Positions 1-56,539 of a DNA stretch of 56,539 bases are shown here, piece by piece. How positions within the stretch are numbered: the first letter of the stretch is position 1; the number at the start of each line of letters is the position of its first letter. The notes under the pieces were generated by a model, which was not told where the DNA came from, did no database searches, and saw nothing but the letters and a program-made list of their open reading frames with translations. Both the position numbers and the translations under genes were made by a program. Source of the DNA: an uncultured Marinomonas sp. Lineage in GTDB: Bacteria; Pseudomonadota; Gammaproteobacteria; Pseudomonadales; Marinomonadaceae. The stretch is from contig CALLIL010000027.1 in NCBI GenBank assembly GCA_938009755.1, positions 1 to 56,539 of the forward strand, in the 5' to 3' direction.

Positions 1-12
1 ACTCTTCAGTTA
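1..12 (-). rRNA. 16S rRNA, extreme 5' end (partial)
   Basis: Read on the minus strand, the first bases of the window give TAACTGAAGAGT. This matches the conserved start of mature bacterial 16S rRNA (AAATTGAAGAGT in E. coli, which continues into TTGATCATGG). It is preceded by a complete rRNA leader and promoter, so the gene continues leftward out of the window. Only about a dozen bases are present; the exact mature end is inferred. Confidence 0.6.
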
Positions 13-304
13 AAAAGTTTGCTTACTCAAAATCTATTACACTAACTATAACTTAATCGATTCATTTCCTTGGGAGAAAACAAACCAACATAAAGCGAAT
101 TAATATGTAGACGTTTCATAAGACTTCAATTTTTTTGATCGTCTCACCCACAAACCTAAGCTCATAAATGTCGATCTTCTGAAGTCCCCAGCAAACGTCC
201 ACACAAATTATCTGATTATCTATTTTAAAGAGCGTTGCCAATCCACTTAAGCTACTAAACTTCTTAAACCTAATTAAGATGCTAAGCCCTGTCCGTGTCA
301 GCGA
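13..304 (-). ncRNA. rRNA operon leader with boxA
   Basis: This is the transcribed leader of an rRNA operon running leftward. On the minus strand positions 234-222 read CGCTCTTTAAAAT, close to the E. coli boxA antitermination element TGCTCTTTAACAA. It is followed by the familiar 'ATAATCAGATAATTTGTGTGG' type leader sequence. Two nested long-range pairings are visible: 193-202 with 107-116 (9 of 10 bases) and 180-186 with 122-128 (7 of 7). Together they form the long leader hairpin typical of pre-16S RNA. No protein gene fits here. Confidence 0.85.
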
Positions 305-338
305 GGGCGTATATTAAGGATCTACAGATTTTGTGCAA
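305..338 (-). promoter_or_regulatory. rRNA P1-type promoter
   Basis: On the minus strand a -35 box TTGCAC (338-333), a 16-bp spacer and a -10 box TAATAT (316-311) are followed by a GC-rich discriminator (ACGCCCTCGC). This is the arrangement of growth-rate and ppGpp-controlled rRNA P1 promoters. An AT-rich stretch upstream (about 340-375) could serve as an UP element. Transcription would begin near 303. Confidence 0.82.
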
Positions 339-399
339 GTGCTTTTTGTCAAAAAAAGACAATTAATTTAACAAGCAACCCTTTTTGTTCACATAACAA

Positions 400-443
400 A
401 CAAAAACAAAAAAGCCCTGTTACGTTTAAGCAACAGGGCTTTT
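400..443 (-). terminator. Intrinsic terminator after purL
   Basis: A perfect 12-bp stem pairs 410-421 with 432-443 around a 10-nt loop. On the minus strand it is followed by a T-rich run (TTTTTTGTTTTTG). It lies 26 bp beyond the purL stop codon and before the rRNA promoter. Confidence 0.85.
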
Positions 444-468
444 AATCTTAATAGCTTATGCTAAATAG

Positions 469-3400
469 CTAACCAAGCCACTTTCTCGCGTTTTGGAACA
501 AGCGCAACCAAGGTGCTTGTTCTTCCCATTCACTTGGGTGCCAACTGTGTTGAACCGTGCGGTAAACACGCTCTGGGTGAGGCATCATAATAGTCACTCG
601 ACCATCTTCTGATGTTAACCCTGTTACTCCTTCTGCAGAGCCATTTGGGTTAAATGGATAGCGCTCTGTCGCTTGTCCATAGTTGTCTACATAACGAAGT
701 GCCACTTGAGCAGATTTCGCCAATGCTGCAATATCACCTTCATTGCGATATTCCGTTTGACCTTCACCATGAGCCACCGCGATTGGCATTCTTGAACCTT
801 CCATTCCCGCCAACAAGATAGAGTTCGATTTCTGAACTTCCACTTGCACAAGACGAGCTTCAAATTGTGCCGATTCATTACGCACAAATTTCGGCCAGTG
901 ATCCGTTCCCGGTATAAGTTCGTGTAATGTCGATAACATCTGACAGCCGTTACACACACCTAGCGTAAAAGTATCTTTGCGTTTAAAGAAGGATTCAAAT
1001 TGATCACGAGCCACTTCATTAAAGAGAATAGATTTCGCCCAACCTTCACCAGCGCCCAATACGTCACCGTATGAGAAGCCACCACAAGCCACCAAACCAT
1101 TAAATTCATCAAGCTTAGTGCGACCAGACAAGATATCACTCATGTGAACATCAACTGGCGTAAATCCTGCTTTATGGAAAGCCGCAGCCATTTCAACCTG
1201 ACCATTGACTCCTTGCTCACGCAAAACCGCAATTTTTGGTTTTTTCTCTGCTCCAACGAATGGCGCCATAACGTCTTCGTTAAGATCAAAGGTCAATTGC
1301 GCCGTTAACCCTGGATCTTTAGCATCTAACAAATTATCAAATTCTTGTTGAGCAGATTCAGGATTATCACGCAAAGACTGAATTCGGTAACTTGTTTCAG
1401 ACCAAACACGCTGCCAGTTAATGCGCGTTTCTTCCAATACAGTTTCACCAGCAAAGCGAACACGAATAGTATCGTCACCCGACAAAGTCGCGATTGGTAA
1501 TACAGAAACGCCAACTTTTTTGTAAGCAGCAACAATCTCAGCAACATCGAATTCATTTACCTGAACCACCGCACCTAGCTCTTCGCTGAATAATGCCGGA
1601 GCAACTTGTGCACGATCTGACACAACAGCATCAAGGTCAATATTCAGACCTAAATGACTCGCAAAAGACATTTCTGTCAACGTGGCAAACGCACCACCAT
1701 CAGAACGGTCATGATAAGCAAGCAATTTGCCTTCTGCATTTAATGCTTGAGTCGTATCAAAGAAACCAGCCAATACAGCAGCGTCATCCACATCCGGTGT
1801 TTTCTGACCAAGCTTGTTATACACCTGAGCAATAACAGAACCGCCTAAACGATTTTGCCCCGCACCCAGATCAATCAACAACAAACGCGTATCGGCTTTA
1901 TTTTGCAATTCTGGCGTCAAGGTTTGACGAACATCAGCAACAGGGGCAAACGCAGTAATCACAAGAGACAATGGAGAAGTTACAGCTTTCTCTTCGCCTT
2001 CTTCTTTCCAAACTGTCTTCATAGACATGGAGTCTTTACCAACAGGTATCGCGATATCCAATGCTGGACACAATTCCATACCAACGGCTTTGACTGTTTG
2101 ATACAGCTTCTCGTCTTCCCCTTCATGACCGGCTGCGGCCATCCAGTTTGCAGACAATTTGATATGGTTACGCTTTGTGATTTTAGCGGCAGCCAAGTTA
2201 GTCAATGCTTCACCAACGGCCATACGACCTGATGCTGGCGCATCCAATAATGCCATTGGCGTACGCTCACCCATTGTCATGGCTTCACCGGTATAACTGT
2301 CTAATGAAGACGTCGTCACCGCCACATCAGCAACAGGCACTTGCCAAGGACCGACCAATTGATCACGTGCAACCATACCTGTGATCGAACGGTCACCAAT
2401 AGTAATCAAGAAGTTCTTACTGGCAACGGTTGGCAAGCTCAAAACGCGCTGTGCGGCATCGGCAAGATCCACATCTATTGCGGTAAAGTCATCTCCAGCA
2501 ATCACTGATTTATTGCCTTCACGATGCATTTTTGGTGGCTTACCAAACAATACAGACATAGGCAGATCAACTGGCTTATTACCAAAGTGTGGATCTGCCA
2601 CTTCTAAATGAAGCTCTTCTTTCGCATCACCAACAATGGCAAATGGGCAACGCTCACGCTCACAAATCGCGGTAAATTCATCAACACGATCTGGAGAAAC
2701 GGCCATTACGTAACGCTCTTGCGATTCGTTACACCAAATCTCAAGAGGCGACATGCCAGGCTCATCGTTCAGCACTTTACGTAAATCAAAGCTACCGCCG
2801 CGCTCGCCGTCTTTTACTAATTCAGGCAAGGCATTAGACAAACCACCCGCACCTACGTCATGGATAAAGCTGATTGGGTTTTTGTCACCCAACTGCCAAC
2901 AACGGTCAATCACTTCCTGACAACGACGTTCCATTTCTGGGTTACCGCGTTGAACAGACGCAAAATCAAGATCTTCGTTACCGTCAGAGGACGCCATTGA
3001 AGAAGCCGCACCGCCACCGAGACCAATCAACATGGCAGGTCCGCCCAAGACGATTAACTTCGCACCGACCTTAATCTCCTGTTTTTCAACATGTTCTCGG
3101 CGAATATTACCTAAGCCACCCGCCAACATAATCGGCTTATGATAACCACGCACTTCTTCTTGAGAAGCGCCTTGAATTTTTTGTTCGTAAGTACGGAAAT
3201 AACCCAAAAGATTTGGGCGGCCAAATTCATTGTTAAATGCCGCACCACCAATAGGACCTTCAATCATAATATCCAAAGGCGTCACAATACGAGAAGGTTT
3301 GCCGTAATGACTTTCCCATGGCTGTACAAAATTAGGAATCTTCAAATCTGAAACCGTGTAGCCACTCAAACCTGCTTTGGGTTTAGAGCCAACACCTGTT

Positions 3401-4368
3401 GCGCCTTCATCACGAATTTCACCGCCAGAGCCAGTCGCTGCACCTGAAAAAGGTGAAATCGCCGTTGGGTGATTATGCGTCTCAACTTTCATCAGGATAT
3501 CGATGTTTTCTTGACTAAAATCGTATTCGCGATTTTCAGGAGACGGATAAAAGCGCCCAGCGAAATGCCCTTCCATCACGGCCGCGTTGTCTTTATAAGC
3601 CGACAAAGTACCTTCTGAATTATGCTCGTGTGTGTTCTTAATCATTTTAAACAAAGAGCGCTCTTGCTCTTCGCCATCGATCGTCCACGATGCATTGAAA
3701 ATTTTATGGCGACAATGCTCAGAATTCGCCTGTGCGAACATCATTAATTCAATATCAATTGGGTTACGACCCAATTCAACAAACGACTCAACAAGGTAGT
3801 CAATTTCATCGTCTGCCAATGCCAAGCCTAACGTTTGGTTTGCCTCAACCAACGCTGCACGGCCACCAGCCAACACATCAACACTTGCCATTGGTGCAGG
3901 TTCTGCATGAGAGAACATACTGCTTGCGTCGCTTAATGCCGGAAGCACGCTTTCAGTCATTCGATCATGAAGAATCATCGACAACAGATCTAACTCTTCA
4001 AGCGTTAATGGCTGAGAGCTGTGAATAAAGTATTCCACGCCACGTTCAACACGAGACACAGATGACAATCCACAGTTATGAAGAATATCCGTCGCTTTAG
4101 ATGACCAAGGTGAAATAGTTCCTAAACGAGGAACCACCAACACGCTTTGTTCAGACGAGTGAATTTGGGAAGATTTAGGACCGTAAGCCAAAGCGCGTTC
4201 AAGAACGGCTTCTTGTTCAGTCGTAAGTGTTTGACGATCAACCAACTCCACGAAATGGAGAAATTGAGCATCCACATCGGTAACCGATGCAACAGATGCT
4301 TTCATATTGGCCAATAACTTTGCCTTGCGAAACGCTGATAGCGCTGCGGAACCATGCAGGGTTAGCAT
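469..4368 (-). CDS. purL: Phosphoribosylformylglycinamidine synthase
   Basis: PurL converts FGAR, ATP and glutamine to FGAM in the fourth step of de novo purine synthesis, in the cytoplasm. The 1299-aa length matches the large single-chain form of Gammaproteobacteria (1295 aa in E. coli). The order is an N-terminal PurS-like domain, two AIR-synthetase-like halves (with the conserved VETHNHPT segment) and a C-terminal class I glutaminase. The glutaminase triad is visible as Cys1139 (GVCNGC), His1264 and Glu1266 (PHPER). The start [13 protein letters not shown] lines up with E. coli MEILRGSPALSAF, so the ATG at 4368 is used although its Shine-Dalgarno is weak. It is monocistronic here and ends at a strong terminator. 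PurR-type control is not evident. Confidence 0.97.
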
Positions 4369-4485
4369 GTTGAGTATTGCCTCATTTTGTAGTTTTGGGG
4401 GAAATGCTGCGGTATTTTAAATCAATGAGGCAAATAGAGGCCAGTAGAGTCTGAAATTTCTGTGCGAATTAATGAAAAAAAGTGG

Positions 4486-4974
4486 TTAAAGTGATTTTTT
4501 AGCCAACTCTTTTAATTTCTTCTTTTGCTCACGACGCATTTGAAAGAATTCGGTTAATTGCACTGACGCCTGTTCGGACAACACGTTTTCTGTCACTTCG
4601 ACGCGATGATTTAAAAAAGGCGCATCAAAAAAACGCCCTTGACTCACCACCGCTCCACTTTTAGGCTCCGTCGCGCCATATACCACGCGACCAATACGAG
4701 CATGAACAATCGCACCCGCGCACATTGAACAAGGCTCTAACGTGACATATAACGTGGAATTCGGTAAACGATAATTACCAACCGCTTTACATGCCATTCG
4801 AATGGCTTGAATTTCGGCGTGTGCGGTTGGATCACATAATGAAATCGGAGAATTATAGCCTTCACCTACCACTTCTCCCTCTAATACAACAATCGCACCG
4901 ACTGGAATTTCATTTTCTGATGCTGCCTTTGAAGCCTGCTTCAAAGCTAAAGCCATCCAGTCTTCATCTTTCAT
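4486..4974 (-). CDS. tadA: tRNA-specific adenosine-34 deaminase
   Basis: TadA deaminates adenosine at the wobble position of tRNA-Arg(ACG) to inosine. The 162-aa protein has the zinc-deaminase signature: His52 and Glu54 in TAHAEIQ, and Cys82 and Cys85 in PCSMCAG, which bind zinc and supply the proton-shuttling glutamate. The RIGRVVYGA segment following the PCxxC motif and the length are typical of TadA rather than of a cytosine or guanine deaminase. The C-terminus is lysine-rich. It is divergent from the CBS gene, with about 140 bp between them. The gene usually sits near purL and mltF in related genomes, which fits. Confidence 0.95.
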   Translation of the reverse strand: MKDEDWMALALKQASKAASENEIPVGAIVVLEGEVVGEGYNSPISLCDPTAHAEIQAIRMACKAVGNYRLPNSTLYVTLEPCSMCAGAIVHARIGRVVYGATEPKSGAVVSQGRFFDAPFLNHRVEVTENVLSEQASVQLTEFFQMRREQKKKLKELAKKSL

Positions 4975-5115
4975 TTAACGATTCGCCTTTAGCTAGAGAA
5001 GTGGGAATAAATTGCTATTATGCGGTGACACAATCTACACTGAAGTTTAATTGTGAGAGATTTTACAATAAGGTAAAGCACTTAACAGAGAAATATATTC
5101 AAGGAGACTTCGTTT

Positions 5116-5538
5116 ATGAAAACAGTGGTAGACCTTATGGTCACAAATTTGATTACACTAAAAGAAACCGACTCTTTGGCGAGTGCCAAAGCCTTGATGC
5201 AAGAAAAACAAATTCGCAACATCCCAATCGTCAATGACGACGACGAATGGGTAGGCATGCTAACTCAACGAGAATACTTACGTCATGCCTTTCATTTAGT
5301 CAGTCAATTTGGAACACAACAGTTGTCGAAAAAAGAGCAACAAACTCCTATTGCCAATGTCATGACGAAAGATATGCAAACACTCAGCCCTGAAACAGAG
5401 CTAAGCGTTGCTGCCGATCATTTTATTGATTACAAATACGGTAGCTTACCAGTCACACAAGACAATAAGTTGGTTGGAATTTTAACCCCTATCGACTTTG
5501 TAAAACTCGCTCGCAATATGTTAAAAGAATCAGCTTAG
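5116..5538 (+). CDS. CBS-domain pair protein
   Basis: A 140-aa protein made only of two CBS motifs (about residues 1-60 and 78-138), each opening with the usual 'V.DLMV.N..TL' or 'V.MTKDM.TLSPE' pattern. Such stand-alone pairs bind adenine nucleotides and act as energy or ligand sensors; the partner cannot be told from sequence. The start is supported by an AAGGAG at 5101-5106, ten bases before the ATG. It converges on the cold-shock gene: its TAG stop (5536-5538) overlaps the other gene's stop on the opposite strand. Confidence 0.88.
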   Translation: MKTVVDLMVTNLITLKETDSLASAKALMQEKQIRNIPIVNDDDEWVGMLTQREYLRHAFHLVSQFGTQQLSKKEQQTPIANVMTKDMQTLSPETELSVAADHFIDYKYGSLPVTQDNKLVGILTPIDFVKLARNMLKESA

Positions 5539-5786
5539 ACTGGATCGTGTAGTGGCGCTGTCGGCGCCACTTGCACTTCTTGCTCTACTCGCACTTCCAA
5601 CGCTTGCACACCAAACTCTGTTTCAGACAAAAGAAAGCTAACAGCTTGACCTTTTCTTAAAGATTTATGCCCATCACAGACAATCGATTTATAATGAACA
5701 AAGACATCATTGCCTTCTTCCCTTTTAATAAAACCCATTCCTTTGGCGTCATTAAACCATTTAACCTTTCCAGTTAATCTTTCCAT
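5535..5786 (-). CDS. Cold-shock-domain protein
   Basis: An 83-aa protein with one cold-shock OB fold. The RNP1-like KGMGFIKRE and RNP2-like VFVHYKSI motifs are visible, after the opening GKVKWFNDAK. Such proteins bind single-stranded RNA or DNA and melt RNA structure. It carries a C-terminal tail of about 15 residues beyond the standard ~68-aa domain, ending in LHDPV. A good Shine-Dalgarno (GAGGCGAGG) precedes the ATG. The stop codon overlaps the convergent CBS gene. I cannot assign it to a specific Csp paralogue. Confidence 0.9.
   Translation of the reverse strand: MERLTGKVKWFNDAKGMGFIKREEGNDVFVHYKSIVCDGHKSLRKGQAVSFLLSETEFGVQALEVRVEQEVQVAPTAPLHDPV
5552..5570. terminator. Stem-loop in csp 3' coding end (weak terminator candidate)
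   Basis: GTGGCGC (5552-5558) and GCGCCAC (5564-5570) form a perfect 7-bp stem with a 5-nt loop. It lies 14 bp past the CBS gene stop and inside the last codons of the cold-shock gene. The following bases are only moderately T-rich, so it may be a weak terminator for the CBS transcript or an RNA stability element. Confidence 0.4.
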
Positions 5787-5862
5787 TACCTCGCCTCTTT
5801 TTTATTTTTATTTAAGTAAGCGTAAAACTGAAAACCTTTTCTGGTCTTCAACCATCATTCAT

Positions 5863-8646
5863 CTACAAAGACTCAATGCTTATTTTTTGCTCTTCTAGTT
5901 TGTTAACGGTTAATTGCAAGTCGTCGCATTTAGCGCGCTCTTTCTCCACAACGTCCGCTGGCGCTTTCGCGACAAAGCTATCATTTGATAACTTACCTTG
6001 AATACGTTGCAGGTCTTTTGTTGCTTTATCAATTTCTTTTTGTAAACGAGCCAATTCTGCGTCTTTATCAATCAGGCCAGCCATTGGCACTAATACTTCC
6101 ATATCACCAACCAAAGCCGTTGCTGACATAGGCGCATCATCGCCTTCATTTAGCCAAGTCACCGTGTCTAGCTTAGCCAAGGTTTGTAAGAAAGTTAAGT
6201 TTGCATCAAGGCGCAATTTATCTTGCTCTGAACCATTGCGGCACAAAATAGACAACGGCTTAGAAGGTGCAATATTCATTTCTCCACGTATATTACGAAT
6301 GCCTTCGATAACGCCTTTCAACCACTCAACATCGGCTTCGGCCACGTCGTCTTTTTTACTGTCTTCTGCCTCAGGGTATTGAGCCAACATAACAGAATCA
6401 CCTTCAACGCCAGCCAAAGGACTCACCTTTTGCCAAATCTCTTCTGTTAAGAATGGCATCATTGGGTGAGCAAGGCGCAAGAACGCTTCCAACACTCGAA
6501 CCAAAGTACGGCGCGTTCCTGTTAATTGTGCAGGCGTTGCGTTTTCATCCCAAAGAACAGGCTTAGACAATTCCAAGTACCAATCACAATACTCGTGCCA
6601 CATAAATTCATACAGAGCCTGAGAAGCCAAATCAAAACGGTGTGTATCAAAAGCACGATTTACAGCGTCTTCTGCATGCTGCAAACGGGAAATAATCCAT
6701 TTATCCGCGAGGGATAATTCAACCTCAGCACCATCTTGTCCACAATCTTGATCTTCTGTGTTCATCAAGACATAACGAGTGGCATTCCAAATTTTGTTAC
6801 AGAAATTACGGTAGCCTTCTAAACGATTCAAATCGAATCGAATATCACGCCCGCCAGACGCCAAAGAACAAAGCGTAAAGCGCAATGCATCTGTACCATA
6901 AGCCTGCATCCCTTCTGGGTAAGTTGCGCGCGTATTCTTTTCTACTTTCGCCGCCAAACGAGGCTGCATCATGCCGTACGTGCGTTTTTCAACAAGCGAT
7001 TCAAGGTCAATACCGTTAATCAAATCAAGAGGATCAATCACATTCCCTTTCGATTTCGACATCTTATCGCCGTTTTCGTCTCGGATCAGACCCGTAATAT
7101 ACACCGTCTTAAAAGGAACCTTGTCAGTGAACTTCAACGTCATCATGATCATTCTGGCTACCCAGAAGAAGATAATGTCGAAACCTGTCACCAGCACATC
7201 AGACTCACTGAATTCTGCAAAATCTTGTGTTTCTTCTGGCCAACCTTGTGTTGCAAAGGTCCATAGTGCGGAAGAGAACCAAGTGTCTAATACATCTTCG
7301 TCTTGAGTCAGCTCAACATCAGCGGCCAAGCCGTGTTTTTCACGAACTTCCGCTTCGTTTTTACCAACATAGAACTTGCCATCGGCATCGTACCAAGCAG
7401 GAATTTGATGTCCCCACCAAAGCTGACGAGAAATACACCAATCTTGTAAATCACGCATCCACGCAAAGTAGGTGTTTTCCCACTGTTTTGGAACGAACTG
7501 AATATCGCCGTTTTCAACCGCTTCAATAGCAGGCTTAGCCAAGCTTTCAACCGCAACATACCACTGCTGAGTCAAATAAGGTTCAATCACTGTGTTACCT
7601 CGTTCACCACGAGGCACTTTTAATTTGTGGTCGACTACTTTTTCCAATAAGCCCAACGCATCAAAGTCGGCCACAACCGCTTTACGCGCATCAAAACGAT
7701 CCATGCCACGGTATTTTTCAGGCGCGGTATCATTGATCGCTGCGTCGTCCGTCAAAATATTAATCAATGGCATATCGTGGCGCTTGCCCACTTCGTAGTC
7801 ATTGAAATCGTGCGCTGGCGTGATTTTCACACACCCTGTACCAAATTCTTTATCAACGTATTCATCTGCTACGATTGGAATTCGACGACCAACCAATGGC
7901 AAATCCACTTCTTTACCAACCAAAGCAGTGAAACGCTCATCGTCTGGTGCAACTGCGACCGCCGCATCACCAAACATGGTTTCAGGTCGCGTAGTCGCTA
8001 CCACAATGTAATCTTTGCCTTCCGACGTCTTAACGCCATCCGCTAATGGATAACGGAAATACCACATGAAGCCATTTTCTTCTTCTGACGTCACTTCAAG
8101 GTCAGAAATCGCCGTATGTAATACAGGATCCCAATTCACCAAACGCTGACCACGATAAATAATACCTTCGTCATACAAGCGAACAAACACATCTTGTACT
8201 GCCGCAGACATGCCTGGATCCATAGTGAAGCGTTCTTTATCCCACGCAACAGAGTCACCAAGAACACGCATTTGATCTGAAATCGTACCGCCAGATTCCG
8301 CTTTCCATTCCCACACTTTTTCTAGGAATTTTTCACGGCCAAGGTCATGACGAGTAATGTTTTGTGCCGCCAATTGGCGTTCAACCACCATTTGCGTAGC
8401 AATACCTGCGTGATCACAACCTGGTTGCCACAATGTTCGGCTGCCTTTCATACGCTCACGACGAATCATCGCGTCCATCAAGGTGTGTTGAAATGCATGC
8501 CCCATGTGCAAACTGCCGGTGACATTTGGCGGTGGAATCATGATCGAGAAAGGGTCACCGTTGCCTTGAGGAGTGAAATAACCACTCTCTTCCCAACGTT
8601 TATAAATAGGCTGTTCAATACTCTGAGGTTGGTAAGTTTTTTCCAT
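5863..8646 (-). CDS. valS: Valyl-tRNA synthetase
   Basis: ValS charges tRNA-Val. The protein is 927 aa from the chosen start. Class Ia motifs are present: HMGH at residues 47-50 (within [13 protein letters not shown]) and KMSKS ([10 protein letters not shown]) near residue 550. The anticodon-binding domain and the C-terminal coiled-coil ([29 protein letters not shown]) specific to ValS follow. An in-frame extension of 35 codons upstream exists, but [15 protein letters not shown] matches the E. coli start MEKTYNPQDIEQPLY, so ATG at 8646 is preferred. In related species valS follows pepA-holC; here a separate acidic protein gene precedes it. Confidence 0.96.
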
Positions 8647-8775
8647 TGGGTGTCTTAAAGCTCTTATTTGGCGGTCAATTAAAATATTTACGGGATTATA
8701 ACGTGTCATTACAAGATAAAGAACAAGGCGAGCAGGATAAATGCAATGCATTGCTTTCCACTTGCGTTTAAAAGG

Positions 8776-9435
8776 TTATTTTGGCTTCGAGTTTTCTGCG
8801 GTTTGCAGCGCGCCCATGACTTCTGCTATTAAATCAGGCAAGCGTTTTTCCAATACATCAGCAATCGCTTTCGCCACAAGATCCTCTGTATATTCTTTTG
8901 CTTTTGCATTTGTTTGGTCTGCTTCTTGAGCGACAAGAGCAATATCTTCGACACTGTCGTCAGAAGATTCAGAGCCTTGTTGAGTGGCGACTTCCTGCTC
9001 ATCGCTGAACTCTTTTGTAACATCTTGTTCTTCTGAAAAAACGACGTCAGGCTGAATATCGTCAAGCACCATCTCACCGAACTCAATCGCCCCTAACTCA
9101 GCATCGACAGATTCCAAAGCATCGCCATGCATTAAAGTTTCATTAGATTCTGTCGCCTTAGAACGCTCACCGAAAACCTTTTCGAAATACGCTTCTTGGC
9201 TTACGCCTTGTGCCTCAATACTTTCTACAACACTTTCTTTCGGACCTTCTTCATTCGTTTCTTGGGCGGCAGTCTCTTCAACTTCCGCCTCTTCGACTTC
9301 TGACTTTTCCTCATCGACTTGATCCGCAACCACATCCATCAAGATGGGAATATCATCCTGATTCCGCAAAGCCGCTGCCAATGCGTCTTCATCCGGCTCA
9401 AATGCATCATCTCGTTGCGCTATTAAATCTGACAT
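8776..9435 (-). CDS. Acidic hypothetical protein between pepA and valS
   Basis: About 219 aa, strongly acidic, with a Glu/Asp/Ser-rich low-complexity middle (about residues 40-165) and few basic residues until the end. Two parts look folded: an N-terminal segment with DDIPILMDVV, and a C-terminal amphipathic helix (EDLVAKAIADVLEKRLPDLIAEVM). A short protein with an 'IPVLTEVV' opening and a similar C-terminal helix lies between holC and valS in Pseudomonas; I recall that similarity and infer this is its expanded counterpart. An upstream in-frame ATG at 9447 is possible; neither start has a clear Shine-Dalgarno. No function is known to me. Confidence 0.7.
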   Translation of the reverse strand: MSDLIAQRDDAFEPDEDALAAALRNQDDIPILMDVVADQVDEEKSEVEEAEVEETAAQETNEEGPKESVVESIEAQGVSQEAYFEKVFGERSKATESNETLMHGDALESVDAELGAIEFGEMVLDDIQPDVVFSEEQDVTKEFSDEQEVATQQGSESSDDSVEDIALVAQEADQTNAKAKEYTEDLVAKAIADVLEKRLPDLIAEVMGALQTAENSKPK

Positions 9436-9578
9436 AAGAAAAACCATTTATAAGAAAATAAAACACGAAAGTTAGGCTCAGTTTTGTTCAATATAAGCCT
9501 TTTATCTATTTTGTCACTGTCGCACTGTCAAAAATAAAAGTCCACCTTCTACATCAACGAGTATGACGGCATAAACAC

Positions 9579-9612
9579 AAAAAGCAGCGATAGAAGCCAT
9601 CACTGCTTTTTT
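9579..9612 (-). terminator. Intrinsic terminator after pepA
   Basis: AAAAAGCAG-c-GAT and ATC-a-CTGCTTTTT pair around a 7-nt loop, giving a mostly perfect stem with runs of A and T on both sides. On the minus strand it follows the pepA stop by about 30 bp. It separates pepA from the acidic gene. Confidence 0.8.
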
Positions 9613-9640
9613 GGATCACGAGAAAGACAATCTATTTAGA

Positions 9641-11101
9641 TTATGCTTTCGCCAACAAATAACGAGTCAATAACGCCACTGGTCGACCGCTCGCACCCTT
9701 GTTCGCACCACCAGACCACGCTGTACCAGCAATGTCCAAATGCGCCCAAGGATAAGATTCCGTAAAACGAGACAAGAAACAAGCGGCCGTTACTGAGCCA
9801 GCTTCTGGACCACCAATGTTAGCAATATCCGCAAAGTTACTGTCCAGTTGTTGTTGATATTCTTCATCTAATGGCATTTGCCAGATTTTGTCCGCTGCTG
9901 TTTGACTCGCCGCCTTCAACTCAGAAGCCAAGTCATCGTTATTAGCGTACATTCCAGAATTCACGCTGCCCAAAGCCACAACACACGCGCCCGTCAAAGT
10001 AGCAATATCGACTACAGATTTCGGTTCAAAACGTTCGATGTATGACAACGCATCACACAATACCAAACGCCCTTCTGCATCTGTATTCAAAATTTCAACG
10101 GTTTTACCGGACATCGTTTTCACAATATCGCCCGGTTTCGTCGCACGAGCGCTCGGCATGTTTTCTGCCGCCGCAACCACAGCCGTGAAGTTAAGCTTAG
10201 GCTTCAATTCACAAATGGCTTTCATCGTTCCGAAGACACTTGCCGCACCACACATGTCGTATTTCATTTCATCCATTTTCGCGCCAGGTTTCAATGAAAT
10301 ACCACCCGTATCGAAAGTGATTCCCTTTCCTAACAAGACATGAGGCGCATCGCCTTCTTCGCCACCACGGTAATGCATGACGATCAAATAGCTTGGCTGA
10401 TCGCTGCCGTGCCCGACAGACAATAGGCAATTCATGCCTAATTCATCCATTTTAGATTCATCTAACAACTCAACATCGATAGAGAACTCTTCTGCTAAGT
10501 GCTGCGCTTTTGACGCCAAATAACTTGGTGTACATACGTTGCCAGGCAAATTACCTAACTGACGAGCAAACGCCGAACCGCTTGCCGTTGCCGTGCCTAT
10601 CGCCAGTGCCGCTTCATCCGAACCTTGGATCAACAAAGACGTCACCTTGGTTGTTTTCTCTGCATCATTTTCTTTAAAGCCAAGGAAGTTATAAAAACCT
10701 TCGTTTAACCATTGAGACACCAATGCAACAACGTCTGATTCAGAGCGCCCTTTTAAGGCCAATGCCGCGCTGGCAACCGCAACAGATTCATAAGGCAAAC
10801 CTTTAATTTGAGCCGCAACTGCCGCAACCACTTTACGAGCCTGCATATCGCTCAATTCAGCGTCTTTACCAATACCAACCAACAAAACAGCTTGCGCAAA
10901 ATCTTGCGTCATAATTGGAAGCAATAATGTCTGTGCCACACTACCTTTAAAAACGGCAGAGTCACGTAACTGGGAAATTTGCCCAGCAACGTTTTCATCA
11001 ATCCATGCGGTAGATTCAGGCAATGCGCCTTCTGTAGGAACAAAAGCAACAAGCAAATCTGCTTGTACTGTAGATAAGCGATCAAATAGCGCCATATTCA
11101 T
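9641..11101 (-). CDS. pepA: Leucyl aminopeptidase (PepA, M17 family)
   Basis: A cytoplasmic dizinc or dimanganese aminopeptidase of family M17; in enterobacteria PepA also binds DNA and represses carAB, a role not shown here. The protein is 486 aa. The M17 signature NTDAEGRLVL is present, with the upstream metal and substrate motif GKGITFDTGGISLKPG. The start at 11101 is chosen because GAGGG lies 7 bases before it; an ATG six codons earlier has no Shine-Dalgarno. It is divergent from lptF, the standard arrangement. Unusually, the next gene downstream is not holC. Confidence 0.95.
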   Translation of the reverse strand: MNMALFDRLSTVQADLLVAFVPTEGALPESTAWIDENVAGQISQLRDSAVFKGSVAQTLLLPIMTQDFAQAVLLVGIGKDAELSDMQARKVVAAVAAQIKGLPYESVAVASAALALKGRSESDVVALVSQWLNEGFYNFLGFKENDAEKTTKVTSLLIQGSDEAALAIGTATASGSAFARQLGNLPGNVCTPSYLASKAQHLAEEFSIDVELLDESKMDELGMNCLLSVGHGSDQPSYLIVMHYRGGEEGDAPHVLLGKGITFDTGGISLKPGAKMDEMKYDMCGAASVFGTMKAICELKPKLNFTAVVAAAENMPSARATKPGDIVKTMSGKTVEILNTDAEGRLVLCDALSYIERFEPKSVVDIATLTGACVVALGSVNSGMYANNDDLASELKAASQTAADKIWQMPLDEEYQQQLDSNFADIANIGGPEAGSVTAACFLSRFTESYPWAHLDIAGTAWSGGANKGASGRPVALLTRYLLAKA

Positions 11102-11229
11102 GAAAAAACCCTCAAGCAAATAACTTTCAAAAAAAACTGGATAATGTCCTTCTTACCACGAGATAATGGGGCCTTTCGAAATGTAATCAACTCTACGCGT
11201 AAAAAAGTAGAATTCATCCAGAGGTGACT

Positions 11230-12336
11230 TTGAGACTATTCAGATATTTAGCGAAAGAAGTGCTAGTGTCAACATCTGGTGTGACACTCATTTTGCTGCT
11301 GGTTATTCTAAGCAGCCAGTTTTCTTCATATTTAGGTCGCATCACCGAAGGCAAAATGACCTTCGAATTTCTTTTTGTCATTCTTGGATATCACACACCA
11401 AGCTTTATCCAAATGATTTTACCCTTAGCCTTTTTTCTCTCTCTACTGTTAGCGTTTGGCCGTTTGTACATAGAAAACGAAATGTCTGTTCTGTTTTCCA
11501 GTGGCATAAGTAAATTAAAGCTCGCAGCCTACACACTTGGTATCGCAGGCATTGTCAGTGTTTTTAGCATGACGCTGAATTTTTGGCTTGCACCAACCAG
11601 TGAATATAAGGCCGCACAAGCAGCACAAGAGCAAAAACAAGTTTCGGCTTTTGACCTACTTATTCCAGGTCGTTTTGAAGGCCGAGGCCAACGCACTACT
11701 TATATTGATAGTTTCACTTCAGATGGCTGGATGAACGATATTTTTCTATCAGATATTGTTACGAAGAAAGGCCAGAAAATACCAACACAAACGTTTGCGT
11801 CTTACGCCGAACAAGTACGTATTCCTTCCGAAAACAATCAAAGCTATCTCGTGTTTAAAAACGGCACTCAATACGAAGGTCAACCCGGCACATCAGAATA
11901 CAGAATCACAAAGTTTGACACCTACGCAGTACGCATGAAAGGCGCGAACACCAGCATAATTGACGAACCTTATGCCCAGAGCACATTAACGCTAATAAAA
12001 AGCGACAGGCTACTTGATAAAGTCGAATTACAATGGCGTATTTCCTTAGTCGCTATTATCCCAATTTTGGCAGTTATAGGCCTTTCTTTAAGCCAAGTAA
12101 ATCCAAGGCAAGGTCGCTTTTTCAAAATGCTTCCAGCCATTTTATTAATGATTGTGTACATTGCTCTGCTTATTTGGGGAAGAGCGGCTTTAGAAAAAGG
12201 CCATATCAATATTGAAGTCGGCTTATGGTGGATTCATGGACTCTTTATTGTCATCGGGCTCATCCTCTTTTTACAGTACAACCAAGTCTTCCAACGCAGC
12301 AAAGCCAAGCTGCCTCGTACAGGTTTAAATGAGTAA
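11230..12336 (+). CDS. lptF: LPS export permease LptF
   Basis: LptF is one of the two inner-membrane subunits of the LptB2FG transporter that extracts lipopolysaccharide and passes it to LptC/LptA. The 368-aa protein has an N-terminal membrane helix opening with RLFRYLAKEVLVS, two further helices, a large periplasmic beta-jellyroll region and three C-terminal helices with the conserved VNPRQGRF.K.LPA segment. A GTG at 11224 has no ribosome site, whereas the TTG at 11230 has AGAGG five bases upstream and matches family N-termini, so TTG is preferred. It is followed by lptG after 6 bp. Confidence 0.93.
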   Translation: MRLFRYLAKEVLVSTSGVTLILLLVILSSQFSSYLGRITEGKMTFEFLFVILGYHTPSFIQMILPLAFFLSLLLAFGRLYIENEMSVLFSSGISKLKLAAYTLGIAGIVSVFSMTLNFWLAPTSEYKAAQAAQEQKQVSAFDLLIPGRFEGRGQRTTYIDSFTSDGWMNDIFLSDIVTKKGQKIPTQTFASYAEQVRIPSENNQSYLVFKNGTQYEGQPGTSEYRITKFDTYAVRMKGANTSIIDEPYAQSTLTLIKSDRLLDKVELQWRISLVAIIPILAVIGLSLSQVNPRQGRFFKMLPAILLMIVYIALLIWGRAALEKGHINIEVGLWWIHGLFIVIGLILFLQYNQVFQRSKAKLPRTGLNE

Positions 12337-12342
12337 CTCACC

Positions 12343-13404
12343 ATGAGCAAAATAGACAAATACATTGCCAGTAGTACCTTATGGGCTTTTTTAGTGGTCG
12401 CTTTTGTACTATTAGGCTTAGACTTTGCGTTAACATTTATAGAGCAAGCAAAGAAAATAAATGACAACTACACTATCCAATCATTACTCCAAGTCATTCT
12501 CTATCGCCTGCCAGGAAAGTTTGCTGAATACATCCCTATCGCGTCATTAATCGGAACACTGATGGGATTAGGCACACTGGCAGCCACATCTGAACTTACC
12601 GTCATGCGCGCAGCTGGCATGCCAATCTGGCGTATTGGGTTTGCTGCCTGCCAACCGATATTATTCATCTCGTTAATTGGCTTGGGAATTTCCGAATACG
12701 TTGCTCCAGCCGCGGCACAAAAAGCCAACTTAATTGAGAAATTCAAAAACCAAGAAAGCGGTAACTTCTCACTAACAGGTGGAGTTTGGCTCAAGGCGGA
12801 AGGCGATTTTGTTTATATTGATGCCGCAGACAAAGAAGGCAAACTTTACGGCGTCCAGATTTTCTCCCCTGACGAACAAGCCCTCAAGCACGTTAAAGTC
12901 GCCACCAGTGCAGAACACCAGCAAGGCTCTACATGGCAACTCAACAACGTCAAAGAAAGTATTTTTTATGACGACCGAGTAGAAACCCAAACCACCAACA
13001 CTCAGGACTGGCATGTCAGCATAAAACCAGAGCATTTATTTTTAGCGTCACAAGAAGCGGAAACTTTGTCATTGAGCCAATTGTTAAGCTACCAGCACTA
13101 TTTGAAGCAACAACATCTCGATGCGTCCCAATATGAGCTTGAGTTTTGGACAACCACTCTTAGACCAATTGGCTCCCTTGCCCTTGTATTAGTTGCTCTT
13201 TCAAGTGTGTTCGGCCCATTAAGGTCATCAACTATGGGCGGTCGAATTTTCTCTGGCGTCATTATTGGTATCGCCTTTCAAAATGCTCTCAACTTATTCG
13301 GACGAATGAGTGTTGCCATAGATTTCCCTCCAGTTATTGGCGTCGCCATTCCTATCGGAGCCTGTTTATTCATCGGCGTATTATTAATGCGGCGCAGAGG
13401 TTAA
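12343..13404 (+). CDS. lptG: LPS export permease LptG
   Basis: The partner of LptF in LPS extraction from the inner membrane. 353 aa, beginning MSKIDKYIASSTLWAF. It has paired N-terminal membrane segments (about residues 12-35 and 60-85), a periplasmic jellyroll domain and three C-terminal helices (SLALVLVALSSVFGPLR, then GVIIGIAFQNALNLFGR). The coupling-helix region ELTVMRAAGMPIWRI is clear and is the LptG version of the segment contacting LptB. It lies six bases after lptF and ends at a strong bidirectional terminator. Confidence 0.95.
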   Translation: MSKIDKYIASSTLWAFLVVAFVLLGLDFALTFIEQAKKINDNYTIQSLLQVILYRLPGKFAEYIPIASLIGTLMGLGTLAATSELTVMRAAGMPIWRIGFAACQPILFISLIGLGISEYVAPAAAQKANLIEKFKNQESGNFSLTGGVWLKAEGDFVYIDAADKEGKLYGVQIFSPDEQALKHVKVATSAEHQQGSTWQLNNVKESIFYDDRVETQTTNTQDWHVSIKPEHLFLASQEAETLSLSQLLSYQHYLKQQHLDASQYELEFWTTTLRPIGSLALVLVALSSVFGPLRSSTMGGRIFSGVIIGIAFQNALNLFGRMSVAIDFPPVIGVAIPIGACLFIGVLLMRRRG

Positions 13405-13420
13405 ATTAACGAGAGCAAAC

Positions 13421-13454
13421 AAAAAAGCGAGCCCATATTGCGGCTCGCTTTTTT
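13421..13454. terminator. Bidirectional terminator, lptG / aminotransferase
   Basis: A perfect 13-bp stem (13421-13433 with 13442-13454) with an 8-nt loop, A6 on the left and T6 on the right. It serves the convergent lptG and aminotransferase genes. Confidence 0.92.
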
Positions 13455-13483
13455 GTTTGGGGTGCGTACCAATGTTTGATCCA

Positions 13484-14647
13484 TTAAGACATAAATCGAG
13501 CAATCCGCATCAGCGCCTCTTGCAATCGGTCTTCATCACACGTGTAGGCAAATCGAACGTACTTGTGAGCATCTTTAACACCAAAATCCGCCCCTGGTGT
13601 TAAAGCTACTTTTTCACTTTCCAACAGAGCCAAACACCACAACATCGCATCATCGGTTACTTTCGACACATCCACATACACATAAAAAGCACCCTGCGCT
13701 GGCGCGACCACAGGCAAACCAATTTTTTTCAAACCAGACAACAGAGTCAAACGACGACGGTTCAACGATTCACGACGCGCCTCACACTCAGCCATCACCT
13801 CAGGTTTAAAAGCACTTATCGCGGCATATTGAGACACTGTTGGCGCAGATATGAATAAATTCTGAGCCAACTTAGTCGCACCTTCAATTGCCCATTCAGG
13901 CACAACCAACCACCCCAATCGCCAACCGGTCATAGCAAAGTATTTAGAAAAACTGTTCACCACAAAAATATCATCGGAAATCGAGAGCGCGGAGAAATCT
14001 TCCCCTTCATAAACCAGACCTTGATAAATTTCATCGACAAGCAAATGCCCACCCAATGATTGAACCTTCGTCCATGCCTTAGAAAGGTATTCACGACTCA
14101 ATACCGCACCCGTCGGGTTCGACGGAGACGCCAACCAAACACCCGATGTGTTTTCTTGCCAATGATTCGATAACGTATCGAGATCTAATTCAAAGGCGCT
14201 TTCAGCGTCTGTTTCAAGCAACTTTGCTTTGGCGCCCGTTTGCACCAAAAAGTGTCGATTACACGGATAACAAGGATCAGGCATAATCACTTCGTCATCG
14301 GACTCCACCATTAAAGACGCCATCAAAATCAATGCGCCAGAGGCTCCTGGCGTAACGATAATGCGCTCTGGGGCAACCTTAACCTGATATCGATTGGCGT
14401 AATCGTCACTGATTGCTTTTTTCAGTTCAGGCAAACCAGTCGCTGAGGTATAGCCTGTTTTCCCTTGTTGGATGGCATCAATGCCCGCATCGCGGACCGC
14501 ATCCACGGCCACAAAGTCAGGCTCACCGATCTCCAGATGTATAACATCTTCGCCTTGAGCCGCTAACGCCTTCGCGCGCTCCAAAATTGCCATTACCTGA
14601 AAAGGGGAAATGGCCTCAACTCTTGACGCTAATTTGTGCTTTTTCAT
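13484..14647 (-). CDS. PLP-dependent class I/II aminotransferase
   Basis: 387 aa, fold type I aminotransferase. The PLP-binding lysine sits in NSFSKYFAMTGWRLGW (near residue 233), with the PDPCYPCNRHF and ASPSNPTGAVLS substrate and cofactor motifs before it and the C-terminal arginine in KYVRFAY. This pattern is typical of the aspartate/alanine aminotransferase-like subgroup I-gamma common in Pseudomonas next to dksA. The substrate is not decidable from sequence; alanine-glutamate or aromatic/aspartate transamination are candidates. It is divergent from dksA across 160 bp and shares a terminator with lptG. Confidence 0.9.
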   Translation of the reverse strand: MKKHKLASRVEAISPFQVMAILERAKALAAQGEDVIHLEIGEPDFVAVDAVRDAGIDAIQQGKTGYTSATGLPELKKAISDDYANRYQVKVAPERIIVTPGASGALILMASLMVESDDEVIMPDPCYPCNRHFLVQTGAKAKLLETDAESAFELDLDTLSNHWQENTSGVWLASPSNPTGAVLSREYLSKAWTKVQSLGGHLLVDEIYQGLVYEGEDFSALSISDDIFVVNSFSKYFAMTGWRLGWLVVPEWAIEGATKLAQNLFISAPTVSQYAAISAFKPEVMAECEARRESLNRRRLTLLSGLKKIGLPVVAPAQGAFYVYVDVSKVTDDAMLWCLALLESEKVALTPGADFGVKDAHKYVRFAYTCDEDRLQEALMRIARFMS

Positions 14648-14807
14648 TCCGTGTTCTCTACTTAACTCATATATTTCATAAATTTTCGTACAAAAAAGTG
14701 TGGTTAACCTTCAAATTATCTGGTAAGTTCTCGGCCGAAAAATAAACCATTAATCTTATTTGTTTACAGGTTACCATAAAGGGACACCTGCGAAGTGAGG
14801 CAATGCA

Positions 14808-15242
14808 ATGCCAGAAATGAACCCTGATTCATTAATGAAAGACTTCACTCCTTACGTTGCTAAGGATGACGAAGAATACATGAACGAGAACCAGTTGGCG
14901 CACTTTAAAAGCATTTTGCTTAACTGGAAGCAGAACTTAATGGAAGAAGTTGACCGCACGGTAAATAACCTGAAAGAAGAAGCGGTTAACTACGCAGATC
15001 CAAACGATCGCGCCAGCCAAGAAGAAGAATTTAGCCTAGAATTACGCGCACGTGACCGTGAGCGAAAATTGGTTAAAAAAATCTCTCAGACTATTGAGCT
15101 GATCGATTCAGATGATTACGGCTACTGTGATGAATGCGGTATCGAAATCGGCATTCGCCGCTTGGAAGCTCGACCAACAGCAACCATGTGCATTGACTGC
15201 AAAACCTTAGCTGAAATCAAAGAGCGACAAGTCGGCGGCTAG
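14808..15242 (+). CDS. dksA: RNA polymerase-binding transcription factor DksA
   Basis: DksA inserts a coiled coil into the RNA polymerase secondary channel and, with ppGpp, represses rRNA promoters and activates amino-acid genes. The 144-aa protein has the coiled coil (about residues 28-105) with the essential tip D64-P-N-D67-R-A69, and a complete zinc finger: Cys107, Cys110, Cys128 and Cys131. The start at 14808 has GTGAGG at a good distance; the ATG five bases upstream is out of frame and stops at once. The rRNA promoter at the left edge of this window is a predicted target. Confidence 0.97.
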   Translation: MPEMNPDSLMKDFTPYVAKDDEEYMNENQLAHFKSILLNWKQNLMEEVDRTVNNLKEEAVNYADPNDRASQEEEFSLELRARDRERKLVKKISQTIELIDSDDYGYCDECGIEIGIRRLEARPTATMCIDCKTLAEIKERQVGG

Positions 15243-15289
15243 CATTTTTGCTTAGCAGGCTGATTCTGTAGGTTAAAACACCGCAAAAA

Positions 15290-16168
15290 ATGTCGACTCA
15301 TTATCGTGGCCGCTTTGCACCTTCGCCAACCGGCCCTCTCCATTTTGGCTCGCTAGTCAGCGCATTAGCGAGTTATTTGGACGCAAAAAAGCACCACGGT
15401 GACTGGATTGTTCGCATCGAAGATGTGGATGGCACTCGCTGCAAAACACTCTTTTCCGAACAAATCCTCAACACGTTAAACAGTTATCAGCTTTTTTCAG
15501 ATGAAACTGTTCGCGTACAAAGCAACCACACAGAGACCTACGAACACTATTTGTCTATTTTAAAAACACAAGAACGTGTTTTTCCTTGCAACTGCACTCG
15601 ACAATCCTTATCCAAATACCAAGGTTTCCACCCTCATCAATGTAACAGCACAATAAACGAACCTCATTCTTGGCGCTTAAAAGCCAGCGATATCATTTAT
15701 TCGTACCACGACCCAATCCAAGGCAAACTGACGTTTGTTGAGGATTTAAAAAACACGTGCCCGATTTTAAAACGCAAAGACGACTATTTTTCCTATCAGC
15801 TTGCTGTCGTCGTCGACGATCACCAACAATCCATAACCCACCTTGTTAGAGGCGCGGACTTAATCGACACCACAGCACAACAACTCCATCTTTACAGTTT
15901 GTTCGGTTGGAACGCCCCAAACCTTTGCCACATTCCATTAATCACCAACAACATGGGTGAAAAAATCAGCAAGCAAAATCACGCAAAACCTATTATCAAT
16001 GGCGATTTACCTACATTACTGCGCGCTTTGTACTATTTAAAAATTGATTTAGACGCTGTTACCACAATTTCTCAAGCCCTAAATCTCGCCATACAATCTT
16101 GGGAACCCAACAAACTCAAAGGCATTCAACACCTTCGCCTTGAAGAACAAGACCACTACTTTATCTGA
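15290..16168 (+). CDS. gluQ: Glutamyl-Q tRNA(Asp) synthetase
   Basis: GluQ attaches glutamate to the queuosine base of tRNA-Asp. It resembles the catalytic half of GluRS without an anticodon-binding domain; the 292-aa length fits. It has GRFAPSPTGPLHFGS (HIGH equivalent at residues 18-21) and GEKISKQ (KMSKS equivalent). The zinc-binding region shows CNC and a later HPHQC. It follows dksA, as in most Gammaproteobacteria. It depends on queuosine made by the pathway to which queD and queE (26.2-27.2 kb) belong. Confidence 0.95.
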   Translation: MSTHYRGRFAPSPTGPLHFGSLVSALASYLDAKKHHGDWIVRIEDVDGTRCKTLFSEQILNTLNSYQLFSDETVRVQSNHTETYEHYLSILKTQERVFPCNCTRQSLSKYQGFHPHQCNSTINEPHSWRLKASDIIYSYHDPIQGKLTFVEDLKNTCPILKRKDDYFSYQLAVVVDDHQQSITHLVRGADLIDTTAQQLHLYSLFGWNAPNLCHIPLITNNMGEKISKQNHAKPIINGDLPTLLRALYYLKIDLDAVTTISQALNLAIQSWEPNKLKGIQHLRLEEQDHYFI

Positions 16169-16218
16169 CGCCCGAAAAACCTACATAAGCTTACTCGACT
16201 CAAAAATCCGCTCATGTG

Positions 16219-16224
16219 TATAAT
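16219..16224 (+). promoter_or_regulatory. Likely -10 box upstream of cbrB
   Basis: A consensus TATAAT lies 29 bp before the cbrB ATG and 50 bp after the gluQ stop. No good -35 box is visible at 16-18 bp spacing, so this is a -10 assignment only. Confidence 0.4.
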
Positions 16225-16253
16225 CGTTACATCAGTTACAAGAGGTGACACTT

Positions 16254-17642
16254 ATGCACAGCGTTATGATCATTTGCCCATTCAACTCCCTTCTTAAAGA
16301 GTCTGAAAAGTGGTTGTCTCGATACGGCTTTCAAATCAACACCTGCGACACGCTAGAACAAGCCAATAAATATTACGAGATCTCCGACTTTGACCTATTG
16401 CTGATCGACCAAGAAAGTATCAATACACTGGATAAGAACAGCACCGCTCTGCCAGAAACACCGCGCCATATTGTCCTAGACGCCAGAGCGAGCTTAAGCA
16501 CAGGCGTCAGCTGCATGGCGCAAGGCGCAATCTATTACCTTCCACTGCCAACCGACTCAGAAACACTACTAAAACATGTCGTAAACGCTTTAGAAGCAAA
16601 TGAACAAACCAGAAACGACAGCACATCTGCGACACCAAACAACGACACACATAACGAGCTCGACTCCATAAAACTGGATGCCCTACAAAGTGAAATCATC
16701 GGTGAATGTCCTGCCATGCTTAGCCTATTCTCGGACATGCAGAAAATTGCCGTTACAGACGCCACAACCCTCATCCGAGGAGAATCCGGAACAGGTAAAG
16801 AACTGGTCGCCAAAGCCATACACAACGCCAGCCTAAGACGACACAATCAAATCGTCAGCATCAACTGCGCAGCCATCCCAGAAAACCTAATAGAATCAGA
16901 GCTCTTCGGTCATGAGAAAGGCGCTTTTACAGGCGCGACAGCAGCCCATGACGGCCTCATAAAAACAGCCGACAAAGGCACTCTTTTCCTTGATGAAATT
17001 GGTGAATTACCGCTCGAAGCGCAAGCGCGATTACTAAGAGTGCTGCAAGAAGGCGAAGTACGTCGAGTCGGTGCCACAGAATACAAGAAAGTCAGCATCA
17101 GGCTCATTGCCGCCACTCACAGAGATCTGTTCGACATGGTTAAAAAGGGAACCTTTCGAGAGGATTTATATTACCGACTGTACGTAATGGAACTTCTATT
17201 ACCACCTCTTAGAGATCGTGGTGACGACATCTCACTAATAGCAGAAGCTTTACTAGAGAAAGCCTGTCGTAAACACAACATGCCGACTTACCATTACAAC
17301 AAAGCGTTCGACAAAGCCATTCGCTCACACAATTGGCCCGGCAATGTAAGGGAGCTAGAAAACGCAATAGAAAGAGCGGTTATCTTAAGCCCTGCAAATA
17401 AAGTAGAAGCAGCAAACCTAAAACTTGCCTCTCAACCCCCAACGCAAAACACCAATACACCGCATAATACGCAAATGGCCACGGGTACCACACTGGACGA
17501 CTACTTAAAACATTTTGTTCTTACGCACCAACACGAGATGACTGAAACCCAGCTTGCACAATCCTTGGGCATATCAAGAAAAAGCTTATGGGAAAGACGA
17601 CAAAAATTAACAATACCTAAAAAGGTAACACCAAACCAGTAA
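16254..17642 (+). CDS. cbrB: CbrB-type sigma-54 activator with degenerate receiver
   Basis: 462 aa, NtrC family. Layout: receiver-like domain (1-115), AAA+ domain with Walker A GESGTGK (176-182), the sigma-54 contact GAFTGA (223-228) and Walker B TLFLDEIGELP, then a Fis-type helix-turn-helix ending GISRKSLWERRQKL. The C-terminus closely resembles the recalled Pseudomonas CbrB end (MTETELARKLGISRKCLWERRQRLGIPRR), and its place between gluQ and pcnB is that of cbrB. Receiver oddities: Asp52 is kept, but the acidic pair is replaced by CPF and the Lys of the KP motif by Leu (LPLPTD). No cbrA kinase is adjacent. The ATG at 16254 follows AGAGG; a GTG at 16245 overlaps that site. It may activate the sigma-54 promoter just downstream. 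Confidence 0.85.
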   Translation: MHSVMIICPFNSLLKESEKWLSRYGFQINTCDTLEQANKYYEISDFDLLLIDQESINTLDKNSTALPETPRHIVLDARASLSTGVSCMAQGAIYYLPLPTDSETLLKHVVNALEANEQTRNDSTSATPNNDTHNELDSIKLDALQSEIIGECPAMLSLFSDMQKIAVTDATTLIRGESGTGKELVAKAIHNASLRRHNQIVSINCAAIPENLIESELFGHEKGAFTGATAAHDGLIKTADKGTLFLDEIGELPLEAQARLLRVLQEGEVRRVGATEYKKVSIRLIAATHRDLFDMVKKGTFREDLYYRLYVMELLLPPLRDRGDDISLIAEALLEKACRKHNMPTYHYNKAFDKAIRSHNWPGNVRELENAIERAVILSPANKVEAANLKLASQPPTQNTNTPHNTQMATGTTLDDYLKHFVLTHQHEMTETQLAQSLGISRKSLWERRQKLTIPKKVTPNQ

Positions 17643-17738
17643 CACTTGATACTAAAATACACAAAACGAAAAACATAAAACGTAAAAAAAGTGCACTAAA
17701 CTTTCTTTAATCTTAATAAAATCAGTAATTTAGTATTT

Positions 17739-17756
17739 TTGGCACAACAAATGCCT
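17739..17756 (+). promoter_or_regulatory. Sigma-54 promoter (-24/-12)
   Basis: TTGGCACAACAAATGCC carries the invariant GG (17741-17742) and GC (17753-17754) separated by exactly 10 bp, with a consensus TGGCAC -24 element. The -12 element is ATGC rather than TTGC. It lies about 100 bp after the sigma-54 activator gene and faces the A-rich RNA candidate; transcription would start near 17766. The AT-rich 90 bp upstream could hold activator sites, but I see no clear CbrB box. Confidence 0.8.
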
Positions 17757-17765
17757 TATACATGG

Positions 17766-18050
17766 CACAACGATAATAAGATTGACGAAAAATAAGAATA
17801 AGTTAGTCGTCGTATGTAAGTTCTTAAAAATAAAAATAAAACATAAGAACACCGTGACCTCTTAAAATAAAAATAAAATTTGAGGTCATGGATGGAAAAT
17901 CGCTTTGGATAATTGATTTTTTTAGATATAAAAGCCCTTAGGGCAATGAAAACAATGCAATAATAAAAATAAAATTTAAGTAGAACTGCAGAAGCAGCAC
18001 TGACTTTGTTTTCGGAACTCGTATCTTCATGTATCCAAAGCGATTATTTT
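17766..18050 (+). ncRNA. CrcZ-like A-rich regulatory RNA candidate
   Basis: No protein gene fits this stretch. Three near-identical A-rich runs sharing ATAAAAATAAAA occur. The first lies in a 17-nt loop closed by a 7-bp perfect stem (17820-17826 with 17844-17850). The second lies in a 20-nt loop closed by a 9-bp stem with one G-U pair (17853-17861 with 17882-17890). The third is inside a domain closed by a perfect 14-bp pairing (17898-17911 with 18032-18045). A fourth, weaker A-rich run lies at 17787-17802. In Pseudomonas, cbrB-crcZ-pcnB has a CbrB/sigma-54-driven RNA with repeated AAnAAnAA motifs that sequester Hfq/Crc. Position, promoter type and motif repetition agree; function is inferred. 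The 3' end may be at T-rich 18046-18054 or at a weak hairpin near 18059-18078. Confidence 0.72.
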
Positions 18051-18211
18051 ATTTACTTAAGGTAAATAACACCTTTTCTCATTGAACATTCCCCTCTCAA
18101 TTTGCAACACAATCTCCACATCAATTGCTTAAAACAAAGCCATTATTCGTGTAAATTCATGACATCACGTGTAGAATGTCTGCCATCGTTAACTTATAAA
18201 TTTGTTGTCTA

Positions 18212-19678
18212 ATGCTTACAGGATTCAAAACTCTGGTACGTAAAGCTACCTCACTGTTTACCTCTCCAGAGGATCAGTCTTACCCTATCGTTATACCTCG
18301 CAATAACCACAGCTTATCTCGACAAAATTTAAGCCCTAATGCGGTTAAGGTTTTATATCGTTTAAATAAAGCAGGTTACGACGCATACCTTGTCGGTGGC
18401 TGTATTCGAGATCACCTTATTGGCGCCAAAACAAAAGACTTTGATGTGGTCACTAATGCCACACCAGAAGAGGTTCACGCGACCTTTTCAAACTCCAGAT
18501 TAATTGGTCGCCGTTTCCGCCTCGTACATGTGACTTTTGGTCGTGAAATTATTGAAGTATCAACGTTCAGAGCAAATTCCGCACAAGACGACAACGACAG
18601 TGTACACAAAGGTCAAACATCCCTGAAAGGCAAAGACTCTGCTCGCTCGACTCACGGCATGTTATTACGCGACAATGTGTATGGCAGTATCGAAGAAGAT
18701 GCGGAACGCCGAGATTTCACCTTTAATGCCTTGTATTACAATGTCCAAGATTTCAGCATTCATGATTATTGCGGTGGTTTAAAAGACATCGAGAACAAAG
18801 TCATTCGAATCATTGGCGACCCTCGCAAGCGTTATCAAGAAGACCCCGTTAGAATGCTTCGCGCCATACGATTTGCAGGCAAGCTGGGGTTTGAAATTGA
18901 TCCAAGCACGGCTGCACCAATCAAAGAAATGGCGCATTTACTGGATCACATTCCACCAGCACGCCTGTTTGAAGAAGTGTTAAAACTCATGGGCAGCGGC
19001 AATGGCATCAAGACCTTTGAACTGTTGCGAGAATATGGTCTATTCCGTTATTTATTTCCAGACACGGAAGCGTTATTAAAAAGTGGTTGGAAACGAGACG
19101 ACATTAATCCTGAAGCGTTTATTCTTCAGGGTTTGCGCAATACAGACAATCGTATTCAAAGCGGTAAAACAACAGCGCCTTATTTTCTCTACGCTGTGTT
19201 ACTTTGGCCAAGTGTGGCATTACGCCATGAAGAGTTTCTTGCGCAAGGTATGCCCGCAACGCCTGCATTACATCAAGCAGCGAGTATGGTGTTAGACAAC
19301 CAAGTCGCATCAACGGCGATTCCTCGTCGATTCTCTACGCCAATGCGTGAGATTTGGGACATGCAATTCCGTCTACCAAAACGCTACGGCAAGCGCGCAT
19401 TTTTATTATTAGAGCACCCACGTTTCCGCGCTGGCTTTGACTTCCTGTTAATTCGCGAAGCAAGTGGCACAGAATTGGGTGGTTTAGGCGATTGGTGGGA
19501 AGCGTTTCAGCATGCTACCGAAGCACAACAACGTGACTTAATCAAAAGCATCGACGCTCGAGCAAGCGACAATAAAGATGGCCCTAAAAAACGTCGTCCA
19601 CGTCGTAGGAAAAGTAACAGCAACAATGCTGCATCCAGCGATATAAAAAATAACGCACCTAGCAGCACGAACAAGTAA
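18212..19678 (+). CDS. pcnB: Poly(A) polymerase I
   Basis: PcnB adds 3' poly(A) tails to RNA and promotes decay. The 488-aa protein belongs to the class II nucleotidyltransferases: GG-C-IRD at 62-67 and catalytic Asp76/Asp78 in KDFDVV. Further family motifs are GRRFRLVHV, RRDFTFNALYY and the RNA/ATP-binding EDPVRMLRAIRFAGKLGF. What marks it as PAP rather than a CCA-adding enzyme is the long C-terminal region ending in an Arg/Lys-rich tail (KKRRPRRRK) and synteny with folK-panBC. The ATG at 18212 precedes a variable leader of about 30 residues; a start closer to HSLSRQNLS cannot be excluded. Confidence 0.95.
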   Translation: MLTGFKTLVRKATSLFTSPEDQSYPIVIPRNNHSLSRQNLSPNAVKVLYRLNKAGYDAYLVGGCIRDHLIGAKTKDFDVVTNATPEEVHATFSNSRLIGRRFRLVHVTFGREIIEVSTFRANSAQDDNDSVHKGQTSLKGKDSARSTHGMLLRDNVYGSIEEDAERRDFTFNALYYNVQDFSIHDYCGGLKDIENKVIRIIGDPRKRYQEDPVRMLRAIRFAGKLGFEIDPSTAAPIKEMAHLLDHIPPARLFEEVLKLMGSGNGIKTFELLREYGLFRYLFPDTEALLKSGWKRDDINPEAFILQGLRNTDNRIQSGKTTAPYFLYAVLLWPSVALRHEEFLAQGMPATPALHQAASMVLDNQVASTAIPRRFSTPMREIWDMQFRLPKRYGKRAFLLLEHPRFRAGFDFLLIREASGTELGGLGDWWEAFQHATEAQQRDLIKSIDARASDNKDGPKKRRPRRRKSNSNNAASSDIKNNAPSSTNK

Positions 19679-19689
19679 GAGAGTTTGCT

Positions 19690-20175
19690 TTGATACAAGT
19701 TTATATTGGTCTTGGCAGCAACCTTGAAAACCCAATAGCGCAACTTGACCGCGCCATTGAGTCATTAAAAGCACACAAGGATTTGCACCAAGTTCGCATT
19801 TCCTCTATTTACGGCAGCAAACCAGTTGGCCCTCAGGATCAACCTGACTACATAAACGCCGCCGCGACGTTTATGACGGAACTTTCTCCTCTTACGCTAC
19901 TCGATTTATTACAAAACATTGAGCAAGCGCAACGAAGAGTCAGAGAACGTCATTGGGGGCCACGCACACTCGACTTAGATCTGTTATTGTACGGCCAAGA
20001 AACCATACAAAACTCAAGACTCACAGTACCCCATGCATTTATGTTGGAACGTGGGTTTGTTATGCAACCACTTAGTGATCTTGCTCCCGATATGCTCTTG
20101 GCCAACGGCAAAACCGTCACCGAGCAGTTACACCAACTTGATACCAGCGATTTGGTCTTTATCAAAGAAGAATAA
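19690..20175 (+). CDS. folK: HPPK, folate biosynthesis
   Basis: FolK transfers pyrophosphate from ATP to 6-hydroxymethyl-dihydropterin. The 161-aa protein has the opening GLGSN and the signature HWGPRTLDLDLLLYG with its magnesium-binding DLD. The start is TTG at 19690, because translation from there gives the canonical IQVYIGLGSNL beginning and no ATG is available before the conserved motif. It follows pcnB by 11 bp and panB begins 3 bp after its stop, so the genes are probably cotranscribed. Confidence 0.95.
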   Translation: MIQVYIGLGSNLENPIAQLDRAIESLKAHKDLHQVRISSIYGSKPVGPQDQPDYINAAATFMTELSPLTLLDLLQNIEQAQRRVRERHWGPRTLDLDLLLYGQETIQNSRLTVPHAFMLERGFVMQPLSDLAPDMLLANGKTVTEQLHQLDTSDLVFIKEE

Positions 20176-20178
20176 ACT

Positions 20179-21006
20179 ATGTATTCAGATAACACGCAAA
20201 GAAAACTCACCAAGCCTGTGACTTTATCGACTCTAAAACAGATGAAGGCAGACCAAGAAAAGATTTCCGTACTTACCGCTTATGACGCCTCCTTCACTAA
20301 TGTGATGAACGCCGCCGGTGTGGAAATGATTTTAGTCGGCGACTCTTTAGGCATGGTTATTCAAGGACAAGACAGCACACTTCCTGTCACCATCGAAGAC
20401 ATGTGTTATCACACAGCCGCAGTAAAACGAGGCAACACCAACGCTTTCATCTTCAGCGACATGTCTTTTATGAGTTACAGTAAGCCAGAGCAAGCCTTAG
20501 ACAACGCGGCGAAGCTGATGCAAGCTGGCGCGAGCATGGTAAAACTGGAAGGTGGCAGCTGGTTAGCGGATACCATTCGACTGCTCAGCCAGCGCGGCAT
20601 TCCAGTGTGCGCGCATTTGGGTTTAACACCTCAATCTGTGCATAAATTTGGTGGCTATAAAGTTCAAGGCAAAAGCCAAGAAGCCGCGGATTTATTACTT
20701 AAAGAGTCTTTAGAGTTGGTTGATGCTGGCGCTGATATTTTACTGTATGAATGCATTCCAACCGAACTCGGTAAAACTCTCACCGAAGCCGTTCCAGTGC
20801 CAACCATTGGCATTGGCGCTGGCCCACATACAGATGGTCAAGTGTTAGTATTACAAGACATGATTGGCCTAAATCTTGGTCACACGCCTCGTTTTGTGAA
20901 AAACTTTTTAACCGACGGCCGTAACATTACTGAAGCCTTTGAAGCCTATGTTAAAGAAGTGAAAGACATGACGTTTCCAGGCCCTGAACATGGATTCAAA
21001 TCATGA
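20179..21006 (+). CDS. panB: 3-methyl-2-oxobutanoate hydroxymethyltransferase
   Basis: PanB forms ketopantoate from alpha-ketoisovalerate and methylene-tetrahydrofolate, the first pantothenate step. At 275 aa it is slightly longer than the usual 264, with about 10 extra residues before TLSTLKQMKADQEKISVLTAYD. Family motifs ILVGDSLGMV, DMSFMSY and MVKLEGG are intact, as is the late TIGIGAGPHTDGQVLV. It overlaps panC by four bases (ATGA), a sign of translational coupling. Confidence 0.96.
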   Translation: MYSDNTQRKLTKPVTLSTLKQMKADQEKISVLTAYDASFTNVMNAAGVEMILVGDSLGMVIQGQDSTLPVTIEDMCYHTAAVKRGNTNAFIFSDMSFMSYSKPEQALDNAAKLMQAGASMVKLEGGSWLADTIRLLSQRGIPVCAHLGLTPQSVHKFGGYKVQGKSQEAADLLLKESLELVDAGADILLYECIPTELGKTLTEAVPVPTIGIGAGPHTDGQVLVLQDMIGLNLGHTPRFVKNFLTDGRNITEAFEAYVKEVKDMTFPGPEHGFKS

Positions 21007-21854
21007 AAACTTTCCACACTGTCGCGGAACTTCGTGCTGCACTAAAAATTGAGCGACTTAAAGACAAAAGCATTGTCTTTGTACCAACAATGGGAAACTT
21101 GCACGACGGCCACATGTCTCTGATTCGTCGAGCAACAGAAGAAGGCGATGTCATTGTGTCTTCTATTTTCGTGAATCCAATGCAGTTTTCCGCCAACGAA
21201 GACTTGGAGCGTTACCCAAAAACATTGGCGGAAGACCAAAAACTACTTGAAGCAAACGGTTGCCATTACTTATTCGCACCCGATGCGCTAGAAATGTACC
21301 CAGACGGCAAACGCAGCCAAACACAAATTGAAGTCATCGGTTTGTCAGATATTTTATGTGGCGCTTCTCGACCGGGACATTTTGTTGGTGTTTCCACTGT
21401 CGTCACAAAATTATTCAATATGGTTCAGCCAGACTGTGCCATATTTGGTAACAAGGACTTTCAACAACTGAAAGTGATTGAAGACATGGTGCGTGATTTA
21501 AGCTCTAACGTTCGCATCATTGGAGTAGACACAGCGCGTAACGAAGATGGACTCGCCATGAGTTCTCGTAACGGCTACTTAACAAAAGAAGAACGAGACA
21601 TTGCACCGACAATGTACAAAACCTTACTATGGGCAAAAGATCAGCTCATGACACACAGTGCGAGTCACGAGGACATCCGCGAACAGGCTCAACAGAAGCT
21701 TGAAGCGGCTGGTTTCCGTCGTGATTATTTTGAAATACGCGCACAAGATAATTTACAAACACCGTCAGAAGAAGAGAAGAGCCTAGTCATTTTGGCTGCG
21801 GCATACCTAGGCAGCGCACGTTTAATTGATAACCTGCGCCTTGAACTAGCCTAA
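21003..21854 (+). CDS. panC: Pantothenate synthetase
   Basis: PanC condenses pantoate and beta-alanine with ATP to pantothenate. 283 aa. The HxGH-like nucleotide-binding motif is His34-xx-His37 in NLHDGHMSL, and the second motif MSSRNGYL matches the KMSKS-like loop. Further family segments are IFVNPMQF and FGNKDFQQL. The start overlaps the panB stop (ATGA at 21003). No panD gene is nearby. Confidence 0.96.
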
Positions 21855-21883
21855 CATTCACTTTACGACCAAGGGAGAATGCA

Positions 21884-23530
21884 ATGCACTCACCGACAGA
21901 ATTAACAGCTTGGAAAAAACTTTCAGACCATCAACAAGAAATGCACTCTGTTGATATGTCATCCTTGTTTGCAGCGGACTCAACACGCGCTCAAAAATAC
22001 ACAGCTCAAGCGGCTGGCTGGACACTGGATTACGCTAAGAACCGAGCAAACGATACAACATTGTCTTTGCTTACTGACCTAGCCAAAGAAGCTGGATTAG
22101 AAGAAGCCATCAAAGGCATGTTTAGCGGCGCTCACATCAACAACACAGAAGACCGCTCAGTATTGCACATCGCACTACGCGCCAGCCAAGCACAAGACTC
22201 GCTCATGGTCGATGGCGTCAATGTATTAGAAGAAGTTCGCTCGACTCTAAAGCAAATGGGAGACTTTGTTGCCCAGCTTCACAGTGGCGAATGGAAAGGC
22301 TACACAGGTAAAAACATCACCGACGTGGTTTCCATCGGCATCGGCGGCTCTTACCTTGGCCCTAAAGTAGTGGCAGAAGCCTTAACACCTTACGCCCAAG
22401 AACAGGTGAAAGTGCATTTCGTGGCGAACATTGATGGCTCCGACATCACTGGCAAGCTCAAACAAATGAACCCAGAAACCACACTTTTCGTTGTCGCATC
22501 CAAAACCTTTGGCACACTTGAAACGCTTTCCAATGCGAACGCGGCACGTGACTGGTTCTTAGCAAACGGCGGCACTCAAGAGACAGTAAGTAAACACTTC
22601 GCTGCAGTGAGCTCTAACGTGAAGAAAGCCGTCGATTTCGGCATGGCGGAAGAAAACATCTTCCCAATGTGGGATTGGGTTGGCGGTCGTTACTCGCTTT
22701 GGTCAGCCATTGGCTTACCGATTGCCATTGCCGTTGGCATGGACAACTTCTACGCACTGCTCGACGGTGCACACCAAATGGATGAGCATTTCCGCACAGC
22801 ACCATTTGAAGAAAACCTACCTGTCATCATGGGCGCACTTGGCGTGTGGTACATTAATTTCCACAATGCACAAACTCACGCTCTAATTCCTTACGATCAT
22901 TACCTACGCGCCATGCCTGCTCACATTCAGCAGCTCGACATGGAAAGTAACGGGAAAGCGAATTTATTGAATGGCGATGGCGTAGCAACCGACACAGGCC
23001 CAATCATCTGGGGCGGCGCTGGCACAAACGGCCAACACGCTTACCACCAGCTTTTGCATCAAGGCACACGCCTTGTGCCTGTGGATTTCATTGCACCTTT
23101 GGCAAGCCACAATCCAATCGGCGATCATCACGCGCAATTGTTTGCAAACTGTCTAAGCCAATCACAAGCACTTATGGTTGGTAAAACACTTGAACAAGCC
23201 AAACAAGAACTGCGTGATGCAGGCGCGAGCAATGACCAAATAGAAGCCATCGCGCCTCACAAAGTCATCAAAGGCAACCGCCCAAGCAACACCCTACTTA
23301 CAGATAAAATGACACCAGAAACCGTTGGTGCCTTGATCGCTCTTTACGAGCACCGTACTTTTGTACAAGGTACAATCTGGGGAATCAATTCATTTGACCA
23401 ATGGGGTGTAGAACTAGGTAAAGTACTGGGAACAGACATCTTCAACCGCCTTGTTAGCGACAGCGACAACAGCGCACTGGATGCCTCAACTCAAGCACTG
23501 ATCCAAGCTTTTAAGAAAGCTCAGTCTTAG
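21884..23530 (+). CDS. pgi: Glucose-6-phosphate isomerase
   Basis: Pgi interconverts glucose 6-phosphate and fructose 6-phosphate. The 548-aa length matches E. coli Pgi (549 aa). Signature segments are present: [24 protein letters not shown], the [15 protein letters not shown] block and the active-site [15 protein letters not shown], with the C-terminal lysine segment [14 protein letters not shown] Shine-Dalgarno precedes the ATG. It lies 29 bp after panC, as in related Pseudomonas-like clusters, and ends at a strong terminator. Confidence 0.97.
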
Positions 23531-23566
23531 CTTAAAAAGAGAAACTTAGCTTTCTAGCACTGAACT

Positions 23567-23594
23567 AAAAACACCAGCCTCGGCTGGTGTTTTT
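23567..23594 (+). terminator. Intrinsic terminator after pgi
   Basis: AAAAACACCAGCC (23567-23579) and GGCTGGTGTTTTT (23582-23594) form a 13-bp stem with a very tight turn, flanked by A and T runs; it lies 37 bp after the pgi stop. Confidence 0.9.
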
Positions 23595-23603
23595 GTTTAT
23601 CTC

Positions 23604-23690
23604 TGAAACATCGTAGGGCACGATGAGCGCAGCGTAATCTGCCGTTGAAAACGACCTTTTTGTAGGTCGTGGCTTTAGCCCGACAACTTC
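23604..23690. repeat. Intergenic repeat fragments (two types)
   Basis: Non-coding stretch with two word patterns that recur in intergenic DNA of many marine Gammaproteobacteria: GTAGGGCACGATGAGCGCAG (about 23613-23632) and GTAGGTCGTGGCTTTAGCCC (about 23662-23681). The second overlaps a perfect stem-loop, ACGACCT (23651-23657) with AGGTCGT (23664-23670). Membership in a dispersed family is recalled, not tested; only one copy of each is in this window. Confidence 0.5.
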
Positions 23691-23716
23691 ATCGCATAAC
23701 ATCAAACAATTCGCTT

Positions 23717-24565
23717 CTAATCAAATAAGTCCTTCATTTTGCGCCTCTCACTTAAAGGCATTGCTACATATTCATCAGAAAAGTTCTTTGCAATATTAGC
23801 TGCAATACCGGAAAGCCCTGGATAAATAAAAGCAGAATTTATACCAATTTTATTTAAATAACGTCTTAAAGTGGGTTTAATTATGCGGGGTATTTCTATT
23901 TTTTCTCGACCAAACTTGCTAAAAGCTACATCTTTAGAACATGGACATGCCAAAACTGTACTCTGATTAGAGTAACGTTCATCAATATACTTAGGACGAT
24001 GAAAAATTATTTTTTCATCGTAGATTGAGTCATCACCTACATCAAATGATCTATTTGAAAGAATAGTATATTGATGAGGATTGTAAGATCTACCATTAAT
24101 CAACATCTCTCCCTTTTCAAAAACTATAGAATCTGCTGACTCATACTCAAAAATTTCTATATTATTGTTAAAGTAAATATAACCATCTTCATTGTCGTTT
24201 TTTTCGATAGCAAAATATAATGCAACCATTGGATTAGTAGTCCAATCAATTAATCTAGTAGGAAGACCATAATGTTGGGCTAATGTAAACCATTCAAGCG
24301 GATTATTAGGTGTTAAATGCTGAGTTTTGAAACTAGAGAATGATTGCCTTTTAAACTCCTCTATCATACTTTCCTCTAATGCAAACAAAGGAATAGTAAT
24401 CCCAAATTCACCTGCTCGGTACAGCCTAAACAAAGACGGTTCCAAAGGAACCTCATAATTCATAGACTCGCCTCTATATATTTCCACCCCTATGAACGAT
24501 TGAGCTTCTACGATCCTGTTGAAATTACTCCAAAACATATGCAAACTTTCTGTTAAATTTGACAT
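23717..24565 (-). CDS. FRG-domain protein
   Basis: 282 aa with the FRG domain: the namesake YRGES at 30-34, the central LAQHYGLPTRLIDWTTNP block at 95-112 followed by ALYFA, and a C-terminal INSAFIYPGLSGIAANI. FRG proteins are of unknown biochemical role and often occur in mobile or defence-type contexts. Codon use is clearly more AT-rich than in the neighbours and the gene sits alone beside repeat fragments and a toxin-antitoxin pair, which suggests horizontal acquisition. No signal peptide or membrane segment is apparent. Confidence 0.85.
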   Translation of the reverse strand: MSNLTESLHMFWSNFNRIVEAQSFIGVEIYRGESMNYEVPLEPSLFRLYRAGEFGITIPLFALEESMIEEFKRQSFSSFKTQHLTPNNPLEWFTLAQHYGLPTRLIDWTTNPMVALYFAIEKNDNEDGYIYFNNNIEIFEYESADSIVFEKGEMLINGRSYNPHQYTILSNRSFDVGDDSIYDEKIIFHRPKYIDERYSNQSTVLACPCSKDVAFSKFGREKIEIPRIIKPTLRRYLNKIGINSAFIYPGLSGIAANIAKNFSDEYVAMPLSERRKMKDLFD

Positions 24566-24900
24566 TCCCTATAATCCTTTTTTGTAGTGTTCCCTCTGAT
24601 AATATGAGGCTGGTCTCTTTAAAATATAAACTATTACTAGAATAGTCAGCTATCTTAAATCAAAAGATACGATAAATGAGTAATTTCTCTTTAGTCAAAA
24701 AACACCCCATACCTCGCACTCCTGCCGCTACCCTGAAAGCGGTATAAGCATTCTTTCTCAACCAAGTCGCCAAAACCTAAAATAGCTTTGGAGCGGTTAA
24801 AAGTTGCTTTGAGCCGATTACGCTAATTATTCAGTATTGGGATAGATACAACTCATGACTGTTCAGTGCTATTCTTTCACTTAATCGAGGAGGACATAAA
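24566..24900. other. Gene-free stretch, FRG gene to toxin-antitoxin pair
   Basis: No coding region is supported in these 335 bp. It must hold the promoters of the divergent FRG gene and antitoxin. Visible items are an imperfect hairpin CCGCTaccctgaAAGCGG near 24730, a copy of TGAGCCGATTA at 24810-24820 related to the repeats downstream of the toxin, and two TTCAGT words near 24830 and 24862 that could be antitoxin-binding half-sites. Confidence 0.4.
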
Positions 24901-25116
24901 ATGGCTCAAGAAAACAGAAACATCGTTGAAGATGCGCTATCACTCTCAATGAACGAACGCGTAGAGCTTGTTGAAAAGCTGCTTGAAAGCTTAGATACAC
25001 CGAATGCTGAGCTAAACGCTATTTGGGCGCAAGAGTCTGACGCTCGCATTGAAGCATATGAAGAAAAGCAGCTAACCTCTAAGCCCTTGTCTGAAGTGCT
25101 AAGTAAATATAAATGA
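24901..25116 (+). CDS. Addiction-module antitoxin (RelB/StbD-like small family)
   Basis: 71 aa, acidic, with an N-terminal helix pattern (ALSLSMNERVELVEKLLESLD) and a LNAIWAQESDARIEAYE segment typical of the 'putative addiction module component' antitoxins. It would neutralise the toxin encoded immediately downstream and repress the operon. A very strong Shine-Dalgarno (GAGGAGG) is present, as often seen for antitoxins that must be made in excess. Its stop overlaps the toxin start by four bases. Confidence 0.85.
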   Translation: MAQENRNIVEDALSLSMNERVELVEKLLESLDTPNAELNAIWAQESDARIEAYEEKQLTSKPLSEVLSKYK

Positions 25117-25409
25117 ATGTAGAATTTTTAGACATCGCCGAAAGGGAACTCGATGATGCCTTCAAATACTATGACGGTATTTATAAAGGTCTTGGATTGA
25201 GGTTCATTGCTGAACTAGAGTCGTCAATAGAGCGAATTAAATTACACCCAACGGCATGGCAAAAAACTAGCGCAGTCACGCATAAATGCCTACTCAACCG
25301 ATTTCCATATTCAATTATTTATCAAATTAGAGGCGATTTGTTATTGGTCGTTGCTATTGCCTCTAGTCATCAAAGGCCTAACTACTGGGTCAATCGAACT
25401 CGTGACTAG
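25113..25409 (+). CDS. ParE/RelE-superfamily toxin
   Basis: 98 aa with the RelE/ParE fold pattern: VEFLDIAERELDDAFKYYDG, then LGLRFIAELESSIERIKLHPTAWQ, a KCLLNRFPYSIIYQIRGD strand pair and the closing VVAIASSHQRPNYW. The HQRP.YW ending is typical of ParE-like members with unclear target (gyrase or ribosome). It is translationally coupled to the antitoxin through an ATGA overlap. The fold is confident; the killing mechanism is not. Confidence 0.85.
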   Translation: MNVEFLDIAERELDDAFKYYDGIYKGLGLRFIAELESSIERIKLHPTAWQKTSAVTHKCLLNRFPYSIIYQIRGDLLLVVAIASSHQRPNYWVNRTRD

Positions 25410-25482
25410 AACAACCTATTCACCAATAGTTGAGGTGACTTGAAAACCTTTTTCACTAAACGAATATTCTCCTTCCGTTCAT

Positions 25483-25538
25483 TATTCGGCTCAAGATATG
25501 CCGCTTTTATGAGCCGAATAAACACTCTATTCGGCTCA
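25483..25538. repeat. Three alternating copies of an 11-bp palindromic element
   Basis: TATTCGGCTCA at 25483-25493, its exact reverse complement at 25510-25520, and TATTCGGCTCA again at 25528-25538. The middle copy can pair with either neighbour; the right-hand pairing gives a perfect 11-bp stem with a 7-nt loop. It has no T-run, so it is a poor terminator. A related copy (10 of 11) lies before the antitoxin at 24810-24820. Confidence 0.75.
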
Positions 25539-25570
25539 AGGCGTTAATACTAAGTCGTATTCAACTCACA

Positions 25571-25909
25571 TTACGCTTTCTTCACGAATTTCGCGGTGAC
25601 CATCATTTCTCCAGCGCCATCTACTCGGCAGTCCAGTTGATGGTCTTTTTTATCAAATAAGCGCTTTATAACAGCCTTTGTACCAATTTTAAGCACTTGA
25701 GAGCTGCCTTTTATTTTAAGGTCTTTGATCAAGGTTACCTTATCGCCTTCTGTGAGCAATGTGCCGTTGGCGTCTTTAATTGCCATATCGTCTTCATCTG
25801 TATCAATATTATCTGGGTTCCATTCATAAGCGCATTCTGGGCAAACAAGGTTGGATTGATCTTGGTAAACATATTCAGATTGGCATTCTGGGCAAACTGG
25901 GAAAGACAT
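25571..25909 (-). CDS. yjdM: YjdM/PhnA-family zinc-ribbon protein
   Basis: 112 aa. An N-terminal zinc ribbon with Cys6-xx-Cys9 and Cys23-xx-Cys26 is followed by the conserved KDANGTLLTEGDKVTLIKDLKIKG-type beta domain. This is the protein long labelled PhnA ('alkylphosphonate utilisation') in E. coli, although it is not needed for phosphonate use and its function is unsettled. It is a single gene on the minus strand; the upstream region toward queD is AT-rich. Confidence 0.92.
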   Translation of the reverse strand: MSFPVCPECQSEYVYQDQSNLVCPECAYEWNPDNIDTDEDDMAIKDANGTLLTEGDKVTLIKDLKIKGSSQVLKIGTKAVIKRLFDKKDHQLDCRVDGAGEMMVTAKFVKKA

Positions 25910-26076
25910 AATAAGTTACTTCTGATTAGAAACGAGTTGAAATAGTACAAGTAATAATACGCGTTTTTCGATCCAATTTTAATGTTTGAAAAGTAATCTC
26001 GCCCATCTCACCATCCCTCTGAAATAAGCAAACTTCTATACAGTAAAAGTACAAACCTCGATCTTAATATTTGGTA

Positions 26077-26190
26077 GGTGCTATACTACGCGCGCCTTAT
26101 ATTGGCCCTGTCGTAGCACCAGGTAAAAAACACGAACCTAAATTTTTAGGCGCTTTGTGCTGCATTGTTATTAACCTATTAGGACAATGC
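26077..26190 (+). promoter_or_regulatory. Structured leader upstream of queD
   Basis: A TATACT (26082-26087) resembles a -10 box, and inverted repeats follow: GGTGCTA (26077-26083) with TAGCACC (26114-26120), CTACG (26086-26090) with CGTAG (26112-26116), and a CCTAAA/TTTAGG-type hairpin at about 26136-26150. I do not recognise a known preQ1 riboswitch in it. The features could be the promoter and an untranslated leader of the queuosine genes. Confidence 0.4.
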
Positions 26191-26193
26191 ATT

Positions 26194-26550
26194 ATGTTTC
26201 GTATTCGAAAATCGTTCCAATTCTCTGCTTCCCACCAATTACAAGGGCTGCCAGATTCTCACCCTTGCAGTCGTCTGCATGGTCATAATTATGACGTCAT
26301 CATTGAGCTGGCTTCCGATACATTGAACAGTACCGGATTTGTTCGGGATTACCGTGAGCTTGCTGATTTCAAAACCTATATCGATGAAACGCTCGACCAT
26401 CGTCATCTGAATGATGTGCTTGGCGCTGAGAACACTACTGCTGAACGTTTGGCTCAACATCTTTACCATTGGAGCAAGAACCGCTGGCCAGAAGTCAGTG
26501 CGGTAAGCGTGTCTGAAACCCCAAAAACATGGGCGGAGTATCGACCATGA
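26194..26550 (+). CDS. queD: 6-carboxytetrahydropterin synthase
   Basis: QueD makes 6-carboxy-tetrahydropterin from dihydroneopterin triphosphate in queuosine synthesis. 118 aa from the chosen start, matching the usual ~120. The zinc ligands His14, His29 and His31 (HGHNY) and the catalytic Cys25 are visible, and the late DHRHLND and catalytic-site SETP motifs are intact. An in-frame extension of 41 codons upstream is rejected because MFRIRKSFQFSASH is the family N-terminus and AGGA lies before this ATG. It overlaps queE by ATGA. Confidence 0.95.
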   Translation: MFRIRKSFQFSASHQLQGLPDSHPCSRLHGHNYDVIIELASDTLNSTGFVRDYRELADFKTYIDETLDHRHLNDVLGAENTTAERLAQHLYHWSKNRWPEVSAVSVSETPKTWAEYRP

Positions 26551-27242
26551 TTGCGATTTCAGAAATATTCGGCCCAACCATACAAGGCGAAGGGTCGCTC
26601 ATTGGCACACCAACTGTGTTCGTGCGAACCGGTGGTTGCGATTATCGTTGTAGTTGGTGCGACACACTCCATGCGGTGGATAAAAAATACAAGAACGATT
26701 GGATAGACATGTCTGCTGAAGATGTTTTCAATCAAGTCGAAGTATTAAGCGGTGGCAAACCTATTTTGGTGACCTTGTCTGGCGGGAACCCAGCCATTCA
26801 AGATTTATCAGAGTTGATTTCACTAGGGAAAGAGAAAGGTTATACCTTTGCCATGGAAACCCAAGGTAGCGTCAGTGCCGCTTGGTTTGCTGAGCTCGAT
26901 TACCTTACGCTCAGTCCAAAGCCGCCTTCCAGCAAAATGAAGTTCGACAAAATGCGTTTTGATATCGCTTTAGAGCAAGCAGGAAGTGCGGACAAAACCT
27001 TAAAGATCGTCATTGCGGACGAGAAGGATTTAATCTGGGCAGAAGAAATCAAAACCTTATACCCAAGCCTTCCCCTGTATCTTCAGCCTTGTAATCTTGA
27101 GCTAGAAGAGGCACCAAGCATTGAGACGTTGACATCGAAAACGCTGAATTTAGTGGATGAGGTGATTCAGCGCGGCTGGTTCGATGCCACCGTTTTACCA
27201 CAACTTCATGTGTATTTATGGGGCAATGAGAAAGGCGTGTAA
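26547..27242 (+). CDS. queE: 7-carboxy-7-deazaguanine synthase
   Basis: QueE is a radical-SAM enzyme converting the QueD product to 7-carboxy-7-deazaguanine. 231 aa. The cluster-binding cysteines are Cys31-x3-Cys35-x2-Cys38 (GGCDYRCSWCDT), followed by the LSGGNPA motif that replaces the usual GGEP of other family members. The ATG at 26547 overlaps the queD stop (ATGA), so it is preferred over the in-frame ATG six codons upstream. The pathway feeds the Q base used by GluQ, encoded elsewhere in this window. Confidence 0.95.
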   Translation: MIAISEIFGPTIQGEGSLIGTPTVFVRTGGCDYRCSWCDTLHAVDKKYKNDWIDMSAEDVFNQVEVLSGGKPILVTLSGGNPAIQDLSELISLGKEKGYTFAMETQGSVSAAWFAELDYLTLSPKPPSSKMKFDKMRFDIALEQAGSADKTLKIVIADEKDLIWAEEIKTLYPSLPLYLQPCNLELEEAPSIETLTSKTLNLVDEVIQRGWFDATVLPQLHVYLWGNEKGV

Positions 27243-27297
27243 ATCATCCATGCGGTTTTCACTAAGCTGAGAACCGCAGGCAATTACACAAGGAATA

Positions 27298-28311
27298 TTA
27301 AGCAACTGTCTTCACAAACCAGCTTTTCATTTCCTCTAAATTACTCTTATGATTTGGGTAACACTCAATAAGCTCATCTACACAATGCGCAATAGCGTCA
27401 GGAAGATAAGGGACGTCAATCAGGCGCTTCGCCAACTCTTCTATAGGGTCTGGAAATAAACTGTCGGTGAAAGTTTGCACTGAAGTTATTTTCGCCTTTT
27501 GCAAATTCAAGTGAATTTCCACGCCGCCCCACTTAAATCGCTCATCCAAATGGTGTGTAAACTCTGGTGATTTTCCGAAGTTCCAATCCCAGCTTTGTTG
27601 TTGCTCAAACTTTTCAACAAAATCAGGGAGATCAGGCAAAGCGCTTGGAGAAATCATTTCAATACGCGGCGTTTCACCGAAGTGCTCACAAAAAGCCTCA
27701 ATGATGGCATCAGATACCGATTCATGGTTAATGTCTGGTGTAATGTCATTAAGGTTTGTCACACGAGCACGAACAGATGTGATGCCTTTTGATTGGAGCT
27801 TTTTCGGATCAGGGTTTAAGTAATTGGCTAAACGACTTAAATCTGCACTGAGTAATAAAGTCCCATGATGAAAGCCTCGGTCTTTTGTTTCTTTATAAGC
27901 TGAGCCAGAGAATTTGCGCATCTCATCACCCTCTCCAATCACCAAATCATTACGACCGTTGGCGTAGCCTTCGATACCAAGCTTTTTCAAACCATTTAAA
28001 ACAATGCGAGTAGACACTTCTTTGTCGTATTCAGGCTTGCCAGCCATAAAAGTAAAATTCGTGTTACCTAGATCATGAAACACTGCTCCGCCACCACTTT
28101 GACGACGAGCAAGGCTAACAGAGTCTTCTTCCATCTTCTTCAAGTTGCACTCTTTCCATGGATTCTGTGCTCGACCAATCACAACTGTGTCAGCATTTCG
28201 CCACAAAAAAAGCACTCGTTGATCCGCTGGCATAGACCGAAAAATACAGTCTTCCACAGCCAAATTGAAATGAGGATCATTGGAATTGGACAACAGAATA
28301 CGACTAACCAT
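27298..28311 (-). CDS. lplA: Lipoate-protein ligase A
   Basis: LplA activates free lipoate with ATP and attaches it to lipoyl domains of dehydrogenases and the glycine cleavage H protein. 337 aa (338 in E. coli), with both the large catalytic domain and the small C-terminal domain. The lipoate loop [12 protein letters not shown] is at 69-80, with [20 protein letters not shown] containing the adenylate-binding lysine and [14 protein letters not shown] after it. It converges with queE and diverges from dld. Confidence 0.95.
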
Positions 28312-28400
28312 AAGACATCCTTTTTCAAAACAAAAATAAGCGCTTATTCTACACTGCCATATTTAAGATTCATTATCATTTATCAAGAGAAATGACATAG

Positions 28401-28412
28401 AATAGATCTATT
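28401..28412. promoter_or_regulatory. 12-bp perfect palindrome between lplA and dld
   Basis: AATAGATCTATT lies in the divergent lplA/dld promoter region, about 105 bp before dld. It may be an operator, but no matching regulator gene is nearby. Confidence 0.3.
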
Positions 28413-28517
28413 GATCTGAAATAAGTCCCCTCTCTTTCTTTATTAAAACTAGAAAAATTGGGCTAAAATAATCAGCTCTTCATTATGTTTCTTCAACTCT
28501 AACAAAATGGAACTACC

Positions 28518-30260
28518 ATGACCGATACAAACCATGCCTTGATAATGAAACTCAAATCCTTCGTAGGTCATTCTCATACCATTACTGATAGCGAAAAAAT
28601 GCAGCCTTATTGCAAGGGCTTTCGATTCGGTTCTGGTGATGCGCTGGCGGTTGTTCGACCGAGTTCTTTGTTAGAGATTTGGAAAGTCTTACAAGCTTGT
28701 AATGAAGCCGATGTTATCGTCATTATGCAGGCCGCAAATACTGGGTTAACAGGCGGTTCCACACCTGACGGGAAGGATTACGACCGCCCTATCGTTGTTA
28801 TAAGCACGATGCGCATTGACCAGATTCAATTGATTAACGAAGGCAAGCAAATCGTTGCTTTGGCTGGCAGCACACTGTTTGGTTTAGAAGAAACCTTAGC
28901 ACCGTATGGACGAGAACCTCATTCAGTAATTGGTTCTTCTTGTATCGGCGCTTCCATCGTCGGCGGCATTTGTAATAACTCTGGCGGCGCACTGGTTCAG
29001 CGTGGTCCTGCATACACAGAACTTTCGCTTTTCGCTCAAGTCGAAGCGGACGGCAGTTTATCTTTGGTCAACAATTTGGGAATTCACCTTGGTGATTCTC
29101 CAGAAGAAATTCTTACCAACCTACAAAACCAAAGATACCAAGCAAAAGACATTGAGTTTACTGAAAAACGTGCTTCCGATAACGAATATCATGAACGTAT
29201 TCGTGATGTGGACGCTGACACACCTTCTCGCTTTAATAATGACGGTCGTCGCTTACACGAATCCGCAGGTTGTGCAGGTAAACTGGCTGTCTTCGCGGTT
29301 CGTATGGATACTTTCGAGATTCCAGAAAAACAACAAGTTTTCTATGTGGGCACCAACAATACAGAAGACTTTTACCACATCCGTCGCCATATGTTAGGCA
29401 ACTTCGAGAACCTTCCAGTATCGGGTGAATATCTGCACAGCCAATGTTATGACGACTCTAAAACATACGGTAAAGACACCTTTGTTGTTATCGATAAACT
29501 GGGCTCTAAATACATTCCAAAGTTATTCGGTTTGAAGCGTGTTGTAGATCGCATTGCTGGAAAGTTTGCTTTCCTACCAAGCAAATTGTCTGACCGAATA
29601 ATGCAATATATGAGCTACCTATGGCCAAATCATTTACCTAAACGCATGGAAGAATACCGTGATCAATATGAGCATCATTGGATCATAGAAACCTGCAATG
29701 GCGGCGTTGCGGAAGCACGAGAATACTTAACGGAATTTTTCAAAGACAAAGAAGGCAACTTCTTTGAATGTACGCCAGAAGAAGGCGATAAAGCCATCTT
29801 ACATCGCTTTGTGGCGGCAGGCGCGATTGGTCGCTACCACGGACTAAACGGCTCAAAATTGGGCAGCATGATGACCATCGACGTGGCCTTCCCGCGTAAT
29901 GAGAAAGAGTGGTTTGAAACACTGTCGCCAGAAATTGAGGCTCAGATCGAACGTAAATATTATTACGGTCATTTGTTCTGCCATGTTATGCACCAAAACT
30001 ACATTGTTAAAAAAGGTGTCGACAGTAAAGCATTGAAAGAACAGATTCTTGCGACGTTTGATAAACGAGGCGCTGAATACCCAGCCGAACATAATGTGGG
30101 TCATGAATACGCCGCTAAAGACACGCTAAAGACCTTTTATAAGAAAATCGACCCAACGAACAGCTTCAATCCTGGCATAGGTAAAACGTCCAAATTGAAG
30201 CATTGGGCGGAAGCGATTGGTGAAGACAAATGTGGCTGTTGCGGCACAGATCAAAAATAA
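28518..30260 (+). CDS. dld: Quinone-dependent D-lactate dehydrogenase
   Basis: A peripheral inner-membrane flavoprotein oxidising D-lactate to pyruvate and passing electrons to quinone. 580 aa (571 in E. coli). The FAD PCMH domain (QAANTGLTGGSTPDG, then IGSSCIGASIVGGICNNSGGALVQRGPAYTE split across conserved blocks) is followed by the membrane-binding and cap domain with HHWIIE and HR.VAAGA.GRYH. The C-terminal ...PAEHNVGHEYAA and NSFNPGIGKTSK motifs are typical of Dld. It ends in a short Cys-rich tail (CGCCG). It is monocistronic, with its own terminator. Confidence 0.95.
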   Translation: MTDTNHALIMKLKSFVGHSHTITDSEKMQPYCKGFRFGSGDALAVVRPSSLLEIWKVLQACNEADVIVIMQAANTGLTGGSTPDGKDYDRPIVVISTMRIDQIQLINEGKQIVALAGSTLFGLEETLAPYGREPHSVIGSSCIGASIVGGICNNSGGALVQRGPAYTELSLFAQVEADGSLSLVNNLGIHLGDSPEEILTNLQNQRYQAKDIEFTEKRASDNEYHERIRDVDADTPSRFNNDGRRLHESAGCAGKLAVFAVRMDTFEIPEKQQVFYVGTNNTEDFYHIRRHMLGNFENLPVSGEYLHSQCYDDSKTYGKDTFVVIDKLGSKYIPKLFGLKRVVDRIAGKFAFLPSKLSDRIMQYMSYLWPNHLPKRMEEYRDQYEHHWIIETCNGGVAEAREYLTEFFKDKEGNFFECTPEEGDKAILHRFVAAGAIGRYHGLNGSKLGSMMTIDVAFPRNEKEWFETLSPEIEAQIERKYYYGHLFCHVMHQNYIVKKGVDSKALKEQILATFDKRGAEYPAEHNVGHEYAAKDTLKTFYKKIDPTNSFNPGIGKTSKLKHWAEAIGEDKCGCCGTDQK

Positions 30261-30285
30261 GCCACAACCAACTTTCAGCACAAAC

Positions 30286-30316
30286 AAAAAGAGCGCCTAC
30301 AAAGCGCTCTTTTTTT
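30286..30316 (+). terminator. Intrinsic terminator after dld
   Basis: AAAAAGAGCGC (30286-30296) pairs perfectly with GCGCTCTTTTT (30304-30314) around a 7-nt loop, followed by more T residues; 25 bp past the dld stop. Confidence 0.92.
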
Positions 30317-30342
30317 ATCTCACAAGTTGTTTCTTTTGCCAC

Positions 30343-30371
30343 AAAAAAAGCCACTTCAGAAGTGGCTTTTT
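30343..30371 (-). terminator. Intrinsic terminator after greA
   Basis: GCCACTTCAGAAGTGGC (30350-30366) is a perfect palindrome centred on one A, flanked by A7 and T5. It ends the carA-carB-greA transcript on the minus strand and could also back up dld termination. Confidence 0.9.
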
Positions 30372-30390
30372 AAAAGATCATCAAACTACA

Positions 30391-30867
30391 TTAGATGTAT
30401 TCAACTTTCTCAATTTCGTAAGTGGCTTCACCGCTTGGAATTTTCACAACAATCTCGTCGCCTTCTTCCTTGCCGATAATTGCCTTAGCGATAGGTGAGG
30501 CATAAGAGATTTTCTTCTCTTTTACATCAGACTCATCATCGCCAACAATTTTGTAAGTGACGGTATCTTCTGTGTCCACATTGTAAAGCGTCACAGTCGT
30601 ACCAAAAATCACCTTTTTCGAAGCCGTCATAGACGCCACGTCGATCACTTGTGAATCTGCCAGTTTGCCTTCGATCTCTTTAATGCGACCTTCAGCAAAG
30701 CCCTGCTCTTCACGAGCGGCGTGGTATTCTGCGTTTTCTTTTAAATCGCCATGTTCACGTGCCGTTGCAATGTCAGCAATCACGCGAGGACGAACGACTG
30801 TTTTAAGGTGGTTAAGCTCGTCTCTTAGACGCGCTTCCCCTTCTACTGTCATTGGTACTTTTTTCAT
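30391..30867 (-). CDS. greA: Transcription elongation factor GreA
   Basis: GreA binds the RNA polymerase secondary channel and stimulates cleavage of backtracked RNA. 158 aa: an N-terminal coiled coil (residues 1-75) whose tip carries the acidic [15 protein letters not shown] segment with the catalytic Asp/Glu, and a C-terminal FKBP-like domain ([12 protein letters not shown]...[18 protein letters not shown]). Its ATG overlaps the carB stop by one base (TAATG), indicating coupled expression. It may compete with DksA for the same channel. Confidence 0.97.
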
Positions 30868-33800
30868 TATTTCCCCAAGTGCAAATCTTGCAGTCTTCTA
30901 ACTTTGGTTTCACCTGTTAGGCTAATCGCCAAACTTGTCGCTTCTGCGCCAGCCAATGTTGTAGTGTAACAAACCTTGCCTTGCAATGCTGTACGACGAA
31001 TCAAAGAAGAATCTGTGATGGCTTGCGTACCAGACGTTGTATTGATGATGTAGTCGATTTCACCGTTCTTCATCATGTCCACAATGTGCGGACGACCTTC
31101 CGTCACTTTATTTACTTTCGTCACCTTCACGCCATTGTCAGACAAGTACTTCGCAGTGCCTTCTGTACCGACAAGATCGAAGCCTTTTTCAGCCAAGCGT
31201 TTCGCAACAGCAACCGCACCTTCTTTGTCCATATCACGGACACTGATGAAAGCACGCCCAGACGTTGGAAGTTCAGTTCCGCCGCCTAACAAAGCTTTAC
31301 CAAAGGCTTCAGCAAAGTTATCGCCAACACCCATGACTTCACCTGTTGATTTCATTTCAGGCCCAAGAATCGGGTCGACGCCTTGGAATTTATTGAATGG
31401 GAAAACCGCTTCTTTCACACTGTAATAAGAAGGGATAATCTCTTCCGTAAATCCAAGTTCTGCCAATGTTTTACCAGACATAACCAAGGCCGCAACCTGA
31501 GCTAAAGAACGACCAATACATTTGGATACGAAAGGCACGGTACGAGACGCACGAGGGTTAACCTCAATCACGTAGATTTCGCCATCTTGTACTGCAAGCT
31601 GTGTATTCATCAAGCCGATTACACCCAATTCCAATGCCATGTTTTTGATCATGTCACGGATCTTGTCTTGAACTTCTGCAGACAAAGAATACGGAGGCAA
31701 AGAACACGCTGAGTCACCAGAGTGAACACCCGCTTGCTCAATGTGCTGCATAATGCCGCCGATCACCACTTGATGTCCGTCAGAGATACAATCGATATCA
31801 ATTTCAATCGCTGCATTCAAGAAGTGGTCAAGCAAGACAGGGCTATCGTTAGACACTTTCACAGCTGTCGTCATATAACGATTCAATTCTTTCTCGTTAT
31901 AAACGATTTCCATCGCACGGCCGCCCAATACATAAGAAGGACGAACCACTAATGGATAACCAATTTCTGCGGCTTTCACAGCGGCTTGCTCGACACTACG
32001 AACCGTCGCATTATGAGGCTGCTTGTAACCAAGGCGTTGAATCATGCTTTGGAAACGCTCACGGTCTTCTGCGCGGTCAATGGACTCTGGTGTTGTACCG
32101 ATAATTGGCACGCCTTCGTTCTGCAACGCACGCGCAATTTTCAGTGGTGTTTGACCACCAAATTGTACGATCACGCCTTTTGGCTTCTCTTTACGAACGA
32201 TTTCTAGCACATCTTCCAATGTCACTGGCTCGAAGTACAAGCGATCCGATGTATCGTAGTCCGTTGAAACGGTTTCAGGGTTACAGTTCACCATGATGGT
32301 TTCAAAGCCATCTTCGCGTAAACCTAACGCCGCGTGTACACAACAGTAATCAAACTCGATACCTTGACCGATACGGTTCGGGCCACCACCAAGAATGATG
32401 ACTTTGTCTTTGTCTGTTGGCGCTGCTTCACATTCTTCTTCGTACGTTGAGTACATGTAAGCCGTATCTGTTGCGAATTCCGCAGAACAGGTATCTACAC
32501 GCTTGTATACTGGGTGAACATTCATCAAGTAGCGACGTTCACGCAAAGATTTTTCTGTGACGTTCAACAAGGTCGCAAGACGAGAGTCGGAGAAACCTTT
32601 GCGCTTCAATCGACGTAGAACATCGTAATCAAGGTCAACTAAACCTTTGTCTGCTAACGCCGCTTCTTCTTTGATCAAGTCTTCAATTTGTACCAAGAAC
32701 CAATGATCAACGCCTGTTACCGCGTAAAGTTCATCAACACTCATGCCTGCGCGGAATGCATCACCGATGTACCAAATACGGTCTGCACCGGGATTACGTA
32801 ATTCATACGCCAGTTTTTCTTTGCTGTCTTCTTCGGCGAAATTCAACTGAGGGTTAAAACCATCAGAACCGACTTCCAAACCACGCAATGCTTTTTGCAT
32901 AGATTCTTGGAAAGTACGGCCAATCGCCATTACTTCACCAACCGACTTCATTTGCGTTGTTAAGCGGTCATTCGCCGTTGGGAATTTCTCGAAAGTGAAA
33001 CGAGGAATTTTAGTAACAACATAATCGATTGCTGGCTCGAAGCTCGCTGGTGTTTGTCCGCCAGTGATGTCATTTTGCAATTCATCTAGTGTGTAACCGA
33101 TCGCCAATTTCGCGGCGATTTTCGCAATAGGGAAACCCGTTGCTTTCGATGCCAAGGCAGAAGAACGAGACACACGTGGGTTCATCTCGATGACAACAAG
33201 GCGACCTGTTTTTGGGTCCATACCAAACTGTACGTTTGAACCGCCTGTTTCCACACCGATCTCACGCAATACCGCCAAAGAAGCGTTACGCATGATTTGG
33301 TATTCTTTGTCAGTCAAGGTTTGTGCTGGCGCAACGGTAATGGAATCACCCGTGTGAACACCCATGGCATCGAAGTTTTCAATCGCACAAACAATGATGC
33401 AGTTGTCTTTTTTGTCACGAACCACTTCCATCTCGTACTCTTTCCAACCGATCAACGATTCATCGATGAGCAATTCGTTGGTTGGCGACAAGTCCAAACC
33501 ACGAGTACAGATTTCGTTAAATTCTTCCATGTTGTATGCGATACCGCCACCGGTGCCGCCCATGGTGAAAGAAGGTCGAATGATACAAGGGAAACCCAAT
33601 TCTGCTTGCACTTCTAACGCTTCTTCCATGGAATGCGCAATACCAGCACGAGGACATTCAAGACCAATGGCTTTCATTGCTTGGTCGAAACGGTTGCGGT
33701 CTTCCGCTTTGTCTATGGCGTCTGCTGTCGCACCAATCATTTCAACATTGTATTTTTCTAGCACGCCGTGACGTTCAAGATCCAACGCACAGTTCAATGC

Positions 33801-34082
33801 CGTTTGTCCGCCCATGGTTGGCAACACCGCATCTGGACGTTCTTTCTCGATGATTTTCTCAACGGTTTTCCATTCGATTGGCTCGATGTAAGTGGCATCC
33901 GCCATCACAGGATCCGTCATGATGGTTGCTGGGTTTGAGTTCACCAGAATCACGCGGAAGCCTTCTTCACGAAGGGCTTTACACGCTTGTGCGCCAGAGT
34001 AATCAAATTCACAAGCCTGACCGATAACGATTGGGCCTGCACCTAAAATCAAGACGCTTTTTATGTCAGTACGCTTTGGCAT
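30867..34082 (-). CDS. carB: Carbamoyl-phosphate synthase large subunit
   Basis: CarB makes carbamoyl phosphate for pyrimidine and arginine synthesis using ammonia channelled from CarA. 1071 aa (1073 in E. coli). Two homologous ATP-grasp halves are evident: [20 protein letters not shown] near the start and [17 protein letters not shown] near residue 565. Each is followed by FGGQTPL or MGGQTALN and by paired [16 protein letters not shown] and [13 protein letters not shown] blocks. The C-terminal MGS-like allosteric domain ([19 protein letters not shown] onward) is complete. It follows carA by 23 bp and is coupled to greA. Confidence 0.98.
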
Positions 34083-34105
34083 AGTATTTTGCTCCGCTCT
34101 CTTTC

Positions 34106-35242
34106 TTAGGCTTTAGATGCTTTGATGTTTTCAATGAACTGGTCGAACAAAGGCGCAACGTCGTGTGGACCCGGGCTCGCTTCTGGGTGACCTTGGAAGC
34201 TGAACGCGCTCTTATCCGTACGAGAGATACCTTGTAAAGACCCATCAAATAATGATTTATGCGTCATCACCAAGTTCGCTGGTAACGTTTCTTCGTCTAC
34301 CGCAAAACCGTGGTTTTGGCTGGTGATCATTACCGTGCCTTTTTCGATCGCTTGAACAGGATGGTTTGCACCGTGATGGCCAAATTTCATTTTTTTGGTT
34401 TTCGCGCCCGATGCCAAAGCAAGAAGCTGATGACCTAAACAAATGCCAAACACAGGAATGTCGGTTTCTAGAACGTCTTTGATCGCTTGAATCGCGTAGT
34501 CACAAGGTTCTGGATCACCTGGGCCATTTGAAAGGAAAATGCCATCAGGCTTCATTGCTAGAACATCGCTTGCTGGCGTTTTTGCTGGCACAACCGTCAA
34601 GCGGCAACCACGCTCAACCAGCATGCGCAGAATGTTACGTTTCACACCATAATCATAAGCAACCACATGGAACTCAGAGCTGTCTGGTGTTGTGTGTCCA
34701 TTCACAAGATCCCAAGTAGACTCTGTCCATTCGTAGGTTTTATCAACCGTCACTTCTTTTGCTAGATCCATGCCTTTCAGGCCAGGGAAAGCACCCGCCG
34801 CCGCCAAAGCTTCGTCAACACGATCAAAGGCGTCTGCACCCGCGATAATACAACCCGCTTGCGCGCCTTTTTCACGAAGAATACGAGTCAGCTTACGCGT
34901 ATCGATGTCAGCGATGCCCACCACATTTTTGCGTTTCAAGTAAGAATCAAGGGATTCTGTTGAACGCCAGCTACTAGATACCAAAGGAAGATCGCGAATA
35001 ATCAAACCTTCACACCAAATGTTGCTAGATTCTTCGTCTTCTGCATTAACGCCAGTGTTACCGATATGTGGGTAAGTCAGAGTGACCATTTGTCGAGCGT
35101 AGGAAGGATCTGTAAGAATTTCTTGGTAACCCGTCATCGAGGTATTAAAAACCACCTCGGCGGTTGAAGAGCCATCAGCTCCGATCGACACGCCTTTAAA
35201 AATAGTGCCGTCTTCTAGAGCAAGAATCGCTGTTGTGGACAA
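34106..35242 (-). CDS. carA: Carbamoyl-phosphate synthase small subunit
   Basis: The glutaminase subunit of carbamoyl-phosphate synthase. 378 aa (382 in E. coli). The class I amidotransferase site is visible as the Cys in [13 protein letters not shown] and His/Glu in [10 protein letters not shown]. The start is assigned to TTG at 35242: a strong GGGAGG lies 5 bases upstream, and [15 protein letters not shown] matches family N-termini. The in-frame ATG 12 codons earlier would run through this ribosome site. A terminator-like hairpin lies 35 bp before the start. dapB, the usual upstream neighbour in Pseudomonas, is absent. Confidence 0.95.
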
Positions 35243-35273
35243 AGGAACCTCCCGTTTAGAGCCTAATTCAGGT

Positions 35274-35313
35274 TGCAAAAAAGCGAGACGAATCTTAGAT
35301 CCATCTCGCTTTT
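35274..35313 (-). terminator. Terminator or attenuator before carA
   Basis: On the minus strand AAAAAGCGAGA and TCTCGCTTTTTT pair around a 14-nt loop and are followed by a T6 run. It lies between the yajL-like gene and carA, only 35 bp from the carA start codon. It could end the upstream operon, or act as an attenuator if the carA promoter lies upstream of it. Confidence 0.7.
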
Positions 35314-35529
35314 TAGAATTTGCGTTTTTGACATTGGTTTAGTGAAGTGAATTCAACAAAACTTTCGTTCAAAAAATCTGAGCAATTTTACTCTTATACG
35401 GCCTAAGCGTCCACCCAGAATCTCAAGTAAATCACGCATAAAGTGGTGTATTTTAACCTTTTTAGCTGACCTATTAGTCAGCTTTAGAGGAACACATGGG
35501 CACGCACTTTTATGGAAGGCAAAAACGCC

Positions 35530-36081
35530 TTAGCAAAGCAAACCATCCGCCACTTTTTGCGCGGTTTCATAACCTTCCAAATTCCCCAATACCGTTAAGG
35601 CAAACACCATAGAAGTGGCAGGACCTTGGCTAGTAAGAATATTGCCGTCCATCACAACTGGTTGATCCGCAATATATTCCGCGCCTGTTAAACCTTCTTC
35701 AAAGCCTGGATAGCAAGTCGCTTGTTTCTCGACAACAAAACCATGAGTACCAAACACGACGGCTGGCGAGGCACAAACCGCTGCCAACAACGCGTCTTCA
35801 ATGTCGTGTTTTTCCAGAATATCCACCAGCAAAGCGCAATCGCGTAAATTTTCAGCGCCCGGAATACCGCCCGGTAAGGCGACCGCATCAAACATTTTCT
35901 CCGCTACGTCCGCTAACAACACATCCGCTTCCAATTTACAGCCTCGCGCCAATTCCACACTTTTTGTGTCATGGACACTGGCCACCGTCACGTTAATTCC
36001 GCCACGGCGTAATACATCAATAATCGTGATGGCTTCGATGTCTTCACTGCCATTCGCTACAGGAACCAATACGTCACTCAT
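35530..36081 (-). CDS. DJ-1/PfpI family protein, YajL-like
   Basis: 183 aa from the chosen start. The DJ-1 fold motifs are the N-terminal PVANGSEDIEAITIIDVLRR with conserved Glu13 and the nucleophile elbow AAVCASPAV with Cys103, followed by TSQGPATSM. E. coli YajL shares the same pattern; proposed roles include chaperone or deglycase activity, both debated. The ATG at 36081 has GGAGAG just upstream, whereas an in-frame start 14 codons earlier overlaps rimI. It is probably the last gene of a holD-like, rimI, yajL operon. Confidence 0.9.
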   Translation of the reverse strand: MSDVLVPVANGSEDIEAITIIDVLRRGGINVTVASVHDTKSVELARGCKLEADVLLADVAEKMFDAVALPGGIPGAENLRDCALLVDILEKHDIEDALLAAVCASPAVVFGTHGFVVEKQATCYPGFEEGLTGAEYIADQPVVMDGNILTSQGPATSMVFALTVLGNLEGYETAQKVADGLLC

Positions 36082-36098
36082 ATTTTCTCTCCTTCTCT

Positions 36099-36557
36099 TT
36101 ATACTGCTAATGTAAACAGGCAAGCCGCTTCGTGACCTTGCTCTGTTTTATAATAATTTTTACGGCGACCAACCAACTCGAACCCTAACGACTCATACAA
36201 ACCAATCGCACCAAGATTAGACTCACGTACTTCCAATAAATATTCGCTCACATCACCTTTAGAGAAGCTCTCCAGCCAAGCTACCATGAGCTTTTTTGCC
36301 AAACCTTGCCGACGTACCGCAACGTCCACCAGAATTAATTCCAACTCTGACTGGTCAAATGTTTGTGACGCGGTTAGCCAAGCAAGAATGTGTGATGGCT
36401 CTGTATCCAACACAGGCTCGGCCGATTCGATGACCCAGTTTTTTCTCGACTGCAAAGCGTCAGCAATCAAAGACTCGCCCCAAGGGTGAGGATTAGACAA
36501 GGCATCAAGACGAACAATAGAAGGGAAATCAGATTCAAGTGCAGGGCGAACAATCAT
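36099..36557 (-). CDS. rimI: Ribosomal protein bS18 N-acetyltransferase
   Basis: 152-aa GNAT-fold acetyltransferase. It carries LILVDVAVRRQGLAKKLM (acetyl-CoA pyrophosphate loop R-R-Q-G-L-A), LLEVRESNLGAIGLYESLGFELVGRRKNYY, and the PWGESL opening, which together are distinctive of RimI. It acetylates the N-terminal alanine of ribosomal protein S18. It lies 6 bp after the HolD-like gene, the same pairing as holD-rimI in E. coli. Confidence 0.93.
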   Translation of the reverse strand: MIVRPALESDFPSIVRLDALSNPHPWGESLIADALQSRKNWVIESAEPVLDTEPSHILAWLTASQTFDQSELELILVDVAVRRQGLAKKLMVAWLESFSKGDVSEYLLEVRESNLGAIGLYESLGFELVGRRKNYYKTEQGHEAACLFTLAV

Positions 36558-36563
36558 GGAAGG

Positions 36564-37421
36564 CTAAGGCTTGTCGTTAAATAAGCTAGATTGCATGGTT
36601 TCCCATGCTTCTTTGCGTAATTCAGGAATGCGATGCAATTCAGATAAGCTTAAAATTTTCGCGGTTGGATAACGCTTCAAAACCACTTCTTCGGGCAAAT
36701 CTTCTACTAGCTGGTTGATTCGATCGCCCGCTAAGACAAGCAAAGGCGTATCAGGAAAACTCCGCACAAGGCGCGCGATAAAGCTTTCTAACGCACCAAA
36801 CAACCAATCTGTACGTTGTAAGAACTGAGGGTTTTTCAAGCCGCCCGGCCAAGAAAAGGCACTGCCCTGCCATTCATCTACCGATTCTTTCAACAAAGCC
36901 TGCCCCATTTTTAAAGCCAGCCTTTCCACCTCTTCTTCTTGGGAGAACATTTGCGGCACATCGCTTAAGATCAGCAATTTATTGGATAATGAGTAAGCTC
37001 GAACGTCTAACGCCGTGATACTGGATTTCGCCGTCAGCTCAGGGTCAATCTCAATGTCGACAGCCAACTCTTCAATCGGTTGTAAATCTTCGACAATGAT
37101 TTCTGGGCCCGCATTAAGTTGCTCTCGTAATTCAGAAACCGATTGCTCTTTTTCTTCTGGCGGCATTTTAACAACGGGCTTGTCGGCAACAACCGCGCCA
37201 AAGCCAGACGTTTGAACAGAACCCTCAGCTTCGACGACAGCCGCATTTGCTATTGGCTCACTACTTTCTCCCCAAGGCTGAACTGGCATAAACACCGTAC
37301 CACTGACAGTGGCACCGTTTTCAACAGACAGCCAAGGCACAATCCCCATTTGCGCAAGGCAATGAGTTTGAAATGCTTGTTTAGGAGACAGTTCGCGGAG
37401 CATATAAACCTTACTAGACAT
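36564..37421 (-). CDS. HolD-like DNA polymerase III psi subunit candidate
   Basis: 285 aa. Three parts: an N-terminal segment (about 12-34, QAFQTHCLAQMGIVPWLS) like the chi-binding peptide of E. coli HolD (WQLQQLGITQWSL); a long acidic linker (about 60-140, rich in Glu/Pro/Val); and a folded C-terminal domain (about 145-285). The C-terminus LSLSELHRIPELRKEAWETMQ resembles the end of psi proteins. Position directly before rimI is that of holD. E. coli HolD is only 137 aa; long forms occur in Pseudomonas, often mis-annotated. It would bridge chi to the clamp loader. The assignment is by motif and synteny. Confidence 0.65.
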   Translation of the reverse strand: MSSKVYMLRELSPKQAFQTHCLAQMGIVPWLSVENGATVSGTVFMPVQPWGESSEPIANAAVVEAEGSVQTSGFGAVVADKPVVKMPPEEKEQSVSELREQLNAGPEIIVEDLQPIEELAVDIEIDPELTAKSSITALDVRAYSLSNKLLILSDVPQMFSQEEEVERLALKMGQALLKESVDEWQGSAFSWPGGLKNPQFLQRTDWLFGALESFIARLVRSFPDTPLLVLAGDRINQLVEDLPEEVVLKRYPTAKILSLSELHRIPELRKEAWETMQSSLFNDKP

Positions 37422-37570
37422 TCTCTATTTAAAGGCACAATAACAATGATCTAAACAGGCTTTCAAAACGTAAAGCAATGCATAAATCGATGGGACAAAT
37501 ATACGCGCTTCCGCTAAGACTTGCCACTTGATACATGCAAGAATCCATAGTCTGAGATTACGCGACTGTG

Positions 37571-37576
37571 TATAAT
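37571..37576 (+). promoter_or_regulatory. Likely -10 box of the amino-acid receptor gene
   Basis: A consensus TATAAT lies 54 bp before the receptor ATG. The -35 region is not clear. The sequence around it (GTGTATAATC) resembles the -10 of cbrB at 16219. Confidence 0.45.
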
Positions 37577-37629
37577 CTCGCCCATTCACTGATTTGATTA
37601 AGAAACCGCTTTTAAAAGGTAAAAAAACC

Positions 37630-38418
37630 ATGACGTCTTTCCTTTCTCGTTTTGCACTTCTGCTTGCGCTGCCTGTCAGCGGAACTAGCTTTGCTGCCGA
37701 CTTACCTGACCTTAACGGTCGTACTATTCTAGCCGTAACAGAAAACGCCTACACACCACTGAACTTTGTTGACCCAAATACAGGCGAAGGCATTGGTTGG
37801 GAATACGATGCCATGAATGAAATTGGGAAACGCCTAAACGCTAAGATCGAGTGGCACCTAAGCAGCTGGGACACAATGATCCAAGCGGTAAAACAAGAGC
37901 AATACGATATTGGCATGGACGGCATCACAATCAATGAAGAGCGCGCACAACAAATCGATTTCTCTGATCCTTACTTAACGTCTCAACAGTTCATGCTAGT
38001 ACGCGCAGACGAAGACCGTTTTACGGATGCAAAATCTTTTGCTGCCAACGACGACTTACACTTTGGTGCACAAGCTGGCACAACCAACTTTTATGTCGCT
38101 GTTTATAATGTTTTAGACGGCAACGAAGACAATCCTCGCATTACCTTATTAGAAACCTTCGGCGCTTCTGTTCAAGCGTTAAAAGCAGGCGATGTAGACA
38201 GTGTATTAATGGATGCGACGTCGGCACGTGGTTATATTGGCGCGAATCCAGGTCAATTTAAAATCGTCGGCGGCCCTTTAGGCACAGAAGATTTCGGCTT
38301 TATCTTTACACCGGGTTCTGATCTTGTAGCACCGGTTAATGCTGCGATTAAAAGCATGAAAGAAGACGGCACGTTGGACGCTCTAAATAAGAAGTGGTTC
38401 TTCGACTACAATCAATAA
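37630..38418 (+). CDS. Polar amino-acid ABC transporter substrate-binding protein
   Basis: 262 aa with a Sec signal peptide (charged start, hydrophobic core, cleavage after GTSFA-A near residue 23). It belongs to SBP family 3: [33 protein letters not shown], split across conserved blocks, then [25 protein letters not shown]. It should capture a polar amino acid in the periplasm; specificity is not deducible. The ATG at 37630 follows AAAGG; an earlier in-frame ATG lacks a site and would bury the signal peptide. It is followed by a strong terminator and then a permease. Confidence 0.9.
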
Positions 38419-38435
38419 AATCATGTAAAACCTGT

Positions 38436-38470
38436 AACGGATCGTTGAATGTTTAACGATCCGTTTTTTA
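38436..38470 (+). terminator. Terminator between ABC receptor and permease genes
   Basis: AACGGATCGTT (38436-38446) pairs perfectly with AACGATCCGTT (38455-38465) around an 8-nt loop and is followed by a T6 run. It lies 17 bp past the receptor stop and 27 bp before the permease ATG. Confidence 0.92.
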
Positions 38471-38497
38471 TTTATAAAGACAATTATCGAACAACTT

Positions 38498-39304
38498 ATG
38501 CCCTTTAAGAAAACCATAGATCGCACACCTTGGTGGCTCGTTTCCATCGTCATCATTGCTCTGGTTCTATTATGGAACATGGTCGCAGAGCAAAGCTATC
38601 AACGCATCGCTGGCGCATTAAGTGAAGGCTTACTCACGACAATAGGCGTGACATTCGCGGCGTTTCTTATGGCGAGTATTTTGGGTTTATTGATTGCCTT
38701 AGCAGGCTTTTCTCGTTACCGAATTTTGCGCGAATTTGCGCGTTTTTATGTGGAAATCTTTCGCGGCATTCCGGTTCTGGTATTGCTGTTTTATATTGCT
38801 TTTGTTGGCGCACCAGAAGCCGTCAAACTTTATAACTGGGTGCTTCAAATCCCCATAGAAAATGGCTGGCTAGAAAAAGCGCGAACACGGGATTTCACCT
38901 TACTTTGGCGAGCTATTTTTGCCTTAGCCATAAGCTACAGTGCTTTTATTGCAGAAGTGTTTCGCGCGGGGATTCAGGAAGTCAGCAAAGGGCAGATAGA
39001 AGCCGCAAAGGCATTGGGGCTTTCCAATTGGCACAGATTCCGTTTGATCACCTTGCCACAAGCCATGCGCAAAATATTACCGCCGCTGGGGAACGACTTA
39101 GTCGCCATGATCAAAGACTCTGCTCTTGTCTCTGTCCTTGGTGTACAAGACATTACGCAACTCGGTAAAGTGTACAGCTCGTCGACTTTTCAGTTTTTCG
39201 AAACCTATAACGTCGTTGCTTTTATGTATCTTATCCTGACGTTGAGCTTGTCTTTATTGATTCGAGGCTTTGAAAGTCATTTAAGACGCAATGAAAAAAT
39301 ATAA
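38498..39304 (+). CDS. Polar amino-acid ABC transporter permease
   Basis: 268 aa, GlnP/HisM-type permease with about five membrane segments. The region FYVEIFRGIPVLVLLFYIAF is the family's 'RGxP' block, and the EAA loop contacting the ATPase is EAAKALGLSNWHRFRLITLPQA. The insert of about 30 residues between the second and third hydrophobic blocks (around KLYNWVLQIPIENGWLEKARTRDF) is common in this group. No ATPase gene follows; the nearest amino-acid-type ATPase is at 45.5 kb. No Shine-Dalgarno is evident. Confidence 0.9.
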   Translation: MPFKKTIDRTPWWLVSIVIIALVLLWNMVAEQSYQRIAGALSEGLLTTIGVTFAAFLMASILGLLIALAGFSRYRILREFARFYVEIFRGIPVLVLLFYIAFVGAPEAVKLYNWVLQIPIENGWLEKARTRDFTLLWRAIFALAISYSAFIAEVFRAGIQEVSKGQIEAAKALGLSNWHRFRLITLPQAMRKILPPLGNDLVAMIKDSALVSVLGVQDITQLGKVYSSSTFQFFETYNVVAFMYLILTLSLSLLIRGFESHLRRNEKI

Positions 39305-39513
39305 ACAAAAAACCGAGCTATTATTACTTTTACTTAAAGCTTCTTAATTAAAGCAAGAAGCTACCTCACTCTAATTAAGAATTTACTTTCTTCAATAAAA
39401 ACCGCGAACAGGTCGTTCATCGATCGACCTTAGAACAATACGTTTATTCCACCGTAATTTACAACTAAACCCCATTCGAGAGACTCCCCCGTTCGCTTAA
39501 TATAACACCTTCC

Positions 39514-40272
39514 TTAACAGGTATAATTCAAACCTAAACGACCACCGTCAATGTAAATCGTTTCACCTGTGATATAACTTGCCTTGTCACTTGCTAGAAA
39601 AGCCACCGTATCTCCCACTTCACGAGGCGTACCCACACGGCCTAACGGTGTTCGACTAAGCACGCGAGCCATTGCTTCAGGATTTGCGTTAACGCCTGCC
39701 ATCATTTCAGTATCAATAGAACCTGGGCCTACCGCGTTAACGCGAATGCCATTTTTAGCTAAGGCCAAAGCCGCCACTTTCGTTAGCTGCATCGCGCCAC
39801 CTTTAGAGGCACAGTAAGCCGCAATGCTTGGAATGGCTACTTGCGCGTTGACTGATGTCATGTTCACAATCGAGCCATGAATTTGCTTCTCGACCATGGT
39901 TTTTGCAGCACGTTGCAGAGCAATGAATGTGCCCGTCAAGTTAACATCAATCACTTTACGGAATTGCTCTTCTGACAGCTCAAGAAAATCCCCTGGGTTC
40001 GCAATACCTGCATTGTTCACCAAACAGTGTACAGGGCCATGTTCCGCTTCAATGCTATCAAACATGGCTAATATTTGAGCAGAATCTCCCATATCACAGA
40101 CGTAAGCGGCTGAACCATTCCCTAATTTTTGAGCGGCTGCATTGACAACGCTCTCTTGGATGTCTGCCAAAATAATTTTATAACCGTCTTGTGCTAATGC
40201 TTCTGCACAAGCTAAGCCAATACCTTGTGCGCCACCAGTTACTAATGCAATTTTTGTCTTGTTTGTCATCAT
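39514..40272 (-). CDS. Short-chain dehydrogenase/reductase
   Basis: 252-aa classical SDR. Cofactor motif TGGAQGIG at 12-19, NNAG at 86-89, catalytic Asn111, Ser140, Tyr153 and Lys157 all present. Asp37 after the second strand (ILADIQ) suggests NAD rather than NADP. The C-terminus GETIYIDGGRLGLNY is typical of 3-oxoacyl/sugar-alcohol type SDRs. It is the last gene of the hyuA-hyuB operon (44 bp after hyuB), so it probably acts on an intermediate of the same pathway; substrate unknown. Confidence 0.88.
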   Translation of the reverse strand: MMTNKTKIALVTGGAQGIGLACAEALAQDGYKIILADIQESVVNAAAQKLGNGSAAYVCDMGDSAQILAMFDSIEAEHGPVHCLVNNAGIANPGDFLELSEEQFRKVIDVNLTGTFIALQRAAKTMVEKQIHGSIVNMTSVNAQVAIPSIAAYCASKGGAMQLTKVAALALAKNGIRVNAVGPGSIDTEMMAGVNANPEAMARVLSRTPLGRVGTPREVGDTVAFLASDKASYITGETIYIDGGRLGLNYTC

Positions 40273-40316
40273 TATGTCTCTATCTTATTTCATACTAATT
40301 TTATAACGGACTCAGA

Positions 40317-41963
40317 TTAATTCGTGAGACCGTAGTCATTGACGGCTTGTTCAAGTGTTATATACCCTGCTTCTAAATCCGCACGCACAAGTTCAGGTGA
40401 TCGTTTTTTCGGGTCACCATAACCGCCACCACCAGGTAGTTCTAGAATTAACTTTCTTCCTGCTGGAATATGTTGGCGGCCTTTACCATTTAATACCGTA
40501 CCGTCGTCTAGTACCAAACTACCAGCGCCACCGTTTTTGCCTCCCTCTCGTCCACGGGCAGGAAATTTAATTCGGTCAAACATGGCGTTGAAATACAATT
40601 CATAACCTTCGTTAGCACTGATCACAATGGTTTGTCCTAAACCACCGCGGAACTCCCCGCTGCCACCAGAACCCACTAATAAATCTTTCTGCCAAATGGT
40701 GATCGGCCCAACATGTTCTGTAGCTTCTGCTGACATGGTGCTCACTCCAGATGGGAACGCGGTTGCGCTCAAACCATCCAATGTTGCACGAGCCCCCATA
40801 CCACCTGAGTTAAACATCATAATTTCAGATGGCGGTAAACCAGAAGAAGGGTCTAATGGTCGCGCGCTAAGCAAGATATTCCATAGAGCACTGGCTCCTT
40901 CGGCTGGAGAGACGCCGGGAATGCATTTATGCAAGGCTCCGAGTACCACGTCAGGAACAAAGTGCCCTAACACATGACGTACAGACACCGGTGCTGGGTG
41001 TGGCGCATTTAAAATACACCCTTCAGGTGCGGTCACATCAAAAGGTTTCAGCGATCCAGTGTTATTTGGAATGTCTGGTGCAATAGCACATTTTAGACCG
41101 TAACAAGCGTACGCTCGGGTATAGACCATAGGCACATTCACGCCAAATTTACTGGGCCCTGAGGTACCTGCGAAATCGGCTAATAACGTATCACCAGATA
41201 TAGTCAAAGAGACTTTCATTTCCACAGAACTTTCATAACCATCGACAGTCATATCATTATGATAAGCACCATCAGGCAAGTCTTTGATACGCGATAAGGT
41301 CGCCGCTCGACTGTTATCGATAATAAAATCGGATAAGGTTTCAAGTTCCGCCAAATTGAATTCTTTCATCATGTCCATGAGTCGAGCATCACCCGCTGCA
41401 TTACATGCTGCTAATGAATACAAATCACCGATTACTTGATCCTGTTCTCGGACATTATTTCGGATGATATTCACTAAGTCTTTATTGACGTCACCGGCAT
41501 GGATGAATTTCATGATAGGGACGAGCAAGCCTTCTTCGTATACTTCATTAGCATCGGGGCCGTAACCACGGCCACCAATATCTACCACGTGTGCGGTTGC
41601 CGCAAAAAAGCCAACATGATTTCCTTCGTGAAAAGCAGGCGATACCATAGTGAAATCATGTAGATGTCCAGTTCCCTTCCAAGGGTCATTAGTAAGATAT
41701 ACATCGCCTTCGCAAATATTATCCATGCCAATTTCATTGATGAAATGCGGCACAGACTCAGCCATGGCATTGACGTGGCCCGGTGTGCCTGTGACCGCTT
41801 GAGCGATCATTCGACCTCGGCAATCAAAGACACCTGCGGATAGATCACCAGCCTCTCGCACTGACGTAGAAAAAGCCGTACGAATAAGGGTTGTTGCTTG
41901 CTCTTCTACTACCGCCACTAAGCGGTTCCACATAATTTGATAATCCACGTTACTTAATTTCAT
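40317..41963 (-). CDS. hyuB: Hydantoinase/oxoprolinase subunit B
   Basis: 548 aa, HyuB family. Conserved parts: LIRTAFSTSVREAGDLSAGVFD, split by family blocks, the DVYLTNDPWKGTGHLHDF motif with likely metal ligands, HVVDIGGRGYG, SVRHVLGHFVPD and the C-terminal GGGGYGDP. It acts with HyuA in ATP-dependent opening of a cyclic amide such as N-methylhydantoin or 5-oxoproline. The ring substrate is not decidable. It starts 1 bp after hyuA ends, so the two are coupled. Confidence 0.92.
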   Translation of the reverse strand: MKLSNVDYQIMWNRLVAVVEEQATTLIRTAFSTSVREAGDLSAGVFDCRGRMIAQAVTGTPGHVNAMAESVPHFINEIGMDNICEGDVYLTNDPWKGTGHLHDFTMVSPAFHEGNHVGFFAATAHVVDIGGRGYGPDANEVYEEGLLVPIMKFIHAGDVNKDLVNIIRNNVREQDQVIGDLYSLAACNAAGDARLMDMMKEFNLAELETLSDFIIDNSRAATLSRIKDLPDGAYHNDMTVDGYESSVEMKVSLTISGDTLLADFAGTSGPSKFGVNVPMVYTRAYACYGLKCAIAPDIPNNTGSLKPFDVTAPEGCILNAPHPAPVSVRHVLGHFVPDVVLGALHKCIPGVSPAEGASALWNILLSARPLDPSSGLPPSEIMMFNSGGMGARATLDGLSATAFPSGVSTMSAEATEHVGPITIWQKDLLVGSGGSGEFRGGLGQTIVISANEGYELYFNAMFDRIKFPARGREGGKNGGAGSLVLDDGTVLNGKGRQHIPAGRKLILELPGGGGYGDPKKRSPELVRADLEAGYITLEQAVNDYGLTN

Positions 41964-41964
41964 A

Positions 41965-44058
41965 TTAGAGAGTCTCCATGGTTTTCTTATTCACCAACAA
42001 CATGGATTTATCATCCTGCGCTACGACGGTATAACCTGTTGTGACCACCGTTGATGTCTCATCTTCAACAATCACCGCAGGGCCTGCAACGGCATCACCA
42101 GGTTTCAAGGTATTTCGATGAACTTCATTTGCCGTGACTACTTTACGCAAAGCCGCATCAAAAAATTCTCGTGTTTTCGTCACAGCAACTTGTTGCCCTG
42201 ATCGACGTAACGTCATTGGAGCCGAAGCTTGTACTTTAGAAGCAACGGTAATAGACCAGTTGGTGATCTCAATACCTAAACCATCAATGGTACGCCCAAA
42301 TAACTTATAGTATCCGGCTTCGAATTCTTGACGAAAAACATCCACATCCGCTGCAACATATTCTTTATAATCAATGTCTATGGCAATTTCGCCACCTTGT
42401 CCTGTATAACGCATAAATGCCTGTACGCGGGTTGTGGTGTCAATGCTTCCAGCGCCACGTTTAACAAACGCCGAAGCTTCTTCACGCAGGTCAGCTAATA
42501 ATTGATTAATACGAATAGGATCAAAATTGTTTAGACGTTGATACATTCCTTTTGTGGCTTCATAAGAAAAAGGAGCATTAAGGAAACCAATGGCAGATCC
42601 CACCCCTGCGCCTGGTGGAATCACCAAATAGTCCATGTCTAATTTCTCACACAATCGACAAGCATGAAGTGGTGCACCACCACCAAATGCGATCATGGTG
42701 AAATTACCAATCTCTTTACCGTTTTCTACGGTATGCACTCGTGCTGCATTGGCCATATTTTCATCAACCACTTCGGTGACACCAAAAGCCGCTTGCTCTT
42801 TATCCAAGTTCGCTTTAGAGGCCACCTTAGTGCTCATCGCAGCCCCTGCCATATCAACAGATAATGGAATCTCGCCACCAGCAAAAAGGTCTGGGTCTAA
42901 ACGACCTAATAATAGGTTAGCATCGGTAACGGTTGGGTCTTCACCACCGCGCTGATAACAGGCTGGGCCCGGTTCAGAAGCCGCTGATTTAGGCCCTACC
43001 CGAATTTGCTTCATGTCATCGACATGGGCAATAGAGCCACCACCTGCACCGATTTCAACCATCTCAACCACAGGAGTGGAAAGCGGCATTCCTGAACCTT
43101 TGGCAAAGCGATAAGTACGTGCAACTTCAAACGTATTGGCGGTTTTTGGTCTGCCGTCTTCGATCAAACAAATTTTTGCTGTCGTACCCCCCATATCAAA
43201 AGATAAAACTTGGTCTTCACCATAGCTTGCTGCAAATTTCGCTGCAAAAATAGCGCCTCCAGCAGGGCCAGATTCCAGCAACCGCACAGGGAATTCAGAA
43301 GCGGTATCCACACTGATCAAACCACCAGCGGAATGCATCATAAATACAGGGCAGGTGATGCCCATTTCAGTCAAACGTTTGACCAAACGTCCCAAATAGT
43401 CCGACACCTGTGGGCGCACATAAGCATTTGCAATTACGGTATTGAAACGTTGAAATTCGCGCATTTGTGGTGAGACATGACTGGAAATAGAGACGCATAA
43501 TTCAGGTGCGGCTTCTGCAAATGCTTTTTGAACTTGCACTTCATTCACATCATTGGCGTAAGAATGAATAAATCCAACGGCAACCGCTTCATACCCTTCT
43601 GCAAGAATGGTTTTTACCAATGCATTTAATTCGGTTGGATCAATGTCAGTCAACACCTCGCCAGAGGCACTGATACGCTCATTCAATGTGTAGCGATCCG
43701 TACGTTTCACTAAAGGCGTTGGTAAGGTTAAATTCAAATCATATTGTTCAAAGCGATTCTCTGTGCGCATTTCAACAACATCACGAAAGCCTTCAGATGT
43801 AATAAATGCTGTACGTGCTCCGCGACGTTCAATCAATGAGTTGGTGACCAATGTTGTGCCATGAATGACGGTTGTCACTTCTGTTACTTTTATTCCTGCA
43901 CGATGACACACAAGCTCAATGCCATCCAAGATAGCCTGCTCTGGCTGAGAATAGTTAGTCAGTACTTTTCCCGTATATAAGGTTCCATCTAGATCCAGTG
44001 CAATATCGGTAAAGGTTCCACCGATATCGACACCGATCCGCGCACTTTTCTGCGTCAT
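41965..44058 (-). CDS. hyuA: Hydantoinase/oxoprolinase subunit A
   Basis: 697 aa, the ATP-binding partner of HyuB. The actin-like ATPase motifs are GVDIGGTFTDIAL near residue 9, VIHGTTLVTNSLIERRGA, SFDMGGTTAKICLI and GAGGGSIA. The ATG at 44058 has GGGAGAA upstream; an in-frame start 17 codons earlier extends into the FAD oxidase intergenic gap and lacks support. It follows the FAD oxidase by 26 bp. ATP-hydrolysing amidases of this family open five-membered lactam or hydantoin rings. Confidence 0.93.
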   Translation of the reverse strand: MTQKSARIGVDIGGTFTDIALDLDGTLYTGKVLTNYSQPEQAILDGIELVCHRAGIKVTEVTTVIHGTTLVTNSLIERRGARTAFITSEGFRDVVEMRTENRFEQYDLNLTLPTPLVKRTDRYTLNERISASGEVLTDIDPTELNALVKTILAEGYEAVAVGFIHSYANDVNEVQVQKAFAEAAPELCVSISSHVSPQMREFQRFNTVIANAYVRPQVSDYLGRLVKRLTEMGITCPVFMMHSAGGLISVDTASEFPVRLLESGPAGGAIFAAKFAASYGEDQVLSFDMGGTTAKICLIEDGRPKTANTFEVARTYRFAKGSGMPLSTPVVEMVEIGAGGGSIAHVDDMKQIRVGPKSAASEPGPACYQRGGEDPTVTDANLLLGRLDPDLFAGGEIPLSVDMAGAAMSTKVASKANLDKEQAAFGVTEVVDENMANAARVHTVENGKEIGNFTMIAFGGGAPLHACRLCEKLDMDYLVIPPGAGVGSAIGFLNAPFSYEATKGMYQRLNNFDPIRINQLLADLREEASAFVKRGAGSIDTTTRVQAFMRYTGQGGEIAIDIDYKEYVAADVDVFRQEFEAGYYKLFGRTIDGLGIEITNWSITVASKVQASAPMTLRRSGQQVAVTKTREFFDAALRKVVTANEVHRNTLKPGDAVAGPAVIVEDETSTVVTTGYTVVAQDDKSMLLVNKKTMETL

Positions 44059-44084
44059 ATTGATTCTCCCGTTCTCATAATAGA

Positions 44085-45380
44085 TTAAATGCTTTTGTAG
44101 TATCGCCAAGCCTTAAAACAGCCTTCATACACAGGCTCACGAAGAAACGCTATATTGTCTTTTCTTAATCCTGTGACAGGCAGCATAATCTCGCTTTCTG
44201 ATGCACCTGTTAACAATTGAGCCAATGCTTGGCCACATACTGTGCCCGTTGTAATGCCTCGCCCATTAAAACCAACAGCGGTAAATAAGCCCGGTGCTAA
44301 ACTATGAATGCGTGGAAGGTGGTCGGGGGTTAAGGCGATTTTGCCGTGCCATGCGGTTTCGAATTCTACTTTCCCAAGGAATGGAAACATTTTGCCAATT
44401 TGTTTCTGTGCCCAATATTTTGTTTGGCTGGCATCTTTCCCAGCCAGTTTCCCCATACTACCGACGATTAATCGTCCAAATTGATCTTTACGTACGGAAA
44501 ACATTACCATCCCTGTGTCCCAGACACTTTGGGCTTCGGGTAAAATTTTATCGGCAATACTGCCCAGTGGTTTTGTGGCAACTTGATAAAAATGAATTGG
44601 TGTATAGGCTCGTTTTAAGCCTGGCCAAAGGTCGTCATTGTAAGCATTACCGCCAATCACAACGCGGTTTGCTGTCACCACACCTCGATTGGTTTCGATC
44701 TGCCATTTGTCACCTATTTGGCTTAATTTCAAAGCCCGTGTTTCTGTGTGGATTTTGGCTCCCGCAGACAGAGCCGCTTGCGCTAAACCACGAGCATAAC
44801 CCATAGGGTTAATCGTACCGGCTTGAGGGTCTAGTAAGCCGCCATAAAATCTTTGGGTACCGATTTTCTCTTGCGCTTCTTCTGCACTCAGTAAGCGTAC
44901 ATTTCGACCTAATCGCTTCCATTCATCTGCACGGTCAGAAAGCTCTTTAAAACCCGCACTAGAGTGCGCCGCATGAATGGTGCCATTGCGTGTGGCTTCA
45001 CAGTCAATATTGAAACGATCAATTAACGAGAACACAACATTAGGAGCGTCCCCCATAACGCCTAAAAAGCGATCCGCCTCCTGTTCTCCTAAAACGGTGC
45101 GAACATCTTGTGGTGGCAACCAAATTCCAGGATTTACCATGCCACAGTTACGACCAGAACCACCGTAACCTATTTTTTCTGCTTCTAATACCAAACAGTC
45201 AATACCTGCCTCTGCAAGATGTAAAGCCGTTGATGAGCCAGTATAGCCTCCACCAATAATAGCCACGTCTGTCACAACACTGTCTTGTAAGGGCGCTGCT
45301 TGAGGTTCGGTCGGTGCCGTCATGTCCCATAAAGAAACAGCGTCTTTTTCTGATTTCAATCCTAGAGTTTCATTCATCAT
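44085..45380 (-). CDS. FAD-dependent amine/amino-acid oxidase (PuuB/DadA-like)
   Basis: 431 aa of the DAO family. The FAD-binding Rossmann motif is IIGGGYTGSSTALHLAEAG (about 41-59), followed by EAEKIGYGGSGRNCGM, which closely resembles gamma-glutamylputrescine oxidase PuuB (SRIGFGASGRNGGQ). The later GFNGRGITTGTVCGQALAQL block closes the FAD site. It probably oxidises a secondary amine or amino acid to an imine with release of an aldehyde or ketone. ATG at 45380 is supported by AGG upstream; the in-frame extension before it covers the promoter. It is first in the hyuA-hyuB-SDR operon. Confidence 0.88.
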   Translation of the reverse strand: MMNETLGLKSEKDAVSLWDMTAPTEPQAAPLQDSVVTDVAIIGGGYTGSSTALHLAEAGIDCLVLEAEKIGYGGSGRNCGMVNPGIWLPPQDVRTVLGEQEADRFLGVMGDAPNVVFSLIDRFNIDCEATRNGTIHAAHSSAGFKELSDRADEWKRLGRNVRLLSAEEAQEKIGTQRFYGGLLDPQAGTINPMGYARGLAQAALSAGAKIHTETRALKLSQIGDKWQIETNRGVVTANRVVIGGNAYNDDLWPGLKRAYTPIHFYQVATKPLGSIADKILPEAQSVWDTGMVMFSVRKDQFGRLIVGSMGKLAGKDASQTKYWAQKQIGKMFPFLGKVEFETAWHGKIALTPDHLPRIHSLAPGLFTAVGFNGRGITTGTVCGQALAQLLTGASESEIMLPVTGLRKDNIAFLREPVYEGCFKAWRYYKSI

Positions 45381-45402
45381 TTTAACTACCTGCCATACTC
45401 TT

Positions 45403-45433
45403 TGTTCTAATATGTAGAACATATATATTATAT
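45403..45433 (-). promoter_or_regulatory. Promoter with 19-bp palindromic operator before the FAD oxidase operon
   Basis: On the minus strand a consensus TATAAT (45433-45428) is followed within a few bases by the perfect inverted repeat TGTTCTA-N5-TAGAACA (45421-45403). The palindrome covers the expected start site, the position used by repressors. The IclR regulator at 48.5 kb is the obvious candidate; this is inference. Confidence 0.6.
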
Positions 45434-45500
45434 AATAAAACAATATCGCATAATTTTTAAAAAATCTACCTGTCTAATGGTCTTTTCGATGAGTGTTCAC

Positions 45501-46289
45501 TTAATGATTGAGGATTTGGCTTAAAAAGTTTTTGGCTCGCTCTGATTGGGGGGAATCAAAAAAGGCTTGTGGCTCGTTTTCTTCAATGATTTGACCGGCA
45601 TCCATAAAAATCACACGATCTGCCACTTTGCGTGCAAACCCCATTTCATGGGTGACGCATAACATTGTCATGCCAGTTTCGGCCAAGCTCACCATGACAT
45701 CCAACACTTCGGCTATCATTTCCGGATCAAGTGCTGAGGTAGGCTCATCGAATAACATAATAGAAGGATTCATACACAGAGAACGCGCAATCGCCACTCG
45801 CTGCTGTTGTCCCCCTGATAATTGCCCCGGGAATTTGTCTGCCTGATTGGCAATACACACCTTGTCCAAATATTCCAACGCGCTTTTTTCCGCTTCGTCT
45901 TTAGAGAGGCCGCGTACTAACATAGGCGCCAGTGTGCAGTTTTCTAAGACCGTCATATGCGGAAACAAATTGAAGTGCTGAAAACACATGCCCACATCTT
46001 TACGAATGGATTGGATGTTAGATACATTGTCATCCAACAGGGTACCAAGTACATTTATGTCTCCAGCTTGATGCTCTTCTAAATGATTAATACAGCGAAT
46101 CATGGTTGATTTCCCGGACCCTGATGGCCCACAAATCACAATTTTCTCGCCTTTTTTCACTTCCAAATTAACATCTCTTAAAACATGAAAATCGCCATAC
46201 CATTTATTCATATCAGTAATAGAAATAGCGACATCTTGATGACGTGCATTGGACCTAGTATTCATTGACGATGATGCTGGAGTATTCAT
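45501..46289 (-). CDS. Polar amino-acid ABC transporter ATPase (AapP/GlnQ type)
   Basis: 262 aa. Walker [10 protein letters not shown] at 54-62, Q-loop [17 protein letters not shown], signature LSGGQQQR, Walker [15 protein letters not shown] and the switch His in CVTHEMGFA. The family is the polar amino-acid importer ATPase. It lies in a minus-strand operon with metC-like and VOC genes, while the matching receptor and permeases are on the plus strand beyond iclR, a split arrangement. The ATG at 46289 follows AGGCAGGG; an upstream ATG is less well placed. Confidence 0.93.
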
Positions 46290-46343
46290 GTGTTGACCCT
46301 GCCTTATGTTCAATAGTTAATTGCTTCTTTATCGCATACCCAA

Positions 46344-46997
46344 TTACGTTAGATGCACGACTTCGCCATTGGCTTTTTTAATATGGAAGGCAACGCTTTT
46401 TTCATTTCCTTCTACAACCGTGGCCAAATGAGAAACCCCTAGAGCCTCAAGCCTTTCTTTTAGCTGATTAGGAGCTGGATGTGTTAATACAACTTCGTCA
46501 AGCAACAGGCCTAGGTCCGCCATACCTGTTGATGGGTGTGCCCCTGGTGACCATTCGATAAAGGTAGGAATTAAGCCCTCTTCAGATAAGGAACCATCTT
46601 TTGGAATATTCAATCTCCAGCTTCTATCGCCTCGAGTAAAAGTCACGATTTCACCCAAATCAATGGGGCTATTTGCCATCACTGCATTGAGATCTGTTGT
46701 GCCAACAACCCAATGATAAGCCGTTGGAGACACTTGAAAACGAGCCTGTACAGAAGGGTTGTCCATATCAAACCATCTTGCTCGGCCTGGTTCTGGCGCA
46801 TCAGGATCAATGGACAAAATTTCCATAAAACTTTCATTACCAACCGGAGCAACACAGTTATGTGTACTCATCGCATCATGCTTACTTGCTTTAGGTAAAG
46901 TCACTCCTAAAACGTCATATAAAGCTGTTATTCCTTGCTCTAGAGTGTCAGCACCAATAACAATGTGATCAATTTTATTTTGTATAGCCACGTTCAT
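46344..46997 (-). CDS. VOC-fold (glyoxalase-like) protein
   Basis: 217 aa, two glyoxalase-like beta-alpha modules. The opening KIDHIVIGADTLEQGITALYDVLGV with a metal-ligand His and the FMEILSIDP strand (Glu as likely ligand) are typical of the single-chain Glyoxalase_3-like domain. Such proteins can be lyases, dioxygenases or isomerases; the reaction is unknown. It is 13 bp after the metC-like gene and 54 bp before the ABC ATPase, so it is part of the same transcript and pathway. Confidence 0.8.
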   Translation of the reverse strand: MNVAIQNKIDHIVIGADTLEQGITALYDVLGVTLPKASKHDAMSTHNCVAPVGNESFMEILSIDPDAPEPGRARWFDMDNPSVQARFQVSPTAYHWVVGTTDLNAVMANSPIDLGEIVTFTRGDRSWRLNIPKDGSLSEEGLIPTFIEWSPGAHPSTGMADLGLLLDEVVLTHPAPNQLKERLEALGVSHLATVVEGNEKSVAFHIKKANGEVVHLT

Positions 46998-47010
46998 AAC
47001 CTCTATTCGT

Positions 47011-48195
47011 TTATTGCTTAAAAAGTGTAAATCCAGCCTCTAAGTCACGGATTAATGAATCAGTGTCTTCAAGACCAATATTAAAGCGAACAATCGGGCC
47101 CACTGGTTGCCATGTTGTTGCTGTTCGAAAGGAAGACGGATCAACGGGTAATGCTAAGCTTTCATACCCTCCCCAGCTCAAACCAATTCCAAATAAGGTT
47201 AAGTGGTTGATCATGGAGCGTACTTTTTCTTCTGTACCAGATTGGAAAACCACGCTAAACAACCCAGCGGCTCCTTTGAAATCTCGTTTCCAAAACTCAT
47301 GACCTTTACAATCTGAATGAGCAGGATGCAGAATACTTTCCACCTCAGGCTGCGCCTTTAACCATTGAATGCATTTCATTGCGCTTTCTTCATGCTGACG
47401 CAAACGAACAGACAATGTCCTAAGCCCTCGCAAAGCAAGAAACACATCATTGGCCCCCGCCCTATCCCCGAAGGACAAACTCATTTTCCGTGCTTTCGCA
47501 TAATTCTGCTCTGATGCCGCAACAATAAAGCCCAGCATGGCATCAGAGTGACCACTAATGTATTTGGAACCGGAATGAACAACGATATCCATCCCTAAAG
47601 TTAAAGGCTGACAAAAGAGAGGGGTTGACCATGTGCCATCAAGAATACTGGTAATGCCTGCCGCTTTTGCTGCGGCAGCGATGGCAGGAATATCCGGCAC
47701 TTCAAAGGTTGCCGAACCTGGCGCTTCAAAGAAAACAGCCTGTGTGTTGGCTTGAATTTGAGAGGATAAATCCGCTCCTATCATAGGATCGAAATAGGTA
47801 ACACTGACACCATATTCTTTTAATACGTTGTCGCAGAATGCACGAGTCGGCCCATAAACTGTGTCTGCAACCAGAACATGTGTTCCTGCTTTAGCAAAGG
47901 CCATCAGTGAAATGACGCAAGCGGTTAAACCTGAGGATACAGCAACACAGCCAGCGCCTTGCTCCAGTTCAGTCATCATGTTCTCTAATTCAAATGTCGC
48001 TGGGTTACCATAACGACCATAATACAATGTCCCTTTTTCATACCGTGAATCACGTGCTTGCTCAAATTCCTCTACTGTATTGAACAGCATGGTTGATGCT
48101 TGATACATAGGCAGATTTACCGAACGGCCATTACTTTGGTTGTCTCGCCCCAAATGAATTAACGCATTCGTTAAAGCTTCATCAGCATGTTTCAC
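47011..48195 (-). CDS. Cystathionine beta-lyase family C-S lyase
   Basis: 394 aa, Cys/Met-metabolism PLP family, closest by eye to E. coli MetC (shared GRxGxxxxF...LEQGAGCVAV, DPLIGAD-like DPMIGAD, GLRTLxVRLRQHEES, KGHEFWKRDF and SWGGYESL). PLP lysine is Lys211 (SGSKYISGHSDAM) and the pyridine-binding Asp is Asp186. The usual DNTW is DGTW here. It should cleave cystathionine or another S-substituted cysteine to pyruvate, ammonia and a thiol. The start is GTG at 48195 with GAGGAG upstream. The transporter context suggests a catabolic rather than methionine-biosynthetic role. Confidence 0.9.
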   Translation of the reverse strand: MKHADEALTNALIHLGRDNQSNGRSVNLPMYQASTMLFNTVEEFEQARDSRYEKGTLYYGRYGNPATFELENMMTELEQGAGCVAVSSGLTACVISLMAFAKAGTHVLVADTVYGPTRAFCDNVLKEYGVSVTYFDPMIGADLSSQIQANTQAVFFEAPGSATFEVPDIPAIAAAAKAAGITSILDGTWSTPLFCQPLTLGMDIVVHSGSKYISGHSDAMLGFIVAASEQNYAKARKMSLSFGDRAGANDVFLALRGLRTLSVRLRQHEESAMKCIQWLKAQPEVESILHPAHSDCKGHEFWKRDFKGAAGLFSVVFQSGTEEKVRSMINHLTLFGIGLSWGGYESLALPVDPSSFRTATTWQPVGPIVRFNIGLEDTDSLIRDLEAGFTLFKQ

Positions 48196-48549
48196 TTCGT
48201 TTCTCCTCGTATAAGATCGTCACACTTTAGATCATGAAAATCGTTTGTGTCAACATTCGGAACAGTAGTTTTATTATAGGAACCAAATAAGTGCAAAAAT
48301 CAATCCTTTGCACCATAAAGGTTTCCTTATGAGGTCGAACCTTTAATTCAACATACGATCACTTTATACTGCTGCCTATAAAAATACTTATTCGCTGAAA
48401 TACTCAATTAATAAAAAGCGTACGGTATAAATCAAATGTAAAATATGAGTGAATATATACTCACAATATTTTCTACAGTGTTTTATATTTATTAACATTT
48501 TCAATATGTTAAAAATGTAAAAGACTTACAAAATTAAGGTTTCGGATTC
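48196..48549. promoter_or_regulatory. Divergent regulatory region, metC-like / iclR
   Basis: 354 bp without a gene. It holds several operator-like repeats: a perfect 23-bp inverted repeat GTGCAAA-N9-TTTGCAC (48291-48313), AAAGGTT-N14-AACCTTT (48317-48323 with 48338-48344) with AGGT-CGA-ACCT nested at 48332-48342, and GGAACA/GGAACC words near 48260-48285. A TATAAT-like -10 for the metC-like gene is seen on the minus strand near 48273-48280. The last 130 bp before iclR are very AT-rich. Confidence 0.55.
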
Positions 48550-49302
48550 ATGACTGGAAGAGTAGATTCAACACTCTCAAAAGGGCTTTCGATTATTGAA
48601 GCCCTTGCAACGGAAACAAAAGGAATAGGTGTCTCTGAATTAGCACGCAATTTAGAACTGACAAAATCCAATACATTCAGACTCTTACAGACGTTAATTG
48701 CGCATGGTTACGTTCGCCAAGACCAAAATAAACATTATTTTGCGACGATGAAATCGTGGAAAATTGGCCAGATGATTATGGAAAAATTAGATCTTCCACG
48801 ATTATCTATCAGCCAAATGCAATACCTGTCTAGTATCACTGGCGAAGCAGTTTATTTGTCCGTTTTAGACGGTTTATCGACTCTGTATATTGAAAAAGTA
48901 GAAAGCACAAAAGCAATTCGAACCTACACGCCAAAAGGCGGTAACGCGCCTATTCACTGTGTTGCAACTGGTAAAGCACTATTAGCTTTTAATTATGAAA
49001 CACTTCGTGAAAAGCTAATTGGCAACCTCGGATCTTATACTGATAAGACCATTACAACGATTGAAGCGCTCGATATTGAAGTGGAAAAAATCAGACAAAC
49101 AGGCGTCGCAATCGATTTGGGAGAGTATCGCGCAGAAGTCATTAGTATTGCTGCTCCTGTATTCTCTGCAAACAATGAAGTGATTGCTTCCATTGGCATC
49201 TCTGCTCCGGCTATCAACACACCAGATGAAGATATTGAAAAAATCGTACATACCGTCATTCAAGCAGGAAAAAGCTTAAGTAACACATTGAAAGATATAT
49301 AG
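48550..49302 (+). CDS. IclR-family transcriptional regulator
   Basis: 250 aa. N-terminal winged helix-turn-helix (about 20-45, GVSELARNLELTKSNTFRLLQTL) and a C-terminal effector-binding domain (about 75-250) with the family's GEAVYLSVLDG, IHCVATGKALLA and GVAIDLGEY.AEVISIAAPVF blocks. It sits between the two transcription units of the uptake and catabolic cluster and is probably their local regulator, with a pathway compound as effector. It has its own terminator. Confidence 0.93.
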   Translation: MTGRVDSTLSKGLSIIEALATETKGIGVSELARNLELTKSNTFRLLQTLIAHGYVRQDQNKHYFATMKSWKIGQMIMEKLDLPRLSISQMQYLSSITGEAVYLSVLDGLSTLYIEKVESTKAIRTYTPKGGNAPIHCVATGKALLAFNYETLREKLIGNLGSYTDKTITTIEALDIEVEKIRQTGVAIDLGEYRAEVISIAAPVFSANNEVIASIGISAPAINTPDEDIEKIVHTVIQAGKSLSNTLKDI

Positions 49303-49326
49303 TTTTACATTTTCCCTTAGTTATAG

Positions 49327-49354
49327 AAAAGCCACTCAATTAGAGTGGCTTTTT
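49327..49354 (+). terminator. Intrinsic terminator after iclR
   Basis: AAAAGCCACTC pairs with GAGTGGCTTTT (49327-49337 with 49343-49353) around AATTA, followed by T; 24 bp after the iclR stop. Confidence 0.92.
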
Positions 49355-49472
49355 ACTTTCTAGCTCCTTTTTCAATTCTTAAAAATACCTCCTTTCAAAA
49401 AGTGGGCACAGAGTTTGCTAATTATTCCTCTAAATTTGTTCAAGTTATTCAAATATAGAAAACCAATGAATT

Positions 49473-49522
49473 ATTTAGTGGTTAATTATTGACATGAATC
49501 AATGATTAATATACCACTAAAT
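49473..49522. promoter_or_regulatory. 50-bp nested palindrome before the ABC receptor gene
   Basis: ATTTAGTGGT (49473-49482) and ACCACTAAAT (49513-49522) are perfect reverse complements. Just inside them TAATTATTG and CAATGATTA pair at 8 of 9 positions. The structure ends 42 bp before the receptor ATG and is directly followed by TAGAACA (49522-49528), the same half-site word as at 45415-45421. It could be a two-site operator or an RNA hairpin. Confidence 0.6.
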
Positions 49523-49564
49523 AGAACAGAGATTTCACTATACGAAACAAAAGGAGCAATAATT

Positions 49565-50605
49565 ATGATAAAAACGATAAAACCTATTTTAACAACAGCC
49601 ATCACCGCCTGCGCGATTTCAGTCACTTCGATGTCATTTGCACAAAGCCCTACTGTGAAAGCTATTCAAGACCAAGGCACCATGTTATGCAGTGGTCATA
49701 ACGGCAGCTACTTTGGTTTTGTGGAAGTAAACGATAAAAATGAATGGAAAGGCTTAGACATTGATATTTGTCATGCGGTGACCACAGCGATTTTAGGCGA
49801 CCCAAGTAAAGCTAAAATCATTCCTTTGAGCTGGGCACAGCGTTTCCCTGCACTTCAATCAGGTGATGTGGATATCATCATCAAAGCGACCGGCTGGACA
49901 ATGGGACGTGACACTGAGCTAGGCTTACAATTTAGTATGCCTTACTTCTTTGGTGGTACTCAGATGATGGCTAAAGCTGAACTAGGTATTACAGAGGCAA
50001 AAGAATTAGAAGGCGGCACTGTTTGTGTTGAAGCTGGTACAACAAATGAGCGCCTTATCGCGGACAAAATGGCAGATCTAGGCATCGACCACAAAATCGT
50101 TTCATACGAAAAAAATGCCGAAGTCATGGCTGCTTATCAATCCGGTCGTTGTGATGCTTTCGGTGGTTGGGGGCCTAGTTTAGCAGTTCTTAGATCCAAT
50201 CAAATGGGTAACCCTGATGAAAACATCATTCTAAACGATACACTATCAAATGAACCTATTGCAGCCGCAATGCGTCAAGGGGACGAAGCCTTTGTTGACA
50301 CGGTTAACTGGACATTAGCGGCGTTACTGCTTGCTGAAGAACACGGCGTGACTCAAGAAAATGTAGAGGAAATGGCGAAAAACCCAACTAACCCAACGGT
50401 TGCTCGACTATTAGGGACGTCACCTGGTATTGGTGAGCGTCTTGGTCTACGTGAAACATGGGCGAAAGATGTGATTAAAGCGGTGGGTAATTTCTCTGAA
50501 ATTTACGACCGAAATCTAGGTAAAAATTCACCTTATAAGCTTGAAAGAGGCCTGAACAACCTCTGGAGTCATGGCGGTGTTCTTTATGCTCCAATCCTAG
50601 ATTAA
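49565..50605 (+). CDS. General L-amino-acid-type ABC receptor (AapJ-like)
   Basis: 346 aa with a signal peptide (MIKTIKPILTTAITACAIS..., cleavage near SFAQ). The family is the longer AapJ/BztA-type SBP: GTMLCSGHNGSYFGF, FPALQSGDVDIIIKATGWTMGRDTELGL split by family blocks, VCVEAGTTNERL and the C-terminal LNNLWSHGGVLYAP. Such receptors bind amino acids broadly in known systems; the substrate here is probably specialised by context. A GGAG precedes ATG 49565; an earlier in-frame ATG inside the palindromic region is rejected. Confidence 0.92.
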   Translation: MIKTIKPILTTAITACAISVTSMSFAQSPTVKAIQDQGTMLCSGHNGSYFGFVEVNDKNEWKGLDIDICHAVTTAILGDPSKAKIIPLSWAQRFPALQSGDVDIIIKATGWTMGRDTELGLQFSMPYFFGGTQMMAKAELGITEAKELEGGTVCVEAGTTNERLIADKMADLGIDHKIVSYEKNAEVMAAYQSGRCDAFGGWGPSLAVLRSNQMGNPDENIILNDTLSNEPIAAAMRQGDEAFVDTVNWTLAALLLAEEHGVTQENVEEMAKNPTNPTVARLLGTSPGIGERLGLRETWAKDVIKAVGNFSEIYDRNLGKNSPYKLERGLNNLWSHGGVLYAPILD

Positions 50606-50631
50606 TCCTATAGACCAAGAGGCGATACATC

Positions 50632-51756
50632 ATGTCTGCAACAAGAAACAAGAGACCCAATGCTAAAAACAGACTTATTCAAATGCTGTTTTTAGCGGTC
50701 GTCATTTTGGTCATAGCGGGCGCTTTTTCAAGCGCTCGCACTAATCTGGCTGACCTTGGAATTTCAAGTGGCTTTAACTTTTTAGATAGATCAACAGGTT
50801 GGGGTTACTCCTTTTCCTTATTGGAGACAAACGTTAATGACCCTTATAAATGGACTCTATTTTCAGGATTTGTTAATACATTATTTCTAGGAACTTTGAC
50901 GATAATTACGTCTACTATCTTGGGGTTTCTTGTTGGGACAGCAAGAGACTCCCATAATATTACCATTCAAGCCATTGCGACCATCTTCATTCAAACCTTT
51001 AGGAACATCCCACTTATTCTTCAATTGGTTTTTTGGTATTCCGTATTAATACACATGCCCAGTCCGCGACAGGCTTATGATCTATTTGATATTGCTTATT
51101 TATCGAATCGAGGCTTTATGATCCCAAGTATTAATGCTTCACCTATATTCTTCATCGCCATTTTGATCGTTTTAACTGGGTACTGGATGTTAAAAAACCG
51201 AATCCCTCAATTAAAACAGCTTCCGACAAAACGGTTGTATGTCACTCTTTTTGGCATAACAGTTCTGTATCTTCTATTTTTTATTGATGGGCCTTTGTTG
51301 TCTATTCCCGAACTAAAAGGTCTTAGATTTGTAGGAGGAACCACAGTACCTGTCGAACTTGTCACTATGATTATCAGTACCTCACTTTATGGTGCTGCAT
51401 ATATTGGTGAAATCGTCAGAGGCGGCTTAAACGAAGTACCAAAAGGGTTAGTAGAAGCTGGAAACTCCTTAGGGCTGAATGAACGTATGGTCTGGTGGAA
51501 AATTAAAGTCCCTATGGCGCTTCGTACCATCATCCCACCTTTGGGCAATCAATGGGTCTTTATGATGAAAGCCACAACGGTTGGTGTGGCTATTGGTTTT
51601 AGCGACCTCTTTATGTTGATCTCCACATCTATTACGCAATCCGGACAAACGCTTGAATTAATTGCAATTTTAATGAGTGCCTTTTTGCTCATTAACTTTT
51701 CTCTTGCGCAGTTTGTTAATTACTTGAACACACGAATGAGGTTAAAAGGGCATTAA
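50632..51756 (+). CDS. Amino-acid ABC permease (AapQ-like)
   Basis: 374 aa. The long AapQ/BztB form: an N-terminal helix, the SSGFNFLDRSTGWGYSFSLLE stretch split around SGF, the IQTFRNIPLILQLVFW 'RN/GxP' block, an extra pair of helices, and the EAA loop VEAGNSLGLNERMVWWKIKVPMALR with IIPPLGNQWV. It forms a heteromer with the next permease. It is 26 bp after the receptor and 1 bp before the next gene. Confidence 0.92.
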   Translation: MSATRNKRPNAKNRLIQMLFLAVVILVIAGAFSSARTNLADLGISSGFNFLDRSTGWGYSFSLLETNVNDPYKWTLFSGFVNTLFLGTLTIITSTILGFLVGTARDSHNITIQAIATIFIQTFRNIPLILQLVFWYSVLIHMPSPRQAYDLFDIAYLSNRGFMIPSINASPIFFIAILIVLTGYWMLKNRIPQLKQLPTKRLYVTLFGITVLYLLFFIDGPLLSIPELKGLRFVGGTTVPVELVTMIISTSLYGAAYIGEIVRGGLNEVPKGLVEAGNSLGLNERMVWWKIKVPMALRTIIPPLGNQWVFMMKATTVGVAIGFSDLFMLISTSITQSGQTLELIAILMSAFLLINFSLAQFVNYLNTRMRLKGH

Positions 51757-51757
51757 T

Positions 51758-52864
51758 ATGAGTACTTTATCTCAATCGAGCCAAAAAGCATTGTCACTGA
51801 AAGCACCATCACGCTCTAAGATATTCATGCACATCTTACGTACACGGGCTTTTCATTCAAAGGTGGATGGTTTTATCAGTCTTTGCTTTTTTGCCATTTT
51901 ATTAACGGCTATCTATTCTATTTTTAACTGGGCCTTACTCGATGCGGTTTGGCTAGAAGAAAGCGTTGCTCAATGCCAAGCCGCTGCTGGGGCTTGTTGG
52001 TCAGTGATTGATGCTCGTTACAAACTGATTTTATTTGGCTTGTATCCATACGATCTACATTGGCGTCCGACATTAGCTTGTATTGCCATAGTAACAACTA
52101 TTATTCTTTCCTGCCTTCCTACCTTTTGGTCGACAAAACGATTGTCCATTCTTTGGGTAGTCGGCTTTTTTACTTTTTTCTTTTTAATGCGAGGTGGCAT
52201 CTTAGGTTTAACCCATGTGCCAACAGGCCAATGGGGCGGCTTAGCATTAACACTGTTTCTGTTCTCTTCTGTTGTTTTATTAGGGATGCCAATGGGGCTG
52301 GGCTTAGCATTGGCTCGTCGTTCGAAGCTACCTGTTATCAGTTATGGGGTATCAATCTTCATTGATTTGATCCGATCATTACCACTACTCACTACGTTAT
52401 TCGTTGCTGCGGTGGTAATGCCGATCTTACTGCCTGATTGGATGGTAGGAGACAAAATCTGGCGAGTCATTATTGCTTTTGCGCTCTTTTTTGCCTGTTA
52501 TCAAGCGGAGGTATTTCGCGGAGGTTTTCAGGCCATTCACAAAGGCCAATTTGAAGCTGGTGATGCATTAGGTTTGAGTTACTATCAAATCCTTGCCAAC
52601 ATCATTATGCCTCAAGTATTTAGACACTCTCTGCCTGGCACCATTAATATGGTCGTGGTTACCTTTAAAGAAACAGCCATTGTTATCATTATTGGTTTCT
52701 TTGATGTCTTGGCCTCGGCGAACGCTGCATTTGGGAGTGCTTTATGGGCTCCTTACTATATGGAAGTCTATGTATTCGTTGGTCTTATTTATTGGAGCTT
52801 TATTTTTTCATTAAGCCAATATGGCGTCTATTTGAAAAAACGAATGCGCATTGCCTCGCATTAA
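51758..52864 (+). CDS. Amino-acid ABC permease (AapM-like)
   Basis: 368 aa. Opening RAFHSKVDGFISLCFF, then an inserted region containing SVAQCQAAAGACWSVIDARYKLILFG, a recognisable AapM/BztC feature (W-A-V-I-nnR-Y-ILFG). The EAA loop is FEAGDALGLSYYQILANIIMPQVFRHSLPG. It should pair with the preceding permease. No ATPase follows; the ATPase at 45.5 kb is the likely energy subunit. Confidence 0.92.
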   Translation: MSTLSQSSQKALSLKAPSRSKIFMHILRTRAFHSKVDGFISLCFFAILLTAIYSIFNWALLDAVWLEESVAQCQAAAGACWSVIDARYKLILFGLYPYDLHWRPTLACIAIVTTIILSCLPTFWSTKRLSILWVVGFFTFFFLMRGGILGLTHVPTGQWGGLALTLFLFSSVVLLGMPMGLGLALARRSKLPVISYGVSIFIDLIRSLPLLTTLFVAAVVMPILLPDWMVGDKIWRVIIAFALFFACYQAEVFRGGFQAIHKGQFEAGDALGLSYYQILANIIMPQVFRHSLPGTINMVVVTFKETAIVIIIGFFDVLASANAAFGSALWAPYYMEVYVFVGLIYWSFIFSLSQYGVYLKKRMRIASH

Positions 52865-52983
52865 TAAGTAATTTGGCTTTGATCTAATCTGACCATCAAA
52901 GCCAAATCACCTTCTTTATTGATCAATAAACATACGACAAGAACTAAGCATTGTTTGGTTTTTTGAACGGAGCCCGCTTTATA

Positions 52984-55284
52984 ATGAGCAAAAAGAACAC
53001 ACATTCTTATGTCACCTCAAATCACTGGGGTGCCAGTGTAATCAAATTAGACGATAAGAAACTGACGGTTTCCTCACATCCAGACGACCCAAACCCTTCA
53101 CCTATTAATGATAACATCTCTGGCGCTTTACAAGGCCGATCTCGAATCCAAAGGCCTGCCGTTCGAGAAAGTTATTTAAAATATGGGCCATTAGGAGCAA
53201 CGAAAGAAAGAGGTACGGAAAAGTTTATAGAAGTCAGTTGGGAGACCGTTTTTGATCTCATCACAAAAGAGTTAACAAGAGTCCGTACAGATTATGGTAA
53301 TAACGCCTTGTTCGCAGGCTCTTATGGTTGGTCTAGTGCTGGCCGCTTTCATCATGCTCAAAGTCAACTAAAGCGCTTTTTGAACAGTATTGGTGGATTT
53401 GTTCGCTCTGAAGGGAACTACAGCTATAACGCAGCCTTAGTGCTTATGCCTTATATTGTGGGTAATTTTCGTGACCATGTTAAACAAGCCACACGCTGGA
53501 CAACCGTTAAAGATGAAGGCGAACTGGTGGTTATGTTTGGCGGTATCCCGCTGCGTAATGCTCAAGTTTCCGGTGGAGGTATTGCCAAACATTCTTTGAA
53601 AGATGATATGAAAGCCTGTGTGGATGCAGGCGTTCGATTCGTCAACTTCAGCCCCCTAAAAAATGATGCAGCAACCGAATTAAATGCCGAATGGCTGGCC
53701 CCCAAACCCGGATCCGATACCGCAATAATGATGGCCATTGCCCATACGCTGATCGTAGAAGATTTATACAATAAGCCTTTTGTTGAGCGTTACACTGTTG
53801 GTTTTGATAAGAATAAAGCTTACTTATTGGGCAACATTGACGGCATTGTCAAAAATGCCGCTTGGGCTGAAAAACAATCAGGTATTTCTGCCCAAAAAAT
53901 CATAGCGTTATCACGAGAAATGGCATCTAAACGCACTCTTATTTGTACAGCTGTTGGTTTACAGCGGGCAGAGTATGGCGAGCAGCCCTTATGGATGACG
54001 GTACTTTTAGCCTCTATGTTAGGCCAGATTGGTTTGCCAGGCGGTGGTTTCGGTATTGGTTATGGTGCTGACGCCAGTATTGGTGTGGTTGATCGCCCTC
54101 TTCGCTGGCCTTCCTTTCCACAAGGAAAGAACCCGGTGGAAGACTTTATCCCCGTTGCGATGATCTCAGAGATGCTGTTGTCTCCTAACACGCCCTATGA
54201 GTACAACGGACAGACCAGAGTTTTTCCCGATATAAAAATGGTTTGGTGGGCTGGTGGTAACCCATTTCATCATCACCAAGATCTTAACCGACTGCGCAAA
54301 GCCTTCCAAAAACCTCAGACCGTGATTGTTAATGAAATCAGTTGGACAGCAACCGCTCGACACGCGGATATTGTTTTACCTGTCGCCTCTACCATTGAAC
54401 GCACAGATATAGGCGCTGGTACTCAAGATAATGCCGTCATTCCTATGCCACAAATCATACCGCCACCTTTTGAAGCAAGAACAGAGTTTGATATTTATTC
54501 TGAACTTGAAAAGCGACTTAACATAAATACAGATTTTAGCCGTGAAATGACCTCAGACCAATGGCTAGAAGAAATGTGGGCTTCATTACAAAAGGAAGCC
54601 AAACAACATAAAAAGGATCTTCCCGACTTGAGCACGTTTCTTAAAGGAGACGTAATCAGCTTCGATGACCCAGCGCCACAAGGGGTGTTTCTTTCTGACT
54701 TTCGCCAAGACCCTGACCAATATCCATTAACAACGCCAAGCGGAAAAATAGAGCTGGCTTCTGATGTTATTGCTGGTTTCCAATATGAAGATTGTCCGGG
54801 GCAGCCAACTTGGCTTCCTCCCAGAGAATGGCTTGGAGCCGATACCTCACAATTTGGTTTACACATGATTTCAGGGCAACCTGCCACACGTTTACACAGC
54901 CAACTTGATGAAGGTGCTTACTCTAAGAGTATGAAAATACAAAATAGAGAACCTATCCTAATTCACCCAAATGATGCCGCCAAACGAGGTATTAAGGATG
55001 GGGATGTGGTGATTGTGTTCAATGACCGTGGGCAATGTTTAGCAGGAGCAAACGTTACGGAAGACATATGCCAAAATACGGTTTTTTTATGGACTGGTGC
55101 TTGGTATGACCCGAATTTACAAGATAAGAATCATCAGGATAGACATGGTAATCCGAACGTTTTAACACACGATTATCGTACTTCACGTTTATCGCAAGGC
55201 CCAGCAGCACAATCCGCTTTAGTGGAAATAAAAAAATATCAGGGCACACTGCCCGAGGTTCAGGCTTTTATCCCTCCTATTTAA
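52984..55284 (+). CDS. BisC-type molybdopterin sulfoxide/N-oxide reductase
   Basis: 766 aa, DMSO reductase family with bis-MGD. The molybdenum ligand is Ser117 in SYGWSSAGRFHH; MGD-binding segments GSYGW, WWAGGNPFHHHQD and the C-terminal GIKDGDVVIVFNDRGQCLAGA are clear. There is no Tat signal and no N-terminal Fe-S motif, so it is cytoplasmic like BisC (biotin/methionine sulfoxide reductase) rather than TorA or DmsA. ATG 52984 starts MSKKNTHSYVTSNHWG, with GGAG upstream; an extension of 11 codons is less likely. It is 119 bp after the permeases, probably in the same operon. The substrate is likely a sulfoxide or N-oxide. Confidence 0.88.
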   Translation: MSKKNTHSYVTSNHWGASVIKLDDKKLTVSSHPDDPNPSPINDNISGALQGRSRIQRPAVRESYLKYGPLGATKERGTEKFIEVSWETVFDLITKELTRVRTDYGNNALFAGSYGWSSAGRFHHAQSQLKRFLNSIGGFVRSEGNYSYNAALVLMPYIVGNFRDHVKQATRWTTVKDEGELVVMFGGIPLRNAQVSGGGIAKHSLKDDMKACVDAGVRFVNFSPLKNDAATELNAEWLAPKPGSDTAIMMAIAHTLIVEDLYNKPFVERYTVGFDKNKAYLLGNIDGIVKNAAWAEKQSGISAQKIIALSREMASKRTLICTAVGLQRAEYGEQPLWMTVLLASMLGQIGLPGGGFGIGYGADASIGVVDRPLRWPSFPQGKNPVEDFIPVAMISEMLLSPNTPYEYNGQTRVFPDIKMVWWAGGNPFHHHQDLNRLRKAFQKPQTVIVNEISWTATARHADIVLPVASTIERTDIGAGTQDNAVIPMPQIIPPPFEARTEFDIYSELEKRLNINTDFSREMTSDQWLEEMWASLQKEAKQHKKDLPDLSTFLKGDVISFDDPAPQGVFLSDFRQDPDQYPLTTPSGKIELASDVIAGFQYEDCPGQPTWLPPREWLGADTSQFGLHMISGQPATRLHSQLDEGAYSKSMKIQNREPILIHPNDAAKRGIKDGDVVIVFNDRGQCLAGANVTEDICQNTVFLWTGAWYDPNLQDKNHQDRHGNPNVLTHDYRTSRLSQGPAAQSALVEIKKYQGTLPEVQAFIPPI

Positions 55285-55307
55285 AGCAAGTGCTTTATCA
55301 ATAAACC

Positions 55308-55343
55308 ACACTCAGGTTATTTGCCAATAACCTGAGTGTTTTA
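55308..55343. terminator. Bidirectional terminator, bisC-like / MFS gene
   Basis: A perfect 14-bp stem (55308-55321 with 55326-55339) with a 4-nt loop, followed by TTT on the plus strand and flanked by AAA on the other side. It lies between convergent genes. Confidence 0.85.
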
Positions 55344-55350
55344 GTCTGGA

Positions 55351-56523
55351 CTAGACTTTAGGACTTAGCTTAATCAGAGTCATCACCAAAAAGGCACCGA
55401 GTAACATAATGCCACCTGACAAATACAAACCTAAATCATAATTGCCCAACCAAGAGCTGAGTACGCCAGTTAACGTCGGGGCAATAATCTGAGCAGACCC
55501 ATAAGCTAGGGTCATTTTGCCCATAAACTTGGCGGGATTAGAAGGGTAAAAATGCCCCGCCATCGTTAAAACAAGACTCACGCAAGCAACAAAAGTAGCA
55601 CCAAATAAAATCGCACCAATACCAACAACAAAGAAATTTTCGCTGATACCCGGTAATACAATACCAATGATTTGAAGAATATAAGCCAACAGTAACGTTC
55701 TTAAATACCCCCATCGACGAGCCAACAAATCCGAAACCAGTACAGCAGGTGTTGCCGCTAAGCCCAATAAAATGAAAATTTGCTGTCCACGCCCTTCCAA
55801 AACAGAAAAACCCTCGACAATATCAACAATAAAAGTCGCGCTAACTACGTACCCATAACCAGCGCAAAAATAGGCCACCATAATAATCCATACAAAAGCC
55901 TTAGAGGGCGGTTGATCCACCACTTCTTTCACACTGTGATGCACTACTATCTTGGCTGGATCCGGCATCCAAACCCAAGAGGGAATGGCAAATACTACCC
56001 CTATTAAGGCAAGGTATAACCATTGATCCTGCCACCCAACGGACCAAGCCAGTAGTAGTTCAACTAACAACGCCGCTAAAAAAATACCCAAACCAATACC
56101 AGAAAAATGGATACCTAGCTCACCTCTTTTTCCTTGGCTTACTAACCATTTTAGAATCAATCCAGAAGCAAGAACAAAACCGGCTGACGTACATATTCCA
56201 GAGAGATAGCGCAGGATTGACCATAGATAAATATCGGTTGTGAATGCCATACAAGCGGTTGTTAGAACCGCCATCAATAGATACAAACGATAGAGAGTAA
56301 ATTTGTGATTAAGGTTACTCAAATTAGCAACAATCAGGACACCTGTTAAATAGCCTGCATAATTCACCGTCGCTAACCAGCCACCTGTGATTTCATTTAA
56401 TCCTGCATTGGACTGCATAATAGGTAATAAAGAGGTATAGGAAAAACGGGCAACGCCCGCCGTTAATATCAAGCTACATATACCGGCAATATAGACTTTC
56501 ATTCTATTAAGATTTGTTTGCAT
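55351..56523 (-). CDS. YbfB/YjiJ-family MFS transporter
   Basis: About 390 aa, 12 predicted membrane segments. The opening AGICSLILTAGVARFSYTSLLPIMQ matches the YbfB/YjiJ family ('G.GRFAY...LP.M'), as does NYAGYLTGVL. A TTG at 56535 is in frame four codons earlier; the gene may be read from either, and its upstream region is cut by the window edge. It may export or import a metabolite of the neighbouring cluster, but no specific substrate can be named. Confidence 0.85.
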   Translation of the reverse strand: MQTNLNRMKVYIAGICSLILTAGVARFSYTSLLPIMQSNAGLNEITGGWLATVNYAGYLTGVLIVANLSNLNHKFTLYRLYLLMAVLTTACMAFTTDIYLWSILRYLSGICTSAGFVLASGLILKWLVSQGKRGELGIHFSGIGLGIFLAALLVELLLAWSVGWQDQWLYLALIGVVFAIPSWVWMPDPAKIVVHHSVKEVVDQPPSKAFVWIIMVAYFCAGYGYVVSATFIVDIVEGFSVLEGRGQQIFILLGLAATPAVLVSDLLARRWGYLRTLLLAYILQIIGIVLPGISENFFVVGIGAILFGATFVACVSLVLTMAGHFYPSNPAKFMGKMTLAYGSAQIIAPTLTGVLSSWLGNYDLGLYLSGGIMLLGAFLVMTLIKLSPKV

Positions 56524-56539
56524 GACACGGTCCAAAGAA

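Follow-up and report, generated by a model that had tools for sequence, protein, structure and literature searches.

The stretch of DNA considered here, the window, comprises 56,539 nucleotides from an uncultured Marinomonas sp. and carries, all on the plus strand and in this order, dksA, gluQ, a gene for a sigma-54 activator, a gap of 569 bp and pcnB. The genes and the features of the gap are as follows:

14808–15242, plus strand: dksA, where the syntenic block begins
15290–16168, plus strand: gluQ (GluQRS), immediately 5′ of the activator gene, with no intervening cbrA
16245–17642, plus strand: CbrB-type sigma-54 activator (EBP), 465 aa, from GTG 16245 (ATG 16254 alternative); degenerate receiver, Sigma54_activat AAA+ domain, weak HTH_8-like end
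17740–17755, plus strand: sigma-54 (-24/-12) promoter TGGCACAACAAATGCC, GG-N10-GC spacing exact
17766–18056, plus strand: predicted CrcZ-like RNA, about 290 nt
17780–17808, plus strand: hairpin 1 (GATTGAC/GTTAGTC), carrying run 1
17788–17802, plus strand: A-R-N run 1 AAAAATAAGAATAAG, in the loop of the 5′ hairpin 1
17820–17850, plus strand: hairpin 2 (GTTCTTA/TAAGAAC), carrying run 2
17826–17840, plus strand: A-R-N run 2, in hairpin 2
17852–17891, plus strand: hairpin 3 (CCGTGACCTC/GAGGTCATGG), carrying run 3
17866–17877, plus strand: A-R-N run 3, in hairpin 3
17898–18045, plus strand: core domain, closed by a long-range helix of 14 bp without mismatch (17898–17911 with 18032–18045)
17915–17929, plus strand: conserved, near-invariant U-rich element GATTTTTTTAGATAT, following the 5′ strand of the core helix
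17959–17973, plus strand: A-R-N run 4 AATAATAAAAATAAA, inside the core domain
17986–17997, plus strand: small hairpin CTGC-AGAA-GCAG (U-A to C-G double change in 1/48)
18043–18056, plus strand: conserved T-rich tract after the long-range helix, the likely 3′ end
18168–18178, plus strand: partly conserved CGTGTAGAATG (Marinomonas consensus), a possible promoter for pcnB itself
18212–19678, plus strand: pcnB, poly(A) polymerase I

An orthologue of the activator was found in all 48 Marinomonas genomes searched, with gluQ lying 58 to 211 bp upstream of it in 48/48 loci, and the position of the gap between a cbrB-type gene and pcnB on the same strand holds in every one of the 48. The protein is an AAA+ sigma-54 activator placed in a dksA-gluQ-(cbrA)-X-pcnB block, as expected of CbrB. 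None of the NCBIfam models shown reaches its cut-off for the window's activator, so the label “CbrB-type” is given on synteny and similarity. A Halalkalibacter match to the activator (38%) was taken to be a sigma-54 activator of general type and discounted.

The preliminary description of this locus proposed a CrcZ-like RNA driven by a -24/-12 promoter with exact GG-N10-GC spacing. The exact pattern TGGCAC-N6-TGC has two matches in the 56.5-kb window, one of them TGGCACAACAAATGCC; with one mismatch allowed there are 15 such sites against 13.5 expected, so the promoter pattern by itself is no proof. What confirms the promoter as real, at the level of sequence, is its conservation across Marinomonas: TGGCAY-N6-TGC lies 90–111 bp past the activator stop in 47 of the 48 genomes and 261 bp after it in the remaining one (L030), the site thus being kept in 48/48. 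A sigma-70-like match inside the RNA was dismissed (one seen, 2.7 expected).

The 5′ end of the predicted RNA was placed by promoter spacing and its 3′ end by the conserved T-rich tract. Conservation is strong from the promoter through the T-rich tract some 290 nt on and then falls, a short CGTGTA-like element being the sole conserved stretch that returns before pcnB. It could be argued that the structured region is instead a 5′ leader of pcnB acting in cis, for example through Hfq-mediated feedback on poly(A) polymerase, with no free sRNA being made: pcnB is on the same strand and begins about 155 nt past the T-rich tract, and no intrinsic terminator was called on the plus strand. We consider this improbable, given the place at which conservation drops, the variation of the activator–pcnB gap in Marinomonas from 503 to 718 bp, as against 321–329 nt for the part that starts just ahead of the promoter and runs to the T-rich tract, and the fact that in Pseudomonas the slot between cbrB and pcnB yields a free RNA, CrcZ (according to the accessible portions of PMC8871633 and PMC4063720).

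Taken as a free RNA, the region has a predicted minimum free energy of -77.9 kcal/mol (z = -8.4; 0/100 shuffles as low), and the fold contains the stems and the 14-bp pairing that had been described, with two of the A-rich runs in hairpin loops and a third in the domain so closed. The covariation check called for in the preliminary description gave support, one measure apart. In the alignment of 48 Marinomonas genomes base pairing is kept in 99.5% of cells, and changes on both sides are found at 11 of 62 pairs in 59 cells, as compared with 14.6 ± 6.4 cells in shuffles that leave the relatedness among genomes in place (0/500 as high) and 0–8 in slid versions; further pair types are no more numerous than in shuffles (31 vs 29.5; 80/500 shuffles). 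Hairpin 3 has double changes at 7 of its 10 pairs within Marinomonas, and hairpin 2, which is misaligned in the 48-genome alignment and was hence counted separately, has a fifth pair that is U-A in 18, U-G in 15 and C-G in 14 of 47 RNAs. Of the 23 pairs of the long-range helix, 17 are invariant inside Marinomonas and so have no covariation support within the genus, while between families the helix is variable. The loops are preserved between stems that covary over 48 genomes, four runs being present in 47/47 RNAs.

A pairing of the U-rich element with the 3′ strand of the core helix, as an alternative to the predicted one, was rejected as far weaker (-7.7 vs -21.8 kcal/mol). Elements like the U-rich one, CTTTTTAGTGG, occur in families f2, f34 and f20. 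To the notion that the gap encodes a small protein or is ordinary AT-rich intergenic DNA we give next to no credence; the sequence is AT-rich and short frames are present in it, but single-base indels separate the species at several positions of the RNA, and neither the compensatory changes nor the z-score of the fold would be expected on that account.

The motif AATAAAAATAAA, whose expected count in the entire window is 0.05, occurs at 17829, 17866 and 17962, the gap thus holding three of the four copies in the window; three copies were attained by 0/1000 shuffles of the RNA region, and each of the 48 Marinomonas loci has at least one exact copy. These are the three A-rich runs of the preliminary description and correspond to runs 2–4, a fourth, at 17788–17802, having been overlooked. 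Its parsing of the runs into A-R-N triplets stands: the window RNA has four runs of at least four triplets (4/1000 shuffles attain four), and exactly four were found in 47/47 Marinomonas RNAs counted, L034 being left out because it was excluded by the script's hairpin pattern. Runs 1–3 sit in hairpin loops and run 4 within the core domain. The suggestion that A/U motifs take the place of CA motifs has to be given up. The consensus is AAnAAnAA, and AAUAAAAAUAAA reads both as an AAnAAnAA run and as an (A-R-N)n run; where CrcZ of Pseudomonas often has C in the runs, the Marinomonas RNA has U.

How the RNA relates to Pseudomonas CrcZ was approached through Rfam and through models of the core. At the gathering score Rfam has no match in the window, where CrcZ (RF01675) scores 8.6 bits, below its membership cut-off of 95; weak matches to SNORA25, mir-81 and mir-276 were rejected as chance. 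The CrcZ model likewise has no match in eight Marinomonas loci searched whole, where a weak match to snR40 was dismissed in the same way. When 293 genomes of the order were searched with this model, 59 had a match at E ≤ 0.001, none of them Marinomonas, and 14 of the 59 are above the cut-off, 11 belonging to f21, a family taken as Pseudomonadaceae by its gene set, and three to f2; in 25 of the 27 such genomes also searched with pcnB, the match sits upstream of that gene, at a distance of up to 1 kb and in the same orientation. These scores favour the expected CrcZ counterpart beyond the pseudomonads, of a kind that a search with Pseudomonas CrcZ would overlook.

A model (R1) built on the core domains of 21 among the 48 Marinomonas loci was searched over 100 loci of the order and gave 11 matches at E ≤ 10 (best E = 0.00039). 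Of these, 10 lie in sense in the activator–pcnB gap, which makes up 6.7% of the search space. The families matched are f37, f2, f38, f20 and f24; none of the four Pseudomonas-type (f21) loci was matched at E ≤ 10. A second model (R2), built from the core of the four f21 loci and of six loci from three other families, has its best window match at 17904–18051 (E = 0.1), and over the 48 Marinomonas loci it gives 39 matches, with a sense core match at E ≤ 10 in 26 loci (25 long, one partial; best 0.0014) and the core missed in the other 22. Five matches lie elsewhere, and eight weaker ones are antisense on the same near-palindromic core, so part of the R2 score is symmetry. The core duplex is predicted in 11/11 CrcZ-side sequences, with hand-chosen strands, and in 10 aligned CrcZ-side cores 89% of cells pair (0/500 shuffles as high), with nine double-change cells (1/500 shuffles) and three double-change pairs, the latter the same as in shuffles (335/500). 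Homology between Marinomonas and Pseudomonas would appear to run through intermediate families. In view of the R1 and R2 core matches and the 8.6-bit Rfam score, the RNA is called a homologue that has diverged and does not reach the curated cut-off.

For the distribution over the order, we chose 100 genomes out of the 144 in which pcnB was matched, covering 42 of 47 families. A locus counted as testable when its gap exceeds 150 bp and follows a CbrB-like activator scoring 200 bits or more, which left 80 loci in 36 families; the remaining 20 have no activator at this threshold or too small a gap, some being cut by a contig end. TGGCAY-N6-YGC is present in 72 of the 80 gaps, with 0.6 expected from shuffles, and at least three A-R-N runs in 66, with 4.65 expected; the two are found together at 63 loci in 28 families, and the 17 loci without one or both belong to f7, f9, f13, f18, f23, f31, f35, f40, f41, f43 and f46. 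A system special to Marinomonas, or merely analogous to that of the pseudomonads, is not what this spread describes. At L158, L160 (f9) and L161 (f18) an activator stands before pcnB with a short gap that holds no A-R-N runs, and the RNA may have been lost or changed there. Long gaps with two sigma-54-like sites and many AAnAAnAA runs are seen at L085, L086, L126 (f38), L127 (f14), L124 (f12), L102 (f37) and L111 (f29), an arrangement that resembles a tandem of two CrcZ-like RNAs.

In the accessible parts of the sources, a review gives CbrAB/crcZ as unique to Pseudomonadaceae (PMC8871633), CbrAB is termed exclusive to pseudomonads (PMC6296734), a metatranscriptome study names CbrA/CbrB (PMC5073097) and CrcZ is mentioned only as an example (PMC5955585). 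Among the papers listed, with subscription papers mostly outside reach, no title or opening of an abstract describes a CrcZ outside Pseudomonadaceae, and earlier reports are possible; no paper was found that pairs CrcZ with Marinomonas or with Cellvibrio.

No CbrA-like gene was found in the 48 Marinomonas loci, and the receiver of the activator has changed as well. None of the 48 activators has both acidic receiver residues (two show one, and one row is gapped there), Asp stands for Thr and Leu for Lys in all 48, and the phospho-Asp is retained in 47; for the window's activator, Pfam Response_reg scores 17.7 bits against a cut-off of 30.2. The set of a phosphorylatable CbrB receiver (acidic pair, Asp, Thr/Ser and Lys) is thus incomplete in the Marinomonas protein. 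Of 82 activators aligned from the order, the 71 with an adjacent CbrA-like gene all retain the acidic pair, Asp, Thr and Lys, and 10 of the 11 without one have lost the receiver set, the single exception being an f41 activator with an intact receiver. Among the cbrA-less activators, Glu replaces Asp in 3/5 of f13, both of f15 and 1/2 of f46 (loci L139, L140, L149, L135, L142 and L143), and other receiver losses are found in the remaining f13, f39 and f46 rows (two f46 rows are partly gapped). Glu in place of the phospho-accepting Asp often serves as a phosphomimic.

A Pseudomonas-type CbrA query has matches at E ≤ 1e-20 in 47/48 Marinomonas genomes and none in the window's own, incomplete genome. 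Those listed lie elsewhere than the activator locus and are all partial; the best of them show about 30% identity over the SSF part, in proteins mostly near 1150 aa, with an open frame of 979 aa in G023 (CbrA has 983) and one of 466 aa in G027. One of these genomes, G033, encodes at L302:441-3899, on the minus strand, a 1152-aa SSF-domain hybrid histidine kinase with a receiver-like end, and proteins matching it are present in the other complete Marinomonas genomes. It resembles CrbS, a hybrid kinase type with a receiver-like end (as described in the accessible part of PMC5715377), and not CbrA; a CrbS-like kinase of this sort is conceivable as an alternative input.

The absence of CbrA together with a degenerate receiver is, as far as the alignments indicate, what is distinctive of Marinomonas, and it went unremarked in the preliminary description; this loss and the apparently order-wide module are what the present analysis adds. 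The predicted decoy has, in this genus, outlived its kinase, with cbrA gone and the receiver degenerate in 48/48. We lean, with some reserve, towards a history in which the CbrB-sigma-54-CrcZ-pcnB module is ancestral to the order, and several lineages, including Marinomonas, lost CbrA, their CbrB (now with a degenerate or an Asp-to-Glu receiver) becoming independent of phosphorylation, and kept the decoy, so that an unchanged Hfq/Crc output would answer to a different signal.

The partners that such a decoy would need had been marked for checking, and both are there: Hfq is encoded in 48/48 Marinomonas genomes, as is an orthologue of Crc. In the window's genome Crc has 258 aa and its best PDB match is P. 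aeruginosa Crc (E = 5.5e-78), and the gene is divergent from a pyrE-like neighbour (named by eye), the same arrangement as in a Pseudomonas-type genome.

A decoy RNA would be expected to share its motif with the ribosome-binding sites of catabolic genes. The decoy motif AAYAAAAAYAAA was compared with a register-breaking control, AAYAAAAYAAAA, the reversed motif having been rejected as a control because it contains the motif itself, and a target was defined as a sense start region that has a Shine-Dalgarno sequence and belongs to an open reading frame of 90 aa or more. In G033, a complete genome, AAYAAAAAYAAA has 46 matches, and with the two inside the RNA excluded 17 of 44 are at start regions, 13 of them upstream, as compared with 4 of 30 control matches (30 of 31 examined), one upstream. 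In G040 the motif is at start regions in 12 of 30 matches (30 of 49 examined), 10 upstream, and the control in 5 of 30 (30 of 34 examined), all five upstream; two of these five overlap before one gene and one is beside a true motif. Starts on the opposite strand were seen at 4/44 and 2/30 motif matches, respectively. Pooling gives 29/74 vs 9/60 for start regions (Fisher p = 0.0016) and 23/74 vs 6/60 for upstream positions only (p = 0.0025), values that are too good because the two target sets share orthologues (at least 5 of the 12 G040 target genes, by eye). For G033 alone, p = 0.016 for start regions and 0.0037 for upstream positions only; for G040 alone, p = 0.042 for start regions, and the upstream-only comparison is not significant (10/30 vs 5/30, p = 0.12).

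Pfam (1e-8) names 24 of the 29 target products, the other five having no match, and these are 12 uptake proteins and 12 catabolic-type enzymes, with no regulator. The former include the solute-binding proteins SBP_bac_1, Peripla_BP_4 and DctP as well as MFS_2, BCCT, SCFA_trans and GntP; the latter are four aldehyde dehydrogenases, an acyl-CoA dehydrogenase, a tannase/feruloyl esterase, an enzyme of vanillate demethylase type, a zinc alcohol dehydrogenase, two short-chain dehydrogenases, PhyH and an alpha-amylase. The eight distinct control genes comprise four regulators, three uptake proteins (one of which adjoins a true motif) and one FMN dehydrogenase. A 254-aa target gene with no Pfam match, isomerase-like by eye, is found in 10/48 Marinomonas genomes at 1e-40, and in all 10 an AAnAAnAA run touches its Shine-Dalgarno sequence, in surroundings that are partly different.

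The window's own genome (78% complete, 2.5 Mb) gave 0/27 in the motif-at-start test and no match to the 254-aa gene; the former could, as a guess, reflect few such target genes in it. At 5801–5812 of the window, on the minus strand, AATAAAAATAAA stands directly before AAGAGGCGAGGTAATG of a csp-like (cold-shock-protein-like) gene, by eye; in the genome of the window itself, this gene is a candidate for control by Hfq/Crc. The same genome contains stretches made almost exclusively of A, C and G, such as AACAAGAACAAGAACAA, in L295, L296, L299 and L212 (C88, C91, C108 and C20), which look like assembly or low-complexity oddities.

The target genes bear also on whether the RNA might be an Hfq-dependent sRNA that base-pairs with its targets, the A-rich loops merely loading Hfq. 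Such a role could explain the near-invariant U-rich element at 17915–17929 and the core, which exceed the seeming needs of a pure decoy, but it fits poorly with stems that covary around loops that are kept, and the motif at catabolic start regions is what competition for Hfq would lead one to expect; we regard base pairing as very improbable.

The reading that we hold with high confidence is that the gap encodes a CrcZ-type decoy RNA for Hfq/Crc, a diverged and shortened homologue of Pseudomonas CrcZ. It is directly supported by the conserved promoter, fold and motifs, by the partner genes and by the motif at candidate targets in relatives. We infer that in Marinomonas the RNA is transcribed, binds Hfq/Crc and titrates them, and that the activator is switched without CbrA. 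The CbrB-type activator and sigma-54 RNA polymerase would transcribe the RNA from the -24/-12 site, and the loops of the abundant RNA would take Hfq (with Crc) off A-R-N leaders; in mRNAs for catabolism and transport, the A-R-N runs by the ribosome-binding site would be freed and translation would resume, the outcome being relief of catabolite repression. If the module is order-wide, many bacteria use Hfq/Crc catabolite repression together with a decoy RNA as a general strategy, much of which the Rfam CrcZ model overlooks. The kinase-less version makes decoy RNA control after loss of the sensor testable, and the motif at start regions supplies a first, checkable list of Marinomonas targets.

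Among known systems, the CbrA-CbrB pair shares with the Marinomonas activator its CbrB architecture and synteny, the identity to the activators of the four Pseudomonas-type (f21) loci being 47–48%; the Marinomonas loci differ in having no CbrA-like gene and a receiver without acidic pair, Thr and Lys. RsmY/RsmZ-type sRNAs bind CsrA/RsmA via GGA loops and differ in this target from the Marinomonas RNA, whose A-R-N runs fit the distal face of Hfq. They are alike in titrating a translational repressor through repeats of a protein-binding motif (accessible part of PMC4063720). The closest likeness is to CrcZ/CrcY/CrcX of Pseudomonas and Azotobacter (RF01675), which occupy the same slot from a CbrB-type activator to pcnB and share the -24/-12 promoter, the repeated (A-R-N)n runs and the long-range core helix, with Hfq and Crc encoded likewise and the motif at catabolic start regions in relatives. 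According to the accessible part of PMC4063720, P. aeruginosa CrcZ is an RNA of 407 nt with six A-R-N runs that binds the distal face of Hfq and titrates it in vitro; the Marinomonas RNA has a predicted length of about 290 nt and four runs. Relative to CrcZ it is without the part after the core, falls below the Rfam cut-off, and stands beside an activator with a degenerate receiver and no neighbouring cbrA.
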